NCBI RefSeq assembly: GCF_014131695.1
Contig: NZ_CP036346.1
Location: 124,001-188,000 of the forward strand
DNA: 64,000 nucleotides
Reading direction: 5' to 3'
Source: Thomasclavelia ramosa DSM 1402
Lineage (GTDB): Bacteria; Bacillota_I; Bacilli_A; Erysipelotrichales; Coprobacillaceae
Each line of letters opens with the position of its first letter. Positions within the stretch are counted from its first letter, which is position 1. The translations under genes and the position numbers were made by a program. This document shows, one piece after another, positions 1 through 64,000 of the stretch. The notes under the pieces were generated by a model. It was not told the origin of the DNA. It worked only from the letters and a program-made list of their open reading frames with translations, and made no database searches.

Positions 1-423
1 GGCTCGGCGATTGTCGCACAAGATGTGGAACAAAAGTTAACAAGAATTGGAAAAAAGGTAATCTATAATAAAGACTTACATGTTCAACTAACATTTAGTG
101 AAAGTATGAATAAAGAGGATGCAGCATTATTTATTAGTTATTCGGGTACTACAAAGGGACTTGTTGAAATTGCTAAAATGATAAAAAACAAAAATGTACC
201 AATTATATCAATTACTCAATTTAAGCCTAATCCACTTTCGAAATTAAGTGATATTATTTTACAAGTTCCTAATGAAGAAAAGGAAATAAGAATGGGAGCT
301 ATTTCATCAAGAATCTCATCACTAGTAATGACAGATTTATTATATTATGGTGTATTTAAAAATGATCTAACAGGAAATAAAGATAAGCTTATTGAAACAA
401 AAAGAATTGTTTCTAAAATATAG
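1..423 (+). CDS. RpiR/MurR-family regulator, C-terminal SIS domain (5' truncated)
   Basis: The frame is open from base 1, so the gene begins outside the window; 140 residues are visible. They form a sugar isomerase (SIS) sugar-phosphate-binding domain: an entry GSAIVAQD...K..RIG typical of RpiR-family regulators, then ISYSGTT (the phosphate-binding Ser/Thr loop) and a second strand IISITQF. The N-terminal helix-turn-helix is missing only because of the window edge. Position directly upstream of murQ, plus a perfect 9-1-9 palindrome in the promoter between them, suggests a MurR-like regulator sensing MurNAc-6-phosphate. Domain identity is strong; the ligand is inferred from the neighbour. Confidence 0.85.
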   Translation, partial: GSAIVAQDVEQKLTRIGKKVIYNKDLHVQLTFSESMNKEDAALFISYSGTTKGLVEIAKMIKNKNVPIISITQFKPNPLSKLSDIILQVPNEEKEIRMGAISSRISSLVMTDLLYYGVFKNDLTGNKDKLIETKRIVSKI

Positions 424-444
424 GCTTTTCTTTTTTTGTTTATA

Positions 445-507
445 GTGAAATAATATTTTAAATAATTTAACATTTATATTGAAATAATATTTCAATAGAT
501 ATATAAT
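445..507 (+). promoter_or_regulatory. murQ promoter with palindromic operator
   Basis: A -35 TTGAAA (479-484) and -10 TATAAT (502-507) are separated by 17 bases. A perfect inverted repeat, ATTGAAATAATATTTCAAT (478-496), covers the -35 and most of the spacer; a weaker copy, GTGAAATAATATTTTAA, lies at 445-461. TGAAA-N-TTTCA symmetry fits RpiR-family operators, and a repressor bound here would block RNA polymerase. The start point would fall near 514, giving a leader of only about 16 bases. Confidence 0.65.
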
Positions 508-529
508 AAATATGGAAGGAGTGGAATGG

Positions 530-1438
530 ATGAAATTAAGTCAATTAGATACAGAACAAATTAACAGCAATTCTTTGCACATTGATGAAATGACAACAGA
601 GGAAATTTTAACGGTTATTAATCAAGAAGATCAAAAAGTAGCAATTGCGGTAAAGGACGTCATACCACAAATTGCAAAAGCTGTTGACTGTATCTATGAA
701 AAAATGTGTATGGGTGGTAGATTGATTTATATGGGTGCCGGAACATCAGGACGTTTAGGGGTGCTAGATGCATCGGAATGCCCGCCAACATATGGAGTTG
801 ATCCTACTCTTGTCCAAGGTCTAATCGCTGGTGGTAAGGAAGCATTTACAACCGCAATTGAAGGTGCTGAAGATTCTAAAGAAATAGCAGTTGATGATTT
901 AAAAAAAATAGAACTTAGTCCATTGGATGTTGTTTGTGGAATAGCTGCTTCGGGAAGAACACCATATGTTGTTGGCGCTCTAGCGTATGCGCGCAAACTA
1001 GGATGTTCAACAATATCAATATGTTGTGTTAAAAACGGAGCAATATCTCAACATGCCCATTTCCCAATCGAAGCAGTTGTTGGCCCTGAAGTTATTACAG
1101 GGTCGACGAGAATGAAGGCTGGTACAGCACAAAAACTAATCCTTAATATGTTATCAACATCTGTAATGATAAAAAAAGGAAAAGTTTATAAAAATTTGAT
1201 GGTTGATGTACAGCCAACAAATGAAAAACTAAGAATTCGAGCTATAAATATTGTTCAGCAAGCTATTAGTGTTGATGAGGGAACTGCAAAAGAATTATTA
1301 ATTGAAGCAGATAACAATGTAAAAATAGCAATTTTAAAGGGTCTAACTAATATGAGTAAAGAAGAATGCCTAAAAGCATTGAAAGATAGTGATGAAAATA
1401 TTAGTCAAACTATAAGAACGATAACTAAAGGAGAATAA
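530..1438 (+). CDS. murQ: N-acetylmuramic acid 6-phosphate etherase
   Basis: MurQ cleaves the D-lactyl ether of MurNAc-6-phosphate to give GlcNAc-6-phosphate, a cytoplasmic step in peptidoglycan recycling. The start at 530 is chosen because GGAAGGAG (514-521) sits 8 bases upstream; an in-frame ATG at 512 lies before that site. The 302-residue product is family-typical. It shows the SIS loop MGAGTSGRLG (68-77), Glu83 in DASECPPTYG and Glu114 in EGAEDS, which match the catalytic glutamates of E. coli MurQ in position, and the family signature around GSTRMKAGTAQK. First gene of an operon with a membrane protein, an EIIC, a sugar kinase and a GH1 enzyme. Confidence 0.95.
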   Translation: MKLSQLDTEQINSNSLHIDEMTTEEILTVINQEDQKVAIAVKDVIPQIAKAVDCIYEKMCMGGRLIYMGAGTSGRLGVLDASECPPTYGVDPTLVQGLIAGGKEAFTTAIEGAEDSKEIAVDDLKKIELSPLDVVCGIAASGRTPYVVGALAYARKLGCSTISICCVKNGAISQHAHFPIEAVVGPEVITGSTRMKAGTAQKLILNMLSTSVMIKKGKVYKNLMVDVQPTNEKLRIRAINIVQQAISVDEGTAKELLIEADNNVKIAILKGLTNMSKEECLKALKDSDENISQTIRTITKGE

Positions 1439-1442
1439 GTAT

Positions 1443-1775
1443 ATGAATAAGTATGTAGTCAAAAACAATACCAAAAAAGAATATAAAAATATATTTGGCA
1501 AAACAGATTATGATATCCCAATGTTTGGATTTAAAAGTGCTTTATTCATTCTAATGACGACTATGTTGTCATTATTGATTTGTATAAACATATTAAATTA
1601 TTTAAAAATAGATTTTCGTATTCCTAATGCTTTAATTTCTGGTATTGTTTGTGGCTTTAGCGTAGCTTATTCACAATTTTTTATTGAGCGAAAAAAAGGA
1701 GTATGCAAAAACTTTTGGATTGTTGGAACTATATTTAGTTTGATTGCTTTTATGGTTATATTCATGATTAAATAG
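1443..1775 (+). CDS. Small membrane protein of the murQ operon, unknown function
   Basis: 110 residues with three probable membrane segments (about 30-50, 59-80 and 90-109) and a charged, Lys/Asn-rich N-terminal tail. I do not recognise the family. The gene starts 4 bases after murQ with its ribosome binding site AAGGAG inside the murQ end, and stops 12 bases before the EIIC gene, so it is co-transcribed. Position suggests an accessory to uptake or a membrane partner of the permease, but no motif supports a specific role. Confidence 0.75.
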   Translation: MNKYVVKNNTKKEYKNIFGKTDYDIPMFGFKSALFILMTTMLSLLICINILNYLKIDFRIPNALISGIVCGFSVAYSQFFIERKKGVCKNFWIVGTIFSLIAFMVIFMIK

Positions 1776-1787
1776 GAGGAAAATAAG

Positions 1788-3140
1788 ATGTTTACAAAAA
1801 TATCTAATTTGATAGAAGGAAAACTAGCAGGACCACTTGAAAAACTTTCTAATCAAAGACATTTACGGGCTATCCGTGATGGAATTATAGCAACCTTGCC
1901 ATTAATTATTGTTAGTTCATTATTAATGGTTGTAGCATTTTCATATAATCAAATGCCCGCAGATTGGGGCATTACCCAATTTATTAAAAATAACGCAGTA
2001 GCAATTTTATTGCCATATAGAATGTCAATGTATATTATGACGCTATATGCAGTGTTTGGAATAGGTTATTCACTTGCTAAATCATATAATTTGGATGGCT
2101 TGAGTGGTGCGATTTTAGCTGAATTAACTTTTTTATTGACAATTGTACCAGTTTCGATGCCAGATATTACAGAGTCAATTAGTGCATTAGCTAGTAAAAA
2201 TGCCGAATTAAATGCTTTTTTACAAGGTTTGCCTTCAGGCTATGTTATTCCAGCAGAAAATCTTGGTTCGGCGGGAATGTTTATTGGAATTATCTCGGCT
2301 TTTATCGGGGTAGAAATTTATCGTTTTACACAAGTTAAAGGTTTGAAAATCTCAATGCCGGCGGCAGTACCCCCTGCAGTAGCAAGATCTTTTGAATCGT
2401 TAACTCCTACGGTTATTATTATTTTAGGAGTTTCTACAATTACAATGTGGTTAGGTATCAATGTGCATACTATCGTTGGTAACTTAATCAAGCCATTGAT
2501 AAATGCAACAGATACCTTACCATCAACATTACTAATCATATTTTTAATTATGTTTTTCTGGTCATTTGGTATTCATGGAGATTCGATTGTTTCTTCGCTA
2601 GCAAGACCAATCTGGTTAATTTTATTAGATCAAAATACAGCTGCAATTGCAGCTGGTAAAGCGGCTACTCATATTGGTGTAGAACCATTCTTACAATGGT
2701 TTGTTCATATCGGTGGTTCAGGAGCAACATTGGGATTAGCAATACTATTCTGTGTAAAAGCAAAATCTAAATATGGTAAAACATTAGGAAGAACAACGAT
2801 TTTACCGTCAATATTTAATATCAATGAGCCGATGATTTTTGGGGCTCCAATCGTTTTAAACCCAATGCTACTAATTCCATTTATTATTATTCCGCTAATT
2901 TGTGCAACTATTGCCTGGATTGCAACTTCTATGCATTTAGTCAATTGTGCTGTTACAATAGCTCCATGGACATTACCAGGACCAATTGGTGCATACTTGG
3001 CTTGCGGTGGTGACTGGCGAGCTGCGGTATTAAATATTATCTTAATTATTATATCAGTGATTATTTATTATCCGTTCTTTAAAATGTACGATAATGAATT
3101 ATTAGCAGAGGAAAAATCTAAAGAAGCAGTAAGTGCATAG
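1788..3140 (+). CDS. PTS permease EIIC, lactose/cellobiose family
   Basis: 450-residue integral membrane component of a phosphotransferase system that moves and phosphorylates a sugar. The opening FTKISNLIEGKLAGPLEKLS...RAIRDGI and the loop FSFGIHGD-like segment (here FWSFGIHGDS) are characteristic of lactose/cellobiose-family EIIC, as is the late NEPMIFGAP motif. Ribosome binding site AGGAGG precedes the ATG. No IIA or IIB partner is encoded in the window, so it must use components made elsewhere. Neighbours (MurQ, BadF kinase, GH1) suggest an amino-sugar or amino-sugar disaccharide rather than cellobiose itself; that is inference. Confidence 0.9.
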   Translation: MFTKISNLIEGKLAGPLEKLSNQRHLRAIRDGIIATLPLIIVSSLLMVVAFSYNQMPADWGITQFIKNNAVAILLPYRMSMYIMTLYAVFGIGYSLAKSYNLDGLSGAILAELTFLLTIVPVSMPDITESISALASKNAELNAFLQGLPSGYVIPAENLGSAGMFIGIISAFIGVEIYRFTQVKGLKISMPAAVPPAVARSFESLTPTVIIILGVSTITMWLGINVHTIVGNLIKPLINATDTLPSTLLIIFLIMFFWSFGIHGDSIVSSLARPIWLILLDQNTAAIAAGKAATHIGVEPFLQWFVHIGGSGATLGLAILFCVKAKSKYGKTLGRTTILPSIFNINEPMIFGAPIVLNPMLLIPFIIIPLICATIAWIATSMHLVNCAVTIAPWTLPGPIGAYLACGGDWRAAVLNIILIIISVIIYYPFFKMYDNELLAEEKSKEAVSA

Positions 3141-3157
3141 AAAATAGGGAGTTATTT

Positions 3158-4033
3158 ATGTTGTATATCGGTATTGATGGTGGTGGAACTAAAACAAAGA
3201 TGGCACTCTTTGATGATGCAGGAAGAAAATTAAAAGAAATAATAAAGCCATCAGTACATGTTTTAACACAACCAAGAGAAATATGTATTCAAATTTTAAA
3301 AGATGGTGTGATGGGATTAGATGCAAATTTTCAAGCAAAAGTGATTGCAGGGCTGGCTGGATATGGAGAACAAAAAGAAGTTAGAAATAAAATTGCGACT
3401 ATTTGTAAGGAAGCATTTGGAAATCGAGAATTCTCCTTATACAGTGATGTTAGGATTGCTATTACTGGAGCTTTAGGTGGTGGTGATGGGATTGTAGTTG
3501 TAGCTGGAACAGGTTCAATCGCATTATCATCTAAAAATAACCATATTACTAGATGTGGAGGATGGGGCTACCAGCTAGGTGATGAAGGAAGTGCTTATTG
3601 GATTGCCAAGCGCATGTTAGCCCTCTATTGCCAACAAGTTGATGGTCGACTAGAAAAGACACAGTTATACTATTTAATTAAAGAAAAATGTAAACTAGAA
3701 AATGATTACGATATTATCACTTTTATTAATAAACTTAATCATGATCGAACATCAATTGCTTCATTAGCAAAACTAAACGGTATAGCAGCTAAAGATAATG
3801 ATAAATATGCTTTACAAATATATAAAGAGGCAGCTTATGAAATTGCTGTTCTAATTAAAGCATTGGCCAAAAACTTTACTTCTCCCTTTAAAGTATCGTA
3901 TATTGGTGGAGTTTTTGAATATGGAGAAGATTATGTATTAAAGCCATTGAATAATTATCTCCAGCCACTATCATGTCAGCTTGTTGCCCCTTTATACAGT
4001 CCAGAATATGGAGCATACTTGTTAGGTAAAAAA

Positions 4034-4036
<3 letters not shown>
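3158..4036 (+). CDS. murK: BadF/BadG/BcrA-type sugar kinase, probable MurNAc/GlcNAc kinase
   Basis: 292-residue ATPase of the BadF/BadG/BcrA/BcrD (GlcNAc kinase-like) fold. The N-terminal phosphate loop GIDGGGTKTK (5-14) and the central VVVAGTGSIA and GGWGYQLGDEGSAYWI motifs are typical of N-acetylhexosamine kinases. In Clostridium acetobutylicum a homologous kinase, MurK, phosphorylates MurNAc and GlcNAc next to MurQ, and the same pairing is seen here. It would convert non-phosphorylated amino sugar released inside the cell to the 6- or 1-phosphate form. The gene symbol rests on context plus family; a plain GlcNAc kinase is the main alternative. Confidence 0.75.
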
Positions 4037-5524
<1,488 letters not shown>

Positions 5525-5531
5525 GATAAGA

Positions 5532-5567
5532 AAGATAGGTTCGTTTCATTAATATCCTATCTTTTTA
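5532..5567 (+). terminator. Terminator of the murQ operon
   Basis: Stem AAGATAGG (5532-5539) with CCTATCTT (5556-5563), followed by a T run, directly after the GH1 stop codon. Confidence 0.75.
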
Positions 5568-5670
5568 TCTTGTTTTACGTAATAAACCGTATCTTTACGA
5601 CAAAAATATCGTGAATTTTCATAAGTAATAGTATAATGATTATGTGAATTTATGGGAGAGTAAAGATAAA

Positions 5671-6621
5671 ATGAAGAAAATAAAAGACTATATTTTAGCT
5701 CATAAGATCAAGGTAACGATCATAATTATTATTTTATTAGGTATTATTGGTGCATTGGGGAAAGAGCAACCGAAATTAATACTTAAACAGAATACTGTTA
5801 ATCTAGAATATGGAGAAAATTTTAATTATTTAGATTATGTTGATAAGAATAAATTTGATGAAGAAGATATTTCATATAGCTGTGATGGTTTTGATGAAGA
5901 TAATCCAGCAGTAGGTAAATATACTATCACTTATAAATATGGTAATAGTAAAAAGAAATTAACGCTTAATATCAAAGATACGACAGCACCGCAATTAATC
6001 CAAACAAAAGAAATTGATATTATTGAAAATGATGAAATAGATTATCGTGATTATTTAGAAATAAAAGAACTATCAAAATATGAGCTTGAAATTGATGATA
6101 GTGGTGTAAGTTATTTAGCAGCTGGAAATTATAATGCTAGTATTAAGGCAAGTGATAAATACGGAAATACATCTACCTTGATCATGCCAGTAAGTATTAA
6201 GGCATTAGAATTAGAGCTTTCAACTACTACATTAAATCTAGAAGAAAATCAAAATAATACTATAAATATAAAAACAAATAGTACTCAACCGGTAGTTTAT
6301 ACATCTAGTGATGAAACGATTGCGACAGTTGATCAAAGTGGAAATATTAAAGCATTAAAATCAGGAACGGTAAAAATAACAGCAGCAATTAAAAATAAAT
6401 CAGTTACATGTAATGTGACCGTAAAAGGAAAACCGGTAGAAACATCCTCTATTCGAACTCCTGTGGCAGATGATAATATTTCTACAACTGTTTATATTAC
6501 TAAGACAGGAGACTGCTATCATTCAAGTGGTTGTGGCTATTTATCACGTAGTAAAATAGCTATCTCAAAATCTACTGCAATAAATACAGGATATCGCCCT
6601 TGCAGTAGATGTCATCCATAG
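5671..6621 (+). CDS. Membrane-anchored Ig-like surface protein with C-terminal Cys motif
   Basis: Start at 5671 is preferred: GGGAGAG (5654-5660) is correctly spaced, while the open frame back to a GTG at 5644 has none. The 316-residue product has one N-terminal hydrophobic anchor (about 13-30), then a DUF5011/cadherin-like beta domain ending KDTTAPQL, a second beta domain, and a bacterial Ig-like group 2 domain (about 185-260, with YTSSDETIATVD and SGTVKITA). It ends in about 40 residues with four cysteines and two nearby histidines (DCYHSSGCGYLS ... YRPCSRCHP), resembling a small zinc- or disulfide-stabilised module. Likely displayed outside the membrane. Function unknown. Flanked by terminators, so monocistronic. 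Confidence 0.8.
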   Translation: MKKIKDYILAHKIKVTIIIIILLGIIGALGKEQPKLILKQNTVNLEYGENFNYLDYVDKNKFDEEDISYSCDGFDEDNPAVGKYTITYKYGNSKKKLTLNIKDTTAPQLIQTKEIDIIENDEIDYRDYLEIKELSKYELEIDDSGVSYLAAGNYNASIKASDKYGNTSTLIMPVSIKALELELSTTTLNLEENQNNTINIKTNSTQPVVYTSSDETIATVDQSGNIKALKSGTVKITAAIKNKSVTCNVTVKGKPVETSSIRTPVADDNISTTVYITKTGDCYHSSGCGYLSRSKIAISKSTAINTGYRPCSRCHP

Positions 6622-6629
6622 TGTAACAT

Positions 6630-6654
6630 GATCTCATGAAAGTGAGATCGTTTT
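6630..6654 (+). terminator. Terminator after the Ig-like protein gene
   Basis: GATCTCA (6630-6636) pairs with TGAGATC (6643-6649), followed by GTTTT. Confidence 0.7.
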
Positions 6655-6671
6655 ATATTTTAAAAATAATA

Positions 6672-6694
6672 AAAGACACTTAAAAAGTGTCTTT
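6672..6694 (-). terminator. Terminator of the minus-strand lipoprotein gene
   Basis: Perfect 10-base stem AAAGACACTT / AAGTGTCTTT with a 3-base loop. Read on the minus strand it is followed by TTTTATTATTTTT; it can also act on the plus strand. Confidence 0.8.
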
Positions 6695-6698
6695 CAGA

Positions 6699-7133
6699 CT
6701 ATGAATTTAAAGATTTTCCTTTATCTTCATGGACTTGAAGGGCATAGTTTACTAGATCATCTATAGATAAATCTAATTTTTTTAATATTTTTTTAGCTTC
6801 CTTTTGGGCACTTTCACTAATAATATTATCATCATTTTTGTCGACATAGATAAAACCAATAATCGTTTTATCGATATTACTATTATCGGCAGGTAAGACA
6901 ATATATGAAATAGAAGTAACAACCTTCTTTTCTAAATAAGCACAAAATTGAATGCGGTCTTTATCCTTTTCTGTCTTAGTAATATTTACAGCTGTGAAAT
7001 CATCGGTTAAATAAGAAATATCATATCCAGCATCTTGAAGCTTTTTAGTTACTTTACCCATGGCATCATTAGTGCAGCCAATCATTAAAAAGCATAATCC
7101 GATTATTAATAAAGATTTTTTAAACTGTTTCAT
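6699..7133 (-). CDS. Small lipoprotein of unknown function
   Basis: The start at 7133 has AAGGAG about 5 bases upstream and opens a clean lipoprotein signal: MKQFKKS, a hydrophobic stretch, then FLMIGC with the likely lipidated cysteine, a slightly relaxed lipobox. The open frame extends further upstream but without a ribosome binding site. The mature part, about 125 residues, is a mixed alpha/beta sequence rich in Asp and Lys with no motif I recognise. It is probably anchored outside the cytoplasmic membrane. Transcribed alone, divergently from the MGMT-domain gene at 7254. Confidence 0.75.
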   Translation of the reverse strand: MKQFKKSLLIIGLCFLMIGCTNDAMGKVTKKLQDAGYDISYLTDDFTAVNITKTEKDKDRIQFCAYLEKKVVTSISYIVLPADNSNIDKTIIGFIYVDKNDDNIISESAQKEAKKILKKLDLSIDDLVNYALQVHEDKGKSLNS

Positions 7134-7253
7134 AAATCTCCTTTCCCAAGCTAATAAAATAATTATACAAAAAAGTATAATAAAATACAAAAAAATAAAT
7201 TTTTTTGCATTTTTTCGATAATTAGATAAAATAAAAATATAGGAGGTGATTAT

Positions 7254-7553
7254 ATGGATGAGGATTTAATTTTTCAAGTATTAGCAATCGTGTCTGAAAT
7301 ACCTTGGGGGAAAGTTGCCAGCTATAAACAAATAGCATCGTTGGCAGGACGACCCAAGAATGCGCGATTAGTGGGAAAAATTTTAAGTCATGCTTCTATG
7401 TATGGAGATTATCCATGTCATCGAGTTGTAAATAGCGCAGGAAGACTTGTACCTGAATGGTACGAACAACGTGATTTACTTTTAGAAGAAGATGTATGTT
7501 TTAAAGATAATGGCAATGTTGATATGAAAAAATGTAAATGGCAGTTAGATTAA
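7254..7553 (+). CDS. MGMT-family DNA-binding protein (single-domain)
   Basis: 99 residues corresponding to the C-terminal helix-turn-helix/active-site domain of O6-alkylguanine-DNA alkyltransferases. The opening DLIFQVLAIVSEIPWGKVASYKQIA and the motif YPCHRVVNSAGRL are diagnostic (full strings broken here by position: residues 4-28 and about 60-72). Cys is retained in PCHRV, where the non-enzymatic ATL proteins carry Trp, so a reduced alkyltransferase is possible. The usual N-terminal domain is absent. AGGAGGTGAT precedes the ATG. Role in alkylation repair is inferred from the family. Confidence 0.85.
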   Translation: MDEDLIFQVLAIVSEIPWGKVASYKQIASLAGRPKNARLVGKILSHASMYGDYPCHRVVNSAGRLVPEWYEQRDLLLEEDVCFKDNGNVDMKKCKWQLD

Positions 7554-7567
7554 ATCTAATTGTTTTT
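7545..7567 (+). terminator. Weak terminator after the MGMT-domain gene
   Basis: TTAGA/TCTAA short hairpin overlapping the stop codon and followed after TTG by seven T. The stem is short, so efficiency is doubtful. Confidence 0.45.
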
Positions 7568-7663
7568 TTGTAAGAAATTGCCTTATCAAACTATAAAAAT
7601 GAAGGAAATTAGCAATGTTAAGATAATGTAAAGATGTTTTTTTTAAAAAACTTTTTTTGTCGT

Positions 7664-7712
7664 GAAAATATCTACGAAATATCTACAAATTTTCAATTAT
7701 TTATTGTATAAT
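7664..7712 (+). promoter_or_regulatory. tsaC operon promoter region with direct repeat
   Basis: A perfect -10 TATAAT (7707-7712) lies about 15 bases before the GAGGTGAT ribosome binding site. Upstream are two near-identical copies of GAAATATCTAC (7664-7675 with an extra A, and 7676-7686), themselves flanked by TGAAAAT and ATTTTCA. No good -35 is visible, so the repeat may be an activator or repressor site. Confidence 0.45.
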
Positions 7713-7732
7713 GGGGCAAATGAGGTGATTCC

Positions 7733-8338
7733 ATGAATACAGTTTCAGTCGAAAAAAATGCCATTGAAGAAGTCGCTAAGTTAGTTAGCGATAGTCGAGT
7801 TGTGGCTTTTCCAACTGAGACTGTTTTTGGGTTAGGAGTTAAGTTTGGCTCACATCAGGCATTGGATGCACTATATGAATTAAAGCACCGCGATAAAGGA
7901 AAAGCAATTTCTATGATGATTAGTAAGGCAGAGGATATTGAAAAATATGCTTATGTTGATGAAACTGCAAAAAAACTTATTGCGGCTTTTATGCCGGGAA
8001 TGATCACTATCATTTTAAAGAAACGCCCACATATTGATGATTATTTTACGGCTTCACTAGATACTATTGGAATCAGGATACCAGATGATCCATTTGTTTT
8101 ATCATTATTAGATAAAACAGGACCAATGTTAGTAACTAGCGCCAATCTTTCTGGAGAAAATAGTCTTGTTGACGACAAAGCAGTAATGAAAGTATTTCAT
8201 GGAAAGATTCCTTTAATTGTTAAAGGTGAAAGCATCAGTAAGGAGGCAAGTACAATTGTTGACTTAAGTAAGGGTAAAGTGGAAATATTAAGATTAGGTG
8301 ATATTTCTAAGGAACAAATAGCGGAGGTAATTGAATGA
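7733..8338 (+). CDS. tsaC: L-threonylcarbamoyladenylate synthase (TsaC/YrdC/YwlC type)
   Basis: 201-residue YrdC-fold enzyme that makes threonylcarbamoyl-AMP from threonine, bicarbonate and ATP, the first step of the t6A37 modification of tRNAs reading ANN codons. Seen: AFPTETVFGLGV near residue 25, the ELKHRDKGKAISMMI nucleotide-binding stretch and VTSANLSGE. It stops after the YrdC domain, so it is the short TsaC form without the Sua5 C-terminal domain. It overlaps rpiB by an ATGA junction and heads the tsaC-rpiB-glyA-upp cluster, the same order as ywlC...ywlF-glyA-upp in Bacillus subtilis. Confidence 0.93.
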   Translation: MNTVSVEKNAIEEVAKLVSDSRVVAFPTETVFGLGVKFGSHQALDALYELKHRDKGKAISMMISKAEDIEKYAYVDETAKKLIAAFMPGMITIILKKRPHIDDYFTASLDTIGIRIPDDPFVLSLLDKTGPMLVTSANLSGENSLVDDKAVMKVFHGKIPLIVKGESISKEASTIVDLSKGKVEILRLGDISKEQIAEVIE

Positions 8339-8778
8339 AAATTGCAATGGCTTGTGACCATGGTGGCTTAAGACTAAAAAATGTTTTAAAAGATTATTTA
8401 GAAGCTAATGGTTACATAGTAGAAGATTTCGGAACATACAGCGAAGATAGTTGTGATTATCCTGATTATGCAGGAAAAGCAGCTAAAGCGGTTGCTAGTG
8501 GATCGTGCGACAGAGGGGTTGTCGTATGTGGAACTGGTATCGGTGTAAGTATTACTGCTAATAAAGTGAAAGGAATTCGCTGTGCGTTATGCCACGATGT
8601 ATTTAGCGCCAAAGCAACTCGAGCACATAATGATACTAACATGATTGCTATGGGGCAACGAGTTATTGGTGAAGGTTTAGCTTTAGAAATTTTAACAGCC
8701 TGGTTAGAAGGCAAATATGAAGGTGGTCGACATGACCAGCGGATTGCAAAAATGATGGCTTACGAGGGGGAAGAGTAA
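8335..8778 (+). CDS. rpiB: Ribose 5-phosphate isomerase B
   Basis: 147-residue RpiB/LacAB-family isomerase interconverting ribose 5-phosphate and ribulose 5-phosphate in the pentose phosphate pathway. Seen: [10 protein letters not shown] at the N-terminus, catalytic Cys in [11 protein letters not shown], and [14 protein letters not shown] near the end, all in the family arrangement. It shares a 4-base ATGA overlap with tsaC and is separated from glyA by a single base, so translational coupling is likely. Substrate specificity for allose 6-phosphate is the usual alternative but less likely in this housekeeping cluster. Confidence 0.92.
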
Positions 8779-8779
8779 A

Positions 8780-10018
8780 ATGAAAGACATCGCAGTATTT
8801 GAAAGTGTAGAGAGAGAATTAAATCGTCAAAGAAACAATATTGAGTTAATTGCTTCTGAAAACTTTGTTTCACCAGAAATCTTAGAATTGGCAGGAACTG
8901 TATTAACTAATAAATATGCAGAAGGTTATCCAGGAAAAAGATATTATGGTGGATGTAAATTTGTTGATGAAGTGGAAACACTAGCTAAAGAAAGACTATG
9001 TAAGATTTATGGTGCTGAGTATGCTAATGTTCAGCCTCATAGTGGAGCGCAAGCAAACACAGCGGTATATATGGCGTTATTAAATCATGGTGATAAGGTA
9101 TTAGGAATGTCTCTTGCTGATGGTGGACATTTAACACATGGACATCCATTAAACTATTCAGGAATCAATTATGAATTCCACAGTTACGGGGTAACTAAAG
9201 AAACTGAAACTATTGATTATGAAGATTTTAAGAAAAAATGCCAAGAGGTCAAACCAAAATTAGTAGTAGCTGGTGCTAGTGCATATTCTAGAACGATTGA
9301 TTTTGAATACATGGCAAAATGCGCGCATGAAGTTGGGGCGATGTTTATGGTTGATATGGCACATATCGCAGGGTTAGTGGCAGCGGGACTGCATCCATCA
9401 CCATTTCCTCATGCTGATATTGTAACAACAACGACTCACAAAACTTTACGTGGACCTCGTGGTGGGGTAATTATGTGTAAAGAAAAATATGCAGCTGATA
9501 TTGATCGTGCGGTGTTCCCAGGAATGCAAGGTGGTCCATTGATGCATATTATTGCTGCTAAAGCCGCTTGTTTTTATGAAGCAATGCAACCAGAATTTAA
9601 AGAATATGCAGCTCAAGTAATTAAAAATGCTAAAGCATTAGAAACAGCATTAAAAGAAGAGGGATTCAGATTAGTTGCTGATGGAACTGATAATCATCTG
9701 ATTTTAATTGATGTAAAAGCAAGTTGCGGTATTTCAGGTAAAAAAGCAGAACGTTTATTAGATGAAATTAATATTACTGCAAATAAAAATGCTATCCCAT
9801 TTGATACAGAAAAACCATTTAAAGCAAGTGGTATTCGGGTTGGGACCCCTGCAATGACTACTAAAGGATTTACAGAAGAAGATTTTAGAGAAGTAGGTAA
9901 GATTATTGCTTATCGCTTAAAAAATGAAGAAACTGATGAAATCAAAGAAGAATGCTTAAAGAGAGTTAGAGCATTAACTGATAAAGTAGAAATGTATCAT
10001 GATATAAAATACATTTAA
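8780..10018 (+). CDS. glyA: Serine hydroxymethyltransferase
   Basis: 412-residue PLP enzyme that transfers the serine hydroxymethyl group to tetrahydrofolate, supplying glycine and one-carbon units. Seen: [15 protein letters not shown] near the N-terminus, [11 protein letters not shown] for folate and PLP binding, and the PLP lysine in [14 protein letters not shown]. Length is standard. GAGGGGGAAGAG at the end of rpiB acts as its ribosome binding site. Cytoplasmic, cotranscribed with rpiB and upp. Confidence 0.97.
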
Positions 10019-10031
10019 GGAGTGAATTTAT

Positions 10032-10655
10032 ATGGCAACGACCATCCTCAATCATGCATTAATTGATCATAAATTAACAATTATGCGTGATAAAGATACG
10101 AAAACAATCGTATTTAAAGATAACCTAGACGAAATTGCAATGTTAATGGCTTATGAGGTAACTAAAGAATTACCATTAGTTGATAAGGAAATCGTCACAC
10201 CAATTTGTCCAATGATTGGAAAAGAATTGAAAAAACAAATTATTCTTGTTCCAATCTTAAGAGCGGGGATTGGTTTAGTCGATGGTTTTAGAAGAATTAT
10301 ACCGACTGCTAAGATTGGTCATATAGGAATGGCTCGGAACGAGGAAACTTTAATTCCCGAAGAGTATTATGCTAAATTTCCTAGTGGTTTAGAAGATTCT
10401 ATCGTAATCATTGTTGATCCGATGTTAGCAACTGGTGGTAGTGCTAGTGCAGCGATTACAAATATTAAAGCCCGTGGTGCTAAAGATATTCGTTTAGTCT
10501 GTTTAGTAGGTGCCCCTGAAGGTGTTAAAGTAATTGAAGAAGATCATCCTGATGTTGAATTGATTTTAGCGACGCTTGATGAAAAACTTAATGAAAAAGG
10601 CTATATTGTGCCTGGTTTAGGTGATGCCGGTGATCGTTTATTTGGTACTGATTAA
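10032..10655 (+). CDS. upp: Uracil phosphoribosyltransferase
   Basis: 207-residue pyrimidine salvage enzyme forming UMP from uracil and PRPP. The PRPP-binding motif is VDPMLATGGSAS, and the C-terminal uracil-binding segment GYIVPGLGDAGDRLFGT is intact. Preceded by AAGGAG 13 bases after glyA. The 170 bases after it hold the ATP synthase promoter and no clear terminator, so some read-through into the atp operon is possible; upp-atp adjacency is conserved in Bacillus. Confidence 0.97.
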   Translation: MATTILNHALIDHKLTIMRDKDTKTIVFKDNLDEIAMLMAYEVTKELPLVDKEIVTPICPMIGKELKKQIILVPILRAGIGLVDGFRRIIPTAKIGHIGMARNEETLIPEEYYAKFPSGLEDSIVIIVDPMLATGGSASAAITNIKARGAKDIRLVCLVGAPEGVKVIEEDHPDVELILATLDEKLNEKGYIVPGLGDAGDRLFGTD

Positions 10656-10785
10656 TATTTGAGATACTTCAAAAGTGGTTAAAACGTCTAATTATGAAAT
10701 TAATTATAGTGTTTAGTACTGAAATACTTGTTCTATAAATAAATTATCATAGTGTTAAATAATTATTACAAATTTTTATAAGAAG

Positions 10786-10814
10786 TTTACATAACCAAAA
10801 GACTATAGTAGAAT
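10786..10814 (+). promoter_or_regulatory. ATP synthase operon promoter
   Basis: TTTACA (10786-10791), 17-base spacer, TAGAAT (10809-10814). The inferred start near 10821 is very close to the first ATG at 10827, so either the leader is almost absent or the first gene starts at the next ATG (10851). Confidence 0.55.
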
Positions 10815-10826
10815 ACAAGAGGGATT

Positions 10827-11033
10827 ATGGATCAAGATAAGAAGAAAATGTTAAAAGATTTATTCTTTTGCCTACAATTGGGTTTTCAGGTAATTGGAGC
10901 ATTTCTATTAGCTGTGATTGTTGGGCTGCGCTTAGATAAGTATTTTAATACCCATCCCACGATTCTACTAATTTTATTGTTTTTAGCCTTTGGCTACGTT
11001 ATTAAAATACTTTTAGGAGCAGGTAAAGAATGA
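10827..11033 (+). CDS. AtpZ/AtpI-type F1Fo ATPase accessory protein
   Basis: 68 residues with a short Lys-rich head and two membrane segments, matching the small 'ATPase gene 1' (AtpZ/AtpI) family that precedes atp operons and has been linked to Mg2+/Ca2+ handling or c-ring assembly. The segment GLRLDKYFNTHP between the helices is characteristic. Start is uncertain: GAGGG is only 3-4 bases before the ATG at 10827 and another ATG lies at 10851. It overlaps the next gene by ATGA. Confidence 0.8.
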   Translation: MDQDKKKMLKDLFFCLQLGFQVIGAFLLAVIVGLRLDKYFNTHPTILLILLFLAFGYVIKILLGAGKE

Positions 11034-11383
11034 ACGAAAAAGATGTTTTAAAACAATCCGTAAAAGTATTTATTGGCGGATTAGTTATCTTTTCTATCGT
11101 AGGATTTGTCCTAAAACAAATTAGTTTTCCACTAGGATTTATCTTAGGATATGCGGTCAGCGTTTTATCATTCTATATTATCATTGTAATGAGTGATGTG
11201 ATCTTAAAAATGGGTCAGGCGATTCGATTTGTTGTAATGATGTTTATAGCTAAGATGTTATTGTATATTGCAGGTTTCATGCTAGCAATCAAATTTGATG
11301 ATATCTTTAATTTGATCAGTGTTTTCTTTGGATATTTTGTGACCAAGATTACGATCAATATTTTAGGATATATAAAACGCTAA
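11030..11383 (+). CDS. atpI: ATP synthase subunit I family protein
   Basis: 117 residues, four predicted membrane helices, fitting the ATP synthase I-chain family that helps assemble the c-ring. It begins inside the AtpZ-like stop (ATGA) and ends 22 bases before atpB. Sequence conservation in this family is low, so assignment depends on topology and operon position. Confidence 0.75.
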   Translation: MNEKDVLKQSVKVFIGGLVIFSIVGFVLKQISFPLGFILGYAVSVLSFYIIIVMSDVILKMGQAIRFVVMMFIAKMLLYIAGFMLAIKFDDIFNLISVFFGYFVTKITINILGYIKR

Positions 11384-11405
11384 ATATTTTAAGGAGGTGA
11401 AATGG

Positions 11406-12065
11406 GTGACAATTCAAGTAGAATTAATTTATTCACTAGTCATTATGGTTTGTTTAGGCGTGTTCTTTGTCTATGCTGGAAAAAAAGTAGCATTGGCGGA
11501 TCCAACTGTCAAACCAAAAGGAATTGTATTGGTTGTTGAAACGGGAGTTAAAGCTATTGATGATTATATGAAATCAATCATGCCTAAGAAATTTGCCAAG
11601 AACTATTATCCATATTTTGCAATGGTATTTTGTTACATATTGGTCAGTAACTTATCAAGTTTGATTGGGTTTGAATCACCAACCTCAAACTACTCTATTA
11701 CCTTTGCGATGACATTTATTACTTTTATATTGATTCAATATAATGCGTTGAAGAAAAAGGGATTTTTTAAATATGTGTGGGATACTGTGTGGCCCCCAAC
11801 TAATATTTTAAGTGTCTTATCACCATTAATTTCAATTTCAATGCGTTTATTTGGAAATATTTTGAGTGGATCTATTTTAATGACGTTGATTTATCAATTT
11901 ACAGCATGGATTTCATTCCATGTAATCAACTTTAACTTTTTAGGTCCAATTATTGCCCCTGTATTCCATTGTTATTTTGATATTTTTGCAGGGTGTATCC
12001 AAACATTAGTTTTCGTAACTTTATCATCAATCTTAATTATGATGGAAAACGAAGACGACGAGTAA
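11406..12065 (+). CDS. atpB: ATP synthase subunit a
   Basis: Membrane stator subunit that forms the two ion half-channels against the c-ring. A GTG at 11406 is chosen because AAGGAGG (11391-11397) ends 8 bases before it; the earlier in-frame GTG at 11397 overlaps that site. The 219-residue product has five or six helices and the essential arginine in SISMRLFGNILSG, followed by a C-terminal helix ending in acidic residues. Second-to-last helix contains HCYFDIFAGCIQTLVF, the expected partner of the Arg helix. Confidence 0.93.
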   Translation: MTIQVELIYSLVIMVCLGVFFVYAGKKVALADPTVKPKGIVLVVETGVKAIDDYMKSIMPKKFAKNYYPYFAMVFCYILVSNLSSLIGFESPTSNYSITFAMTFITFILIQYNALKKKGFFKYVWDTVWPPTNILSVLSPLISISMRLFGNILSGSILMTLIYQFTAWISFHVINFNFLGPIIAPVFHCYFDIFAGCIQTLVFVTLSSILIMMENEDDE

Positions 12066-12068
12066 GCT

Positions 12069-12090
12069 CTAATCTAGGTATCCTAGTTAG
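12069..12090 (+). other. Intergenic hairpin between atpB and atpE
   Basis: CTAATCTAGG and CCTAGTTAG form a hairpin with a TAT loop and one bulge, with no T run. It probably stabilises or marks processing of the mRNA so that the multicopy c subunit can be made in excess. Confidence 0.5.
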
Positions 12091-12139
12091 ATATAAATTA
12101 CAAAAAAATATATAGAAAATATTGGAGGAAATTTAAATT

Positions 12140-12367
12140 ATGACAGATGTAGGTTTAATTGCAATTGGTGCAGGTATTGCAGTATGTGCTGGTTTAGGAA
12201 CAGGTATCGGAGAAGGAATTTGTGCGAGTAAGGCGGTAGAAGCTTTAGGTAGAAATCCTGAAATGGAAGGTAAAATTAGAACGTTAATGATTCTAGGGAT
12301 TGCATTAACTGAAACTGCAGCTATCTATGGTTTATTAATTTCATTAATTTTATTATTTGTATACTAA
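12140..12367 (+). CDS. atpE: ATP synthase subunit c (two-carboxylate, Na+-type site)
   Basis: 75-residue hairpin of two membrane helices that builds the rotor ring. Helix 1 has the tight-packing GLGTGIGEG motif; the polar loop is GRNP. Ion-site residues are Glu25 and, in ALTETAAIY, Glu58, Thr59 and Tyr63. Aligned with Na+ rings such as Ilyobacter tartaricus (Gln32, Glu65, Ser66, Tyr70), Gln is replaced by Glu and Ser by Thr. A Glu/Glu pair is the two-carboxylate arrangement described in Fusobacterium nucleatum, which is Na+-coupled. Ion use here is therefore inferred to be Na+. AGGAGG precedes the ATG. Confidence 0.96.
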   Translation: MTDVGLIAIGAGIAVCAGLGTGIGEGICASKAVEALGRNPEMEGKIRTLMILGIALTETAAIYGLLISLILLFVY

Positions 12368-12389
12368 TATTAGCTAAGGAGGAATACGT

Positions 12390-12890
12390 ATGCCAGATAT
12401 AGCATCGAAATTATTCCCTAATGTAACTACAATTATTATTCAATTACTTTCAACAGGAGTTTTGCTTCTTGTCTTTAAAAAGTATTTATGGGTTCCCGTT
12501 CAAAATTATTTTGCTAAACGGGCAGAATTTATTGAAGGAACTGTAGACGAAGCTAAAGATATGAATGAAAAAGCTAGAGCACTGATGGAAGAAAGTGAAG
12601 AACAAGCACGCCAAGCGGCAGTTCAATATCGTGAAATTGTTAATTTAGCTAAAGAAGATGCTTTAAAAACAAAGGCAACGATTCAAGAACAAGCTAATCA
12701 GGAATATAAAGCTAAACTTGATCAAGCACGTCGTGAGATTGAGGCTGAAAAAGCGCAGGCAAAAGCAGCGATGAAACAAGAAATTGTTGAGGTTGCGATT
12801 GATGTAGCGACTAAAGTTATGAACAAAGAAATGGATACAAAGACTAACAAAGCTTTGGTTGAAGACTTTGTTGAAGAAGTGGTTAACTAA
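12390..12890 (+). CDS. atpF: ATP synthase subunit b
   Basis: 166-residue peripheral stalk subunit. One N-terminal membrane helix (about 12-32, ending KKYLWVPVQNYFAKRAEFIEG in position 30-50) is followed by a long charged helix rich in Ala, Glu, Lys and Arg that dimerises as a coiled coil and reaches the delta subunit. AAGGAGG lies before the ATG. Its stop overlaps the atpH start by one base (TAATG). Confidence 0.93.
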   Translation: MPDIASKLFPNVTTIIIQLLSTGVLLLVFKKYLWVPVQNYFAKRAEFIEGTVDEAKDMNEKARALMEESEEQARQAAVQYREIVNLAKEDALKTKATIQEQANQEYKAKLDQARREIEAEKAQAKAAMKQEIVEVAIDVATKVMNKEMDTKTNKALVEDFVEEVVN

Positions 12891-13423
12891 TGGATGCAGT
12901 AGCAGTAAGATATGCAGAATCACTATTTGATTTAGCTAAAGAGATGAATCAAGTTGAAGCATATTCTAAAGATATTGATTTAATTAGAACTGTTTTTGAA
13001 AGTGATCCAAGTTTTGTTCCGTTCTTTAGTCATGTTTTAATAGAAGATGAAGCTAAATGTGCATTATTAGATAAGAGTTTTAAAGGACAGGTTAATGATT
13101 ATGTCGTTAATTTTCTAAAACTTTTAGTTAGAAAAAGAAGAATGCGTTACGTTATGGAAATAATTGAAGCATTTAAAGCGTTAACGAATGAGCATTTTGG
13201 AATCTTAGAAGGTATTTTATATGCTAACTATGATATCAGTGTGCAAGAAGTTAAAGAAGTGGAAGATGCTTTAAGTAAAAAGGAAAATAAAACGATTCGT
13301 TTAAGAGTAGTTAATGATCCATCACTGATTGGTGGAATTAAAGTCGAAATAAATAATCGTGTTTTTGATGGCTCTATCAAAAACAAAGTTGCATTATTGA
13401 AAAAAGAACTATTAAGAAAGTAG
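12890..13423 (+). CDS. atpH: ATP synthase subunit delta
   Basis: 177-residue OSCP/delta subunit linking the b stalk to the top of F1. Seen: the N-terminal AVRYAESLFDLAKE helix and the C-terminal signature with VNDPSLIGGIKVEINNRVFDGS (split: VNDPSLIGGIKVEI, then NNRVFDGSIKNK). Translation is coupled to atpF through a TAATG overlap, and atpA follows immediately. Confidence 0.93.
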   Translation: MDAVAVRYAESLFDLAKEMNQVEAYSKDIDLIRTVFESDPSFVPFFSHVLIEDEAKCALLDKSFKGQVNDYVVNFLKLLVRKRRMRYVMEIIEAFKALTNEHFGILEGILYANYDISVQEVKEVEDALSKKENKTIRLRVVNDPSLIGGIKVEINNRVFDGSIKNKVALLKKELLRK

Positions 13424-13432
13424 GTGAAAATA

Positions 13433-14956
13433 GTGGGGCTTAGACCAGATGAAATTAGTGCTTTAATTAAAGAACAAATTAAGCACTTTGATGATGTAAT
13501 CGAACTTAAAGACGTTGGAACAGTCATGACTGTTGGCGATGGTGTTAGTTTAATTCATGGTTTAGATAATGCCATGCTAGGTGAATTACTTGCCTTCCCT
13601 AATGATGTTTATGGAATGGTAATGAACTTAGATGAAGATTGCGTCGGAGCCGTACTACTTGGATCTGAAAGTACGATTAAAGAAGGAGACGAAGTTAAAC
13701 GTACTGGAAAGATTATGGAAATACCAGTTGGGGATGAGATGTTAGGTCGAGTTGTAAATCCTTTAGGACAAGCAATTGATGGTAATGGAGAAATCATTAC
13801 AGCACATACTCGCCCAATTGAAAGAGTTGCCAGCGGGGTTATGACAAGAAAGTCAGTTGACCAACCGTTACAAACAGGAATTACTTCGATTGATGCAATT
13901 ATTCCAATCGGTCGGGGTCAACGTGAGTTGATTATTGGAGATCGTCAAACAGGAAAGACTGCGATTGCAATCGATACTATTTTAAATCAAAAAGATCAAG
14001 ATATTTATTGTGTTTACGTAGCAATTGGACAAAAGAATTCAACTGTTGCCCAAATTGTTGAAAAGTTACGTAAAGGTGGCGCAATGGAATATACAACAGT
14101 TGTGTCAGCATCTGCTAGTGAACTTGCACCAGTGCAATATATTGCACCGTATGCAGGATGTGCAATTGCTGAAGAATGGTTAGATCAAGGTAAAGATGTT
14201 TTAATTGTTTATGATGATCTATCTAAGCATGCCGTTGCTTATCGTACGGTATCATTATTATTAAAAAGACCACCAGGGCGTGAAGCTTATCCTGGAGATG
14301 TCTTCTATTTACATTCGAGATTATTAGAAAGAGCATGCCGCTTAAATGAAGAGAATGGTGGGGGTTCAATCACAGCCTTACCAATTATTGAAACACAAGC
14401 AGGTGATATCTCAGCATATATTCCAACTAACGTAATTTCAATTACAGATGGACAAATTTTCTTACAACAAGAATTATTCAATGCTGGATTTAGACCAGCA
14501 ATTGATACTGGACTTTCGGTAAGTCGGGTTGGTTCAGCTGCACAAATCAAAGCAATGAAGCAAGTATCAGGTTCATTAAAACTTGAATTAGCGCAGTATG
14601 CTGAAATGCAAGCATTTGCTCAATTTGGTTCAGACTTAGATGCTGCTACGAAAGCAACTTTAGATCATGGTGCAAAAGTGCGTGAGGTTTTAAAACAAGC
14701 ACAATATTCACCACGAACTGTATCAACGCAAGTAATTACATTATTTGCTTTAAAATATGGATTTACTAAGACATTAGAAGTGGAACAGGTGTCTGCTTTT
14801 ATGGATCAGTTAGTTGAACATATCAATATGACGCAAAGAGATATTATTGATGAAATCAATGAACAAAAAGCAATTTCTGCTGATTTAGAAAAACGCATGA
14901 AAGATGTTATGAGTGCTTTTGTAACACAATTCGAAAAAACTCAAACAAAGGGGTAG
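13433..14956 (+). CDS. atpA: ATP synthase subunit alpha
   Basis: F1 regulatory nucleotide-binding subunit. A GTG at 13433 is preferred over the in-frame GTG at 13424 because TAGGTGA sits at proper spacing before it; this gives 507 residues, the normal size. Walker A is GDRQTGKT, followed by conserved [17 protein letters not shown] in the catalytic-interface region. Lies between atpH and atpG with no gaps that could hold a promoter. Confidence 0.96.
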
Positions 14957-17629
<2,673 letters not shown>

Positions 17630-17633
17630 TTAT

Positions 17634-17660
17634 AAAAGTCTGACTTAGGTTAGACTTTTT
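17634..17660 (+). terminator. Terminator of the ATP synthase operon
   Basis: AAAAGTCT (17634-17641) pairs with AGACTTTT (17652-17659), with additional internal GAC/GTT pairing, and ends in a T run. Confidence 0.85.
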
Positions 17661-17749
17661 AATATAAACGGTATTTAATTAATTATAAATTATATTTGAT
17701 TGATAAATTAAACTGATTAAGTTACAATAATATCAAGAAAGTGATTAAT

Positions 17750-17919
17750 ATGTATACAGTAATTATTGGGGATACTAAGAACTAGTATTAACAGCAAGGT
17801 CGATTGCATGTTATAATAAGATTGCAGAAGATAGTGATTTTGCCGAATATTATCTGATTGGGACACTTTATAGTGTCCTTATAACAATTTTATTTTATAT
17901 TATTTTGTTTAAAATATAA
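17750..17919 (+). pseudogene. Fused remnant of a SatD-like gene and a DUF3307-like membrane gene
   Basis: ATG at 17750 opens MYTVIIGDTKN followed by a stop, matching the conserved start of SatD-family proteins (MY.VIIGD). In another frame, from about 17782 to the stop at 17917, the DNA encodes LVLTARSIACYNKIAEDSDF then a hydrophobic tail, resembling the C-terminus of the DUF3307 membrane protein that commonly follows satD. The two genes thus appear joined by an internal deletion near 17780. A terminator remains downstream. Family matches are from memory, so moderate confidence. Confidence 0.55.
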
Positions 17920-17939
17920 TACAAAAGGTTTATAAAATG

Positions 17940-17966
17940 ATTCAGGTGAGAGCCTGGATTTTTTTA
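17940..17966 (+). terminator. Terminator after the gene remnant
   Basis: ATTCAGG (17940-17946) and CCTGGAT (17953-17959) form a stem with one G-T pair and a TGAGAG loop, followed by seven T. It likely served the decayed gene pair and now insulates the downstream RNA. The 130 bases from here to 18092 are very AT-rich and hold nothing I recognise. Confidence 0.75.
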
Positions 17967-18091
17967 TAAATATGTTGAATATCCTAGTTTTATTAATTTA
18001 ATTATTCTTTTTAAAGAAATTTATTATAATTATATTTTTATCAAAAATATTTAGTATATTAAACAATAAATTTTATTTTATAAAATTAGGA

Positions 18092-18120
18092 TTGCTTTTT
18101 AAAAACTAATGATTTATAAT
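18092..18120 (+). promoter_or_regulatory. Promoter of the structured leader RNA / polyamine operon
   Basis: TTGCTT (18092-18097), 17-base spacer, perfect -10 TATAAT (18115-18120). Predicted start near 18127, so the transcript runs about 360 bases before the speD ATG. Confidence 0.65.
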
Positions 18121-18126
18121 TTAGAT

Positions 18127-18468
18127 ATTGCAAAAGGAGTTATCTATTTTGCGGGAATCTTTTGACCACTCTTAGGAGTTAAAGCCATACGGACAGCTAG
18201 GTCAAAGGCCGGACCGGCAACTTTGTTGCCTTATTGATAGAACGAAAGTTCGAATTTTATAAGTTGATGCTAAATTCCTTAGCATTGAGTTGGTGACTAT
18301 ACAACCGTGTGCTTAGGCACATCACACTTGTGAAACAATCAATAAGAGTAGTAAAAGTAATTCTTGCTATATAGACTCTGACGCTAATAATATAGGATAT
18401 TTTTTGATGTTCTAATAATATGTCGTATTGATACTCAAGTGGGATTGTACCTGCTTGAGTTTTTTTTA
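18127..18468 (+). ncRNA. Structured leader RNA or small RNA upstream of speD, family not identified
   Basis: About 340 bases, richer in G+C than the surrounding intergenic DNA, with many perfect helices: TTTGACC/GGTCAAA (18161-18167 with 18200-18206) enclosing ACTC-TTAG-GAGT (18168-18179); GGCAAC-TTT-GTTGCC (18216-18230); TTATTGAT/ATCAATAA (18231-18238 with 18338-18345) closing a multibranch region that holds GAAC-GAAA-GTTC (18240-18251, a GNRA loop), ATGCTAA/TTAGCAT (18267-18285) and TGTGC-TTAG-GCACA (18308-18321). A good promoter precedes it and a terminator ends it, 10-20 bases before the speD ribosome binding site. This is the layout of a terminator-type riboswitch or of a stand-alone RNA with its own terminator. 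It does not match the SAM, lysine, T-box, ykkC or tmRNA consensus that I know. Confidence 0.65.
18433..18468 (+). terminator. Intrinsic terminator in front of speD
   Basis: ACTCAAG (18433-18439) plus GGG pairs with CC and CTTGAGT (18454-18460) and is followed by eight T. TTGAGT at 18285-18290 in the upstream hairpin region could pair with ACTCAA (18433-18438) and so act as an antiterminator; this alternative fold is only an inference. Confidence 0.8.
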
Positions 18469-18487
18469 TGGAGAAGGGGAAACTGGT

Positions 18488-19273
18488 ATGAATGAGAAAT
18501 TAAAATTATATGGTTTTAATAACCTAACTAAATCATTAAGTTTTAATATTTACGATGTTTGCTATGCTAAAGGTCAGAGGGAACAAAAAGATTATATTGC
18601 TTACATTGATGAGCAGTATAATTCAAAGCGATTGACTGATATTCTTTATGAAGTAGCTAATATGATTGGAGCCCATGTATTAAATGTTTCAAAACAAGAT
18701 TATGATCCCCAAGGCGCCAGTGTAACAATGTTATTAGCGGAAGAAGAGATGTTAGAAAGTCGTCAAGGAAAAATGGAAGAAGTTGATGATCGAGTTATTT
18801 TAGGGCATTTAGATAAGAGTCATATTACTGTTCATACGTATCCTGAATATCATCCAGAAACAAGTATTGCGACATTTAGGGTAGATATTGATGTGGCTAC
18901 TTGTGGAGAAATATCACCGTTGTCAACGTTAGATTTTTTAATTAGCAGCTTTGACTCTGATATCATTACAATGGATTATCGGGTCCGCGGTTTTACTCGG
19001 GATATTAAGGGAAAGAAACTTTTTATGGATAGCCCAATGACTTCGATTCAACAGTTTATTGATGTTAAAACATTACTTAACTATGATGCTACAGATATTA
19101 ATGTATATCAGGCTAATTTGTACCATACGAAGATGTTAATCAAAGAAATTGATTTACAAAATTACTTATTTAAAACAGATATCTATGAATTGCCGCCAAA
19201 GGTAAGACTTGAGATAACGAATAATTTACGACAAGAAATGATTGAGATTTACAGTGGAAGTAATATTTTTTAG
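18488..19273 (+). CDS. speD: S-adenosylmethionine decarboxylase proenzyme (E. coli type)
   Basis: Makes decarboxylated SAM, the aminopropyl donor for SpeE. The start at 18488 follows GGAGAAGGGG; upstream in-frame codons lie inside the terminator. The 261-residue proenzyme resembles the long E. coli form rather than the short Bacillus SpeH type. Self-cleavage should occur before Ser111 in GHLDKSHITVHTYPE, making the pyruvoyl group, as at Ser112 in E. coli. Further matches are STCG-like VATCGEISPL and DYRVRGFTRDI. First gene of the polyamine operon. Confidence 0.95.
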   Translation: MNEKLKLYGFNNLTKSLSFNIYDVCYAKGQREQKDYIAYIDEQYNSKRLTDILYEVANMIGAHVLNVSKQDYDPQGASVTMLLAEEEMLESRQGKMEEVDDRVILGHLDKSHITVHTYPEYHPETSIATFRVDIDVATCGEISPLSTLDFLISSFDSDIITMDYRVRGFTRDIKGKKLFMDSPMTSIQQFIDVKTLLNYDATDINVYQANLYHTKMLIKEIDLQNYLFKTDIYELPPKVRLEITNNLRQEMIEIYSGSNIF

Positions 19274-19281
19274 GAGGCAAT

Positions 19282-20733
19282 ATGAAAGTAGATCAAAGTA
19301 GAATGCCTATTTATGAAGCTTTACAGCAAATGAAAAGAGAACGTTTAGTTCCCTTTGATGTTCCTGGCCATAAACATGGTAAAGGAAATCCAGAATTGAC
19401 AGATTTTTTAGGTGAAAAGTGTATGAGTATCGATGTTAATTCAATGAAGCCATTGGATAATTTATGTCATCCAGTTTCGGTAATCAAAGAAGCAGAAGAA
19501 TTAGCAGCTGATGCTTTTAGTGCCGCTCATGCTTTTTTTATGGTAGGCGGAACGACTTCAGCAGTTCAAAGTATGATTATGGCAAGTGTAAAAGCAGGAG
19601 AAAAAATTATTATGCCACGTAATGTCCATCGTAGTGCCATTAATGCGATGATCTTGACTGGGGCGGTTCCGATTTATGTAAATCCTGATGTTGATAAACG
19701 ATTAGGAATATCTCTAGGTATGTCACTTGATCAAGTAGAGCAAGTAATCAAAGATAATCCCGATGCAAAAGCAATCTTAGTAAATAATCCTACGTATTAT
19801 GGGATATGTTCAAATTTAAAAGCGATTGTTGCATTGGCACATAAGCATAATATGCTTGCTTTGGTAGATGAAGCACATGGAACACACTTTTATTTCAATG
19901 ATGATTTACCGATGTCAGCGATGGAGGCTGGAGCAGACATGGCGAGTGTCAGTATGCATAAATCAGGTGGAAGCTTGACGCAAAGCTCTTTCTTACTGTT
20001 AGGAGAAAATGTAAATGCTGATTATGTACGTCAGGTTGTTAATTTGACACAAACAACAAGCGGTTCGTATTTATTGATGGCAAGTCTAGATATGTCACGT
20101 AAAAATTTAGCTATACATGGTAATGAGATTTTTAACAGGGTTCGTCGCCTTGCGGGATACGCACGCACAGAAATCAATCAAATTGGTGATTATTATGCTT
20201 ATTGTAAGGAATTGATCAATGGGGATAGTGTTTATGATTTTGATGTAACGAAATTATCAATATTTACACTTGATATCGGATTGGCTGGAATCGAAGTATA
20301 TGATTTATTAAGAGATGAGTATGGGATTCAAATTGAATTTGGTGATATTGGAAATATTCTTGCTTATATCTCAGTCGGTGATAGTGAAGCAAATATTGAG
20401 CGTTTAATCGGAGCACTTTTGGAAATACGCCGGCGGTTTAAGAAGGATCGGACAGGAATGTTTGATCATGAATATATTAATCCTGAAGTAGTTATTTCTC
20501 CTCAAGCAGCTTTTTATGGAGAAAAAGAATCGTTGCCGCTTTATCAAAGTATTGATCGAGTCTGCAGTGAATTTGTTATGTGTTATCCTCCGGGAATTCC
20601 AATTTTAGCACCGGGTGAAAGGATCACGAAAGAAATTCTAGATTATATTCAATATGCTAAAGAAAAAGGGTGCTTTATGACTGGTCCTGAAGATATGGCA
20701 ATAAATAAACTTAATGTTTTAAAGGGGAGATGA
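19282..20733 (+). CDS. speA: Biosynthetic arginine decarboxylase (SpeA, fold type I)
   Basis: 483-residue PLP enzyme of the Orn/Lys/Arg decarboxylase family, the short Bacillus SpeA form. Seen: PFDVPGHKHGKGNPE near the N-terminus, VDEAHGTHFYFND, and the PLP lysine in SMHKSGGSLTQSS; the end has EFVMCYPPGIPIL and GPEDMA. The agmatinase gene two positions downstream makes arginine the most likely substrate, giving agmatine. Lysine or ornithine decarboxylase cannot be excluded from sequence alone. AGGAGG precedes the ATG, 8 bases after speD. Confidence 0.85.
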   Translation: MKVDQSRMPIYEALQQMKRERLVPFDVPGHKHGKGNPELTDFLGEKCMSIDVNSMKPLDNLCHPVSVIKEAEELAADAFSAAHAFFMVGGTTSAVQSMIMASVKAGEKIIMPRNVHRSAINAMILTGAVPIYVNPDVDKRLGISLGMSLDQVEQVIKDNPDAKAILVNNPTYYGICSNLKAIVALAHKHNMLALVDEAHGTHFYFNDDLPMSAMEAGADMASVSMHKSGGSLTQSSFLLLGENVNADYVRQVVNLTQTTSGSYLLMASLDMSRKNLAIHGNEIFNRVRRLAGYARTEINQIGDYYAYCKELINGDSVYDFDVTKLSIFTLDIGLAGIEVYDLLRDEYGIQIEFGDIGNILAYISVGDSEANIERLIGALLEIRRRFKKDRTGMFDHEYINPEVVISPQAAFYGEKESLPLYQSIDRVCSEFVMCYPPGIPILAPGERITKEILDYIQYAKEKGCFMTGPEDMAINKLNVLKGR

Positions 20734-20738
20734 AATAA

Positions 20739-21590
20739 ATGGAATTATGGTTTACGGAGAGACATACAAATGGTGTGAATTTTTCGATTAAAGTAGATTG
20801 TCAGTTATTTAGTGGTCAAAGTGAATTCCAGAAAATTGATATTTTTGACTCAAAAGAATTTGGACGATTTTTAGCGCTAGACGGTTATATGATGCTAACG
20901 GAAAAAGATGAGTTCATTTATCATGAAATGATTGTTCATGTTCCTATGGCAGTTCATCCTGAAGTCAAAAAAGTATTAGTAATTGGAGCAGGAGACGGGG
21001 GTGTAATTAGAGAATTATGCCGTTATGAAACGATTGAAAAGATTGATATGGTTGAAATAGATGAGTTAGTTGTTGAAGTAAGTAAAAAATATTTACCGAT
21101 GACAGCATGTTGTTTTGATGATCCGCGATTACAAATCTATTATCAAGATGGGTTAAAGTTTGTTAGAGGTAAAGAAAATGAATATGATTTGATCATTGTT
21201 GATTCAACAGATCCTTTTGGACCGGGGGAAGGACTGTTTACAAAGGAATTTTATGGTAACTGTTATAAAGCATTAAATGATACAGGAATTATGGTTAATC
21301 AACATGAAAGTCCTTTTTATCAAGAAGATGCTGTTGCAATGCAACGGGCTCATAAACGAATTGTTGAAAGTTTTCCGATTTCTCGAGTCTATCAAGCGCA
21401 TATTCCTACCTATCCTTCAGGGCATTGGTTATTTGGTTTTGCTTCAAAAAAATATCATCCCATCAAAGATTTTCAAAAAACAAAATGGAATGCTCGAGGG
21501 ATGAAAACAAAGTATTATAATACCGGCATTCATGTAGGTTCGTTTGCATTACCAAATTATGTAGAGGAGTTATTAAGAGATGTGGAATAA
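20739..21590 (+). CDS. speE: Spermidine synthase / aminopropyltransferase
   Basis: 283-residue methyltransferase-fold enzyme that transfers the aminopropyl group of decarboxylated SAM to an amine acceptor, normally putrescine. Seen: decarboxylated SAM loop VIGAGDGGVIRE, VEIDE, and the acceptor-site signature DSTDPFGPGEGLFTKEFY. Placement between speA and speB leaves agmatine as a possible acceptor (aminopropylagmatine route). Overlaps speB by 11 bases. Confidence 0.92.
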   Translation: MELWFTERHTNGVNFSIKVDCQLFSGQSEFQKIDIFDSKEFGRFLALDGYMMLTEKDEFIYHEMIVHVPMAVHPEVKKVLVIGAGDGGVIRELCRYETIEKIDMVEIDELVVEVSKKYLPMTACCFDDPRLQIYYQDGLKFVRGKENEYDLIIVDSTDPFGPGEGLFTKEFYGNCYKALNDTGIMVNQHESPFYQEDAVAMQRAHKRIVESFPISRVYQAHIPTYPSGHWLFGFASKKYHPIKDFQKTKWNARGMKTKYYNTGIHVGSFALPNYVEELLRDVE

Positions 21591-22443
21591 AAATATACAG
21601 ACGTTTATTGGACTAGAGGCATCGTTTGATGAAGCTGAGTGTGTAATCTTTGGAGCCCCAATGGATAGTACCACCTCATATCGACCGGGAACTCGTTTTG
21701 CTTCATCTTCAATGCGCCAAGAGTCATTTGGTCTAGAGACATACAGTCCCTATCAGGATAAAGATTTAGAAGATATTAAAGTTTTTGATGGTGGTGATCT
21801 TGAATTACCATTTGGAAATCCCCGCAAAGCATTAGATATAATCAAAGTAACAACAAAAACAATTATTAAAGCAAATAAATTACCATGTATGATTGGTGGC
21901 GAACATCTTGTTACGTTAGGAGCTTTTGAGGCAGTATTTGAGAAATATCCAGAGATACGTGTTATTCATTTCGATGCTCATACCGATCTACGTGATGAGT
22001 ATTTAGGTGAAAAACTTTCCCATGCTTCTGTGATTAGACGAATATATGATTTAATTGGTGATAATAAAATATATCAATTTGGAATTCGTAGTGGTGAACG
22101 AGAAGAGTTTTGCTTTGCTAGAGAACATACTAATTTAAATAAATTTAATTTTACAGGACTATCAAAAGCAATTGAGGCATGCCGCGGGTATCCGGTGTAT
22201 TTTACAATTGATCTAGATGTCTTGGATCCCAGTGTATTTCCAGGAACAGGAACGCCCGAAGCAGGAGGCGTGACTTTTATGGAACTATTAGAGGCGATGA
22301 TTGTTGTAAGTGAGCTAAATGTAGTAGCTATGGATATTAATGAATTATCACCTGTTTATGATCAAAGTGGAGGATCAACGGCAGTCGCTTGCAAAGTATT
22401 AAGGGAATTATTATTAGCAATGAATAAAGGAGAAAATAAATGA
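21580..22443 (+). CDS. speB: Agmatinase family ureohydrolase
   Basis: 287-residue binuclear manganese ureohydrolase removing urea from agmatine to give putrescine. Metal ligands are visible in GGEHLVTLG (His), HFDAHTDLRDEY (Asp, His, Asp) and TIDLDVLDPS (Asp, Asp). Ribosome binding site GAGGAG lies inside speE, and the stop shares ATGA with the next gene. N1-aminopropylagmatine is an alternative substrate given the operon content. Confidence 0.9.
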   Translation: MWNKNIQTFIGLEASFDEAECVIFGAPMDSTTSYRPGTRFASSSMRQESFGLETYSPYQDKDLEDIKVFDGGDLELPFGNPRKALDIIKVTTKTIIKANKLPCMIGGEHLVTLGAFEAVFEKYPEIRVIHFDAHTDLRDEYLGEKLSHASVIRRIYDLIGDNKIYQFGIRSGEREEFCFAREHTNLNKFNFTGLSKAIEACRGYPVYFTIDLDVLDPSVFPGTGTPEAGGVTFMELLEAMIVVSELNVVAMDINELSPVYDQSGGSTAVACKVLRELLLAMNKGENK

Positions 22444-23642
22444 AAAGAACGTTAATTATTGGTTGTGGTGGAGTTGCAACAGTAGCGATTCACAAATGTT
22501 GTCAAAACAGTGAGATATTTGAAGAAATTATGATTGCGTCAAGAACAAAAAGTAAATGTGATAAACTAAAAGCGCAGTTAGATGGGAAAACAAAAACAAT
22601 TATTCATACAGCACAAGTTGATGCTGATAATGTTGAAGAGCTAGTTGCTTTAATGAAAGATTTCCAACCAGAGGTAGTTTTGAATCTTGCATTACCATAC
22701 CAAGATTTAAAAATTATGGATGCTTGTTTGGAAGCTGGTTGTCATTATGTAGACACCGCTAACTATGAGCCGGAAGATACAGCAAAATTTGAGTATAGCT
22801 GGCAATGGGCATACCGTGAAAAATTTGAACAGGCGGGATTAACAGCGATTCTTGGATGTGGTTTTGATCCTGGGGTAACTGGTGTATTTAGTGCTTACGC
22901 TTTAAAGCATGAATTTGATGAAATTAATTATATTGATATTTTAGACTGTAATGGTGGGGATCATGGATATCCATTTGCAACAAATTTTAATCCAGAAATT
23001 AATATTCGCGAAGTATCTGCCAACGGAAGTTATTGGGAAGATGGACATTGGGTAGAGACAAAACCAATGGAAATTAAACGTGAATATGATTTTGCCCAAG
23101 TTGGTAAAAAAGATATGTATTTGTTGCATCACGAAGAGCTGGAGTCATTGGGTTTAAATATTCCGGGAATCAAACGAATTAGATTCTTTATGACTTTTGG
23201 CGAAAGCTATTTAACACATCTAAAGTGCTTAGAAAATGTAGGAATGACATCGATTGAACCAATTGAATATGAAGGTAAACAGATTATTCCATTGCAATTT
23301 TTAAAAGCAGTTCTACCAGATCCTGCCAGCTTAGGACCACGAACAGTTGGCAAAACAAATATTGGATGCATTTATCAAGGGAAAAAAGACGGTCAAGAAA
23401 AAAAATATTATTTATATAATGTATGCGACCATCAAGAATGTTATAAGGAAGTTGGGTCTCAAGCCGTTAGTTATACTACAGGAGTTCCGGCAATGATTGG
23501 AACGATGCTGTTATTACAAGGTCAATGGAAGAGAGCCGGTGTTTATAATGTTGAAGAATTTGACCCGGATCCATTTATGGAAGCATTAAATAAATGGGGA
23601 TTGCCATGGATTGAAGATCATAATCCGGTATTAGTAGATTAA
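22440..23642 (+). CDS. Carboxyspermidine/carboxynorspermidine dehydrogenase
   Basis: 400-residue saccharopine-dehydrogenase-like NADPH enzyme. It condenses a diamine with L-aspartate beta-semialdehyde and reduces the imine to a carboxylated triamine. Seen: N-terminal Rossmann motif IGCGGVATVAIHKC, YVDTANYEPED, and the CGFDPGVTGVFSAYA stretch typical of CASDH. Its immediate neighbour is the matching decarboxylase, overlapping by TAATG, which settles the assignment against lysine-biosynthetic saccharopine dehydrogenase. Confidence 0.9.
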   Translation: MKRTLIIGCGGVATVAIHKCCQNSEIFEEIMIASRTKSKCDKLKAQLDGKTKTIIHTAQVDADNVEELVALMKDFQPEVVLNLALPYQDLKIMDACLEAGCHYVDTANYEPEDTAKFEYSWQWAYREKFEQAGLTAILGCGFDPGVTGVFSAYALKHEFDEINYIDILDCNGGDHGYPFATNFNPEINIREVSANGSYWEDGHWVETKPMEIKREYDFAQVGKKDMYLLHHEELESLGLNIPGIKRIRFFMTFGESYLTHLKCLENVGMTSIEPIEYEGKQIIPLQFLKAVLPDPASLGPRTVGKTNIGCIYQGKKDGQEKKYYLYNVCDHQECYKEVGSQAVSYTTGVPAMIGTMLLLQGQWKRAGVYNVEEFDPDPFMEALNKWGLPWIEDHNPVLVD

Positions 23643-24751
23643 TGAAGACACCATATTATTTAATTGATGAACAATTATTAGAAAAAAATTTAAAAATACT
23701 TTATACGGTTAAAGAACGAACTGGTTGTAAAATTCTATTGGCTCAAAAATGTTTTTCAATGTTCAGTGTTTACCCTCTAATAGCTGAATATTTAGATGGG
23801 ACAACTGCTAGTGGACTATATGAAGCTAAGCTTGGCTATGAAGAGATGCATAAAGAAAATCATGTTTTTAGTACCGCCTATCGTGATGATGAAATTGAAG
23901 AAATCATGAATATATGTGACCATGTAGTCTTTAATTCATTTAATCAGTGGCAAAAATATCAAAATCTAGCAAAACAAACAAGTACTTCATGTGGAATTAG
24001 AATCAATCCTGAATGTTCAACTCAAATAGGTCATGAAATCTATGATCCTTGCGCAAAGTTTTCACGAATGGGGGTAACATTAGAAAACTTTAAGGAAGAA
24101 CTGCTTGAGGGAATAGAGGGACTGCATTTTCATACTCTATGTGAACAAAACAGCGATGATTTAATAACTACTATTAGGGCTGTTGAAGAAAAATTTGGTA
24201 AGTATTTAGGACAAATGAAATGGTTGAATTTTGGTGGTGGTCATCATATTACTCGTAAAGACTATGATCTTGAAAAATTAATAAAAATTATTAATGAAAT
24301 AAAAGAAAAATATCAAGTACAAGTATATTTAGAGCCAGGTGAAGCTGTGGCTTTAAATGCTGGGTTTCTAGTTTCCAGTGTTCTAGATATTATCCACAAT
24401 GGTATGGCTATCGCAATTATGGATACTTCAGCAGCTTGTCATATGCCAGATGTATTAGAGATGCCGTATCGACCAGAAATTATCGATAGTGCACTACCAA
24501 ATGTTAAAACATACACATATCGCTTAGGAGGACCAACTTGTTTAGCTGGAGATATTATTGGTGATTATTCATTTGACCAGCCTTTACAGGTAGGACAACA
24601 GTTATGGTTTAAAGATATGGCAATTTATTCAATGGTAAAAAATAATACTTTTAATGGGATGAACTTACCTAGTATTGTTTTAAAACAAAAAGAAAAACTT
24701 AAAATAATCAAAGAATTCAATTATTGTGATTTTAAAAATCGGTTGTCATAA
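23642..24751 (+). CDS. nspC: Carboxynorspermidine/carboxyspermidine decarboxylase
   Basis: 369-residue fold-III PLP decarboxylase (alanine-racemase-like) completing the aspartate-semialdehyde route by removing CO2 to give spermidine or norspermidine. PLP lysine is in ILLAQKCFSMFS; the family motifs FHTLCEQNSDDL, WLNFGGGHHIT and GGPTCLAGDIIGDY are present. Last gene of the six-gene polyamine operon and followed directly by a bidirectional terminator. Confidence 0.93.
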   Translation: MKTPYYLIDEQLLEKNLKILYTVKERTGCKILLAQKCFSMFSVYPLIAEYLDGTTASGLYEAKLGYEEMHKENHVFSTAYRDDEIEEIMNICDHVVFNSFNQWQKYQNLAKQTSTSCGIRINPECSTQIGHEIYDPCAKFSRMGVTLENFKEELLEGIEGLHFHTLCEQNSDDLITTIRAVEEKFGKYLGQMKWLNFGGGHHITRKDYDLEKLIKIINEIKEKYQVQVYLEPGEAVALNAGFLVSSVLDIIHNGMAIAIMDTSAACHMPDVLEMPYRPEIIDSALPNVKTYTYRLGGPTCLAGDIIGDYSFDQPLQVGQQLWFKDMAIYSMVKNNTFNGMNLPSIVLKQKEKLKIIKEFNYCDFKNRLS

Positions 24752-24777
24752 AAAATTAGGCTGTTAGCCTAATTTTT
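24751..24777 (+). terminator. Bidirectional terminator between nspC and the HAD gene
   Basis: Perfect 12-base stem AAAAATTAGGCT / AGCCTAATTTTT with a GTT loop. It serves the polyamine operon on the plus strand and contains the end of the convergent HAD gene. Confidence 0.88.
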
Positions 24778-25635
24778 ATCTTTAATAAGATCATCAAATA
24801 AATATTCTAACATATTTAAGACACCCTCATGTCGATTATTTTTGAAAGTAAGATAGGTAGCTTTTTTCTTTAATGAGGAAAGACCATTTTTCATAATAAT
24901 CCCAATACCGGCATTGTTTAATAATTCTTCATCATTACCACTATCTCCAAAAGCTAAGACATTTTCTAAATTTAAATTATTTAACTGACATAAATATTTT
25001 ACAGCATAACATTTATTGACTTCTGCTTTAACAACTTCAACACAGTAACGGTTGGTGTAATAATATTGATATAGTCCAGGAAATTTTGTTTGTGCAGCAG
25101 CTTCAAAAAGCTTTAATTTTCTAGGTGAAGAAAGTAAACAAATTTTTCCAAGTTTATTCCAAGGTACTACAGCAGTATTTTTATAAAAAGTGAGGTCGGG
25201 ATAACGTTTAGTAAATATTCGAATCAAGGGGATTAAAAAGTATAGCCAATTATTTAAAATCATTTGATATTTATGATCAAAATTAGCACGTATATTTAAC
25301 CGGTAATAAAGGGATAATTGAAGTAGTTCGTTAATTTCTATTTGTTCTAAAAAAGAAAAAGATCTACACTTATTGTGAGTAAGATCATAAATCTCTATTC
25401 CATTACAGCAAATCACATAGCCATGATATTTTTCCAGCTGTAATTGTTCAATGTATGGCTTTAATTCATAAAAGAAGCGACCTGTTGCAAGAACAAGAGT
25501 ATAACCATTTTCTTGTAATTTAATTAAATAAGTGATTGTAGCTGATGATATTTCTTTTTTATGGTTAAACAGTGTGCCATCAAGATCACAAACAATCATT
25601 TTTATTTTATTTAACTGCTTTTTTGTTATTTTCAT
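24769..25635 (-). CDS. HAD-superfamily Cof-type phosphatase
   Basis: 288-residue cytoplasmic phosphatase of the Cof/YidA class. Motif I is VCDLDGTLFNHK, motif II LVLATGR, and motif III/IV the conserved KCYAVKYL ... AFGDSGNDEELLNNAG. The C2-type cap between them sets the substrate, which cannot be read from sequence; sugar phosphates or cofactors such as PLP or FMN are usual. The ribosome binding site (GGGATCGAG) is weak, so an internal ATG 12 codons later is possible. Confidence 0.88.
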   Translation of the reverse strand: MKITKKQLNKIKMIVCDLDGTLFNHKKEISSATITYLIKLQENGYTLVLATGRFFYELKPYIEQLQLEKYHGYVICCNGIEIYDLTHNKCRSFSFLEQIEINELLQLSLYYRLNIRANFDHKYQMILNNWLYFLIPLIRIFTKRYPDLTFYKNTAVVPWNKLGKICLLSSPRKLKLFEAAAQTKFPGLYQYYYTNRYCVEVVKAEVNKCYAVKYLCQLNNLNLENVLAFGDSGNDEELLNNAGIGIIMKNGLSSLKKKATYLTFKNNRHEGVLNMLEYLFDDLIKDKN

Positions 25636-25860
25636 TATTCTCGATCCCTTTGTTATTTAATGATTCCATTTTAGCTAATATTTCTTAAATCATCAAGATA
25701 AGGATTATAAATATTATGTTAAGACAAAAACAGCGCTTTATTTTTGTATAATTGAGCGTATAATAGAGAAATAAGTTTGAAATTATATAAGAATATGGTA
25801 AACTAAACAAAGTCTATATAAAAGTTATGCTAGTCTAACAATTGAGATAGGAGTGATTTA

Positions 25861-26682
25861 ATGGAAATATTATTAGAACCAATTCAAGAATCCCTGATGA
25901 CAGTACCAGTATTATTTTTGGCCTGCTTATTAGTAGAATACATATCTAATCGTGATGTTGTCAATAAGGTAATGGAGTTTGGAAAAGTCGGTCCTTTTAT
26001 CGGAGCGATTTTAGGAAGTATCCCTCAGTGTGGTTTTTCAGTTATTGCGGCCCGATTATATTCGATGCGTTACTTGACAATGGGAACTTTATTATCAATC
26101 TTTATTGCCACAAGTGATGAAGCTTTGGCTATTTTAGTAGTACATCCTGATTTATGGGAAATGTTAGTTGTTTTAATTGTTTTAAAAATTGTTTTAGGTA
26201 CAGTTACCGGTTATGTAGTAGATCGTTTGAATCATCGAAGTCATGATGATTATGAATATTTACAAGTAGAGCCTTGTGATTGTGGTTGTCAAAATGGTAT
26301 TTGGTTACCGGCTTTACGACATACACTCAATATTTTTATCTTTATTTTATTAACAAATATCGTCTTTACATTAATTATTGCGGGGATTGGTGAAGAAACA
26401 GTAACCAACCTTTTAAAAACAAATTGGATATTCCAGCCAATCATTGCGGGAGTTATTGGTTTTATCCCTAATTGTGCTGGTTCAGTTATACTGACACAAT
26501 TATATGTGTCCGGTGGTTTAAGTTTTGGTGCATTACTGACAGGTTTAACGACAAGTGCCGGTGTAGGAACATTAGCTTTAATAAAATATAATGAGAATAA
26601 AAAAGACACATTTAAAATATTATTTATTTCGTATGTTATTGCTTTAGTGGTTGGTTATATAGCCTCATTAGTAATGCTATAG
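25861..26682 (+). CDS. ArsP_2-type putative heavy-metal exporter (10-TM family)
   Basis: 273 residues, about eight to ten hydrophobic segments arranged as two repeats, each with a Pro-x-Cys-Gly/Ala turn (SIPQCGFSV near residue 57 and FIPNCAGSV near 202). The cytoplasmic-looking middle loop is rich in Asp, His and Cys, including EPCDCGCQNG, a plausible metal-binding segment. This fits the ArsP_2 family also annotated as putative manganese or arsenic efflux proteins. Substrate not determined. A plain AGGAGTGATTT ribosome binding site precedes it; monocistronic. Confidence 0.75.
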   Translation: MEILLEPIQESLMTVPVLFLACLLVEYISNRDVVNKVMEFGKVGPFIGAILGSIPQCGFSVIAARLYSMRYLTMGTLLSIFIATSDEALAILVVHPDLWEMLVVLIVLKIVLGTVTGYVVDRLNHRSHDDYEYLQVEPCDCGCQNGIWLPALRHTLNIFIFILLTNIVFTLIIAGIGEETVTNLLKTNWIFQPIIAGVIGFIPNCAGSVILTQLYVSGGLSFGALLTGLTTSAGVGTLALIKYNENKKDTFKILFISYVIALVVGYIASLVML

Positions 26683-26689
26683 ATTAAGA

Positions 26690-26715
26690 GGTTCTTAATT
26701 AGTAAGAACCCTTTT
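26690..26715 (+). terminator. Terminator after the ArsP_2 gene
   Basis: GGTTCTTA (26690-26697) pairs with TAAGAACC (26703-26710), then CTTTTT. Confidence 0.85.
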
Positions 26716-26768
26716 TGGTTACAAAATAAATTATTTATAGTTGAAAAAGAATCTATTTAAAAGATAGT

Positions 26769-26806
26769 GGTTATAGTATGTTATTAAATAATACTATAAC
26801 CTTTTA
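26769..26806 (+). terminator. Second hairpin-T run behind the ArsP_2 gene
   Basis: GGTTATAGTAT (26769-26779) pairs perfectly with ATACTATAACC (26791-26801) and is followed by TTTT. The rest of the 300-base gap up to ldh holds only the ldh promoter. Confidence 0.65.
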
Positions 26807-26935
26807 TTATACTATCATGGATTTAGAAAGATTCGTTACCACTTATTAATTTGTAAGAAATTTTATGACTAAAGAATTGTTATCCTGGTTTAATTTTATA
26901 ATAAATGAGTACAATAAATTAATAGAGCATATCAA

Positions 26936-26964
26936 ATGACAATTTTAGTAATAAATACTATTAT
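26936..26964 (+). promoter_or_regulatory. ldh promoter
   Basis: ATGACA (26936-26941), 17-base spacer, TATTAT (26959-26964). The start would fall at the ribosome binding site AAGGAGG (26973-26979), giving a leader of under 20 bases. Confidence 0.5.
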
Positions 26965-26987
26965 GGTTTTGTAAGGAGGAACTAACA

Positions 26988-27953
26988 ATGAGACAAGATG
27001 ATGATTTGAAAAAGGTTGTATTAGTAGGGACTGGTTTTGTAGGAATGTCAATGGCATATTCTATTTTAAATACTGGTGGTATTGATGAACTTGTATTAAT
27101 AGATGTGGATCAAGAAAAAGCAATTGGAGAGGCAATGGATATTAGCCACGGTCTACCATATAGTAAAAGTAGTTTAAAGGTTAAAGCTGGTGGTTATGAT
27201 GAATGTAAAGATGCTGATATTGTTGTAATTACTGCTGGAGCTGCTCAAAAACCAAATCAAACAAGATTGGAATTAGCTAGTGTTAATGCAAAAATTATGA
27301 AATCTATTACTGAGCAAATTATGGCTAGTGGATTTGATGGAATTATTATCGTTGCAAGTAATCCTGTTGATTTGATGAGTTATGTAGTCCAAAAAGTATC
27401 AGGATTACCAACAAGCCGTGTAATTGGTAGTGGGACTATTTTAGATACAGCTAGATTACGTTATTTATTAAGTGAGTATTTGAACATTTCCTCAACAAAT
27501 ATTCATGCGTATATATTAGGTGAACATGGTGATTCTTCATTTGTACCATGGATGAATACTTATATTGGCTGCAAGAGTATGATGGAATATATTGTGGAAA
27601 TGAATATCGATATGAACGAGATGCATAAAATTTATAAAGAAGTACAACAAGCTGCATATGAGATAATTAAACGTAAAAATGCAACTTATTATGGTATAGG
27701 TCTATCTTTAAATCGTTTAATTACAGCAATTTTAAGTGATGAAAATGCCGTATTAACAGTTTCTGCATATCAACAAGGTGAATATAAGCAAGAAGGGCTA
27801 TATATCGGGGTACCTGCAATCATTAATCGTCAAGGGATTAGTAAGATCATGACACTGCATTTAAATAATGTAGATCAACATAAATTTGATCGTAGCTGTG
27901 AAACTTTAAAAGAGATGATTGATGGTGAATTAGAGGCAATTATTAATAGCTAA
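26988..27953 (+). CDS. ldh: L-lactate dehydrogenase
   Basis: 321-residue NAD enzyme reducing pyruvate to L-lactate, the main way a PTS-fed fermenter regenerates NAD+. Seen: Rossmann motif VGTGFVGMSMAYS, active-site loop arginine in NQTRLELA, VASNPVDLMSYV, and catalytic His in GEHGDSSFVPW. The active-loop residue before TR is Gln rather than the Glu common in relatives. Malate dehydrogenase is the alternative, made unlikely by the overall LDH-type motifs. Confidence 0.92.
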   Translation: MRQDDDLKKVVLVGTGFVGMSMAYSILNTGGIDELVLIDVDQEKAIGEAMDISHGLPYSKSSLKVKAGGYDECKDADIVVITAGAAQKPNQTRLELASVNAKIMKSITEQIMASGFDGIIIVASNPVDLMSYVVQKVSGLPTSRVIGSGTILDTARLRYLLSEYLNISSTNIHAYILGEHGDSSFVPWMNTYIGCKSMMEYIVEMNIDMNEMHKIYKEVQQAAYEIIKRKNATYYGIGLSLNRLITAILSDENAVLTVSAYQQGEYKQEGLYIGVPAIINRQGISKIMTLHLNNVDQHKFDRSCETLKEMIDGELEAIINS

Positions 27954-27957
27954 TCTA

Positions 27958-27966
27958 TGATATAAT
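27958..27966 (+). promoter_or_regulatory. Extended -10 promoter for the amidase gene
   Basis: TGATATAAT overlaps the region just after the ldh stop codon and lies about 20 bases before the amidase ATG. No convincing -35. Confidence 0.5.
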
Positions 27967-27986
27967 GAGGAAGAGTGGGTGAAATA

Positions 27987-28796
27987 ATGAAGAAATTACT
28001 CAGTATTTTCCTAATTATGTTATGTTTTAGTGGCTGTAAACAAAATAATGATTCTGAATTAATCAAAACTGAAGCAGTTGAAGCTCAACAAACGGCATTT
28101 GTTGAAAAAGAAGGCGAAGTACTTGTTCCGGAATCTTTGCGAACAGTTCAATTACCAATCGTTGGTGATAGTCGTGTAATTGTGATTGACGCAGGACATC
28201 AACGACGTGGCGATAGCAACAAAGAGCCAATTGGACCTGGAGCTAGTCAAACAAAAGCTAAAGTAACAACAGGAGCAACGGGAATAAGTACAGGTAATTT
28301 AGAATCAGCAATTAATCTTGAAGTTGCATTAAAGTTACAAAAAAAATTAGAAGATTCGGGTTATCAAGTAATTATGGTTCGGACAAGTCAAGATGTGAAT
28401 ATTTCTAATCAACAGCGTGCGGAGATTGCTAATAAAAATAATGCTGGAGCATTTATTCGACTGCACTGTAATAGTGATGACAGTAGTAGTATTCATGGAA
28501 CTTTAACTATGGCACCATCGGAATCTAATCCATATTGTAGTCAAATTGCTACAGCTTCTCAACGATTGTCAAAAACGGTTGTAAATAGTATTTGTAATCA
28601 AACAGGCAGCAAAAATCGTGGCGTTATTATTACTGATGTGATGAGTGGAATAAACTGGTGTCAAGTACCTGTAACAATAGTAGAAATGGGATTTATGTCT
28701 AATCCAGATGAGGATAGGTTATTAGGAGACAGTACTTATCAAGATAAAATTGTTACGGGAATTGTTTTAGGAATAAATGAATATTTTAAAAACTAG
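27987..28796 (+). CDS. N-acetylmuramoyl-L-alanine amidase lipoprotein (Amidase_3)
   Basis: Start at 27987 opens a lipoprotein signal, MKKLLSIFLIMLCFSGC, with Cys17 as the lipidated residue. The mature protein is an Amidase_3 zinc hydrolase cutting the MurNAc-L-Ala bond of peptidoglycan. Zinc and catalytic residues are seen in VIDAGHQRR (His), NLESAINLEV (Glu), FIRLHCNSD (His) and TIVEMGFMSN (Glu). A Gly/Ser/Thr-rich insertion after the first His is longer than usual. Likely works on the outer face of the membrane in cell-wall turnover. Confidence 0.9.
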   Translation: MKKLLSIFLIMLCFSGCKQNNDSELIKTEAVEAQQTAFVEKEGEVLVPESLRTVQLPIVGDSRVIVIDAGHQRRGDSNKEPIGPGASQTKAKVTTGATGISTGNLESAINLEVALKLQKKLEDSGYQVIMVRTSQDVNISNQQRAEIANKNNAGAFIRLHCNSDDSSSIHGTLTMAPSESNPYCSQIATASQRLSKTVVNSICNQTGSKNRGVIITDVMSGINWCQVPVTIVEMGFMSNPDEDRLLGDSTYQDKIVTGIVLGINEYFKN

Positions 28797-28838
28797 AGTT
28801 GAAAGTATTAGGAAAGTTCCGAAACTTTCAGCTTTTTT
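28797..28838 (+). terminator. Terminator after the amidase gene
   Basis: AGTTGAAAGT (28797-28806) pairs with ACTTTCAGCT (28824-28833) with one G-T pair, followed by six T. Confidence 0.75.
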
Positions 28839-28900
28839 GTATAATATTTTTTTAATATAGTAATAAAATTTAGTTTAAAATAGAACTAATTGGAGAATGT

Positions 28901-29084
28901 ATGATAAAGTTATTAAGAATTCTAAATGATGTAAAAAACTTATGATTATTTATATCAAAATGTAATTAAACAGTATCAAATCATTTGCAGTGAACTAGAT
29001 ATTTTGCTTTTCCTATACAATAATTCCGTGCTTGATAGTGCTAATAATATTGTTGAGCAGCAGGGGATGATTAAAATTTGTCAC
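28901..29084 (+). pseudogene. Decayed MarR-family regulator gene
   Basis: ATG at 28901 opens MIKLLRILNDVKNL and then a stop; one base out of frame, from 28941, the DNA continues YDYLYQNVIKQYQIICSELD and ILLFLYNNSVLDSANNIVEQ, then QGMIKICH before losing similarity. Joined, this reads as the N-terminal dimerisation helix and the start of the winged helix of a MarR regulator. A frameshift and a lost 3' half make it non-functional. Nothing else was seen in this 330-base gap apart from the flanking terminator and promoter. Confidence 0.6.
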
Positions 29085-29135
29085 ATAATATTTTATAATG
29101 TTTTTTAAGTTTTACTAAAAGTTATTAATTTTTTA

Positions 29136-29144
29136 TGCTAAAAT
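29136..29144 (+). promoter_or_regulatory. Extended -10 promoter of the S41 protease gene
   Basis: TGCTAAAAT (TGn followed by TAAAAT) lies about 20 bases upstream of the ATG; no clear -35. Confidence 0.4.
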
Positions 29145-29165
29145 GTAGTAATGTGAGGTGTAGAC

Positions 29166-30623
29166 ATGGAAGACTTTATTCGCCCAAATCATAATCCGGA
29201 GCCAAAGTTGAAGCCAAAGAAAACAAAACATATTAGAGAAACCCTATTCATTGTTTGTATGATTGTTTGTTTGGCAGTTGGTTTTGTATCTGGTTATGTA
29301 GCAAAAAAAACAGTTCCGACTAACAGTACTAGCAAAAATGCAGAATCAATTATTGATGAAGCTTATGAAATATTAGATGAAGCTTGGTTAAATCCTAATG
29401 ATAAGGATGTTGACATCAAAGGGAATACTATTACCGCCTTAGTAGAATCGCTGGGGGATATGCATTCTTCATATTTTACATATGAAGAATCTAAGACATA
29501 TAACCAAAGCGTTGATGGGAACTATGAAGGTATTGGTGTAGCACAGCGAACTGTTAGTGAAGGTACAATGGTAATGCAGGTGTATAAAAATTCGCCAGCA
29601 GAAAAAAGTGGTTTACAAGTTGGAGATATTATTACAGGCGTTGACGGGAATAGTGTTGCTGGTAAGAGTGCTGATGAAATTTCTGATTTAATTCGTGGTG
29701 AAGCGAATACTAAAGTTAAGTTGACAATTATACGTAATACTGAACAACAAGAAGTTGAAGTAGAGCGAGCCAATGTAGATAGTGCGGTAACTAGTGAAAT
29801 AAGAGATAATGATGGTAAAAAATTTGGTTATGTAAAAATTAATACTTTTGGAAGTACTACAGCTGATGATATTGAAGCAGCTTTACAGACTTTTACTGCT
29901 GAAAAAATTGATACTTTGGTCTTAGATCTGCGAGATAATGGCGGAGGATATCTTACAGCTGCCACTGATGTATTAAGTTTATTTATGAAAGAAGATAAAC
30001 TGCTTTTCCAAATGGAAACTAAAAACGGTGCAATCGAGAAATATAAGGCTAAAGATTGTCAAAAATATAATTTTATAAATGGATATATTCTTGTAAATGG
30101 AAATACTGCATCAGCATCAGAAGTTGTTGCAGGAGCATTACAAGAAAAAATGAATTATAAATTAGTCGGGGATCAAACTTATGGTAAGGGAACGGCGCAG
30201 ACGCAAAAACAGCTCAGTGACGGATCAGTCTTAAAATATACTTATGCAAAATGGTTATTACCAAGTGGTACATGGATAAATGGAAAAGGATTGACACCTG
30301 ATTATTCTGTAAGTAATACGGATACAAGTGGTATTTATACCAAAGCACTGGAAACTGATATGGGATATGATAGTGTTGGTACAGCAATTGCCTCAATGCA
30401 AAAAATGTTAAGTATTTTAGGTTATGACTGTGGACGTAATGATGGATATTTTTCACAACAGTCAGTGGAAGCCTTAAAACAATTTGAACAAGCTAATAAT
30501 TTAACTGTTGATGGTATTTATACTAATAGTGATCGGCAGAAATTAGAGGCTGCGGTAATCATGTATGCTAATAGTGAAAATAATGATTATCAGTATAAAA
30601 AATTAATGGAATTGATAAAATAA
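29166..30623 (+). CDS. S41 C-terminal processing peptidase (CtpA/CtpB type)
   Basis: 485-residue serine protease with an N-terminal cytoplasmic tail, one membrane anchor (about 27-46), a PDZ domain (EGIGVAQRT ... SPAEKSGLQVGDIITGVDG), the S41 catalytic core and a C-terminal peptidoglycan-binding domain 1 (about 410-470). The Ser/Lys dyad is visible in NTASASEVVAGA and TYGKGTAQ. Such enzymes trim or degrade proteins outside the membrane, and the PG-binding domain would hold it at the wall. AGGTG precedes the ATG. Substrate unknown. Confidence 0.92.
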   Translation: MEDFIRPNHNPEPKLKPKKTKHIRETLFIVCMIVCLAVGFVSGYVAKKTVPTNSTSKNAESIIDEAYEILDEAWLNPNDKDVDIKGNTITALVESLGDMHSSYFTYEESKTYNQSVDGNYEGIGVAQRTVSEGTMVMQVYKNSPAEKSGLQVGDIITGVDGNSVAGKSADEISDLIRGEANTKVKLTIIRNTEQQEVEVERANVDSAVTSEIRDNDGKKFGYVKINTFGSTTADDIEAALQTFTAEKIDTLVLDLRDNGGGYLTAATDVLSLFMKEDKLLFQMETKNGAIEKYKAKDCQKYNFINGYILVNGNTASASEVVAGALQEKMNYKLVGDQTYGKGTAQTQKQLSDGSVLKYTYAKWLLPSGTWINGKGLTPDYSVSNTDTSGIYTKALETDMGYDSVGTAIASMQKMLSILGYDCGRNDGYFSQQSVEALKQFEQANNLTVDGIYTNSDRQKLEAAVIMYANSENNDYQYKKLMELIK

Positions 30624-30645
30624 CTATGCCTGGCATAGTTATTTT
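30621..30645 (+). terminator. Terminator after the S41 protease gene
   Basis: TAACTATG (30621-30628) pairs with CATAGTTA (30634-30641), loop CCTGG, then TTTTC. It overlaps the stop codon. Confidence 0.75.
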
Positions 30646-30682
30646 CATCATGGGCATAATTCTTTTAACTTCGCTGTTTTCT

Positions 30683-30691
30683 TGGTATAAT
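30683..30691 (+). promoter_or_regulatory. Extended -10 promoter of the uvrB operon
   Basis: TGGTATAAT has the TGn extension and a perfect -10, with only a weak TTTTAA 17 bases upstream. No LexA-type box was recognised, so damage control cannot be claimed. Confidence 0.55.
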
Positions 30692-30717
30692 AGAAAGGAC
30701 TTATAGGAGGTGTTACA

Positions 30718-32691
30718 ATGCAAAAATTTAAGCTTGTTTCTCCGTTTTCTCCAATGGGAGATCAAGAGGAAGCAATTAAACAATTAGTTGCAGGAATTAA
30801 AGAAGGAAAAAAAGAACAGGTCTTACTGGGAGGGACCGGTACTGGGAAAACCTTCACTGTTTCTAATGTTATTGCTGCTGTGAATAAACCGACACTTGTC
30901 TTGGCTCACAATAAAACATTGGCAGGACAATTATATTCGGAATTAAAAGAATTTTTTCCTGAAAATAGAGTTGAATATTTTATTTCAAACTTCGATTTCT
31001 ATCAACCGGAAGCTTATATTCCTGGGCGAGATTTATATATTGATAAAAATGCTAAAACAAACTATGAAATTGAGATGCTGCGCAGTGCGGCAATGAATTC
31101 GTTAATAGAACGGGAAGATGTCATTGTTGTTGCTTCAGTTGCTTCAATTTATGGATTAGGAAATCCTGAACAGTACAAAGAAATGATCTTTTCACTGCGG
31201 GTCGATCAAGACATTGATCGTAAAGAGTTACTAACATATTTAGTTGATCGGCAATATCAACGCAATGATATTGAACAGACTAAAGGAACATTTAGAGTTC
31301 GTGGGGATGTCATTGAAATAGTTCCAGGACATACTGAAAGCTGGTTAATTAGAATTGAATTATTTGGTGATACAGTTGAAAGAATCAGTGAAGTGGATCC
31401 TCTGACTGGGCATGTCTTGGGCGTATACAATACATATACGATCTATCCAGCTTATGGATATGTAACGAAAAAAGAACAAATTTTAAAGGCTTGTGATACG
31501 ATTACGGCAGAATTAGAGAATCGTTTAGAAACATTCAAAGCAGAAACTAAATTACTAGAACATGAACGTTTGGAACAACGAACGCGCCATGATGTTGAGA
31601 TGCTGCGGGAAGTGGGGATGTGTCCTGGAATTGAAAACTATTCACGGCATATTGATGGTCGTGATGAAGGACAACGCCCTTATACGTTGATTGATTATTT
31701 TCCTAAAGATTTTTTAATGATCGTCGATGAAAGTCACGTTATGTTGCCTCAGGTTCGAGGAATGTATAATGGGGATCGTTCACGTAAAGAGACATTAGTT
31801 GAATATGGTTTTAGATTACCAAGCGCGCTTGATAACCGCCCATTACGCTTCGAAGAGTTTGAAAAAATTATAAATCAAGTCATTTATGTATCAGCAACAC
31901 CTGGGGATTATGAGTTAGAACATGTTGAAAATAAAGTAGTTGAACAAATTATTAGGCCAACTGGACTACTTGATCCGGTTATTGAAGTACGACCAACAAA
32001 GGATCAAATTGATGATATTATCAGTGAAATCAAAATTCGTCAAGATCGTAATGAGAGAGTTCTAATAACAACATTGACTAAACGAATGGCTGAGGATTTA
32101 AGTGCTTATTTGAAAGAACTTGGAATCAAGGTAGCTTATCTACATAGTGACACAAAGACTTTGGAACGAACCGAGATACTAAGGGATCTACGACTTGGCA
32201 AGTATGATGTTTTAGTCGGAATTAATTTATTACGAGAAGGTTTAGATTTACCAGAAGTAAGTTTAGTATGTATTCTTGATGCTGATAAAGAAGGGTTCTT
32301 AAGAAGTAACCGTTCATTGATTCAAACGATTGGTCGGGCTGCCCGTAACAGTAATGGTGAAGTAATCATGTATGGTGATAAGATTACTGATTCAATGGCT
32401 TATGCGATTGAAGAAACTAATCGTCGTCGTAAGATCCAAGATGCTTATAATAAAGAACATAATATTACCCCAACAACTATTCATAAGGAAATTCGTGATG
32501 CAATTCGTGGTCAAGAGGTCATCGATGATGCTGCAAGTCTAGTTAAAAAAGGTAAGAAAGCAAGCAAGAAAGATAAACAAGTTATGATTCAAGAATTAGA
32601 AAAACAAATGAAAGATGCAGCGAAGGTACTTGACTTTGAACGTGCGATGGAACTTCGCGATATCATCATGGAGCTTCAAGGTGAAAAATAG
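30718..32691 (+). CDS. uvrB: Excinuclease ABC subunit B
   Basis: 657-residue DNA damage-recognition helicase-like subunit of nucleotide excision repair. Walker A is [28 protein letters not shown] marks the damage-probing beta hairpin; helicase motifs include MIVDESHV and QTIGRAARN; a C-terminal UVR domain (about 620-655) binds UvrC. AGGAGGTG precedes the ATG. Its 3' end contains the start of cca. Clustered with uvrA, as in Bacillus. Confidence 0.98.
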
Positions 32692-34036
32692 GTATACTTT
32701 CAGTCCACTTGCTAAAAAGATCTTTAAGGATATAGACGAGCACCATGGTAGAGCTTTTCTAGTTGGAGGAATCGTTCGGGATATGTTGATCTACAATAGG
32801 GTTGATTATCATGATGTAGATGTTGAGGTATATGGGCTTAGTGTCGATGAATTGGAAGAATTATTAGCTAATTATGGCAATGTCAATAGTATTGGTAAAT
32901 CATTCGGAATTTTAAAATTAGATGTTTTACCAAATTTTGATTTTGCTTTGCCGAGAACGGAAATAAAGACAGGTGAGAGTCATCAGGATTTTGATGTTAC
33001 AGTAAATCAAAATTTAGATTTAAAAGTTGCGGCATCACGACGTGATCTAACAATCAATGCGTTGATGTATGAAATAAAGACAGGAAAAATCTATGATTTT
33101 TTTCATGGTCAAGAAGATATTGAAAAAAGAACATTACGAATGGTTAGTGAAACAACTTTTATTGAAGATCCGTTAAGAGTCTTGAGAACAGCACAATTTG
33201 CTTCACGTCTTGATTTCTGTATTGAGACGGCGACTAAATTAATGTGTAAAAAAATGGTTCAAAATAAAAGTTTGGATAAACTAAGTAAAGAGCGGGTATT
33301 TCAAGAATATAGTAAGCTCCTCTTAAGCCAGCAGCCTTCAATTGGGTTAACTTTTTTAAAGGAGATCAAGGCTTTGTGGCCATGTTTAGATGTATTATCG
33401 AAAACTATGCAACGGCTTGATTACCACCCTGAAGGAGATGTATGGCGGCATACTTTATTAGTAACTGATTTAGCGGCTTTATGCTGCCATAAAACAAGTA
33501 ATCCATTAGGTTTTATGTGGAGTGCTTTATTACATGATATTGGTAAAGCTACAGTAACAACTAAAGACGGTCATGCTCCGGGTCATAATGAAGCGGGGGT
33601 AAAGATTTTTAATCAAGAAGTAAAAGCATTTATCCCAGATAAACAGTTACAAAAATATATTAAAACAATGATTTTCTATCATATGCATTTAATGAATATG
33701 GTCAGAAATGAAGCAAAGGATTATAGCTATTTTAAAATTCTTAAAGGAATTGATGGAATAGTTACGATTGAAGACTTAATTTTAATCACAAAATGTGATA
33801 AACTTGGTAGATACAAAGATGAACATGAAAATATTAATCGCTTTGATTATGTTATGAAAGAAAAGATGGCACGGCTATCAACCAAAGCTCAGTTGCCATT
33901 AGTTGACGGATATGATTTAAAGGCGTTAGGGATTGAACCGTCATCCAAGTATAGCGAGCTATTAGATTGGGCTTATGATCTTCAATTACGGGGGCACAGT
34001 AAAGCAGCAATCTTAAAGATGGTAGAAGGTAGGTAA
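32681..34036 (+). CDS. cca: CCA-adding enzyme / tRNA nucleotidyltransferase with HD domain
   Basis: Builds or repairs the 3' CCA end of tRNAs; class II nucleotidyltransferase. The GTG at 32681 is chosen because GGAG (32670-32673) is 7 bases upstream and the family start MKNRYTFSP follows; it overlaps uvrB by 11 bases. The 451-residue product has [11 protein letters not shown] and the DVDVEVYG carboxylates, the RRDLTINAL motif, and a C-terminal HD domain (HTLLVTDLA ... ALLHDIGK). The HD domain suggests added phosphohydrolase activity, as in enterobacterial CCA enzymes. A poly(A) polymerase activity is less likely. Confidence 0.88.
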
Positions 34037-34039
34037 AAT

Positions 34040-36862
34040 ATGGAACATGATAAACTAGTCATTAAAGGGGCTAGAGAGAATAACTTAAAAAATATTGATA
34101 TCGAGATTCCAAAAAATAAATTAGTTATTATGACGGGATTATCTGGTTCAGGAAAAACATCGCTGGCATTTGATACAATCTATGCCGAAGGACAGCGGCG
34201 TTATGTGGAATCGTTAAGTGCTTATGCACGCCAGTTCTTAGGAAACATGGAAAAACCGGATGTTGATAGTATTGAAGGTTTGTCACCGGCAATTGCAATT
34301 GATCAAAAAACAACATCAAATAATCCGCGTTCAACGGTAGGGACGGTTACTGAAATTTTTGACTATTTAAGATTACTTTATGCGCGTATTGGTAAGGCAT
34401 ACTGTCCAGAGCATGGAATCGTGATTGAATCGCAGACAATCAAACAAATGGCTGATACAATTGATAAATATCCAGATGGTAGTAAATTACAAGTATTAGC
34501 ACGAGTAGTAAAGAATCAAAAAGGTACTTTTAAGGATTTATTTGAGGATTTATTGAAAGATGGTTATATTCGAGTTCAAGTTGATGGTGAAGTTAAACTA
34601 TTAGATGAAGGAATTGAACTTGATAAAAATAAGAAACATAACATTGATGTCGTAATTGACCGAATTATCAAAAAAGAAGGTTATCGTAGTCGTTTGATTG
34701 ATTCACTTGAAGTAGGTTTAAAACTAACAGGTGGAGAAGTAGTTGTAGCTAATTTAAGTGATGGCAGTGAAGCTTTATTTTCTGAGCATTTAGCTTGTCC
34801 AGAGTGTGGTTTTAGTGTTCCTAAACTAGAACCAAGATTATTCTCATTTAATAATCCACTAGGAGCTTGTCCGGATTGTCGCGGTTTGGGAATAAAAAAT
34901 GAAGTTGATGATGATTTATTGATTCCTAATTGGGATTTGAGCATAAATCAAGGTGGAATTAGATATTTTAAAACTTCAGTAGGAACTGACCGAATTGAAT
35001 GGCAGCGCTTTTTGATCCTATGTAAAACATATAAGATTGATTTAGATAAACCATTGAAAGACTTTACTAAAAAAGAATTAAGAATTATCTTAGAAGGCTC
35101 AGATAAACCAATTTCTTATGAGATTGTTTCTAGTAGTGGTAATGTTTCTAAAACTAATCGTCCTATTGAAGGTGTTAAAACATTGATTAAACGTCGTTTT
35201 GAAGAAACGACTTCTTCTTGGTCAAAAGAATGGTATGCTTCATTTATGGCTGAACATACGTGTCCAACTTGTGGAGGACGCAGATTAAATGATCAGGTTT
35301 TAAGCGTACGAGTAGGTGGCTTAAATATCAGTGAATTTACCGATATGTCAATTGAAAAAGCTTTAAAATTCGTTGATGAATTAAAATTAAATGAATATGA
35401 AGCGAAGATTGCTAATCTTGTTTTAAAAGAAATTAAAGACCGTTTAGGTTTCTTAAATGATGTTGGATTAGGATATTTAACATTATCTCGTAAAGCGGGT
35501 GGATTATCTGGTGGAGAAGCACAAAGAATTCGTTTAGCGACACAAATTGGTTCAAGATTAACTGGGGTTTTATATGTTCTAGATGAACCCTCTATTGGAC
35601 TCCATCAGCGGGATAATGATAAGTTAATTGCCACTTTACAAAATATTCGTGATTTAGGTAATAGTGTTCTAGTTGTTGAACATGATGAAGACACGATGCG
35701 AGCAAGTGATTTTATTGTTGATATTGGACCGGGTGCAGGAGTGCATGGTGGTGAAGTAATTGTAGCTGGAACGCCACAAGAAGTAATGGATTGTAAAAAG
35801 TCAATTACGGGGCAGTATTTATCAGGTCGTTTAAAGATTGATGTGCCTAAAAAACGCCGTAAAGGAAATGGTAATTTTATTCAAGTAAAAGGTGCTGCTG
35901 CAAATAACTTAAAGAATATCAATGTTAAGTTTCCATTAGGATGTATGTCTGTGGTTACAGGGGTTTCTGGTAGTGGTAAAAGTACTCTTGTAAATGAAAT
36001 CATGGGTAAAGCAATGATGGCAAGAATTTATCGCTCGAAAGAAAAGCCCGGTAAACATAAGGATATTTTAGGATTAGAAAATATTGATAAAGTTATTGAG
36101 GTGAGCCAAGATCCAATTGGGAGAACACCACGTTCCAATCCGGTAACTTATACAGGAGTGTTTGATGATATCCGTGATTTATTTGCCCAAACAAATGAGG
36201 CTAAAATGCGTGGCTACGATAAAGGACGTTTTAGTTTCAATGTTAAAGGTGGACGGTGTGAAGCTTGTCAAGGTGATGGGTTAAAACGTATTTCAATGCA
36301 CTTTTTACCAGATGTTTATGTTCCTTGTGAACAATGTGGCGGTAAACGCTATAATGAAGAAACATTGCAAGTTACTTATAAAGATAAGAATATTTATGAT
36401 GTTTTAGAGATGACTATTGAAGATGCAGTGGAGTTCTTTGGAAACTTGCCAAAGATCAAAACTAAATTACAGACTTTAAATGATGTTGGACTAGGCTATA
36501 TTAAGCTTGGTCAAAGTGCAACAACTTTATCTGGTGGGGAAGCTCAGCGGGTTAAGCTAGCAAGTGAATTACAAAAAAAAGCAACTGGGAAAACAGTTTA
36601 TATTTTAGATGAACCAACAACTGGTCTACATAGCAATGATGTTGCTAAATTAATAGAGGTATTACAAAGAATTGTTGATCAAGGGGATACAGTCATTATA
36701 ATTGAACATAATCTTGACGTTATTAAGGTAGCTGATTATATTGTTGATTTAGGTCCTGAAGGTGGCGATGGTGGTGGTACGATCGTTGTAGCTGGAACAC
36801 CAGAAAAAGTCGCTAAATGTGAAGCAAGTTATACTGGAAGTTTTTTAAAGAAGATGTTATAG
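34040..36862 (+). CDS. uvrA: Excinuclease ABC subunit A
   Basis: 940-residue dimeric ABC-ATPase that scans DNA and loads UvrB. Two ATP sites: Walker A TGLSGSGKTSLAFDT and TGVSGSGKSTLVNE, signatures LSGGEAQRIRLA and LSGGEAQRVKLA. Zinc modules: CPECG...CPDCRG and CEACQGDG...CEQCGGKR; a third Cys cluster is CPTCGGRR. Starts 4 bases after cca. Standard length. Confidence 0.98.
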   Translation: MEHDKLVIKGARENNLKNIDIEIPKNKLVIMTGLSGSGKTSLAFDTIYAEGQRRYVESLSAYARQFLGNMEKPDVDSIEGLSPAIAIDQKTTSNNPRSTVGTVTEIFDYLRLLYARIGKAYCPEHGIVIESQTIKQMADTIDKYPDGSKLQVLARVVKNQKGTFKDLFEDLLKDGYIRVQVDGEVKLLDEGIELDKNKKHNIDVVIDRIIKKEGYRSRLIDSLEVGLKLTGGEVVVANLSDGSEALFSEHLACPECGFSVPKLEPRLFSFNNPLGACPDCRGLGIKNEVDDDLLIPNWDLSINQGGIRYFKTSVGTDRIEWQRFLILCKTYKIDLDKPLKDFTKKELRIILEGSDKPISYEIVSSSGNVSKTNRPIEGVKTLIKRRFEETTSSWSKEWYASFMAEHTCPTCGGRRLNDQVLSVRVGGLNISEFTDMSIEKALKFVDELKLNEYEAKIANLVLKEIKDRLGFLNDVGLGYLTLSRKAGGLSGGEAQRIRLATQIGSRLTGVLYVLDEPSIGLHQRDNDKLIATLQNIRDLGNSVLVVEHDEDTMRASDFIVDIGPGAGVHGGEVIVAGTPQEVMDCKKSITGQYLSGRLKIDVPKKRRKGNGNFIQVKGAAANNLKNINVKFPLGCMSVVTGVSGSGKSTLVNEIMGKAMMARIYRSKEKPGKHKDILGLENIDKVIEVSQDPIGRTPRSNPVTYTGVFDDIRDLFAQTNEAKMRGYDKGRFSFNVKGGRCEACQGDGLKRISMHFLPDVYVPCEQCGGKRYNEETLQVTYKDKNIYDVLEMTIEDAVEFFGNLPKIKTKLQTLNDVGLGYIKLGQSATTLSGGEAQRVKLASELQKKATGKTVYILDEPTTGLHSNDVAKLIEVLQRIVDQGDTVIIIEHNLDVIKVADYIVDLGPEGGDGGGTIVVAGTPEKVAKCEASYTGSFLKKML

Positions 36863-36872
36863 GGAGGAAACA

Positions 36873-37811
36873 ATGATGCCAAAGTCAATTACAGTAGGTG
36901 AATTATTAAACAATGAGCATTATGTTCAGGTAACTGGAGATGAGAAATCTTTAGAGCGGCCAATTTATGTGGCTGAGATCAATCGACCTGGATTTGAATT
37001 AGCAGGATTTTTTAAACACAGCGATTTTCGACGAATTATAATTTTTGGAGATAAAGAGTCTGCATTTATTAATGAGATGTCGGAAGAAAGACAACGTGAA
37101 ATATTCCCTTTCTTAATTAACGATGAAGTACCATGTATCATTGTTGCTAAAGGAAATGAATGTCCAGCAATCTTAATTGAGATTGCTCGAAAAAAAGATT
37201 TTCCAATTTTTATTACCGAATCAGCAACAGGACGTGTTTCAATTGAATTAACAAATATTCTTGACGAAGCACTGGCACCGGAAACACTGATTCATGGAGT
37301 CTTTTTGAATATTTACGGTAAAGGTGTTATTATCAAAGGTGATAGTGGTATCGGTAAATCTGAGATTGCTCTAGAATTAGTAAAAAGAGGACATTTATTA
37401 GTTGCCGATGATGCTGTTGAATTATATCATTTAGGACAAAGTATTGTGGGGAAAGCCCCAGAAGTATTAACTAATTTATTAGAAATTCGTGGAATTGGTG
37501 TTATTGATGTATCAAAGATGTTTGGAATTAGCTCAATTCTCGATAAAGATAAAGTTGATTTAATTATTCAATTAGATCGTTGGGTACCATCTCGTGAATA
37601 TACACGAGTAGGGGTTGAAGAAAATGATTCAACTGAAGAAATCTTAGGTGTTAAGATTCCTAAAATTGTTGTACCTGTATCAAGTGGACGTAGTATGTCA
37701 GTAATTATCGAAGCTGCCGTAATGAATATGCGTTTACGTGAATACGGTGTTGATTCTAGCAAAGAATTCGTTGATCGTATTTTGAAGAATATCGATAAGA
37801 ATAAGGGGTAA
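36873..37811 (+). CDS. hprK: HPr kinase/phosphorylase
   Basis: 312-residue sensor that phosphorylates HPr on Ser46 and reverses it, the central switch of carbon catabolite control in Bacillota. Walker A GDSGIGKSEIALEL, followed by HLLVADDAVEL, and the family signature LEIRGIGVIDVSKMFG. Two adjacent ATG codons (36873 and 36876) are possible starts. Links the many PTS systems in this window to global control. Cotranscribed with uvrA and lgt. Confidence 0.95.
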   Translation: MMPKSITVGELLNNEHYVQVTGDEKSLERPIYVAEINRPGFELAGFFKHSDFRRIIIFGDKESAFINEMSEERQREIFPFLINDEVPCIIVAKGNECPAILIEIARKKDFPIFITESATGRVSIELTNILDEALAPETLIHGVFLNIYGKGVIIKGDSGIGKSEIALELVKRGHLLVADDAVELYHLGQSIVGKAPEVLTNLLEIRGIGVIDVSKMFGISSILDKDKVDLIIQLDRWVPSREYTRVGVEENDSTEEILGVKIPKIVVPVSSGRSMSVIIEAAVMNMRLREYGVDSSKEFVDRILKNIDKNKG

Positions 37812-37814
37812 GTT

Positions 37815-38615
37815 ATGACTTTTTTTCCAGATGGTAAGACATTCGTTCAAATCGGTTCTTTTTCCATTGCTTGGTATGCAATTTGTATTATTACCGGAGC
37901 TTTTATTGCATATAAACTAGGACAATATAATTTCAAAAAAATCGGTTATAATAAAGAGATTCTTTCAGACTATTTCTTTGGTTTAATGATTACTGGAGTT
38001 TTAGGAGCTCGATTATGGTATGTAATCTTTATGTGGAACGAATTATATGCTGAAAATCCACTTGAGATCATTATGTTTCGTCATGGTGGTTTAGCGATTC
38101 AAGGTGGGATTTTTGTTGGCTTGATTTTTAGCTGGTGGTATTTTAAGAAACATAAAATTGATTTCATGGTTGCAGCTGATGCAATTATGCCAGGTGTTTT
38201 AATTGCTCAGGCACTGGGACGGTGGGGAAACTTTTTCAACCAGGAAGCATATGGTGGAATGGTTAGTCTAGATTTCCTTAAATCATTGCATTTACCAAAC
38301 TTTATTATTGAAGGAATGCATATCAATGGATATTACTATCATCCAACCTTTTTATATGAGTCTATTGCTAATATCGTAGGATTTTTATTAATCTATTTTG
38401 TGATTAGGAAGATCCAAACAAAACAAGGTGAACAATTCTTTAGTTATTTTATTTGGTATGGAATCTTTAGATTCTTTATTGAAGGACTTCGTACTGATAG
38501 CTTATATGTAATGGGTCTACGGACGGCACAATTAGTTTCCATTGTTTTTGTAATCGTTGGAATTGCAGGATATATATATTGTAAAAAATATGGTAAACCG
38601 GCGATAAAAGCGTAA
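37815..38615 (+). CDS. lgt: Prolipoprotein diacylglyceryl transferase
   Basis: 266-residue, seven-helix membrane enzyme that attaches diacylglycerol to the lipobox cysteine of prolipoproteins. Signature GRWGNFFNQEAYGG is the Lgt motif; RHGGLAIQGGIF carries another conserved segment. It would process the lipoproteins seen at 6699-7133, 27987 and 61795. Three bases after hprK and last in the operon. Confidence 0.95.
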   Translation: MTFFPDGKTFVQIGSFSIAWYAICIITGAFIAYKLGQYNFKKIGYNKEILSDYFFGLMITGVLGARLWYVIFMWNELYAENPLEIIMFRHGGLAIQGGIFVGLIFSWWYFKKHKIDFMVAADAIMPGVLIAQALGRWGNFFNQEAYGGMVSLDFLKSLHLPNFIIEGMHINGYYYHPTFLYESIANIVGFLLIYFVIRKIQTKQGEQFFSYFIWYGIFRFFIEGLRTDSLYVMGLRTAQLVSIVFVIVGIAGYIYCKKYGKPAIKA

Positions 38616-38624
38616 TCTAAATTA

Positions 38625-38662
38625 GGTAGTTAAAGTGAATAGCACTGAGCTGCCTTTTTTTT
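38625..38662 (+). terminator. Terminator of the uvrB-lgt operon
   Basis: GGTAGTT (38625-38631) pairs with AGCTGCC (38648-38654) using two G-T pairs, followed by eight T. Confidence 0.7.
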
Positions 38663-38690
38663 AATTTAATAAAGTGTGTCTATTTCTATT

Positions 38691-38758
38691 AGTTATAACA
38701 TAGATATATTATGTTTTTATTACTATTTATAGAAACTGAATTGTTTCTCTAGTATAAT
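38691..38758 (+). promoter_or_regulatory. GntR gene promoter region with shared 11-base site
   Basis: AGTTATAACAT (38691-38701), containing the palindrome GTTATAAC, recurs at 39611-39621 in front of the EIIC gene. A -10 TATAAT lies at 38753-38758. The shared site is a candidate operator for the GntR protein, allowing autoregulation. Confidence 0.4.
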
Positions 38759-38812
38759 ATAGGGGAAATTAGTAATTTAAATAGATTTTATTATAGGTGG
38801 GAGGAAAACAAA

Positions 38813-39529
38813 ATGAAATTAAAATATGATGTTGGAGATAAACCATTATGGGCTCAATTATTCGATATTCTTTTAGATAGAATTGTTTCAAAAGAATATA
38901 ATGCTGGTGATAAAATGCCAACAGATCTAGAAATAATGCAGGAATTTGATGTTTCTCGAATGACTGTTCGTCAAGCTATGAATAAATTGATTAATGAAGG
39001 CTATATAGAGCGACGAAGAGGAAAAGGGACGATTGTTTTAGAAAAGGAAAACAAAGTAGAGACTATTCTAAAATCTTCATTTAATGGTGTGTTAGAAAAA
39101 AATGATATAAAGAATCGTCGGGTTTTAAATGTTGAAATGGTAAATGCTGGTCAAGAAATTGCAGATTTTTTTAATATTACAACTAAAGATAAAGTATTAC
39201 GATTAGTTAGAGAAATCCGTATTAATAATATGGTTGTTTCAATTCACGAGACTTTTTTAAATCCTATTGTCCCTTTAGATGAACAGGGAGATTATAGTGG
39301 TTCTCTGTATGAAAAACTTATGGGTGCAGGGTATGGAATTAGTAATGTAAAGGAAAAAATAAGTGCTAGCTTAATGAATCAAAAACAGAAAGAACTATTT
39401 GAAATTAAAGGTGATGAAGCAATGATTAATAGGCAAAGGCGAGGATTTTGTCATGACTTTCCAGTTGAATTTACTAATTCTATGTATCTTTCACAAGGGT
39501 ATGAATTAATTATTGATTTATGTGAGTAG
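38813..39529 (+). CDS. GntR-family (HutC/UTRA) transcriptional regulator
   Basis: 238 residues: an N-terminal GntR winged helix (about 8-75, with DKMPTDLEIMQEFDVSRMTV and RQAMNKLINEGYIERRRGKG in sequence) and a C-terminal UTRA effector domain that senses sugar phosphates. It precedes the EIIC-GH1-PMI genes, mirroring gmuR of the Bacillus glucomannan operon, and probably represses them until a phosphorylated sugar binds. GGGAGG precedes the ATG. Own terminator downstream. Confidence 0.9.
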   Translation: MKLKYDVGDKPLWAQLFDILLDRIVSKEYNAGDKMPTDLEIMQEFDVSRMTVRQAMNKLINEGYIERRRGKGTIVLEKENKVETILKSSFNGVLEKNDIKNRRVLNVEMVNAGQEIADFFNITTKDKVLRLVREIRINNMVVSIHETFLNPIVPLDEQGDYSGSLYEKLMGAGYGISNVKEKISASLMNQKQKELFEIKGDEAMINRQRRGFCHDFPVEFTNSMYLSQGYELIIDLCE

Positions 39530-39531
39530 GG

Positions 39532-39560
39532 ATGTGTCATTTTGACACATTTTTTATTTT
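39532..39560 (+). terminator. Terminator after the GntR gene
   Basis: ATGTGTCA (39532-39539) pairs with TGACACAT (39543-39550), followed by a T run. Confidence 0.8.
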
Positions 39561-39571
39561 AGCTAAATATA

Positions 39572-39621
39572 TTGACATAATAAATAAAGTATATTATCAT
39601 AATGGTATAAAGTTATAACAT
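39572..39621 (+). promoter_or_regulatory. Promoter and candidate operator of the EIIC-GH1-PMI operon
   Basis: TTGACA (39572-39577), 17-base spacer, TATCAT (39595-39600). AGTTATAACAT at 39611-39621, just past the predicted start, matches the site upstream of the GntR gene and could block elongation when bound. Confidence 0.5.
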
Positions 39622-39643
39622 TTGTTGAAGAGGAGGAAGAGAA

Positions 39644-40930
39644 ATGGACAAGTTCAGCAAGTTTTTGGAAGAAAAGCTAATGCCAATTGGGCAGAAAATT
39701 AATAACATTAGATTTCTTCAAGTTATTAGAATGGCAATGATGCCGTTAATACCATTTATTATTGCCGGGTCATTTACATTAATTGTATTAAATTTCCCAT
39801 TTATTGATAAGGTTTTACCAGCGGGCTTTTTAGAAATGGTGGGAAATGTTTTATCACCATTATCAGGGACAACTTTAAGTTTAGTGGCAATGTTTTTAGC
39901 ATTTTTAATGGGGTATAACTATGCTAAAACAGAAGAACAAAAATGTGAGGAAGTATACGCGGGAATTACAACTTTAGTAGCTTTTTTGATTGTTTCACCA
40001 TTATCAATAACAGTGGGTGAAGAAGTTATCGGAGGAGTTATTCCAACTACTTATATGGGTTCACAAGGAATGTTTGTGGCATTGATTTTATGTTACTTGG
40101 TGGCCAAAGTTTATTGCAAGATTTTAAGTAGTAAACTAAAAATAAGGTTACCGGATAGTGTACCACCAATGGTATCAAGTTCTTTTGAATCGTTAATTCC
40201 TGTAATTATTACATTAGTTTTAGTTTGCAGTATCAATTATTGTTTTACTTTAACATCATTTGGCAATATTCATGCTCTAGTCAATGAAATTATTCAAAAA
40301 CCACTTTTATTAATTGGTACTGGATTACCAGCGTTATTGATTTCTCAAGGTCTTGCTCAGTTGCTTTGGTTTTTTGGATTACATGGAGATCAAATTGTTG
40401 GTTCCGTAATGGATCCAATTCTTCAAACAGCAGGAATGGAAAATTTGAGCGCTTATACTGCTGGTGATGCTGTTCCATATATAATTACTGATCAATTTAG
40501 AGCATTATTTGTTATGATTGCTTTTATGTCATTAGTTATTGCAATCTTAATCGTATCAAAAAGCAACCGATTAAAAGGAGTTGGAAAGGTAGCAGTTTTA
40601 CCAGCAACTTTTTGTATTTCAGAACCCGTAGTATTTGGAGCACCAGTGGTCATGAATGCAATGCTATTTATTCCATGGGTTTTATCAAGACCAGTGTTTG
40701 GTCTGATAACCTGGCTATTTATGAAATTTGGATTATGTCCATATCCAACGGGAGTAGCAATACCATGGACAACACCACCAGTTTTATCAGGATTTTTAGC
40801 AACTAACTCGATCATGGGAGCAGTTGTACAAATAATTTGTCTAGCAATAGGAGTTTTGATGTTCATTCCATTTGTTAAAATGATTGACAAAACGTATCAT
40901 CAAGAAGAAATTAAAACGAAGGAGCAATAA
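39644..40930 (+). CDS. PTS permease EIIC, cellobiose/beta-glucoside (Lac) family
   Basis: 428-residue multi-helix sugar channel of a PTS. Seen: N-terminal FSKFLEEKLMPIGQKINNIR, the loop WFFGLHGDQIVG, and SEPVVFGAPVV near 320. It lacks fused IIA or IIB domains and none is nearby. Position before GH1 and mannose-6-phosphate isomerase suggests uptake of a mannose- or glucose-containing beta-disaccharide. AGGAGGAAG precedes the ATG. Confidence 0.9.
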   Translation: MDKFSKFLEEKLMPIGQKINNIRFLQVIRMAMMPLIPFIIAGSFTLIVLNFPFIDKVLPAGFLEMVGNVLSPLSGTTLSLVAMFLAFLMGYNYAKTEEQKCEEVYAGITTLVAFLIVSPLSITVGEEVIGGVIPTTYMGSQGMFVALILCYLVAKVYCKILSSKLKIRLPDSVPPMVSSSFESLIPVIITLVLVCSINYCFTLTSFGNIHALVNEIIQKPLLLIGTGLPALLISQGLAQLLWFFGLHGDQIVGSVMDPILQTAGMENLSAYTAGDAVPYIITDQFRALFVMIAFMSLVIAILIVSKSNRLKGVGKVAVLPATFCISEPVVFGAPVVMNAMLFIPWVLSRPVFGLITWLFMKFGLCPYPTGVAIPWTTPPVLSGFLATNSIMGAVVQIICLAIGVLMFIPFVKMIDKTYHQEEIKTKEQ

Positions 40931-40931
40931 A

Positions 40932-42362
40932 ATGAAAAAGTTATATAGATTACCAGAAGGATTTAAATTTGGAAGTTCTGCTTCCGCTTGGCAAACAGAG
41001 GGATGGACAGGGAAAAAAGAACATCAACGTAATTTTGTCGATATGATGTATTTAGCTGAACCAGAAAGATGGTTTAATGGAGTTGGAACAATCAAGTCTA
41101 CAGACTTTTATAATCGTTATGAAGAAGATATTAAATTAATGAAAGAATTAGGAATTCAAGTATATCGGACTTCAATAGATTGGTCACGCTTTATTACAGA
41201 TTATGAAACTAATGAAGTTGATCAAGATGCATTAAGATTTTATGAAAAGGTAATTGATTGTTTAATTGAAAATGGAATTGAGCCAATGCTTTGTTTAGAA
41301 CACTGGGAAATTCCTGAGTATGTTATTAATAAGTATGGGACATGGGATAATCGTAAGGTTATGGAATTGTTTGTAGGTTATAGTAAAAAAGTAATGGCGG
41401 CTTTTCATGATAAGATTAAATATTGGTGGACTATTAATGAACCTGCGGTAGTTCCTAACGAAGCATATTTATTTGGAAATATTTGGCCTTATGAAGAGAA
41501 TACTAAAAAATCAGTACAAATGAATTATCATCGTGTTCTTGCAACTTCTTTATTAGTCGAGCACCATGCAAAAATGGGTTATCAGGGAAAAGTAGGAATA
41601 ATCTTAAATCCGTCACCATCTTATCCAAAAAGTATGAATAATCCTAAAGATATTGAAGCAGCAAAAATTTGTGATATGTTTAATTATAAACAATATACTG
41701 ACCCTTTGATAAATGGAAAGTTTGATGAAGCATATTTTGAATTATTAAAAAAACATGAGTGTATGTTTGAATATGTTAAAGGTGATTTTGAAAAGATTGA
41801 TGATAATAAAATAGAAGTTGTTGGAATCAACTATTATCAGCCGTTACGGGTTCGACAAAGAGAAACGGCATGGAATCCAGATAAACCATTTATTCCAACT
41901 GCATATTATGAAACATATAGTCCACGAGGAATTAAAATGAATTTTTCAAGAGGATGGGAAATTTATCCTAAAGGAATTTATGATATGCTGAAGATCATTC
42001 AAAATGATTATCGAAATATTGAATGTTGGATTACTGAAAATGGTATGGGAGTAATGGATGAAGATAAGTTTAAGGATGCTAGCGGGCAAATTCAGGACAG
42101 CTATCGAATTGAATTTTTAAGTGACCATATGGCTTGGATGTTAAAAGCAATTGACGAAGGTTGTGATTGTCGGGGCTTTTTGAATTGGACGTTTACAGAT
42201 AATCTTTCACCTGTTAATGCATTTAGAAATCGTTATGGGTTTGTGGAAATTGATATGGAAAATAATCGGAATCGGAGAATTAAAAAATCAGGCGATTGGG
42301 TAAAAGAATTAATGAGAACACGATGTTTTGAAGCTGAAGATACAGAACCTGAGTATAAATAA
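40932..42362 (+). CDS. GH1 beta-glycosidase, probable 6-phospho type
   Basis: The start at 40932 has AAGGAG 7-8 bases upstream; 476 residues. Family GH1 with acid/base Glu170 in WTINEPAVV and nucleophile Glu369 in WITENGMGV. At the phosphate-binding loop, Ser425 (DNLSPVNAF) replaces the Glu of ordinary beta-glucosidases, as in 6-phospho enzymes, but the usual Lys before the Tyr is missing (RNRYGF, residues 431-436). So it may accept phosphorylated substrates differently. Context matches gmuD, which cleaves phospho-manno- and gluco-oligosaccharides. Confidence 0.88.
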   Translation: MKKLYRLPEGFKFGSSASAWQTEGWTGKKEHQRNFVDMMYLAEPERWFNGVGTIKSTDFYNRYEEDIKLMKELGIQVYRTSIDWSRFITDYETNEVDQDALRFYEKVIDCLIENGIEPMLCLEHWEIPEYVINKYGTWDNRKVMELFVGYSKKVMAAFHDKIKYWWTINEPAVVPNEAYLFGNIWPYEENTKKSVQMNYHRVLATSLLVEHHAKMGYQGKVGIILNPSPSYPKSMNNPKDIEAAKICDMFNYKQYTDPLINGKFDEAYFELLKKHECMFEYVKGDFEKIDDNKIEVVGINYYQPLRVRQRETAWNPDKPFIPTAYYETYSPRGIKMNFSRGWEIYPKGIYDMLKIIQNDYRNIECWITENGMGVMDEDKFKDASGQIQDSYRIEFLSDHMAWMLKAIDEGCDCRGFLNWTFTDNLSPVNAFRNRYGFVEIDMENNRNRRIKKSGDWVKELMRTRCFEAEDTEPEYK

Positions 42363-42386
42363 GATTGAGTAGGAGGCAAAAAGCAA

Positions 42387-44105
42387 ATGAGTAATTATGA
42401 TAATAGCCCCTATATCAAAATAAATGGCTATGACAACGATGCATATTCTGGATATGCGCAGATTGATAAGAAAATTAAAGAATCTTTAGGAAATAAAAAG
42501 ATAGTTGTTGTAGATTGTTATTTGGGAATTAATGATCGTGAATTATTAAATGTATTGATAAAAAAATTGACTCCAGCACACGTAATTTTAAGTGAAGATA
42601 TCTTTTATGATGGTAAAAAATTGACAGAAATGATGCAGGTGAATCTAACTGAAGATCGTGTTAGGGGAGTAATGTATTATGGAACTATTAGAGATTATGT
42701 TGATGAAGCTAAGCTGGCTAAGATACAAAAGTTTGTTAAAAATAAAGAAGGAATAGTTCTTGTATACGGTTTTGGGGCAAGTCTAATTACTAAAGGTGAT
42801 TTATTAATATATGCAGACCTAACACGATGGGAAATTCAATTAAGATATCGGGCTGGATTACCTAATTTTAAACAAAGTAATTATGATGAAGATCCTCTAA
42901 TAAAAAATAAGCGTGGTTATTTTATTGAGTGGCGAATTGCCGATAAGCATAAACGAGAGATTTTTGAAGATATTGATTTATATCTAGACACTAATTGCAG
43001 TAATAAACCTAAAATGATTACTGGTATTGCGTTTCGAAATGCATTAAGAAGTGTTTGCAATCAACCATTTCGTCTAGTACCATATTTTGATCCAGGGGTT
43101 TGGGGAGGACAATGGATGAAAGAGGTTTGTAATTTAGATAAAAGTAAATCTAATTATGCTTGGAGTTTTGATGGGGTTCCAGAGGAGAATAGTATTAATT
43201 TGAAGTTTGGCGATATTGTTATTGCAACCCCAGCTTTAAATGTTGTTATGTATCAAGCTATAGAGCTTTTAGGAGCAAAAAATTATGCTCGTTTTGGGGC
43301 AGAGTTTCCAATTAGATTTGATCTTCTTGATACAATGGGTGGAGGAAATTTAAGCTTACAAGTACACCCAACAACTGAATATATCAAGAGCCATTTTGGA
43401 ATGCCTTATACGCAAGATGAAAGCTACTATATCCTTGATTGTGATGGAGGTGGAGTATATTTAGGTTTAAAAGAGAATATTAATTCAGACGAATTTATTA
43501 ACGATTTAGAAAGAGCTAATGAGGGTAATCAAAGTTTTGATGCCGATAAGTATATTAATTTTTTTCCAGCAAAAAAGCATGATCATTTCTTAATTCCAGC
43601 AGGAACAATTCATTGTTCTTCGGCTAATTGTGTAGTCTTGGAAGTAAGTGCTACACCATATATTTTTACTTTTAAATTATGGGATTGGGATCGTGTAGGA
43701 TTAGATGGTAAACCACGCCCGATTCATGTTGAAGATGGAAAGAAGGTAATTGATTATCAAAGAACAACTACTTGGGTAGAATCCAATTTGGTAAATAATT
43801 TTACAGAAATTGAAAAGAGTGATGAATATACAGAAGTTAAAACCGGATTACATGAATTAGAATTTATTGAAACACGAGTTATTACAACTAAACAAAAGAT
43901 TTATCAACAAACTAATAAAAGTGTGGTAATGATGAATTTAGTTGCTGGGGAAAGTGCAGTAATTAAAAGTCCTAAAAATAAGTTTGAGCCATATACAGTG
44001 CATTATGCGGAAACTTTTATTGTACCAGCTCAAGTAGGTGAGTTTACTATTGAACCGTTTGATAAAAATGAAATAAAAGTATTAAAAGCATATGTTAGAA
44101 ACTGA
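42387..44105 (+). CDS. Class I mannose-6-phosphate isomerase with extra N-terminal domain
   Basis: 572 residues, much longer than the usual 320. The C-terminal part (about 225-570) is a cupin phosphomannose isomerase with metal-site motif SLQVHPTTEY (323-332) and FLIPAGTIHCSS (401-412); it converts mannose 6-phosphate to fructose 6-phosphate. The N-terminal 210 residues resemble a nucleoside-kinase-like alpha/beta domain (IVVVDCYLG, VLVYGFGASL) but without a P-loop, so probably structural or regulatory. The isomerase directly behind EIIC and GH1 suggests that mannose is released from the transported sugar. Confidence 0.82.
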   Translation: MSNYDNSPYIKINGYDNDAYSGYAQIDKKIKESLGNKKIVVVDCYLGINDRELLNVLIKKLTPAHVILSEDIFYDGKKLTEMMQVNLTEDRVRGVMYYGTIRDYVDEAKLAKIQKFVKNKEGIVLVYGFGASLITKGDLLIYADLTRWEIQLRYRAGLPNFKQSNYDEDPLIKNKRGYFIEWRIADKHKREIFEDIDLYLDTNCSNKPKMITGIAFRNALRSVCNQPFRLVPYFDPGVWGGQWMKEVCNLDKSKSNYAWSFDGVPEENSINLKFGDIVIATPALNVVMYQAIELLGAKNYARFGAEFPIRFDLLDTMGGGNLSLQVHPTTEYIKSHFGMPYTQDESYYILDCDGGGVYLGLKENINSDEFINDLERANEGNQSFDADKYINFFPAKKHDHFLIPAGTIHCSSANCVVLEVSATPYIFTFKLWDWDRVGLDGKPRPIHVEDGKKVIDYQRTTTWVESNLVNNFTEIEKSDEYTEVKTGLHELEFIETRVITTKQKIYQQTNKSVVMMNLVAGESAVIKSPKNKFEPYTVHYAETFIVPAQVGEFTIEPFDKNEIKVLKAYVRN

Positions 44106-44116
44106 TTTAATTAAAG

Positions 44117-44187
44117 AAATAGAATTCAAAATGATATGTCCCTTGTTTACTTAAGCGGAGCATATTAAAATAGAATTCTATTTTTTT
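44117..44187 (+). terminator. Long terminator hairpin after the PMI gene
   Basis: AAATAGAATTC (44117-44127) pairs with GAATTCTATTT (44173-44183), and ATATG/CATAT extends pairing inside the loop; a T run follows. Confidence 0.75.
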
Positions 44188-44251
44188 AATTATTTCTCTT
44201 TAAATTGACAAAAAAAGTAGTAAATATCGTATAAATAAGTAATTATTCTTG

Positions 44252-44281
44252 TTGACAGATAGTCTTTATCATGATTATTAT
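44252..44281 (+). promoter_or_regulatory. Promoter of the glucose-family PTS gene
   Basis: TTGACA (44252-44257), 18-base spacer, TATTAT (44276-44281). TATCATG occurs twice nearby (44267 and 44285 regions). No RAT site or terminator is seen in this leader. Confidence 0.5.
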
Positions 44282-44364
44282 AAGTATCATGGTCTTAATT
44301 ATAAAAAGAATTTTTGATCGAACGATTTAGTTATAATAAATTATGTTGGAATAACGGAGGGATT

Positions 44365-46470
44365 ATGAAGACTAGAGTTTTTGGGATTTTACAAAGGATT
44401 GGTCGCAGTTTTATGCTGCCGATTGCAGTATTGCCAATTGCGGGTTTATTTCTGGGAATTGGTAGTTCATTGACTAATGAAACAACTATTTCTTCACTAC
44501 ATTTAGAGGGAGTTTTAGGAAACGGGACTTTTTTACATGACTTTTTAATAATCTTAACTAAAGTGGGGAGTGGCCTTTTTAACAATCTACCACTTATTTT
44601 TGCTGCTGCAGTAGCGTTGGGAATGGCGAAAAAGGCGAAAGAAGTAGCCGTTTTATCTTCAATTATTGCTTTTTTTGTTATGCATACAACAATTAGCGGG
44701 ATGCTTTCATTAAATGGAAGTATTTTAGATAATCAAATAATTAATCCTGATGTTTTAGATGGAACGATTACAGCGGTTTGTGGGATCATGTCATTGGAAA
44801 TGGGGGTATTTGGTGGAATAATCGTCGGTCTTGGCGTTAGTTATATACATAATCGCTTTTATCAAATTGAATTACCAAGAGCGTTATCTTTTTTTGAAGG
44901 AGAACGGTTTATTCCGATAATTTCAACAATAACTTTTTTGTTTGTGGGAATCGTAATGTTTTATGTTTGGCCATTCTTTCAAAATGGTATATATGAATTA
45001 GGTAAACTTATCTCAACCTCAGGCTATTTTGGAACCTTTGTTTACGGTGTAATTAAACGGTTACTGGTTCCTTTTGGCTTACATCATGTATTTTATTTAC
45101 CATTTTGGCAAACTGCAATTGGAGGTTCAATGGTCGTCAATGGGGCGGTAATTTATGGTGGTCAGAATATTTTCTTCGCACAGTTAGCTGATCCAAATAT
45201 TGTGCATTTTAGTAGCGAGGCTACAAAATATTTTACTGGTGAATTTATTTTTATGATTTTTGGTTTACCGGGAGCAGCATTGGCAATGTATCAGACTGCT
45301 AAGCCGGAAAATAAAAAAGCGATTGGAAGTTTGTTGTTCTCAGCGGCTTTAACAAGCATCTTAACGGGAATAACGGAACCAATCGAATTTACTTTTTTGT
45401 TTGCTGCTCCACTGTTATTTGGGGTACAAGTTATCTTAGCAGGAAGTGCTTATATGGTTGCTCATATTTTTAATATTGCCGTGGGATTGACCTTTTCTGG
45501 AGGTTTATTTGACTTTATTGTTTTTGGTGTATTGCAAGGTAATAGTAAGACTAGCTGGGTATTGCTTATCCCTATTGGAATAATTTATTTCATGCTCTAT
45601 TATTTTAGTTTTAAATATCTAATTAAAAAATTTGATTTGAAGACTCCAGGTAGAGAGATAGATAATATGAAGTTATCTATCTTTAAGAACCCTAAAGCAA
45701 GTCATCGAAAATTGTTAAATAAAGGAATTGAAATTGACAAACAGTCACAATTGATTGTTCGAGGGCTAGGTGGTCGTGATAATTTTACTGACTTAGATTG
45801 TTGTATTACCAGATTACGAGCAACAGTTAGTGATAATCAATTAGTAAATGAAGGTTTATTGAAACAATCAGGGGCAGCGGCAGTTGTTATGCAAGGAAAT
45901 GGAGTTCAGATAATTTATGGTCCTAAAGCATCATCGATCAAATCAAAGCTGGACGAGTATTTAATAAATATTCCTGATGAATTAGATGATTATCAACTGG
46001 AAAAAGAGACTGATCATACTAATCTTGAATTAGGCAATATTGTTGATGGTGAGGTTTTGCCAATTGAACAGGCTCCAGATCAAATTTTTTCACATAAGCT
46101 GTTAGGTGATGGGGTTATGATCAAGCCATTTCACGGTTTGATCGTTGCCCCTTGTGATGGTGAGATAACAATGATCTATCCAACAAAACATGCAATTGGA
46201 ATGAAATTAGATAACGGATATGAATTGTTGATTCATTTTGGAACTGATACAGTTAATTTAAATGGAACTGGTTTTGAAATATTAGTTAAATTAAATCAAA
46301 GAGTGCAAAAAGGTGATTTAATTTGGAATGCAGATTTAGAGTATATTAAAGAAAATGCTTTAGATGAAAGTATTTTGTTAATATTTACAAATCTATCAAA
46401 TGATTTAAAGATTGAAAAAGAATATGGTAAAATAAAGAGCGGGAGTACAATTATGAAGATTTGCAACTAG
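44365..46470 (+). CDS. Glucose-family PTS transporter EIICBA
   Basis: Start at 44365 follows CGGAGGG. The 701-residue protein has IIC (about 1-425, ten helices), IIB (about 455-530, phospho-Cys480 in DLDCCITRLR) and IIA (about 570-700, His609 and phospho-His624 in ELLIHFGTDTV) fused in that order, as in Bacillus PtsG and maltose/GlcNAc relatives. It brings in and phosphorylates glucose or a related hexose or glucoside. Followed within 17 bases by an antiterminator gene. Sugar specificity cannot be fixed from sequence. Confidence 0.92.
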   Translation: MKTRVFGILQRIGRSFMLPIAVLPIAGLFLGIGSSLTNETTISSLHLEGVLGNGTFLHDFLIILTKVGSGLFNNLPLIFAAAVALGMAKKAKEVAVLSSIIAFFVMHTTISGMLSLNGSILDNQIINPDVLDGTITAVCGIMSLEMGVFGGIIVGLGVSYIHNRFYQIELPRALSFFEGERFIPIISTITFLFVGIVMFYVWPFFQNGIYELGKLISTSGYFGTFVYGVIKRLLVPFGLHHVFYLPFWQTAIGGSMVVNGAVIYGGQNIFFAQLADPNIVHFSSEATKYFTGEFIFMIFGLPGAALAMYQTAKPENKKAIGSLLFSAALTSILTGITEPIEFTFLFAAPLLFGVQVILAGSAYMVAHIFNIAVGLTFSGGLFDFIVFGVLQGNSKTSWVLLIPIGIIYFMLYYFSFKYLIKKFDLKTPGREIDNMKLSIFKNPKASHRKLLNKGIEIDKQSQLIVRGLGGRDNFTDLDCCITRLRATVSDNQLVNEGLLKQSGAAAVVMQGNGVQIIYGPKASSIKSKLDEYLINIPDELDDYQLEKETDHTNLELGNIVDGEVLPIEQAPDQIFSHKLLGDGVMIKPFHGLIVAPCDGEITMIYPTKHAIGMKLDNGYELLIHFGTDTVNLNGTGFEILVKLNQRVQKGDLIWNADLEYIKENALDESILLIFTNLSNDLKIEKEYGKIKSGSTIMKICN

Positions 46471-46486
46471 GAGAGGGAAAATAAAT

Positions 46487-47311
46487 ATGTATAAGATCAT
46501 TAAAGTATTAAATAATAATACTATTTTAGCTTGTAATGAGACTGAAGAAGTTATTATTATGTATAAAGGAATTGGATTTTCAAAGAAAGTGGATGATTAT
46601 TTTGAAGTACCACGGAATGCTAAAAAATTTCTTATGCAAAAGGGATATAAAGCTAAAAGTGGTTCAAATGATATAATCAATTATATTGATCCAGTTTATT
46701 TAGAAATAGCATCAGAGATTATTAGACTGATAATAGAGAAATTTGGAAAAATTGATAATGATATCTTATTACCATTAGCGGATCATATCTATTTTGCAAT
46801 AAAGCGAATGGATGAAAATATAATGCCTTTAAATCCATTTATCAATGATATTCGTTTGCTGTTTCCTGATGAATATGAGGTTGCATTAGAAGGACGGGAA
46901 GTAATTAATAAGTTTATATCACGAATGATCAATGATGATGAAGTTGGCTTTATTACACTACATATTCATTCAGCAATTTCTTCTAATCAAGTTGCTGAGT
47001 CAATGGAGGCAACACGAATTATTCATGAAAGTATTATTAAATTAGAAAATGATCTTAATATTGTTATTGATATTCAATCAGTTTCATATGCTCGATTAAT
47101 GAATCATATTAAATTTTTAATTTTAAGATTAAATAAAAATGAAGAATTGCAGATGGATATAAGTGAATTTACTAAAGATAAGTTTCCTTTTGCATATGAA
47201 CAGGCAAGTAACATGTGTGAAGCATTATCAAAGGTTTTAAAAAAGAAATTACCAGAGACAGAAGTAGGATATCTGGCATTACATTTGGAAAGAATATTGT
47301 CAAGTATTTAA
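46487..47311 (+). CDS. BglG/LicT-family transcription antiterminator
   Basis: 274 residues: N-terminal RNA-binding CAT domain (about 1-55, starting YKIIKVLNNNTILACN) and two PTS-regulated PRD domains with conserved histidines, among them LADHIYFAIKR, LHIHSAIS and YLALHLERI. It binds a RAT hairpin in nascent mRNA and prevents termination when sugar is present; PTS phosphorylation of the PRDs sets activity. The only RAT in the window lies right after this gene, before the mannose PTS, which is therefore its likely target. Confidence 0.92.
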   Translation: MYKIIKVLNNNTILACNETEEVIIMYKGIGFSKKVDDYFEVPRNAKKFLMQKGYKAKSGSNDIINYIDPVYLEIASEIIRLIIEKFGKIDNDILLPLADHIYFAIKRMDENIMPLNPFINDIRLLFPDEYEVALEGREVINKFISRMINDDEVGFITLHIHSAISSNQVAESMEATRIIHESIIKLENDLNIVIDIQSVSYARLMNHIKFLILRLNKNEELQMDISEFTKDKFPFAYEQASNMCEALSKVLKKKLPETEVGYLALHLERILSSI

Positions 47312-47350
47312 AAATATATTATTTTGAAATAATAATTTTTAAATGATTTC

Positions 47351-47379
47351 TTGACAGAAAAGGCTTACAATGATAATAT
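47351..47379 (+). promoter_or_regulatory. Promoter of the mannose-family PTS operon
   Basis: Perfect -35 TTGACA (47351-47356), 17-base spacer, TAATAT (47374-47379). The RNA would start near 47386, just ahead of the RAT. Confidence 0.65.
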
Positions 47380-47403
47380 TGTTTCATAAATTGAATATTT
47401 TAT

Positions 47404-47433
47404 AGTGTGTAACTGATAAAGCAGGCATTAACT
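47404..47433 (+). promoter_or_regulatory. Ribonucleic antiterminator (RAT) site
   Basis: A 30-base element whose core TAACTGATAAAGCAGGCA closely matches the RATs of Bacillus sacB and licS/bglP leaders. AGT at its start pairs with ACT at its end. Its 3' half (from 47422) is also the 5' arm of the terminator downstream, so binding of a LicT-type protein and termination are mutually exclusive. Confidence 0.85.
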
Positions 47434-47495
47434 ATTTAAAAAAAGAACAAAGATGGTATTTTTGTATCTTTTAATAATAGTTTGCCTGTTTTTTT
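47422..47495 (+). terminator. RAT-controlled terminator of the mannose PTS leader
   Basis: CAGGCATTAACTATT (47422-47436) pairs with AATAGTTTGCCTG (47476-47488) with a small bulge, followed by seven T. It lies 40 bases upstream of the first gene. Confidence 0.85.
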
Positions 47496-47533
47496 GCGTT
47501 ATAAAGTATTTAAAAGAAAGGGAGGAATTTATA

Positions 47534-48523
47534 ATGGTAGGAATTATTCTTGCTAGTCATGGTGAGTTTGCTAACGGGATTCTACAATCCGGGGCAATGA
47601 TCTTTGGAGATCAAGTCGATGTAAAAGCAGTTACTTTGCAACCAAGTGAAGGACCTGATGATCTTAAAGCAAAAATGGAAGCGGCAATAGCTACTTTTGA
47701 AAATCAAGACGAAGTACTATTTTTAGTTGATTTATGGGGTGGTACACCATTTAATCAGGCTAATGGATTAATTGCTGGTCATGAAGATAAGTGGGCAATC
47801 GTTACGGGTTTAAATTTACCAATGCTGATTGAGACTTATGCTTCTAGAATGTCGATGGAAACAGCGCATGAAATTGCTAAACATGTTACTGAAGTTGCTA
47901 GAGAAGGGGTAAAAGTAAAACCTGAAGAATTAGAACCAGAAACGAAAGTAGCGGCTCAAGCTATTAATACACAGTCACAAGGAGCTATTCCTGAGGGAAC
48001 TGTATTAGGGGATGGACATATTAAATATGTTCTGGCACGAATTGACACGCGTTTATTGCATGGTCAAGTTGCAACTACTTGGACTAAAACAACACAACCA
48101 AATCGAATCATCGTTGTTTCTGATGCTGTTTCAAAAGATAAATTACGGAAACAGATGATTGAACAAGCCGCGCCACCAGGAGTTAAGGCTAATGTTGTTC
48201 CAATTGATAAAATGATTCAAGTGGCTAAAGATCCACGTTTTGGTAATACCAAAGCAATGTTATTATTTGAAACACCTCAAGATGCATTACGGGCAATCGA
48301 AGGCGGTGTAGATATTAAAGAATTAAATATTGGTTCAATGGCTCATTCAATTGGTAAAGTGGTAGTAAATAAAGCTATTGCAATGGGGCCGGAAGATATT
48401 GAAACAATTGAAAAAATTAAAGCTAAAGGAATTACTTTTAATGTTCGTAAAGTACCAAGTGATTCAAATGAAAATATTGATACGCTTTTAAAGAAAGCAA
48501 AAGCAGAATTGAAAAATGTTTAA
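47534..48523 (+). CDS. Mannose-family PTS component IIAB
   Basis: Start at 47534 is set by AAGGGAGG upstream; earlier in-frame codons fall in the leader. The 329-residue cytoplasmic protein joins IIA (phospho-His9 in ILASHGEF) through a Pro/Glu-rich linker to IIB (about 160-329, phospho-His176 in DTRLLHGQVATTW). It passes phosphate from HPr to the incoming sugar, typically mannose, glucose or glucosamine. First gene of IIAB-IIC-IID-DUF956. Confidence 0.94.
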   Translation: MVGIILASHGEFANGILQSGAMIFGDQVDVKAVTLQPSEGPDDLKAKMEAAIATFENQDEVLFLVDLWGGTPFNQANGLIAGHEDKWAIVTGLNLPMLIETYASRMSMETAHEIAKHVTEVAREGVKVKPEELEPETKVAAQAINTQSQGAIPEGTVLGDGHIKYVLARIDTRLLHGQVATTWTKTTQPNRIIVVSDAVSKDKLRKQMIEQAAPPGVKANVVPIDKMIQVAKDPRFGNTKAMLLFETPQDALRAIEGGVDIKELNIGSMAHSIGKVVVNKAIAMGPEDIETIEKIKAKGITFNVRKVPSDSNENIDTLLKKAKAELKNV

Positions 48524-48548
48524 AAATAAAATGTAGGGAGGAATTATA

Positions 48549-49364
48549 ATGTCTTTAATTACAATAATCTTAATTATTATAATTGCCTTACTAGCGGGGA
48601 TGGAAGGAATTCTGGATGAGTTCCAATTTCACCAACCGTTAGTGGCATGTACTTTAATCGGTTTAGTAAGTGGTCACTTAACTGAAGGGATTATTCTAGG
48701 TGGTTCGCTTCAAATGATTGCATTAGGGTGGGCCAATGTAGGAGCTGCTGTAGCACCAGATGCAGCATTAGCTTCTGTAGCTTCATCAATTATTATGGTA
48801 TTAGGTTTAGAAGGTGGAGCAACTGATGTGCAAACAGCTATTTCTACTGCAATCGCAGTTGCAATCCCTTTATCAGTAGCAGGTTTATTCTTAACAATGA
48901 TCTGTCGTACTCTTACAATCCCAATTGTTCACTTTATGGATGGGGCAGCCGAACAAGGAAATATGCGTGCAATCGACATGTGGCAAATTTTAGCAATCTT
49001 ATTACAAGGAATTCGAATTGCAATTCCTGCTGCAGCACTTTGTGTTGTTCCTGCGGCAGTTGTAACTGATGCATTAAATCAAATGCCACCATGGCTATCT
49101 GGCGGAATGACTGTTGGTGGTGGAATGGTAGCGGCAGTTGGTTATGCAATGGTAATCAATATGATGTCTACTAAAGAAACATGGCCATTCTTTGCATTAG
49201 GTTTTGTTCTTGCTGCAATCGGTGAATTAACATTGATCGCATTAGGAGCAATTGGTGTTGCTTTAGCAATCATCTATTTAGGATTAAAAGAAAACAGTGG
49301 CTCTAATGGTGGCGGTTCAACAGGTTCTGGAGATCCATTAGGCGATATCTTAAATGACTATTAA
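48549..49364 (+). CDS. Mannose-family PTS component IIC
   Basis: 271-residue membrane subunit forming the sugar channel with IID. Opening segment with ALLAGMEGILDEFQFHQPLV and GLVSGHLTEGIILGGSLQMI is the family signature; about six to eight helices follow. The C-terminus is a Gly/Ser-rich tail (NSGSNGGGSTGSGDPLG), longer and more flexible than typical. AGGGAGG before the ATG. Confidence 0.94.
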   Translation: MSLITIILIIIIALLAGMEGILDEFQFHQPLVACTLIGLVSGHLTEGIILGGSLQMIALGWANVGAAVAPDAALASVASSIIMVLGLEGGATDVQTAISTAIAVAIPLSVAGLFLTMICRTLTIPIVHFMDGAAEQGNMRAIDMWQILAILLQGIRIAIPAAALCVVPAAVVTDALNQMPPWLSGGMTVGGGMVAAVGYAMVINMMSTKETWPFFALGFVLAAIGELTLIALGAIGVALAIIYLGLKENSGSNGGGSTGSGDPLGDILNDY

Positions 49365-49387
49365 AATCTTGAAGGAGGAAAGAAATT

Positions 49388-50305
49388 ATGGCAGAAAAAA
49401 TTAAATTATCAAAAAAAGATCGTATGTCTGTTGCTTGGCGTCATCAGTTCCTTCAAGGTTCTTGGAACTATGAACGTATGCAAAATGGTGGTTGGTGTTA
49501 TTCAATTATCCCAGCAATCAAAAAATTATATCCAAATAAGGAAGATAAAGTAGCGGCTTTAAAAAGACATATGGAATTTTACAATACTCATCCATATGTA
49601 TCAGCGCCAGTCATGGGTGTTACATTAGCATTAGAAGAGGAACGTGCTAATGGAGCAGAAATCAATGATACTGCAATCCAAGGTGTAAAAGTTGGGATGA
49701 TGGGTCCTTTAGCTGGGGTTGGAGATCCTGTCTTCTGGTTTACTCTTAGACCAATTTTAGGAGCATTAGGTGCTTCTCTAGCATTAAGTGGTAATATTAT
49801 TGGTCCATTAATCTTTTTCTTTGCATGGAATATCATTCGTATCGCATTTTTGTGGTATACACAAGAATTTGGATATAAAGTTGGTACTTCAATTGCACAA
49901 GACTTATCTGGTGGATTATTAGGTAAAATTACTCAAGGTGCTTCAATTCTTGGGATGTTCATTATCGGATCATTAGTACAACGTTGGGTAAGTATTACTT
50001 TTACTCCGGTTGTATCAACTGTTACGCAGTCAAAGGGCGCATATATTGATTGGAATAGTTTGCCTTCTGGTGTAGACGGGATCAAATCAGCATTAGAACA
50101 GTTTGCATCATTAGGATCTAATGGTTTAAATGTTGAGAAAGTTACGACCCTACAACAAAATTTAGATCAACTTATTCCAGGTTTATCAGCATTATTATTA
50201 ACATTATTATGCTGTTGGCTATTGAAAAAGAAAGTATCACCAATCGTTATTATCGTTGCTTTATTCATTATCGGAATTCTTGCACGTCTTGGTGGAATAA
50301 TGTAA
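49388..50305 (+). CDS. Mannose-family PTS component IID
   Basis: 305-residue membrane subunit, partner of IIC. Conserved features: RHQFLQGSWNYERMQNGGWC at the N-terminus, MGVTLALEEE, GPLAGVGDPVFW and a final single helix. AAGGAGG precedes the ATG. With IIAB and IIC it completes a working mannose-type permease. Confidence 0.94.
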   Translation: MAEKIKLSKKDRMSVAWRHQFLQGSWNYERMQNGGWCYSIIPAIKKLYPNKEDKVAALKRHMEFYNTHPYVSAPVMGVTLALEEERANGAEINDTAIQGVKVGMMGPLAGVGDPVFWFTLRPILGALGASLALSGNIIGPLIFFFAWNIIRIAFLWYTQEFGYKVGTSIAQDLSGGLLGKITQGASILGMFIIGSLVQRWVSITFTPVVSTVTQSKGAYIDWNSLPSGVDGIKSALEQFASLGSNGLNVEKVTTLQQNLDQLIPGLSALLLTLLCCWLLKKKVSPIVIIVALFIIGILARLGGIM

Positions 50306-50347
50306 TATAATAAAGAAAATACATGGCAGCTGTAAAGGAGGAAATAT

Positions 50348-50731
50348 ATGGTACAATCTTTAAATACTAAAGTAGATTTAACAGTCAAAGCAACTTCTTA
50401 TCTTGGTCTTGCTAATTACGGAGAAGTCATGGTAGGCGATAAAGCATTTGAATTCTATAATGAAAAAAATATTAGAGATTATATTCAAATTCCATGGGAA
50501 GAAGTTAATTGTGTAATGGCTTCAGTTATGTTTAAAGGAAAATGGATTCCTCGCTTTGCCGTTGTTACCAAAAATAATGGGAATTTTACTTTCTCATCAC
50601 GCGATAATAAAGCATTATTACGTGCTATTAATAAATATATTCCCTCAGAAAATTTAGTTCGATCACTTAGTTTTTTTCAAGTAATCAAGCGAGGGTTGAA
50701 ATCATTGTTTAGAAAAAAATCTAGACAATAA
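50348..50731 (+). CDS. manO: DUF956 family protein (ManO-like)
   Basis: 127-residue cytoplasmic protein that regularly follows mannose PTS genes in Bacillota. Seen: SLNTKVDLTVKATSYLGL, GDKAFEFYN and the basic tail. Thought to modulate expression or activity of the PTS; mechanism not established here. AAAGGAGG precedes the ATG; cotranscribed with IID and closed by a terminator. Confidence 0.88.
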   Translation: MVQSLNTKVDLTVKATSYLGLANYGEVMVGDKAFEFYNEKNIRDYIQIPWEEVNCVMASVMFKGKWIPRFAVVTKNNGNFTFSSRDNKALLRAINKYIPSENLVRSLSFFQVIKRGLKSLFRKKSRQ

Positions 50732-50734
50732 GAA

Positions 50735-50774
50735 AAAGAGTCAGTTAACTAAAATTAGTTGATTGGCTCTTTTA
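50735..50774 (+). terminator. Terminator of the mannose PTS operon
   Basis: Sixteen-base stem 50735-50750 with 50757-50772 (AAAGAGTCAGTT... and ...GGCTCTTT) with G-T pairs, followed by T residues. Confidence 0.8.
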
Positions 50775-50898
50775 TTCAAATTACTTTTAAATAATGTAAT
50801 TAGAGATGGCAAAATAAGATTACTTTTTTATACAATATAATTTAGTTTAGTTAGAGTTTATAAAACTGATATACTATATAGTAGTGAGGTGATAGGCT

Positions 50899-51579
50899 AT
50901 GTTTCATATTCTTGTTGTTGATGACGATAAAAATACTCGCCAATTGATCAAGGCTGTTTTAGAAACAGAAAATTATATTGTTATAGGTGCAACTGATGGC
51001 GAAGATGCTTTAAAGGTTTTGGATAGAAGTCATATTGATTTGGTAATTTTAGATGTAATGATGCCCAAAATGGATGGTTATGAGTTTACTGAAATATTAC
51101 GTAGAGTACAAAATGAACTACCTATTTTAATGGTTTCAGCAAAACAATTACCTGCTGATCGAAATAAGGGATTTATAGTTGGAACAGATGATTTTATGAC
51201 CAAGCCGTTTGACGAAGAGGAATTACTCTTACGTGTTAAGGCATTATTACGGCGGGCTAAGATTGTAAATGAGCATCGAATTATAATTGGTGAAGTTATT
51301 TTAGATTATGATTCACTAACAGTGAAGCGAAAAAATACCTGTCAGGAATTACCCCAAAAAGAATTTATGCTTTTATATAAGCTGCTTTCATATCCGGGTA
51401 AAATTTTCACGCGAATACAATTAATGGATGAAATATGGGGTGTTGATAGCGATACTGGATGGGAAACTGTCACGGTTCATGTCGCTCGATTGCGAAAACG
51501 ATTTGAAGATTGGCCAGAGTTTGAAATTATCTCAGTTAGAGGACTTGGCTATAAGGCGGTAAGAAATGATGAATCGTAA
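50899..51579 (+). CDS. OmpR-family response regulator
   Basis: 226 residues: receiver domain with acidic pocket VVDDD and phospho-Asp52 in VILDVMMPKMDG, then an OmpR/PhoB winged-helix DNA-binding domain (about 130-222, with GWETVTVHVARLRKRFE). AGTGAGGTGAT precedes the ATG. It overlaps the sensor kinase gene by 14 bases. The ABC exporter downstream of the pair is a plausible target, but a terminator separates them. Confidence 0.93.
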   Translation: MFHILVVDDDKNTRQLIKAVLETENYIVIGATDGEDALKVLDRSHIDLVILDVMMPKMDGYEFTEILRRVQNELPILMVSAKQLPADRNKGFIVGTDDFMTKPFDEEELLLRVKALLRRAKIVNEHRIIIGEVILDYDSLTVKRKNTCQELPQKEFMLLYKLLSYPGKIFTRIQLMDEIWGVDSDTGWETVTVHVARLRKRFEDWPEFEIISVRGLGYKAVRNDES

Positions 51580-52621
51580 AAAAGCACCGCCACGAGCATT
51601 ACTAACTTTAATATTTACGATTGTAGTATTTATAATTTTAGTAGTTACTATGATAATCGTTGGATGTGTAATATTTTTCTTAACACAAATCGGTGTATTA
51701 GGAATATCACAAACTGCATCGGCTCCAATTCATTTTCAAATTATTATCTTTGCAATGACAAGTATTGTTATTGGGACAATAGTTGCAGCACTTGGGAGTC
51801 ACTTTCCACTCAGACCATTAAATACATTAATTGAAGCAATGAATCAGTTAGCTCATGGAAAATATGATATTCGCATTAATTTAGGGAAGCACCGTATTTC
51901 ACAGGAATTAACAGACAGTTTTAATACAATGGCTGAGGAACTAGAAAATACTGAAATGTTACGAACTAATTTTATTAATGATTTTTCACATGAATTTAAG
52001 ACACCGATTGTATCAATTAAAGGATTTGCCAAATTATTACAAAAAGATAATCTTGATCAAAAAACGCATGATAAATATTTACAAATTATTGAAACTGAAT
52101 CTAGTCGTTTAGCAGATATGGCTACTAATGTATTAAATCTAAATAAGATTGAAAAACAGACAATACTAAGTAATATTACTAGTTTCAATTTATCGGAGCA
52201 AATTCGTAATTGTCTTCTTTTATTAGAAAAGAAATGGTCTAATAAAAATTTGAATCTAATTATTGATTTTGATGAACATCAAATAGCTGGGAATCAAGAG
52301 TTATTGTATCAAGTATGGATTAATTTACTTGATAATGCAATTAAGTTTGCCCCAAGAGATGGTAAATTAGGAATTAAAATTATTCATAATCAAAGTGATT
52401 ATCAAATCTTAATTAGCAATAATGGACCTAAAATTACTGATGAAGAGAAAAAATATCTTTATAATAAATTTTATCAAGGAGATACTTCACATGCTACTGA
52501 GGGAACAGGAATCGGGCTTGCTATCGTTAAGAAAATTGTTAGTCTTCATAGTGGTACTATCGATGTTGATAGCAATAAAAATGAAACAACTTTTATTGTA
52601 ACATTGCCTCTCAATTTGTAA
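51566..52621 (+). CDS. Sensor histidine kinase
   Basis: 351 residues with two membrane helices (about 11-40 and 56-78) and a very short extracytoplasmic loop of some 15 residues, then HAMP, HisKA (phospho-His142 in DFSHEFKTPIVSIKGF) and HATPase domains (N box NLLDNAIKFAP, G box GTGIGLAIVKK). The tiny outer loop suggests intramembrane sensing, common in kinases paired with ABC exporters against cell-envelope stress. Start could be the second Met. Confidence 0.92.
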   Translation: MMNRKKAPPRALLTLIFTIVVFIILVVTMIIVGCVIFFLTQIGVLGISQTASAPIHFQIIIFAMTSIVIGTIVAALGSHFPLRPLNTLIEAMNQLAHGKYDIRINLGKHRISQELTDSFNTMAEELENTEMLRTNFINDFSHEFKTPIVSIKGFAKLLQKDNLDQKTHDKYLQIIETESSRLADMATNVLNLNKIEKQTILSNITSFNLSEQIRNCLLLLEKKWSNKNLNLIIDFDEHQIAGNQELLYQVWINLLDNAIKFAPRDGKLGIKIIHNQSDYQILISNNGPKITDEEKKYLYNKFYQGDTSHATEGTGIGLAIVKKIVSLHSGTIDVDSNKNETTFIVTLPLNL

Positions 52622-52636
52622 TACAAATACATATGC

Positions 52637-52668
52637 AAAGAACTAACGAGATTAAAGTTAGTTCTTTT
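52637..52668 (+). terminator. Terminator after the two-component system
   Basis: AAAGAACTAAC (52637-52647) pairs with GTTAGTTCTTT (52657-52667), followed by T residues. Confidence 0.82.
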
Positions 52669-52730
52669 AGTTTAGTTTTGGTTTATTTTTATTGTTTAAG
52701 ATGGACTTATAAAGCGAAAGGAGATTTTGA

Positions 52731-54488
52731 ATGATAAAAATATTTAAAAACTTTACTAAAAAAGATTGGAGCTTAATTATTATCTGTCTAGCATTTATTA
52801 TTTTACAAGTATGGTTAGATCTTAAACTCCCAGATTATATGTCAAAAATAACAATGCTAGTCCAAACAACAGGAAGTACAATGGATGAAATAATTGAGTC
52901 AGGTGTAAAGATGTTAGGATGTGCATTAGGAAGTTTAGCTTCATCGGTAGTTGTAGCAATCTTTGCAGCAAGGGTAGCTACAAATTTTGCTGCTAATTTA
53001 AGAGAGCGATTGTTTGATAAAGTACAAGCTTTTTCAATGGAAGAAATTGGTAGTTTCTCAACAGCAAGTCTGATTACACGTTCAACTAATGATATTTCAC
53101 AAATTCAAACACTTGTTGTAATGGGATTACAAGCTATTATTAAGGCACCGATTATGGCTGTTTGGGCAATTTTCAAGATTGCTGGTAAAAGCTGGCAATG
53201 GACAGCTTCAACGGGTGTAGCTGTAATCGTTTTATTAGTTATTGTAGGAAGTTGCATGATTTTTGCATTACCAAAATTTAAAAAATTACAACAGTTGACA
53301 GATGATTTGAATCGGGTTACTCGTGAAAATTTAACGGGAATAAGTGTTGTTCGGGCTTATAATGCTGAGAATTATCAAGAGAATAAATTTGAAAATGCCA
53401 ATCAGGAGTTAACCTCAGCAAACTTGTTTGCAAACCGAGTTATGGCAATCATGAGTCCAGGAATTCAAGGAATCATGAGTGGTCTGACATTGGCCATTTA
53501 TTGGATTGGAGCCATCCTGATTGAAAATGCTGCTATGATGGATAAACTAAACTTATTTTCAGATATGGTGGTATTTTCTACATATGCAATGCAAGTAGTT
53601 ATGGCTTTTATGATGCTTGTTATGATTTTTATAATGTTTCCAAGAGCATCGGTTTCATCAAAGCGAATCATGGAAGTATTAGAAACAGTACCAATAATTA
53701 ATGATGGTACAGTAACTGTCGCTAAACCGGGTATTAAAGGACAAATTGAATTTAAAAATGTCAGTTTTAAATATCCTGATGCTGAAGATTATGTTTTACA
53801 AAATATTACTTTTACTGTTGCTCAAGGAGAAACAGTTGCTTTTATCGGTTCAACTGGATGCGGTAAAAGTACAGTGATTAATCTAGTTCCACGTTTTTAT
53901 GATGTAACAGAAGGTGAAGTACTCGTAGATGGGATTAATGTTAAAGCTTATACACAATATGCCTTACATAACAAAATCGGTTATGTATCCCAAAAAGCAG
54001 TTCTTTTTAGTGGAACTATTGAATCTAATGTTGCCTATGGTGATAATGGTAGAAATAATAATCTTCAAAACAATGTCATTGATGCCATTTATACAGCTCA
54101 AGCTTCTGATTTTGTTGAGGCTTCACCACGCCGATATAATAGCTATGTTGCCCAAGGCGGTTCTAATTACTCAGGTGGGCAAAAGCAACGGATTTCTATT
54201 GCCCGGGCAATATGTCGTCAACCCGAAATTATGATTTTTGATGATTCGTTTTCTGCACTAGACTATAAAACAGATCAAAAACTTCGAGAAGCTTTAAAGA
54301 AAGATTGTTGCGATGCTACCAAATTGATCGTTGCTCAACGAATTGGTACGATTCGAGATGCTGATAAAATTATTGTTCTTGATGAAGGGGTTATTGTAGG
54401 GATGGGAACACATGAAGACTTAATGAAGAATTGTCAAGTTTACCAACAAATAGCTCGTTCACAGTTATCAAAGGAGGAATTAGAATAA
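52731..54488 (+). CDS. ABC exporter half-transporter, degenerate-site subunit
   Basis: 585 residues: six-helix transmembrane domain (about 15-310) and nucleotide-binding domain. Walker A GSTGCGKST (near 374), signature YSGGQKQRIS (near 481) and Walker B IMIFDDSFSALD (near 500). The catalytic Glu after Walker B is Asp, as in the degenerate site of heterodimeric exporters such as BmrC/D and TM287/288. Translationally coupled to the next gene by TAATG, with which it should form a multidrug or lipid exporter. Confidence 0.92.
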   Translation: MIKIFKNFTKKDWSLIIICLAFIILQVWLDLKLPDYMSKITMLVQTTGSTMDEIIESGVKMLGCALGSLASSVVVAIFAARVATNFAANLRERLFDKVQAFSMEEIGSFSTASLITRSTNDISQIQTLVVMGLQAIIKAPIMAVWAIFKIAGKSWQWTASTGVAVIVLLVIVGSCMIFALPKFKKLQQLTDDLNRVTRENLTGISVVRAYNAENYQENKFENANQELTSANLFANRVMAIMSPGIQGIMSGLTLAIYWIGAILIENAAMMDKLNLFSDMVVFSTYAMQVVMAFMMLVMIFIMFPRASVSSKRIMEVLETVPIINDGTVTVAKPGIKGQIEFKNVSFKYPDAEDYVLQNITFTVAQGETVAFIGSTGCGKSTVINLVPRFYDVTEGEVLVDGINVKAYTQYALHNKIGYVSQKAVLFSGTIESNVAYGDNGRNNNLQNNVIDAIYTAQASDFVEASPRRYNSYVAQGGSNYSGGQKQRISIARAICRQPEIMIFDDSFSALDYKTDQKLREALKKDCCDATKLIVAQRIGTIRDADKIIVLDEGVIVGMGTHEDLMKNCQVYQQIARSQLSKEELE

Positions 54489-56308
54489 TGGCAGAAGGAA
54501 AGTATTTAGAGAAAAATGATTTAAAAGCTCCTGGGGTTAATATGGGTAGTAAAGAAAAATCTAAAGATTTTAAGGAAACATGGTTAAAATTGTTAAAATA
54601 TTGTAGAAAGTATTGGATTGTAATGGTTATGGCAATTATCAGTGCCATATTTGGAACAATATTAACCTTGATAGGTCCAGACAGATTATCAGAATTAACA
54701 GATTTAATTACAAATGGAATAATGACGGGAATTGATATGACAAGGATTGGTAAAATTGGTCTTACATTAGTCGGATTTTATGTTACTAGTGCTTTTTTTT
54801 CTTTATTTCAGGGATTTGTCATGACAACAGTAACTCAGTGGGTTACTAAAAATTTAAGAAGAGATATTTCGCGTAAAATTAATCGCTTGCCAATTAGTTT
54901 TTATAATCATACTTCAACTGGTGATATATTATCGAGAGTTACCAACGATATTGATATGATTGGACAATCATTAAATCAGAGTGTTGGAACATTAGTTTCA
55001 TCAGTCACTTTATTAGCTGGTTCACTTATAATGATGTTAAAAACTAATCTCATTATGACTTTTACTGCAGTTCTAGCAACGGTTATAGGTTTTGCTTTAA
55101 TGCTGGTAATTATGTCTAAATCGCAAAAATATTTTGCTCGCCAGCAAAAACATCTTGGTGAAATCAATGGATATGTTGAAGAAATTTATACTGGTCATAC
55201 GATTGTTAAGGCTTATAATGGTGAAGTTAAGGCAAAAGAAGCTTTTACAAGACAGAATAATAATTTACGTAATAGTGGTTTTAAGGCCCAATGCTTATCT
55301 GGATTAATGATGCCAATCATGAGTTTTATTGGTAACTTTGGATACGTAGCAGTATGCATTATTGGCGCTGCATTAGCAATGAGTGGAGATATATCATTTG
55401 GAGTAATTGTAGCATTTATGATGTATATTAGATATTTTACTCAGCCATTATCACAGTTAGCTCAAGCAGCTCAATCATTACAGTCAGCGGCTGCAGCAGG
55501 AGAGCGTGTATTTGAATTTTTAGAAGCTCAAGAAATGGCTGATGAGAGTCATAAAGTAAAACGCTTGTCCAAAGCCAAAGGTGGAGTAGAATTTAGACAT
55601 GTTCATTTTGGTTATGATAGCAATAAGATTATTATTAATGATTTTTCTGCTCGTGCTGAACCTGGTCAAAAGATTGCTATTGTTGGGCCAACTGGAGCTG
55701 GTAAAACAACGATAATCAACTTATTGATGCGTTTTTACGAAGTTGATCGTGGCGAAATTAGAATTGATAATATTCCAACTAAAGATTTACGTCGAGAAGA
55801 TGTCCACGGACAATTCTGTATGGTTCTTCAAGATACGTGGCTTTTTGAAGGAACAGTGCGTGAGAATTTGGTTTATAATACTAAAAATATATCTAATCAG
55901 ATAATTGAAGAAGCATGTAAAGCAGTAGGCTTAGATCATTTTATCAGAACACTTCCATATGGTTATGATACGGTACTTAATGATCAAGTAAATTTATCAC
56001 AAGGACAAAAACAACAGTTGACGATTGCTCGAGCGATGATTGCTGATAAACCAATGTTGATTCTTGATGAAGCTACTAGTTCAGTAGATACTAGAACAGA
56101 GTTACAGATTCAAAAGGCCATGGATGAATTAATGGAGGGACGAACTTCCTTTGTTATTGCGCATCGTCTTTCAACAATTAAAAACGCAGATTTAATTCTA
56201 GTAATGAAAGATGGTGATATTATTGAAAGTGGAAATCATGAAGATTTATTAAGTCGTGGTGGTTTCTATGCAGAGCTTTATAATAGTCAGTTTGATAAAG
56301 CTGTATAA
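54488..56308 (+). CDS. ABC exporter half-transporter, catalytic partner
   Basis: Start at 54488 follows AAAGGAGG and overlaps the previous stop by one base. 606 residues: a charged N-terminal extension of about 45 residues, six transmembrane helices and an NBD with Walker A GPTGAGKTT (near 402), signature LSQGQKQQL (near 504) and consensus Walker B LILDEATSS with the catalytic Glu. Partner to the upstream subunit. Substrate unknown; drug, peptide or lipid export are all possible. Confidence 0.92.
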   Translation: MAEGKYLEKNDLKAPGVNMGSKEKSKDFKETWLKLLKYCRKYWIVMVMAIISAIFGTILTLIGPDRLSELTDLITNGIMTGIDMTRIGKIGLTLVGFYVTSAFFSLFQGFVMTTVTQWVTKNLRRDISRKINRLPISFYNHTSTGDILSRVTNDIDMIGQSLNQSVGTLVSSVTLLAGSLIMMLKTNLIMTFTAVLATVIGFALMLVIMSKSQKYFARQQKHLGEINGYVEEIYTGHTIVKAYNGEVKAKEAFTRQNNNLRNSGFKAQCLSGLMMPIMSFIGNFGYVAVCIIGAALAMSGDISFGVIVAFMMYIRYFTQPLSQLAQAAQSLQSAAAAGERVFEFLEAQEMADESHKVKRLSKAKGGVEFRHVHFGYDSNKIIINDFSARAEPGQKIAIVGPTGAGKTTIINLLMRFYEVDRGEIRIDNIPTKDLRREDVHGQFCMVLQDTWLFEGTVRENLVYNTKNISNQIIEEACKAVGLDHFIRTLPYGYDTVLNDQVNLSQGQKQQLTIARAMIADKPMLILDEATSSVDTRTELQIQKAMDELMEGRTSFVIAHRLSTIKNADLILVMKDGDIIESGNHEDLLSRGGFYAELYNSQFDKAV

Positions 56309-56380
56309 ATTATTGATTTTCTTATAAATTTAGTGTTAAGAATAATTATATAATAGAATGATTTGATAGAAATATTATAA

Positions 56381-56433
56381 AAAATATAATGAAAACGAAG
56401 GAAAAATTCCCTTCGTTTTCATTATATTTTTTT
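56381..56433 (+). terminator. Bidirectional terminator with 21-bp perfect stem
   Basis: Bases 56381-56401 pair without mismatch to 56410-56430 around an 8-base loop (AAAAATTC), with A and T tracts on both sides. It ends the ABC operon and the convergent HAD gene. Confidence 0.9.
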
Positions 56434-57282
56434 TTACTCTGCTTCAATTAAACCAAAACGAACAAAAGCATTATACAAACCGTCTTGGTCGACATCATCA
56501 GTTATATAATCAGCCATAGCTTTGATTTCATCGCCACCACTTCCCATAGCAACACCAATATGGCAATAATCAAGCATTGGAATATCTATTTTAGCATCAC
56601 CAAAGGCATATGTATCCTCAATATCTGCACCTAGATACTCTAATAAAGCATCAATAGCATGAGCTTTAGTAATATCTTTAACGCCTAAATCACCAAATAG
56701 AGCAATTTCCCCTGCACCGCCCCATGTACCAGCTTTTAAATCAGGAAATTCTTCAATTGAATCAAGATGATCTTGATAACTTTCAAGAATAAAACTAACT
56801 TTATTCAAATCATCACGATATAATTCACCATCAAAAATCATTTCTGGAAAAACATCTCGAACTTTAATTTGATCACTATGTTCTTTACCTTTACGTTTAC
56901 TATATTCTTGAATTACTGGTTCTCCCCGAGTTTCAAAGTTTTCACTCGCAAATAAACCATTATTACTTTCAAGATAGAATTCAAGTCCTCGACTTTTTAA
57001 CCAGTCTACGATATGTTTACATTGCTCAGCAGTAATTAACTGATGCATAACAACCGTATCCCCATCTTCTACATAACTGCCATTCCCACCAATCATGCCA
57101 TCAAGACCAATATCCCATAAATAAGGGTATACCTCAGCTTTACTTCGTCCAGTACATATATACACACGATGTCCATTTTTACGTGCTTGTTTAATTGCTT
57201 TGTCTGCTGAAGCTGGCAATTTGTTTTCATAATCAACTAAAGTTCCATCAACATCAATAAAGATAATTTTTGAATCTGCCAT
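56434..57282 (-). CDS. HAD-superfamily Cof-type phosphatase
   Basis: 282 residues. Motif I FIDVDGTLVDYENKLP, motif II VYICTGRSK, and C-terminal TYAFGDAKIDIPMLDYC, where the usual GDSxND is GDAKID. The cap domain (about 85-190) is C2-type. Substrate not deducible. AGAGG precedes the ATG, and a 38-bp palindrome overlaps its promoter, so it is likely repressor-controlled. Confidence 0.88.
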   Translation of the reverse strand: MADSKIIFIDVDGTLVDYENKLPASADKAIKQARKNGHRVYICTGRSKAEVYPYLWDIGLDGMIGGNGSYVEDGDTVVMHQLITAEQCKHIVDWLKSRGLEFYLESNNGLFASENFETRGEPVIQEYSKRKGKEHSDQIKVRDVFPEMIFDGELYRDDLNKVSFILESYQDHLDSIEEFPDLKAGTWGGAGEIALFGDLGVKDITKAHAIDALLEYLGADIEDTYAFGDAKIDIPMLDYCHIGVAMGSGGDEIKAMADYITDDVDQDGLYNAFVRFGLIEAE

Positions 57283-57306
57283 TTTTATTTTCCTCTTTTC
57301 TATATG

Positions 57307-57350
57307 ATATGACTATATCTTTATTATAAAAGATATAGTCATATTTACAA
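57307..57350 (-). promoter_or_regulatory. HAD gene promoter inside a 16-bp inverted repeat
   Basis: On the minus strand TTGTAA (57350-57345) and TATAAT (57328-57323) are 16 bases apart. ATATGACTATATCTTT (57307-57322) and its exact reverse complement (57329-57344) flank the -10 box, so the -10 is the loop of a perfect inverted repeat. A dimeric repressor bound here would cover the promoter. Confidence 0.55.
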
Positions 57351-57484
57351 TTCCTCAAAGAGAAGAAGAAACTATTTTATCTATAAATTATAGAAATTAG
57401 CTAAATGAAAAGATAAGTTTCTATCATTTTAATTGTAAAAGTAAAAATAATTTTTATAAATACCAAAAGTATAAATAAACTATA

Positions 57485-57517
57485 ATAAAATAAGAAGTGA
57501 TAATAACACACTTCTTA
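57485..57517 (-). terminator. Terminator of the ECF S-component gene
   Basis: TAAGAAGTG (57491-57499) pairs with CACTTCTTA (57509-57517); read on the minus strand it is followed by TTTTATTATA. The rest of the gap to the HAD promoter shows nothing. Confidence 0.75.
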
Positions 57518-57555
57518 CTAATAGTAATGAATTTAAAGGGTAACTTAACCTTAAA

Positions 57556-58176
57556 TTATTTTATATTTGTTGCCATTGGTTTAATTGCTTTATATGCCAG
57601 GAGGGTAACGACCGCCCCAATAAGTGCCTCAACGATACCATTAGTAGTCACAACACCAAATAACATTGCCAGCAATGAACTATAGGCAATATTAACTGCA
57701 TCAGCATAAGCAGTGCCAAAGAAAAAGTAAATTCCGCCTAGGACAAGTACAGTATTTGTAATCGTTCCAATTAAAGCACCAATCACTGCTGCAGCATTTT
57801 CATTATTAAACTTGTTTTTTATAAATTCAAAGATTACTCCAGCAAGATAGCCAAGTAATATTCTTGGAACAAGAGCAATTATAACGCTTCGCCAATCCCC
57901 GCTAATGTTTCCCACTGTAACGAATGGTGAAAAACAAAATGATGTAATTCCCGGCTGAATCGTTGCACGAATTAAACTAGTTAGTCCAAAGACCAAACCA
58001 AGTTGGGCTCCTGCCTTTTTTCCTAATGTAATCCCAGCAATGATTACAGGAATGTGCATTGTCGTAGCACTTAAAGGACCGATTGGGATATAACCAAGCG
58101 GTGTTACGACAAGGATGATTTCAATAGCAAGAAACATTGCCATGAAAGTCATGTACTGTGTTTTTTTAGATCTCAT
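57556..58176 (-). CDS. ECF transporter S component, possibly pantothenate-type
   Basis: 206 residues, six membrane helices, the substrate-binding subunit of an energy-coupling-factor vitamin importer; the shared AAT module is not in the window. Features: Lys/Arg-rich N-terminus, GYIPIGPLSATTMHIPVIIA and GKKAGAQLGLVFGLTSLIRA. These resemble PanT-like S components, from memory, so pantothenate is a suggestion only. TAGGAGG precedes the ATG. A 120-base leader with possible folding lies upstream. Confidence 0.78.
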   Translation of the reverse strand: MRSKKTQYMTFMAMFLAIEIILVVTPLGYIPIGPLSATTMHIPVIIAGITLGKKAGAQLGLVFGLTSLIRATIQPGITSFCFSPFVTVGNISGDWRSVIIALVPRILLGYLAGVIFEFIKNKFNNENAAAVIGALIGTITNTVLVLGGIYFFFGTAYADAVNIAYSSLLAMLFGVVTTNGIVEALIGAVVTLLAYKAIKPMATNIK

Positions 58177-58332
58177 TTTTTCCTCCTACTATCACTCTTT
58201 TTAGATGTGATGTTTATTATGAGTGTCTCGCCATATCTTCCCATTTTTCTAAGAGTCATGATGATCTCTTGAAAATATCTTCTTGATACGGTTTGACGAT
58301 AAGATTATAGTACAATTTATTATTGCTGCCAA
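58177..58332 (-). promoter_or_regulatory. Promoter and possibly structured leader of the ECF S gene
   Basis: Minus-strand TTGGCA (58332-58327), 17-base spacer and TATAAT (58309-58304) form a good promoter. The leader can fold: CCGTATC pairs with GATATGG, enclosing AAGAG/CTCTT, and CACTC pairs with GAGTG near the ribosome binding site. It matches no riboswitch I know. Confidence 0.5.
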
Positions 58333-58344
58333 CTGTAATAATAA

Positions 58345-59313
58345 TTATTTATGTAATTCTTTGTATGATTTTAAACCGTAGGCGCTGTCGGCTTTTTTTA
58401 CCGCACGATTGACTGCTTTAGCCATTAAATCAGTTGCAAGAATCCCAATGGCATCTGGCATTACTTCAACTTCATTAGTACTTAATACAAAAATAGTATC
58501 GCCATCACTCATCGTGTGGACAGGCTGAATAGCACGGGCATAACCGTTGTGGGCAATCCCTGCAATCTTTGTACATTGAGCTTTGTCTAATTTGGCATTT
58601 GTAATAATACAACCAATGGTAGTATTACCACTTGGTAATTGGCGAAGTTTTTCAATTTGTTGAAAAATCACCTCGTCTGCAGGAATGATACTATTGTGTT
58701 CTGAATCATAAATTCCAGCTAACTGCTCATTAGTTTTATAGTCAACAATATTTCCACAGGCATTAACTGCTACAATTGCTCCAACTTGAAGATTATCGAT
58801 CTGGATGGCTGCAGTACCTAAGCCGCCTTTCATTGCATATTGTGGACCCATGATTTTACCAACACTAGCACCACATCCGGCACCATAGTTACCCTCTTTA
58901 AGCGGTTCATTTTTTTCGCTATTAAGGCAAGCTTGATATCCCATTGCTTTATCTGGACGAATTTTAGGATCACCAACTGTTAAATCAAATAAAGATGCAC
59001 CACAAACAATAGGGACATGGGCGACCTTCATATCAAAACCACAGTTATGTTCTTCTAAATATTGCATTACACCACTAGCCGCATCTAGTCCAAAGGCACT
59101 GCCGCCACTTAGCATTACAGCATTGATCTGTTGGACCATGTTGATTGGATTTAGCAGGTCTGTTTCTCTAGTTGCTGGGCCGCCACCTCTTACATCAACA
59201 CCGGCTGTAGCACCATCTTTGCAGATGATTACAGTGCAGCCGGTTCCAGCTTTTTGATTTTCGACTTGGCCGATTTGAATGCCTTTAATTTCTGTTATAT
59301 TAATTTTTTTCAT
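58345..59313 (-). CDS. P1 family (S58, DmpA-like) self-processing peptidase
   Basis: 322 residues. DmpA-type aminopeptidases cleave themselves and use the new N-terminal Ser or Thr as nucleophile; here the candidate site is Gly229-Asn230-Thr231-Thr232 in LPSGNTTIGCIITNAKL. Other conserved segments: VDVRGGGPATRETDLL, LSGGSAFGLDAASG and MKGGLGTAAIQ. Acts in the cytoplasm on small amide or peptide substrates; natural substrate unknown. GGGGTGAT precedes the ATG. Divergent from the XRE regulator. Confidence 0.9.
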   Translation of the reverse strand: MKKINITEIKGIQIGQVENQKAGTGCTVIICKDGATAGVDVRGGGPATRETDLLNPINMVQQINAVMLSGGSAFGLDAASGVMQYLEEHNCGFDMKVAHVPIVCGASLFDLTVGDPKIRPDKAMGYQACLNSEKNEPLKEGNYGAGCGASVGKIMGPQYAMKGGLGTAAIQIDNLQVGAIVAVNACGNIVDYKTNEQLAGIYDSEHNSIIPADEVIFQQIEKLRQLPSGNTTIGCIITNAKLDKAQCTKIAGIAHNGYARAIQPVHTMSDGDTIFVLSTNEVEVMPDAIGILATDLMAKAVNRAVKKADSAYGLKSYKELHK

Positions 59314-59463
59314 GTTATCACCCCAATTTATTGTACAACATAATTACTATTATTTCCTTATATTTTGAAGATGACAATAATAGTTGCTAAAAATGTAAAT
59401 TATAGTTTCTCGAAAATTTTTAAATATATAGTAAAATGATACTAAAATAAAGGAGGATGGAAA

Positions 59464-60129
59464 ATGATTGGAGATAAAATTATTTTATATCGTAAACGTA
59501 AAGGATTAACACAAGAGGAGCTTGCTGATCTGCTTGAAGTAAGTCGCCAAACAGTAACTAAATGGGAGAGTGGTAGTGTGCTGCCAAATCTCGATTATAT
59601 CATGGGATTATCAGTGATATTTGGGATAACGATTGATAACTTAGTTAAGGATAATGACTGTGCTAAGCAGGAAATAGAAAGTAAAATTAGTAATTATAAC
59701 TGGATTGATTTTATGTTAAAGGCAAAAAAAGCAACCTATGCTAAAAAGGAGGGGAAAACTGTTTCCAGTCGACCTAACAGCCATGATTATCAATATCAAG
59801 AAAATGAATATTTATATATTGATACGTTTGTAGGCAGTGAATTTTTTGGTGGTGAAGAATGTGTCTATAAAGACAATATTCCACTTTATGTAATGAATTA
59901 TTATGGTAAAGTGCTTGATGAGGCTTTTAGTGGTGATTTTTTGAAGGAAGCACTATTATTAGTTGATCGAATTTCTCCTTTTAGAGGTCCGGCGTTGTAT
60001 ACTAATGGTAATTATACATATCATTGTAGTTATGATGGTGATTATGAATTTTTTAATGGTAAAGAGGAAATATACTATAATAATATTAAAGTATACGAGT
60101 GTTTATTCCATGGCAGAAGTGTTAAATAA
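59464..60129 (+). CDS. XRE-family regulator with DUF5680-like C-terminal domain
   Basis: 221 residues: N-terminal helix-turn-helix (about 5-60, ITK-type core GLTQEELADLLEVSRQTVTK followed by WESG) and a C-terminal domain (about 78-215) rich in Tyr and Gly, with KATYAKKEGK, SHDYQYQE and GSEFFGGEE, typical of DUF5680. The C-terminal part likely senses a ligand or protein. Divergently arranged to the P1 peptidase gene, which may be its target. AAAGGAGGA precedes the ATG. Confidence 0.85.
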   Translation: MIGDKIILYRKRKGLTQEELADLLEVSRQTVTKWESGSVLPNLDYIMGLSVIFGITIDNLVKDNDCAKQEIESKISNYNWIDFMLKAKKATYAKKEGKTVSSRPNSHDYQYQENEYLYIDTFVGSEFFGGEECVYKDNIPLYVMNYYGKVLDEAFSGDFLKEALLLVDRISPFRGPALYTNGNYTYHCSYDGDYEFFNGKEEIYYNNIKVYECLFHGRSVK

Positions 60130-60192
60130 TTAAATGACATCAATCGGTTAATTAATACTGGAATAAGAAAATGATTTTAGAATATTAATTAG

Positions 60193-60333
60193 ATGTTTAA
60201 AACAGGTATCAGTAGTGGCAGAGAGGAATTTGCCCATGATATTTTAAAAGGTTTTGTTTCAGTTAAATCAGGATTTCTTTCCAATAAGCAGGAGTATTTA
60301 GATTTATCTAATATTCATATTTCAAAAGACTAA
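60193..60333 (+). pseudogene. Small 46-codon reading frame, probable gene remnant
   Basis: ATG at 60193 opens 46 codons (MFKTGISSGREEFAHDILKG, then about 26 more ending HISKD) with a plausible amino-acid mix, but an in-frame stop directly precedes it and no ribosome binding site exists. It looks like the tail of a lost gene. I do not recognise the family. The rest of the 340-base gap holds only the terminator at 60423. Confidence 0.35.
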
Positions 60334-60422
60334 AAAAATAGGGGAACTAGAAAGACTTTTTAGCAATAAAAATATTTAAATGAGGAACCCTATAATTGTC
60401 AACTTAACTGAAAATTATAATT

Positions 60423-60462
60423 AAAAGATGTAACGTTTAAAAATTTATCCGTTACATCTTTT
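60423..60462 (-). terminator. Terminator of the esterase gene (usable on both strands)
   Basis: AAAAGATGTAACG (60423-60435) pairs perfectly with CGTTACATCTTTT (60450-60462). On the minus strand it follows the esterase stop and ends in a T-rich tract. Confidence 0.85.
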
Positions 60463-60471
60463 ATATTCATT

Positions 60472-61795
60472 TTATTTAACTTGTTCACCAATCCATTGCC
60501 AAACTTTTTCACCATGTTCATCACAGTCGGCTTCATTATTATCAAAATAGATCCATGACCAGTGACCATTATATTGGTATGGGTCACCATCATTTAAATC
60601 ATTATATTTACCAGAAGTATCGATGACCGAATCAAATGTGGCAACGTGTAGATTAGTTGCACCAAGATTTTTTAATCGGTTAATAGTAGGAATTTCAAAT
60701 TTTTCTGGAATAATACTAGGATCATCATTAGAATAAATAAAATATAGAGGTAGATCTTTAATTTCAGAAAGTTGTTGGTCACTAATAACATCATCAGGCA
60801 GGGCTTCACAAATTGGTATTGCTGCAGCAAAATAATCTGGATAATCTAAAATTAAACGCATAGTCATATATCCACCTGCAGAACATCCTGCAAGAACGAC
60901 TTTAGTAGCTCCGCATCGAGACTGATAATCTTTAATTAATTCCATAAGTGCATTAGTATAATAAGAAGGACCATGAGTTACTAATAAGTCATCATTCCAT
61001 TCACCGCCATTACCATCAGCATCCATCCAAAAAGTTGGACATTGAGGAACTAAAACATATGCATTGCCAACAGCATTTTGGAAATCATCATTAAAATAAG
61101 CACTTACTTTATTTGATAAAGAGGTTACTTGTGGATTAGTATTCTCTGTTCCCCCTTCACCAGAACCATGTAACCACACAAATAATGTATTAGAAGGTTC
61201 TTTAGGGTTAAAATGACCATAATTTAATTCAATTCCATCACTAGCCTTAAATTTTTCTAATTCTAAAGCGTCAGCAGCAGTAATTTTTTTAGTATATTCT
61301 GTACTAACATCAAGTTTAGTAACTTTTTTATCGTCTACCGTTATTTCACCGTTTTTTGCTAATGAAATATTTAAATAATACGGATCACTCCATGTATTAT
61401 AATGTGTTGTAGCAGAGTATAATAATGGCGAACCATCATTTGGGCTTACATATAACTCAATCGCAATATATTTAGACTCTCCATCAATTTTTTGCCCATC
61501 TTTATCACAAGAATAGGCATCATCAACAACACGCTCCAAAGTTTTTTTCAACAACTGGGAGTGCCTCATCTTCCCAATCAGTTACTTGTTTTGTTTCAGA
61601 TACCATAAAATCATTTTTGTCAACATCATCAACAGCTTTGTCTAATGTCAAAATAGTTTTATTGACGCCACATCCCCAATCATATCCGGCAATATAAATT
61701 TCATAAGTTGCATCAACAACTTCTGTGCTTTGAGAACATCCGGTAATGCTACAAGCAATAAATAAGGCAAGTAATAATTTTGATAATCTTTTCAT
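60472..61795 (-). pseudogene. Esterase-like lipoprotein gene, split by a frameshift in an A7 run
   Basis: The 5' part starts at 61795 (GAAAGGAG upstream) with a lipoprotein signal ending SITGC, and reads to a stop at 61523. The 3' part, +1 frame, reads to 60472 and holds an alpha/beta hydrolase: oxyanion region FVWLHGSGEGG, nucleophile VLAGCSAGGYM and a late His in YNGHWSW, as in PHB-depolymerase-type esterases. The frames meet at seven A (61542-61548); with six A the product is one protein of about 440 residues (...LPVVEKTLERVVDD...). Either a real mutation, phase variation by slippage, or a sequencing error. Confidence 0.8.
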
Positions 61796-61856
61796 TCTCT
61801 CTTCTCCTTTCACCTTGCCTATATCTTAAGCTTATTTATAAAATTTAAATATGAAA

Positions 61857-61881
61857 AAAATGACCACATTAGGGTCATTTT
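61857..61881 (-). terminator. Terminator of the AraC-family gene
   Basis: AAAATGACC (61857-61865) pairs with GGTCATTTT (61873-61881); on the minus strand it is followed by T-rich sequence and overlaps the AraC stop codon. Confidence 0.78.
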
Positions 61882-62747
61882 CTAACTTTATTACGATATA
61901 CTTGGGGTGTTTCATGATATTTGAGTTTAAATTCACGATTAAAAGATTTAGTACTAGAGAAGCCATTTTTCATCGCAATCTCAGTAATGGTTAAATTAGT
62001 ATGAACCAAATCGTTAGTACAGTGTTCTAAACGTTGTGCAGTTAAGTATTGTTTGACCGTAATATTTAAGTGTTTTTTGAACAATCTTGCTAAATAACCA
62101 TAAGAGAAGTTAAATTGGTTCGCGATTGAGGAAACATCTAGTGCTTGAGAATAATGTTCATCTAAATAAAAGAGAATTTTCATAAATTCTTGGAGTTTTT
62201 GATCAGATTGAAGAAAGTAACCAACTTTTCTAATCTTTTTTTGATACTTTAATAAAATACTAATAATTAAATATAAATAACCATTAATAGTAAGTAATTT
62301 AAATTCAGTAGTTTGTTGATACTCTAAACTCAAATTAGTTAAAAGAACGACCAGTTTTTGTTCAATTTCTGGGACTATATGATTAGAAAAATAGATATTA
62401 TCAAATGCAGGATAGCATTTTTTTAGAAAATCATACTTAATTTGAATAACAATACTTTTAAAACAATCCTCTGATTCAATAATTTTAGTCGTATGTATAG
62501 CTTGTGAATTAATGATAGCTAAACCATTACGAGCAATTGAATAAGTTTCCCCATTACTCCAAAGTTCAATTGATGCGGTAAGTGGAATAATAAACTCTAA
62601 ACTACGATGCCAATGTTTTGGAGGGATTAAATTAGGATCATCTTTAGCTAAAGTTACCTCAATAACTTTTAGCGGAAGTTCATCAGTAGTAATTTTTTCA
62701 TAAATTATATGCGTATTATTATCTAATAATTCTTTTCCATTCAACAT
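61875..62747 (-). CDS. AraC-family transcriptional regulator
   Basis: 290 residues: N-terminal cupin-like sensor domain (about 20-110, with PPKHWHRSLEFIIPL) and a C-terminal double helix-turn-helix (about 190-288), with SYGYLARLFKKHLNITVKQY and AMKNGFSSTKSFNREFKLKY diagnostic of AraC/XylS. AAGGAG is 7 bases before the ATG. It lies directly upstream of the esterase gene in the same direction, and so may control it; effector unknown. Confidence 0.92.
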   Translation of the reverse strand: MLNGKELLDNNTHIIYEKITTDELPLKVIEVTLAKDDPNLIPPKHWHRSLEFIIPLTASIELWSNGETYSIARNGLAIINSQAIHTTKIIESEDCFKSIVIQIKYDFLKKCYPAFDNIYFSNHIVPEIEQKLVVLLTNLSLEYQQTTEFKLLTINGYLYLIISILLKYQKKIRKVGYFLQSDQKLQEFMKILFYLDEHYSQALDVSSIANQFNFSYGYLARLFKKHLNITVKQYLTAQRLEHCTNDLVHTNLTITEIAMKNGFSSTKSFNREFKLKYHETPQVYRNKVRK

Positions 62748-62837
62748 CCTACCACTCCTTTTATATTATAATAACATAAAAAAATTAATTTTATTAATCC
62801 AATTCATTTATTTTAATATATAAAATAGCTAAGATAT

Positions 62838-63344
62838 TTAAACCTTAGCTATCATCTCTAATGCATATTTTTTAGCATTTTCTAAATCATTTGTATCTGG
62901 ATGTGATAGAGCTGCATCAAAGTTATCAATACTAACTTGAAGCTGTTTATCTTCAGGATGCTCTTGAATCATTTTAACATAGCGATCACGTATTGATAAA
63001 GGCATCTTACCGGGACAGAAAAAGTGTCCTAATATCTTATTATTAGTATTTACAACATTATCAAATCGTTCTGCCAGTTTATCATAGTATTCAGTAGAAC
63101 CACCAAATCCAGCTGTTGCAAAAAAAGCGATTTTTTCATTTGAAAGAGTAGTAAGAAAATTTTGAATCTTTTGACTACAGTTACCCTTATCGGTCCAGCT
63201 TCCAATAAAAATCAGATCTGCGTCACTGAATGTTTGAGGTTCACCGAAGTAAACAACCTCTTCGTTAATACAAGCTTCTTTAATTACATTAGCTACTTTT
63301 TTGGTATTACCTGTATGACTATCAAATACAATTGCAATTTTCAT
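62838..63344 (-). CDS. Flavodoxin family protein (BilS-like)
   Basis: 168 residues from the ATG at 63344, chosen because GAGGTG lies 7 bases upstream; a GTG at 63353 overlaps that site. FMN-binding loops: SHTGNTKKVA (phosphate), FIGSWTDKGNC and FATAGFGGSTEYY. The extended C-terminal region with FFCPGKMPLSIRDRY and ALSHPD matches the flavodoxin group now named BilS, an electron-transfer partner reported in bilirubin reduction by gut Bacillota. That specific role rests on remembered similarity; no bilR is in the window. A general flavodoxin is certain. Confidence 0.85.
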   Translation of the reverse strand: MKIAIVFDSHTGNTKKVANVIKEACINEEVVYFGEPQTFSDADLIFIGSWTDKGNCSQKIQNFLTTLSNEKIAFFATAGFGGSTEYYDKLAERFDNVVNTNNKILGHFFCPGKMPLSIRDRYVKMIQEHPEDKQLQVSIDNFDAALSHPDTNDLENAKKYALEMIAKV

Positions 63345-63450
63345 TTTAATCACCTCGTCATAAGTATAGACTTATATTCATAAATAATAAAGCATAATCT
63401 TTATCACATTTAATTACGTGTGATATACTATGATGTGTAAAGGAGATTTT

Positions 63451-64000
63451 ATGGATACAGCAATAATATTTGATTTAGATGGAACAGTTTTATATACAGA
63501 TGAATTAATTAAAAGAACTTTTATTAAAGTATTTGAAAAGTATCAGCCTGGGTATACTTTGAGTGAAGATGAATTATTATCTTTTTTAGGACCATCTTTA
63601 AAAGAAACGTTTTCGAAGTACTTTCCAGATGAAATGTTTAATGAATTGTTGAATTATTATCATAGTTATAACCATAGTCATCACGAGGATTTTGTCTATG
63701 TTTATCCGACAGTAGTAGAAACATTAGAATATTTAAAAAATAGAGGTTATCCTTTAGGAATCGTTACGACTAAATTAAAAGTTGCTGCTGATGTAGGACT
63801 CAACACTTTTGATTTAAAAAAATATTTTGATGTAGTAATTGGATTAGACGATGTTAAGGTCACTAAGCCGGATCCAGAAGGAATAATCAAGGCAATGGAA
63901 TTATTGGGTGTTAAAAAAGCTGTATATATCGGTGATAATATAACTGATATTCAAGCTGGGAAAAATGCTGGTATTAAAACAATTGGTGTAAAATGGTCAC
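63451..64000 (+). CDS. HAD-family hydrolase, pyrophosphatase PpaX-like (3' truncated)
   Basis: The frame starts at the ATG at 63451, preceded by AAAGGAG, and is still open at the window end (183 codons visible). Motif I IFDLDGTVLYTDE, motif II GIVTTKLK, motif III KPDPEGI and motif IV YIGDNITDIQAGKNAG identify a phosphoglycolate-phosphatase-like HAD. The C1 helical cap and overall layout fit PpaX, which hydrolyses the pyrophosphate made by HprK/P; a phosphoglycolate phosphatase is equally possible. A -10 TATACT (63424-63429) lies about 20 bases upstream. Confidence 0.85.
   Translation, partial: MDTAIIFDLDGTVLYTDELIKRTFIKVFEKYQPGYTLSEDELLSFLGPSLKETFSKYFPDEMFNELLNYYHSYNHSHHEDFVYVYPTVVETLEYLKNRGYPLGIVTTKLKVAADVGLNTFDLKKYFDVVIGLDDVKVTKPDPEGIIKAMELLGVKKAVYIGDNITDIQAGKNAGIKTIGVKWS

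Follow-up and report, generated by a model that had tools for sequence, protein, structure and literature searches.

Polyamines are abundant RNA-binding cations. The rare SAM-I variant is the sole validated bacterial polyamine riboswitch that we found in the literature searched, a spermidine riboswitch (Salvail et al. 2023, PMC10853860) that is associated with ldcC, speE, speB, and speD and acts as a terminator-type OFF switch with an antiterminator, and its authors held that further polyamine riboswitch classes surely exist (PMC10853860). Other RNA leaders precede ornithine decarboxylase genes, namely, the speF motif of alphaproteobacteria (PMC11477304) and the odc1 motif, which contains a uORF (PMC8632094). 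Among the large structured RNAs, raiA/ModT acts in trans in C. difficile (PMC11706538).

A further RNA is known from pneumococci as SN20/srn235/F59, a transcript of 318-327 nt for which a promoter and a terminator are predicted (PMC3395615, PMC2887815, PMC12323649); it lies immediately 5' of SP_0916, on that gene's strand. The SN20 report put it at 869478-869791, in the gap separating SP_0915 from SP_0916, gave it 318 nt with promoter and terminator, and tentatively suggested an FMN switch on the strength of a shared motif (PMC2887815); as F59, with the synonym srn235, it was placed at 869510-869591 (PMC3395615), and as M7 at 869478-869804, matched in 385 genomes (PMC12323649). This pneumococcal "sRNA" is listed as affecting lung infection (PMC4387999). 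In the open-access journal papers searched, we found no description of the leader as a polyamine leader or riboswitch candidate.

Here, we analyzed a stretch of 64,000 nt from Thomasclavelia ramosa DSM 1402 (contig NZ_CP036346.1, positions 124,001 to 188,000; hereafter the window), in which an RNA with predicted promoter and terminator likewise lies on the same strand just ahead of its neighboring gene. Like raiA/ModT, it is a large structured RNA that is highly conserved in Bacillota, and like the speF and odc1 motifs, it is an RNA leader, although without the uORF of odc1. The SAM-I variant resembles it in gene association and in the OFF logic that we propose for it, but the window RNA appears larger (~250 nt) and more widespread than that variant, of which 13 representatives were aligned (PMC10853860). 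We consider it fairly probable that the window RNA acts in cis as a transcription-terminating leader for the polyamine operon and is, most likely, a riboswitch for spermidine or a close polyamine.

The locus in the window

The promoter, multihelix RNA, and terminator occupy about 18127-18468 of the window, immediately 5' of the genes speD-ldc-speE-speB-CASDH-CASDC:

18092-18120, + strand: promoter read from the sequence, -35 box TTGCTT (18092-18097), 17-nt spacer, -10 box TATAAT (18115-18120)
18433-18468, + strand: intrinsic terminator, 5' arm 18433-18443, 3' arm 18450-18460, then a T tract
18488-19273, + strand: speD, S-adenosylmethionine decarboxylase, E. coli type (TIGR03331, 398 bits, cut-off 256)
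19282-20733, + strand: ldc/speA-like PLP-dependent basic amino acid decarboxylase (NCBIfam lysine/arginine/ornithine decarboxylases, all below cut-off)
20739-21590, + strand: speE, polyamine aminopropyltransferase (TIGR00417 and NF002010, above cut-off)
21580-22443, + strand: speB, agmatinase (TIGR01230, above cut-off)
22440-23642, + strand: CASDH, carboxy(nor)spermidine dehydrogenase/synthase (NF043000, 410 bits, under the cut-off of 800)
23642-24751, + strand: CASDC (nspC), carboxynorspermidine decarboxylase (TIGR01047, above cut-off)

Judged by these protein family matches, the set from speD to CASDC is a predicted polyamine biosynthesis operon. It combines speE with CASDH/CASDC (18488-24751), enzymes of two routes to spermidine-like polyamines.

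The first-pass annotation had described a TTGCTT-N17-TATAAT promoter, many perfect helices, and a strong terminator directly before speD, and all three were recovered. Both promoter boxes are present at that spacing, and the -35 box is weak, agreeing with the consensus at just 3/6 positions, which is why the pair is missing from the promoter scan list. The promoter position predicts a transcription start at ~18127, and TATAAT is also retained upstream of the RNA in a relative of the same genus (L003). The terminator consists of ACTCAAGTGGG-ATTGTA-CCTGCTTGAGT plus a T tract, with ATTGTA as the loop; terminator-like sites number 3 per the kilobase scanned versus 0.1 expected. A second terminator-like hairpin with a T tract (GATTCAGGTGAGAGCCTGGATT TTTTT) lies at 17939-17965, between the ATP synthase genes and the promoter of the RNA, with no called gene to go with it. 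The helices ACTC-TTAG-GAGT, GTGC-TTAG-GCAC, GAAC-GAAA-GTTC (GNRA loop), GGCAAC/GTTGCC, and TTATTGAT/ATCAATAA are all there, and the predicted folding energy is -98.6 kcal/mol versus -76.3 +/- 5.3 for dinucleotide shuffles (z = -4.2; 0/100 shuffles equal). The opposite strand folds at -77.4 kcal/mol, weaker in absolute terms, yet its z is -3.9.

Across the whole window, Rfam at the gathering threshold gives one match, RF02440 (SpF59_sRNA, "ldcC RNA"), 54 nt at 18163-18212, covering model positions 1-54 (full length) with 54.1 bits against a gathering cut-off of 37.2. RF02440, which derives from a pneumococcal "sRNA", is filed as an sRNA and covers just the P2 domain described below, whereas the window element comprises ~250 nt plus the terminator. 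The first-pass annotation named no matching class; the RNA is in fact partly represented in Rfam, through this domain only. SAM-I has no match in the window (gathering threshold), in the leader (E up to 10), or in relative L173 (E up to 1); the SAM-I-variant spermidine riboswitch was rejected, since the SAM-I aptamer fold is not found. T-box and speF/odc1-type families have no Rfam match in the window or leader, and T-box and the other Rfam classes were rejected on the Rfam scans. A suggested link to raiA was dropped as well: RF03072 has no match in the window's whole genome (a search without a positive control) and none in the Rfam scans of relatives.

Architecture and covariation

A pattern built from the 54-nt piece and run on one genome per species yielded at least 120 stretches, whose alignment shows conservation far past the 54 nt and a full element that extends over ~250 nt, from P1 through P1', ahead of the terminator. 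In an alignment of 88 sequences fitted to the structure, 34 of the 44 pairs have changed on both sides and 96.5% of cells pair, and none of 500 shuffles matches this on any measure. Because that alignment was fitted, two checks were made. An alignment by MAFFT only points in the same direction (24 pairs with both-side changes, 95.1% of cells paired). The other is an arm-swap test independent of the fitted alignment, in which each 5' arm is paired with the 3' arm of another species; swapping weakens every helix tested (z of -5 to -20 for P1, P2a, P3a, P4, P6, P8, and P9). Covariation thus supports the predicted helices of the RNA, and comparison among relatives shows a conserved putative structure. 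The first-pass annotation had named absent conservation and covariation, or a match to a known nonregulatory family, as what would count against its proposal; both signals are strong, and the sole family match is the uncharacterized "sRNA" at the same kind of locus.

In the resulting layout, P1 closes the whole element, and inside it lie the P2 domain (P2, P2a, and P2b), an optional P3a, P4, and P5. P5 in turn encloses an inner multibranch of P6 and P7, with P8 and P9 borne on P7:

18136-18158, + strand: P1 5' strand (GGAG..TCTAT..GCGGGAAT), from the MFE fold and swap test
18163-18212, + strand: P2 domain, the Rfam RF02440 (SpF59) portion, with P2 at 18163-18167/18200-18204, the P2a hairpin at 18168-18179, and P2b at 18183-18198
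18216-18230, + strand: P4 hairpin GGCAAC-TTT-GTTGCC, both sides changed in 6/6 pairs (alignment A3)
18231-18345, + strand: P5, TTATTGAT (18231-18238) with ATCAATAA (18338-18345)
18240-18251, + strand: P6 hairpin GAAC-GAAA-GTTC, both sides changed in 4/4 pairs, swap z of -14.8
18259-18264, + strand: P7 5' strand ATAAGT, partner 18326-18331, 97% of cells paired
18264-18290, + strand: insertion hairpin (GATGCTAA..TTAGCATT), including TTGAGT at 18285-18290, in a subset of relatives only (alignment A1)
18292-18320, + strand: P8 (GGT/ACC, 18292-18306) and P9 (GTGC-TTAG-GCAC, 18309-18320), from the swap test and covariation
18325-18332, + strand: switching strand CACTTGTG, either P7 3' strand (18326-18331) or antiterminator 5' strand (18325-18330)
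18360-18379, + strand: P1 3' strand (ATTCTTGC..ATAGA.CTCT), from the MFE fold and swap test

For P1, the swap test over 59 leaders gives -15.8 kcal/mol for own arms versus -13.5 for swapped arms (z of -7.5); for P2a, z is -20. In distant relatives, other complementary sequences take the place of P2, such as GCCTC/GGGGC (L165) and TCAGA/TCTGA (L184). The helix said earlier to close a multibranch corresponds to P5, with 98% of cells paired across the 88 sequences. P7 retains a U-G wobble in nearly all sequences of both the fitted and the MAFFT-only alignments, and P8/P9 are missing in some relatives (L053, L125). The conserved P2b loop CATACGGACA and GAGTAGTAAAAG are near-invariant unpaired stretches. 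RNAalifold preferred a helix P3 (GCCG/CGGC), which clashes with P4 (GGCAAC/GUUGCC) and was dropped, as P4 covaries. Leaders of Bacillus and Paenibacillus (e.g., L007 and L014) carry an extra conserved stretch, GATATATTTTGAATATTAA..GCTTTC, between P1 and the terminator.

Distribution and gene association

Judged by sequence matches, the RNA recurs in Bacillota, with a few cases in contigs of Spirochaetota and Synergistota. Most of the named ones among the matches listed belong to Paenibacillus, Bacillus relatives, Clostridia, and Acetobacterium; Spirochaetes, Synergistaceae, and Brachyspira each appear in the title of one contig. Lactococcus lactis likewise gives an RF02440 match. The pattern or RF02440 gave 125 loci among the matches listed, of which 114 have sufficient downstream DNA, and in 111 of these the next recognized gene is a polyamine gene (CASDH in 50, speD in 39, potA in 19, and ldc in 3; raw counts that include shared ancestry). 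At one locus (L006), potA is confirmed by NF043075 above cut-off. The other three (L002, L004, and L125), which came out of the surveys within the window's own group, lie ahead of lipoprotein genes.

The first RF02440 surveys were sparse, because they were limited to the window's group and because the 54-nt model misses relatives without the canonical P2 domain. A covariance model of 171 positions (R1) found L165, L166, L167, L170, L183, L184, and L185, in which the P2 domain is absent or altered and which Rfam missed. Its survey of 299 genomes from the phylum to which a Neobacillus locus belongs (Bacillota) added 13 loci, all 13 of which adjoin speD, ldc, or CASDH downstream; a second survey of the same genomes gave no further loci. 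Three further loci, all ahead of speD, came from the phylum of the Spirochaetes-titled contig. Within the window's family, 17/43 genomes carry the RNA, with 13 loci preceding speD or ldc and 4 preceding C39-like lipoproteins. The association of the putative RNA with polyamine genes is thus likewise shown by comparison.

The pneumococcal transcripts are probably homologues of the window RNA, a view that rests on RF02440 and position. That this RNA could instead be a small RNA that works in trans, has a promoter and terminator of its own, and is found at polyamine loci by chance is suggested by the sRNA type given in Rfam and by the discrete ~320-nt transcript seen for SN20/srn235/F59. We regard this as highly improbable given its same-strand position right before four kinds of polyamine gene and the conserved antiterminator described below, which a stand-alone sRNA would not need. 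Location and antiterminator together argue for a putative cis-acting leader.

The switch and its ligand

The P7 3' strand, ACUUGUG, is almost invariant, and besides pairing within the RNA, it is complementary to the terminator 5' arm. CAAG or CAGG occurs at the start of the terminator in 78 of 88 sequences, against 11% expected from shuffled arms and 41 of 1,261 control windows between both elements. Over 58 diverse leaders, the antiterminator duplex has a mean energy of -11.3 kcal/mol versus -5.0 with shuffled arms and -10.0 +/- 0.26 when swapped between species, so the duplex is both conserved and coadapted. In the window, the pairing is short (6 bp), with CACUUG (18325-18330) opposite CAAGUG, encoded by CAAGTG at 18436-18441 inside the terminator 5' arm; in some leaders (L010, L026, L105), the P9 3' strand also joins the antiterminator. 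By complementarity, P7 and the antiterminator are predicted to exclude each other, as are the antiterminator and the terminator, and comparison shows this relation across leaders. As sought in a riboswitch, complementarity and the swap test over 58 leaders predict a mutually exclusive terminator/antiterminator platform, and a conserved structured domain occupies the 5' leaders of genes that are related in function. An equilibrium model of the window RNA gives -89.9 kcal/mol for aptamer plus terminator versus -79.5 for the antiterminator state; predicted stability therefore favors the former, and the ON state would have to be kinetic, reached during transcription.

TTGAGT at 18285-18290 had been put forward as a possible competitor for the terminator arm. 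The sequence is present, but the conserved competitor is CACTTG at 18325-18330, and TTGAGT was rejected as a general feature because most relatives are without that hairpin; it may still make an extra contact in the window's genus.

Ribosome-mediated attenuation through a leader peptide would find its start in AAAGGAG and a short TTG-started frame at ~18149, but hairpin lengths vary freely among leaders and a Shine-Dalgarno sequence with a frame of at least five codons occurs in just 1/58, and we rejected this explanation as barely credible. The frame itself (eight codons, MRESFDHS; 18135-18175 with AAAGGAG) overlaps P1/P2 and, given that 1/58, is probably due to chance.

The proposed leader would work as follows. 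At low ligand levels, the P7 3' strand (CACUUG) would pair with the terminator 5' arm (CAAGUG), in many relatives helped by the P9 3' strand, so that the terminator is blocked and the operon transcribed. When the ligand is plentiful, P7 and the core would be stabilized and the 5' arm freed, the terminator would form, and transcription would stop after ~340 nt. Such logic would amount to end-product control, shutting off genes for synthesis and import. We infer direct binding of a small molecule, its identity as a polyamine, and the OFF sign of control. The layout of a terminator-type riboswitch proposed by the first-pass annotation is supported by the conserved fold, gene association, and conserved antiterminator, with ligand binding as a prediction.

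The same traces of conservation and switching would be left by an RNA-binding protein, and a dedicated polyamine-responsive one might set the balance between terminator and antiterminator. We regard such a protein-dependent attenuator as unlikely, since the size of the RNA, its near-invariant unpaired stretches, and its intricate cross-phylum fold are more typical of aptamers.

With a riboswitch as the preferred reading, the ligand could be another molecule of the pathway (decarboxylated SAM, MTA, agmatine, putrescine, cadaverine, or carboxyspermidine), as speD, ldc, and CASDH are all associated with the RNA. This has some chance of being right, albeit a small one: potABCD (19 loci among the matches listed) and leaders of CASDH-CASDC only are without a common precursor, but spermidine is made or transported in both cases. 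Across the speD, CASDH-CASDC, ldc, and potABCD pathways, the single shared molecule is spermidine or a close polyamine. Of the ligands guessed earlier (polyamine, SAM, or arginine), a polyamine appears to fit all gene associations best, and SAM and arginine are improbable, given that the same RNA is also carried by potABCD importers and by CASDH-CASDC operons.

On balance, we favor the view that these leaders form a large natural class of polyamine riboswitch that has so far gone unrecognized and that has no structural relation to the SAM-I variants. This class would be common in Bacillota, occur in some Spirochaetota/Synergistota as well, and control synthesis and import, with SN20/srn235/F59 as one of its terminated leaders. 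If so, a pneumococcal "sRNA" linked to lung infection would be reinterpreted as a polyamine operon cis leader. As the RNA appears larger and more widespread and stands before genes for synthesis as well as uptake, it would open polyamine homeostasis to direct testing in many Bacillota.

In the surveys of the window's family and class, seven loci are followed by genes without a known polyamine role, and these exceptions fall mostly within the window's own family and order. Downstream of six (L004, L125, L166, and L170-L172) are C39-peptidase-like lipoproteins and downstream of the seventh (L002) a peptidase-like lipoprotein; the lipoprotein gene is possibly a new target of the same switch. The C39-like lipoproteins that follow divergent RNA copies carry EWSCGV..GGHWQVIIGYD, their family being assigned by eye.

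Follow-up and report, generated by a model that had tools for sequence, protein, structure and literature searches.

The genome of Thomasclavelia ramosa DSM 1402, a single contig of 3.25 Mb, carries a mannose-family PTS (man) operon just behind a gene for an antiterminator protein, which raises the question of how the operon is controlled. We analysed the stretch of 64,000 nucleotides that holds this locus (positions 124,001 to 188,000 of NZ_CP036346.1), hereafter the window, and coordinates count from its first letter on the + strand unless another sequence is named. The genes lie in the order GH1 glycosidase, isomerase-like protein, EIICBA, antiterminator, man EIIAB, EIIC, EIID and DUF956. 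The isomerase-like protein upstream of EIICBA is a weak match to class I mannose-6-phosphate isomerase (37 bits, cut-off 116), and EIICBA (44365..46470, 701 aa; Pfam PTS_EIIC, EIIB and EIIA_1) is a permease of the glucose type whose best NCBIfam model is TIGR02002 glcB (507 bits, below its cut-off). The antiterminator gene, glcT1, follows after 16 bp (46487..47311, 274 aa). The man operon comprises EIIAB (47534..48523; Pfam EIIA-man and PTSIIB_sorb), EIIC (48549..49364; EII-Sor), EIID (49388..50305; EIID-AGA) and, as its last gene, DUF956 (50348..50731; Pfam DUF956), and it fits the mannose/fructose/sorbose PTS family, with the EIIA-man, EIIB-sorbose, EIIC-sorbose and EIID domains all above the Pfam cut-offs. 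A ribosome-binding site, GGGAGG, was read at 47520..47525 before the EIIAB start codon at 47534. An upstream EIIAB start at 47453, in frame through the terminator described below, was rejected: some relatives do keep this frame open, but no conserved start codon was seen, and the ribosome-binding site belongs to 47534. The Streptococcus sRNA SpF59 matched at 18163-18212 on the + strand (54.1 bits, gathering 37.2), and Rfam gave no other gathering-level match across the window. From the sequence evidence presented here, the man operon probably stands under an RNA switch opened by the antiterminator encoded just upstream, and we hold with good confidence that its leader would serve as a BglG/SacY-family antitermination switch, read by GlcT1 and most likely sensed through EIICBA.

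The leader between glcT1 and EIIAB contains a promoter, a ribonucleic antiterminator (RAT) and a terminator, as a preliminary description of this DNA had proposed. The promoter was found by sequence reading and a promoter scan at 47351..47379, with TTGACA at 47351-47356, a 17-base spacer, TAATAT at 47374-47379 and a TG preceding the -10 box (extended -10). Since promoter-like sites are abundant in the AT-rich 1.2 kb (13 against 9.4 in shuffles), the match by itself is weak proof; TTGACA or TTGACG stands in the equivalent position in the 12 leaders compared, the window's own among them. Transcription would start at about 47386. The RAT (47402..47435) is indicated by core match, model search (R1), fold and conservation. 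Its 19-base core, GTAACTGATAAAGCAGGCA, is exact at 47409-47427 and, with up to three mismatches, has this single match in the window (shuffle mean 0.07, n=100; 7 of 100 shuffles with one). In the whole genome the 16-mer ACTGATAAAGCAGGCA occurs exactly once, and with up to three mismatches at 58 places compared with 24 for the reversed control. According to the fold, the RAT pairs through an ATAGT/ACTAT lower stem, a short middle helix and CTG/CAG, with -6.4 kcal/mol (z -1.12); because 27 of 200 shuffles were equally stable, this fold is not striking by itself. The intrinsic terminator (47418..47495, T-run 47489-47495) folds with -26.2 kcal/mol and z -5.88, and none of 200 shuffles was as stable. 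The 3' half of the RAT doubles as the 5' arm of this terminator, so the two structures are mutually exclusive. When each is folded alone, the terminator is the more stable by about 20 kcal/mol, and termination should therefore be the default in this folding model, while keeping the RAT formed should require bound protein. Across the 12 leaders, counting the window's own, 33 of 45 columns of the RAT region are invariant and the core terminator pairs are retained in 9 to 12. RNAalifold recovered the terminator from the whole leader, with one pair showing a two-sided change, and a generic terminator scanner, restricted to loops of 3-8, reported nothing at the man leader.

To follow this leader in relatives, we collected 26 full-length man EIIAB copies (at least 65% identity) from 25 of the 43 family genomes searched. 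Twelve of these man leaders, that of the window included, served to build R1, and its high scores are thus partly by construction. The search of relatives suggested by the preliminary description placed a RAT before 17 of the 26 copies, two of them as weak model matches: 15 leaders scored 63.6-74.5 bits, G006 scored 34.9 bits (E 2e-4) and G020 23.4 bits (E 0.045, or 0.026 with filters off), the last being visible by eye together with its terminator. Near the remaining nine copies, R1 with filters off gave nothing above noise. Of the 17 RAT-bearing copies, 16 share their contig with a related antiterminator gene no more than 6 kb away (in G008 and G060 only its C-terminal part is on the contig); in the 17th, G035, the man and antiterminator genes sit on separate contigs, each close to an end. 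In the RAT-less copies the examined flanks, mostly upstream, held no antiterminator gene (0/9). Among the matches listed, those in the RAT-less genomes (G027 left out) are found on a different contig or 24 kb or more from the man copy, and G015 has none. As the genomes are related, these co-occurrence counts are descriptive and do not represent independent events. Most copies whose flank shows it have the order EIICBA-glcT-RAT-man; in G006 and G020 the order is RAT-man-EIICBA-glcT, with the linkage retained, and in G020 the EIICBA/antiterminator unit begins 46 bp after DUF956. G006 has two man copies, both with EIIAB 84.8% identical to the query; only the copy near glcT has a RAT, and at the second neither a RAT (R1, filters off) nor a nearby antiterminator gene was found. 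This conservation and gene linkage support the proposal that the man operon is controlled through the RAT. In the window R1 found only the man site and one noise match at 17861 (14.8 bits, E 4.8), and neither R1 nor reading revealed a RAT in the EIICBA leader, as the preliminary description had stated. Its wider claim, that the gene neighbour of the antiterminator is not its target, agrees with the window, but in G006 and G020 EIICBA and the antiterminator gene are downstream of RAT-man.

In the man leaders, the divergent G020 excepted, conservation falls on the RAT with its flank, and the apical loop is variable; apical loop and spacer hairpin have changed while the RAT stays. When the exact RAT core was used as a search key, only 2 of 98 genomes matched because the apical loop varies, and this key alone would falsely suggest RAT loss. 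A RAT expression applied to GlcT-model matches from the class gave mostly noise, with RATs visible by eye in some, and R1 over 395 class genomes matched in five, all of the same family, under strict filters that lose weak matches. A search with the antiterminator led to the following named relatives, at the identities given: an Erysipelotrichaceae MAG (84%), a Bacillota MAG (73%), two species of Faecalibacillus (71%), which is placed in Coprobacillaceae, and a Massilimicrobiota MAG (69%). Some further arrangements were seen at these loci. The RAT-less man operons of the second G006 copy (L175, 2573-4504) and of G026 (L176, 2372-4441) face a divergent gene that by eye resembles a DNA-binding PRD-type regulator, as if control had been exchanged. 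In G008 the gap separating the antiterminator gene fragment from the man RAT holds an ORF (L109, 464-976, minus strand) that looks XRE-type by eye. The man RAT of G014 comes after a tandem pair of diverged antiterminator genes (L131, 6989-7894 and 7831-8787, minus strand). The neighbouring antiterminators of G014 (34-36%) and G060 (40%) are 34-40% identical to GlcT1.

GlcT1 had been described as LicT-type, and this label needs correction. Among five NCBIfam models GlcT scored best (226.5 bits, LicT 174.4 bits), and in the PDB the best match was B. subtilis GlcT (3rio, 101 bits), with LicT (1tlv) at 74 bits. Both equivalog cut-offs are missed (NF047357 for GlcT, 226.5 versus 320 bits; NF046042 for LicT, 174.4 versus 300 bits), and the protein is best regarded from its sequence as GlcT-like, neither LicT nor to be filed as GlcT itself. 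It has the architecture of the BglG/SacY family, with an N-terminal CAT domain (PF03123, 52.2 bits, cut-off 25) and two PRDs (PF00874 in two stretches). In the alignment, histidines are present at the four usual PRD places, which we take from LicT, the PRD2 histidines included. Together with the overlap of RAT and terminator in the target leader and the linkage in relatives, these features point to GlcT1 as the likely cognate protein of the man RAT.

The genome encodes seven CAT proteins. We compared 13 genome places with GTTACT...AGGCA, nine of which have a GGATT (eight) or GGGTT (one) 5' arm and an AGACC 3' arm, which is a LicT/SacY-like lower stem. The core of the man RAT had been called nearly identical to Bacillus sac/lic RATs, and it does resemble them; the lower stem, ATAGT/ACTAT, is however unlike that of the LicT-like RATs of the genome and is common to RATs near a GlcT paralogue. 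The man RATs and a set of glycosidase RATs have AGTGTGTAACT in common and carry (A/G)CTAT in the 3' arm, a pattern from which G020 departs. The paralogue, GlcT2, is encoded on the minus strand at genome 1908247-1909062; it shares 58% identity with GlcT1 and has a CAT domain. At E <= 0.001, R1 gave 23 matches in 16 of the 43 family genomes, 15 before man and eight elsewhere. Among these eight, the gene that follows encodes an MGH1-like glycosidase (Pfam) of secreted appearance in G000 and G026, and a protein with a similar start in G007:C164. The G003:C30 match precedes a GH3 enzyme (Pfam) and the G007:C177 match a protein with a like beginning; in G003:C11 an AraC-type regulator and then GH3 follow, G007:C126 has a leader identical as compared, and the G014:C91 match lies near a contig end. 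The G026 unit has the order RAT-glycosidase-EIICBA-glcT2. In the genome of the window, the RAT before the MGH1-like glycosidase near glcT2 differs from the man RAT mainly in the apical loop. The EIICBA gene between this glycosidase and glcT2 is broken (L123, taken from genome C1:1904500-1916500; 4704-6268, minus strand), with five tblastn pieces, in-frame stops and frameshifts, and glcT2 and the glycosidase gene are open; this suggests that GlcT2 has been left without a sensor of its own. Two other observations concern the glycosidase loci. A near-palindrome, (G/A)ATGAAAAAGCGCGC(G/A)TTCAT, lies in variants between terminator and glycosidase gene in L123, L124, L125, L121 and L127. In G003 (L125, 1-3954) a GH92 gene with CBM6, of the alpha-mannosidase type, ends just before one of the glycosidase RATs; the contig also carries glcT-RAT-man.

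We propose the following course of events for the man leader. Without active protein, the terminator would form and RNA polymerase would halt at the T-run. If sugar keeps the sensing permease occupied, most likely the adjacent EIICBA, GlcT1 would remain unphosphorylated on PRD1, dimerise, bind the RAT and withhold the 3' arm from the terminator, and the man operon would be read. EIICBA is named as the probable sensor and phosphorylator because it is adjacent to the antiterminator gene and by the model of GlcT in the accessible part of its literature (PMC12445079). Both the binding of GlcT1 to the RAT and its phosphorylation by EIICBA are thus presumed steps, and the inducing sugar would be glucose, mannose or a glucosamine sugar.

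Which protein reads the RAT can be questioned, since GlcT2 has a nearly identical RAT nearby and could bind at the man RAT too. A possible, though less favoured, reading is that the man RAT is read mainly by GlcT2, or by both proteins in one man PTS/secreted-glycosidase regulon with two antiterminators; the similarity of the two proteins, CAT domains included, and of their RATs outside the apical loop agrees with it. However, the apical loops do differ between the man and glycosidase RAT sets, and in G026, where man has no RAT, the only close relative of the antiterminator among the matches listed (62%) is grouped with the glycosidase. The sensor may also be disputed. PRD regulators, LevR among them, are phosphorylated by EIIB proteins of the mannose family, and the PRD2 histidines are present in GlcT1, as would suit a protein regulated mainly by the induced mannose EIIAB, or by HPr alone, in place of the adjacent EIICBA. 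The tandem antiterminators of G014 speak for this as well, as both are without the first PRD1 histidine (ADHI replaced) and yet the RAT-man unit is retained; their phosphorylation control may differ. We still consider it rather unlikely, because EIICBA stands beside the antiterminator gene in the window and in the loci where the flank shows, in both gene orders. It appears very improbable that the leader works without any protein, as a purely constitutive attenuator or as the terminator of the preceding operon: a strong terminator does lie downstream of the EIICBA and antiterminator genes, but a promoter is placed between the antiterminator gene and the terminator, the invariant columns of the RAT region would be needless for a mere terminator, and no RAT is found at the nine man copies without an antiterminator gene in the examined flank. 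The reading preferred here is that of a switch opened by GlcT1 under the probable control of EIICBA.

The man leader may contain one more element. In the minimum-energy fold of the full leader, which is without the RAT, the upstream region and the RAT 5' arm pair with the post-terminator segment, and the terminator hairpin is intact inside. By fold and arm alignment, the 5' arm of this possible outer helix is at 47394..47407, overlapping the RAT 5' arm, and the 3' arm at 47497..47510. The 14-base arms of 14 man leaders (out of 17) were aligned by hand and make up 11 distinct pairs; pairing is seen in 142 of their 154 cells, compared with 30-65% when one arm is slid along the other. When the 3' arms were dealt among the leaders, taken as given and uncorrected for relatedness, the mean was 134.0 (sd 2.2) and 142 was never reached in 5000 deals; the two-sided-change score was reached in 10 of 5000. 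Clear two-sided changes occur in two columns (C-G/U-A and U-A/A-U), and a third column rests on one leader. Against shuffled downstream sequence, the duplex has a mean z of -2.30 in 16 man leaders, and the register of the outer helix is the best duplex in ten of them; G008 has a related but different register, G030, G018 and G035 are shifted, G014 uses another site and G006 has none (z -0.06). In a 22x22 cross-test of arms, the own pair exceeded the row mean in 21 of 22 cases, the exception having a wrongly cut 3' segment. The own pair was the best of its row in 1 of 22 and of its column in 9 of 22, which indicates that the arms of related leaders are largely exchangeable. The mean z was -1.01 for six glycosidase leaders and -0.95 for ten other RAT-like leaders of the genome (nine LicT-like and L134). 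With z below -2.3 in three of these ten controls (L133, L135 and L142), pairing of this sort may occur outside this RAT class as well, and RNAalifold on the whole leader did not propose the helix. We suggest only tentatively that, within a two-paralogue man PTS/secreted-glycosidase regulon, the man leader has a third exclusive element in which, after readthrough, the 14 post-terminator bases pair with 14 of the upstream flank and RAT 5' arm. Such a helix would dissolve the RAT and free the antiterminator for reuse, and it would clamp the mRNA 5' end, which from the place of the promoter should lie about 8 bases before it, in a long closed stem. If the helix is real, RAT reset and protection of the mRNA 5' end are its likely roles, and it would be a built-in reset step for RAT switches.

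The antitermination switch type itself is textbook knowledge. In the man/mpt operons of Listeria and Bacillus, a PRD regulator (ManR/LevR) likewise controls a mannose-family PTS, but it is a DNA-binding activator and not an RNA switch. No title among the open-licence literature matches listed names a RAT-controlled man operon. As in B. subtilis GlcT-ptsG, in the accessible part of its description (PMC12445079), a protein with CAT and two PRDs, a RAT overlapping a terminator and a glucose-type permease as likely sensor come together. In contrast to GlcT-ptsG, the target here is a mannose-family PTS and not an EIIGlc permease, EIICBA precedes the antiterminator gene and is without a RAT, and GlcT1 is below the NCBIfam GlcT cut-off. 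In B. subtilis, as far as the accessible sources tell, SacX senses and SacY acts on sacB (PMC9981650, PMC12502629). As in that system, the sensor permease and the regulated genes are separate units here. The man target differs in being another PTS, and the RAT lower stem differs from that of the sac RAT. The closest precedent is NagY, a BglG/SacY-family protein of E. faecalis which, in the accessible part of its report, binds and co-precipitates transcripts of mannose/fructose-family PTS and glycosidases (PMC12502629); the earlier remark that control of a mannose-family PTS is less common for such proteins is thus a fair one. Unlike GlcT1-man, NagY acts with N-acetylglucosamine, its RATs are FIMO matches at P < 0.01, and the gene order antiterminator-RAT-man is not described for it in that part of the source (PMC12502629).

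In conclusion, the switch type was known already, and the mannose-PTS target class has a precedent in NagY as presented in the accessible text of PMC12502629. The man leader described here would add a mannose-family transporter, in one family of gut bacteria, to the glucose, sucrose and beta-glucoside uptake systems under RNA antitermination. Within the same lineage, other species carry the man operon without the RNA switch, and G006, which has man copies of both kinds, makes this swap of control directly testable.
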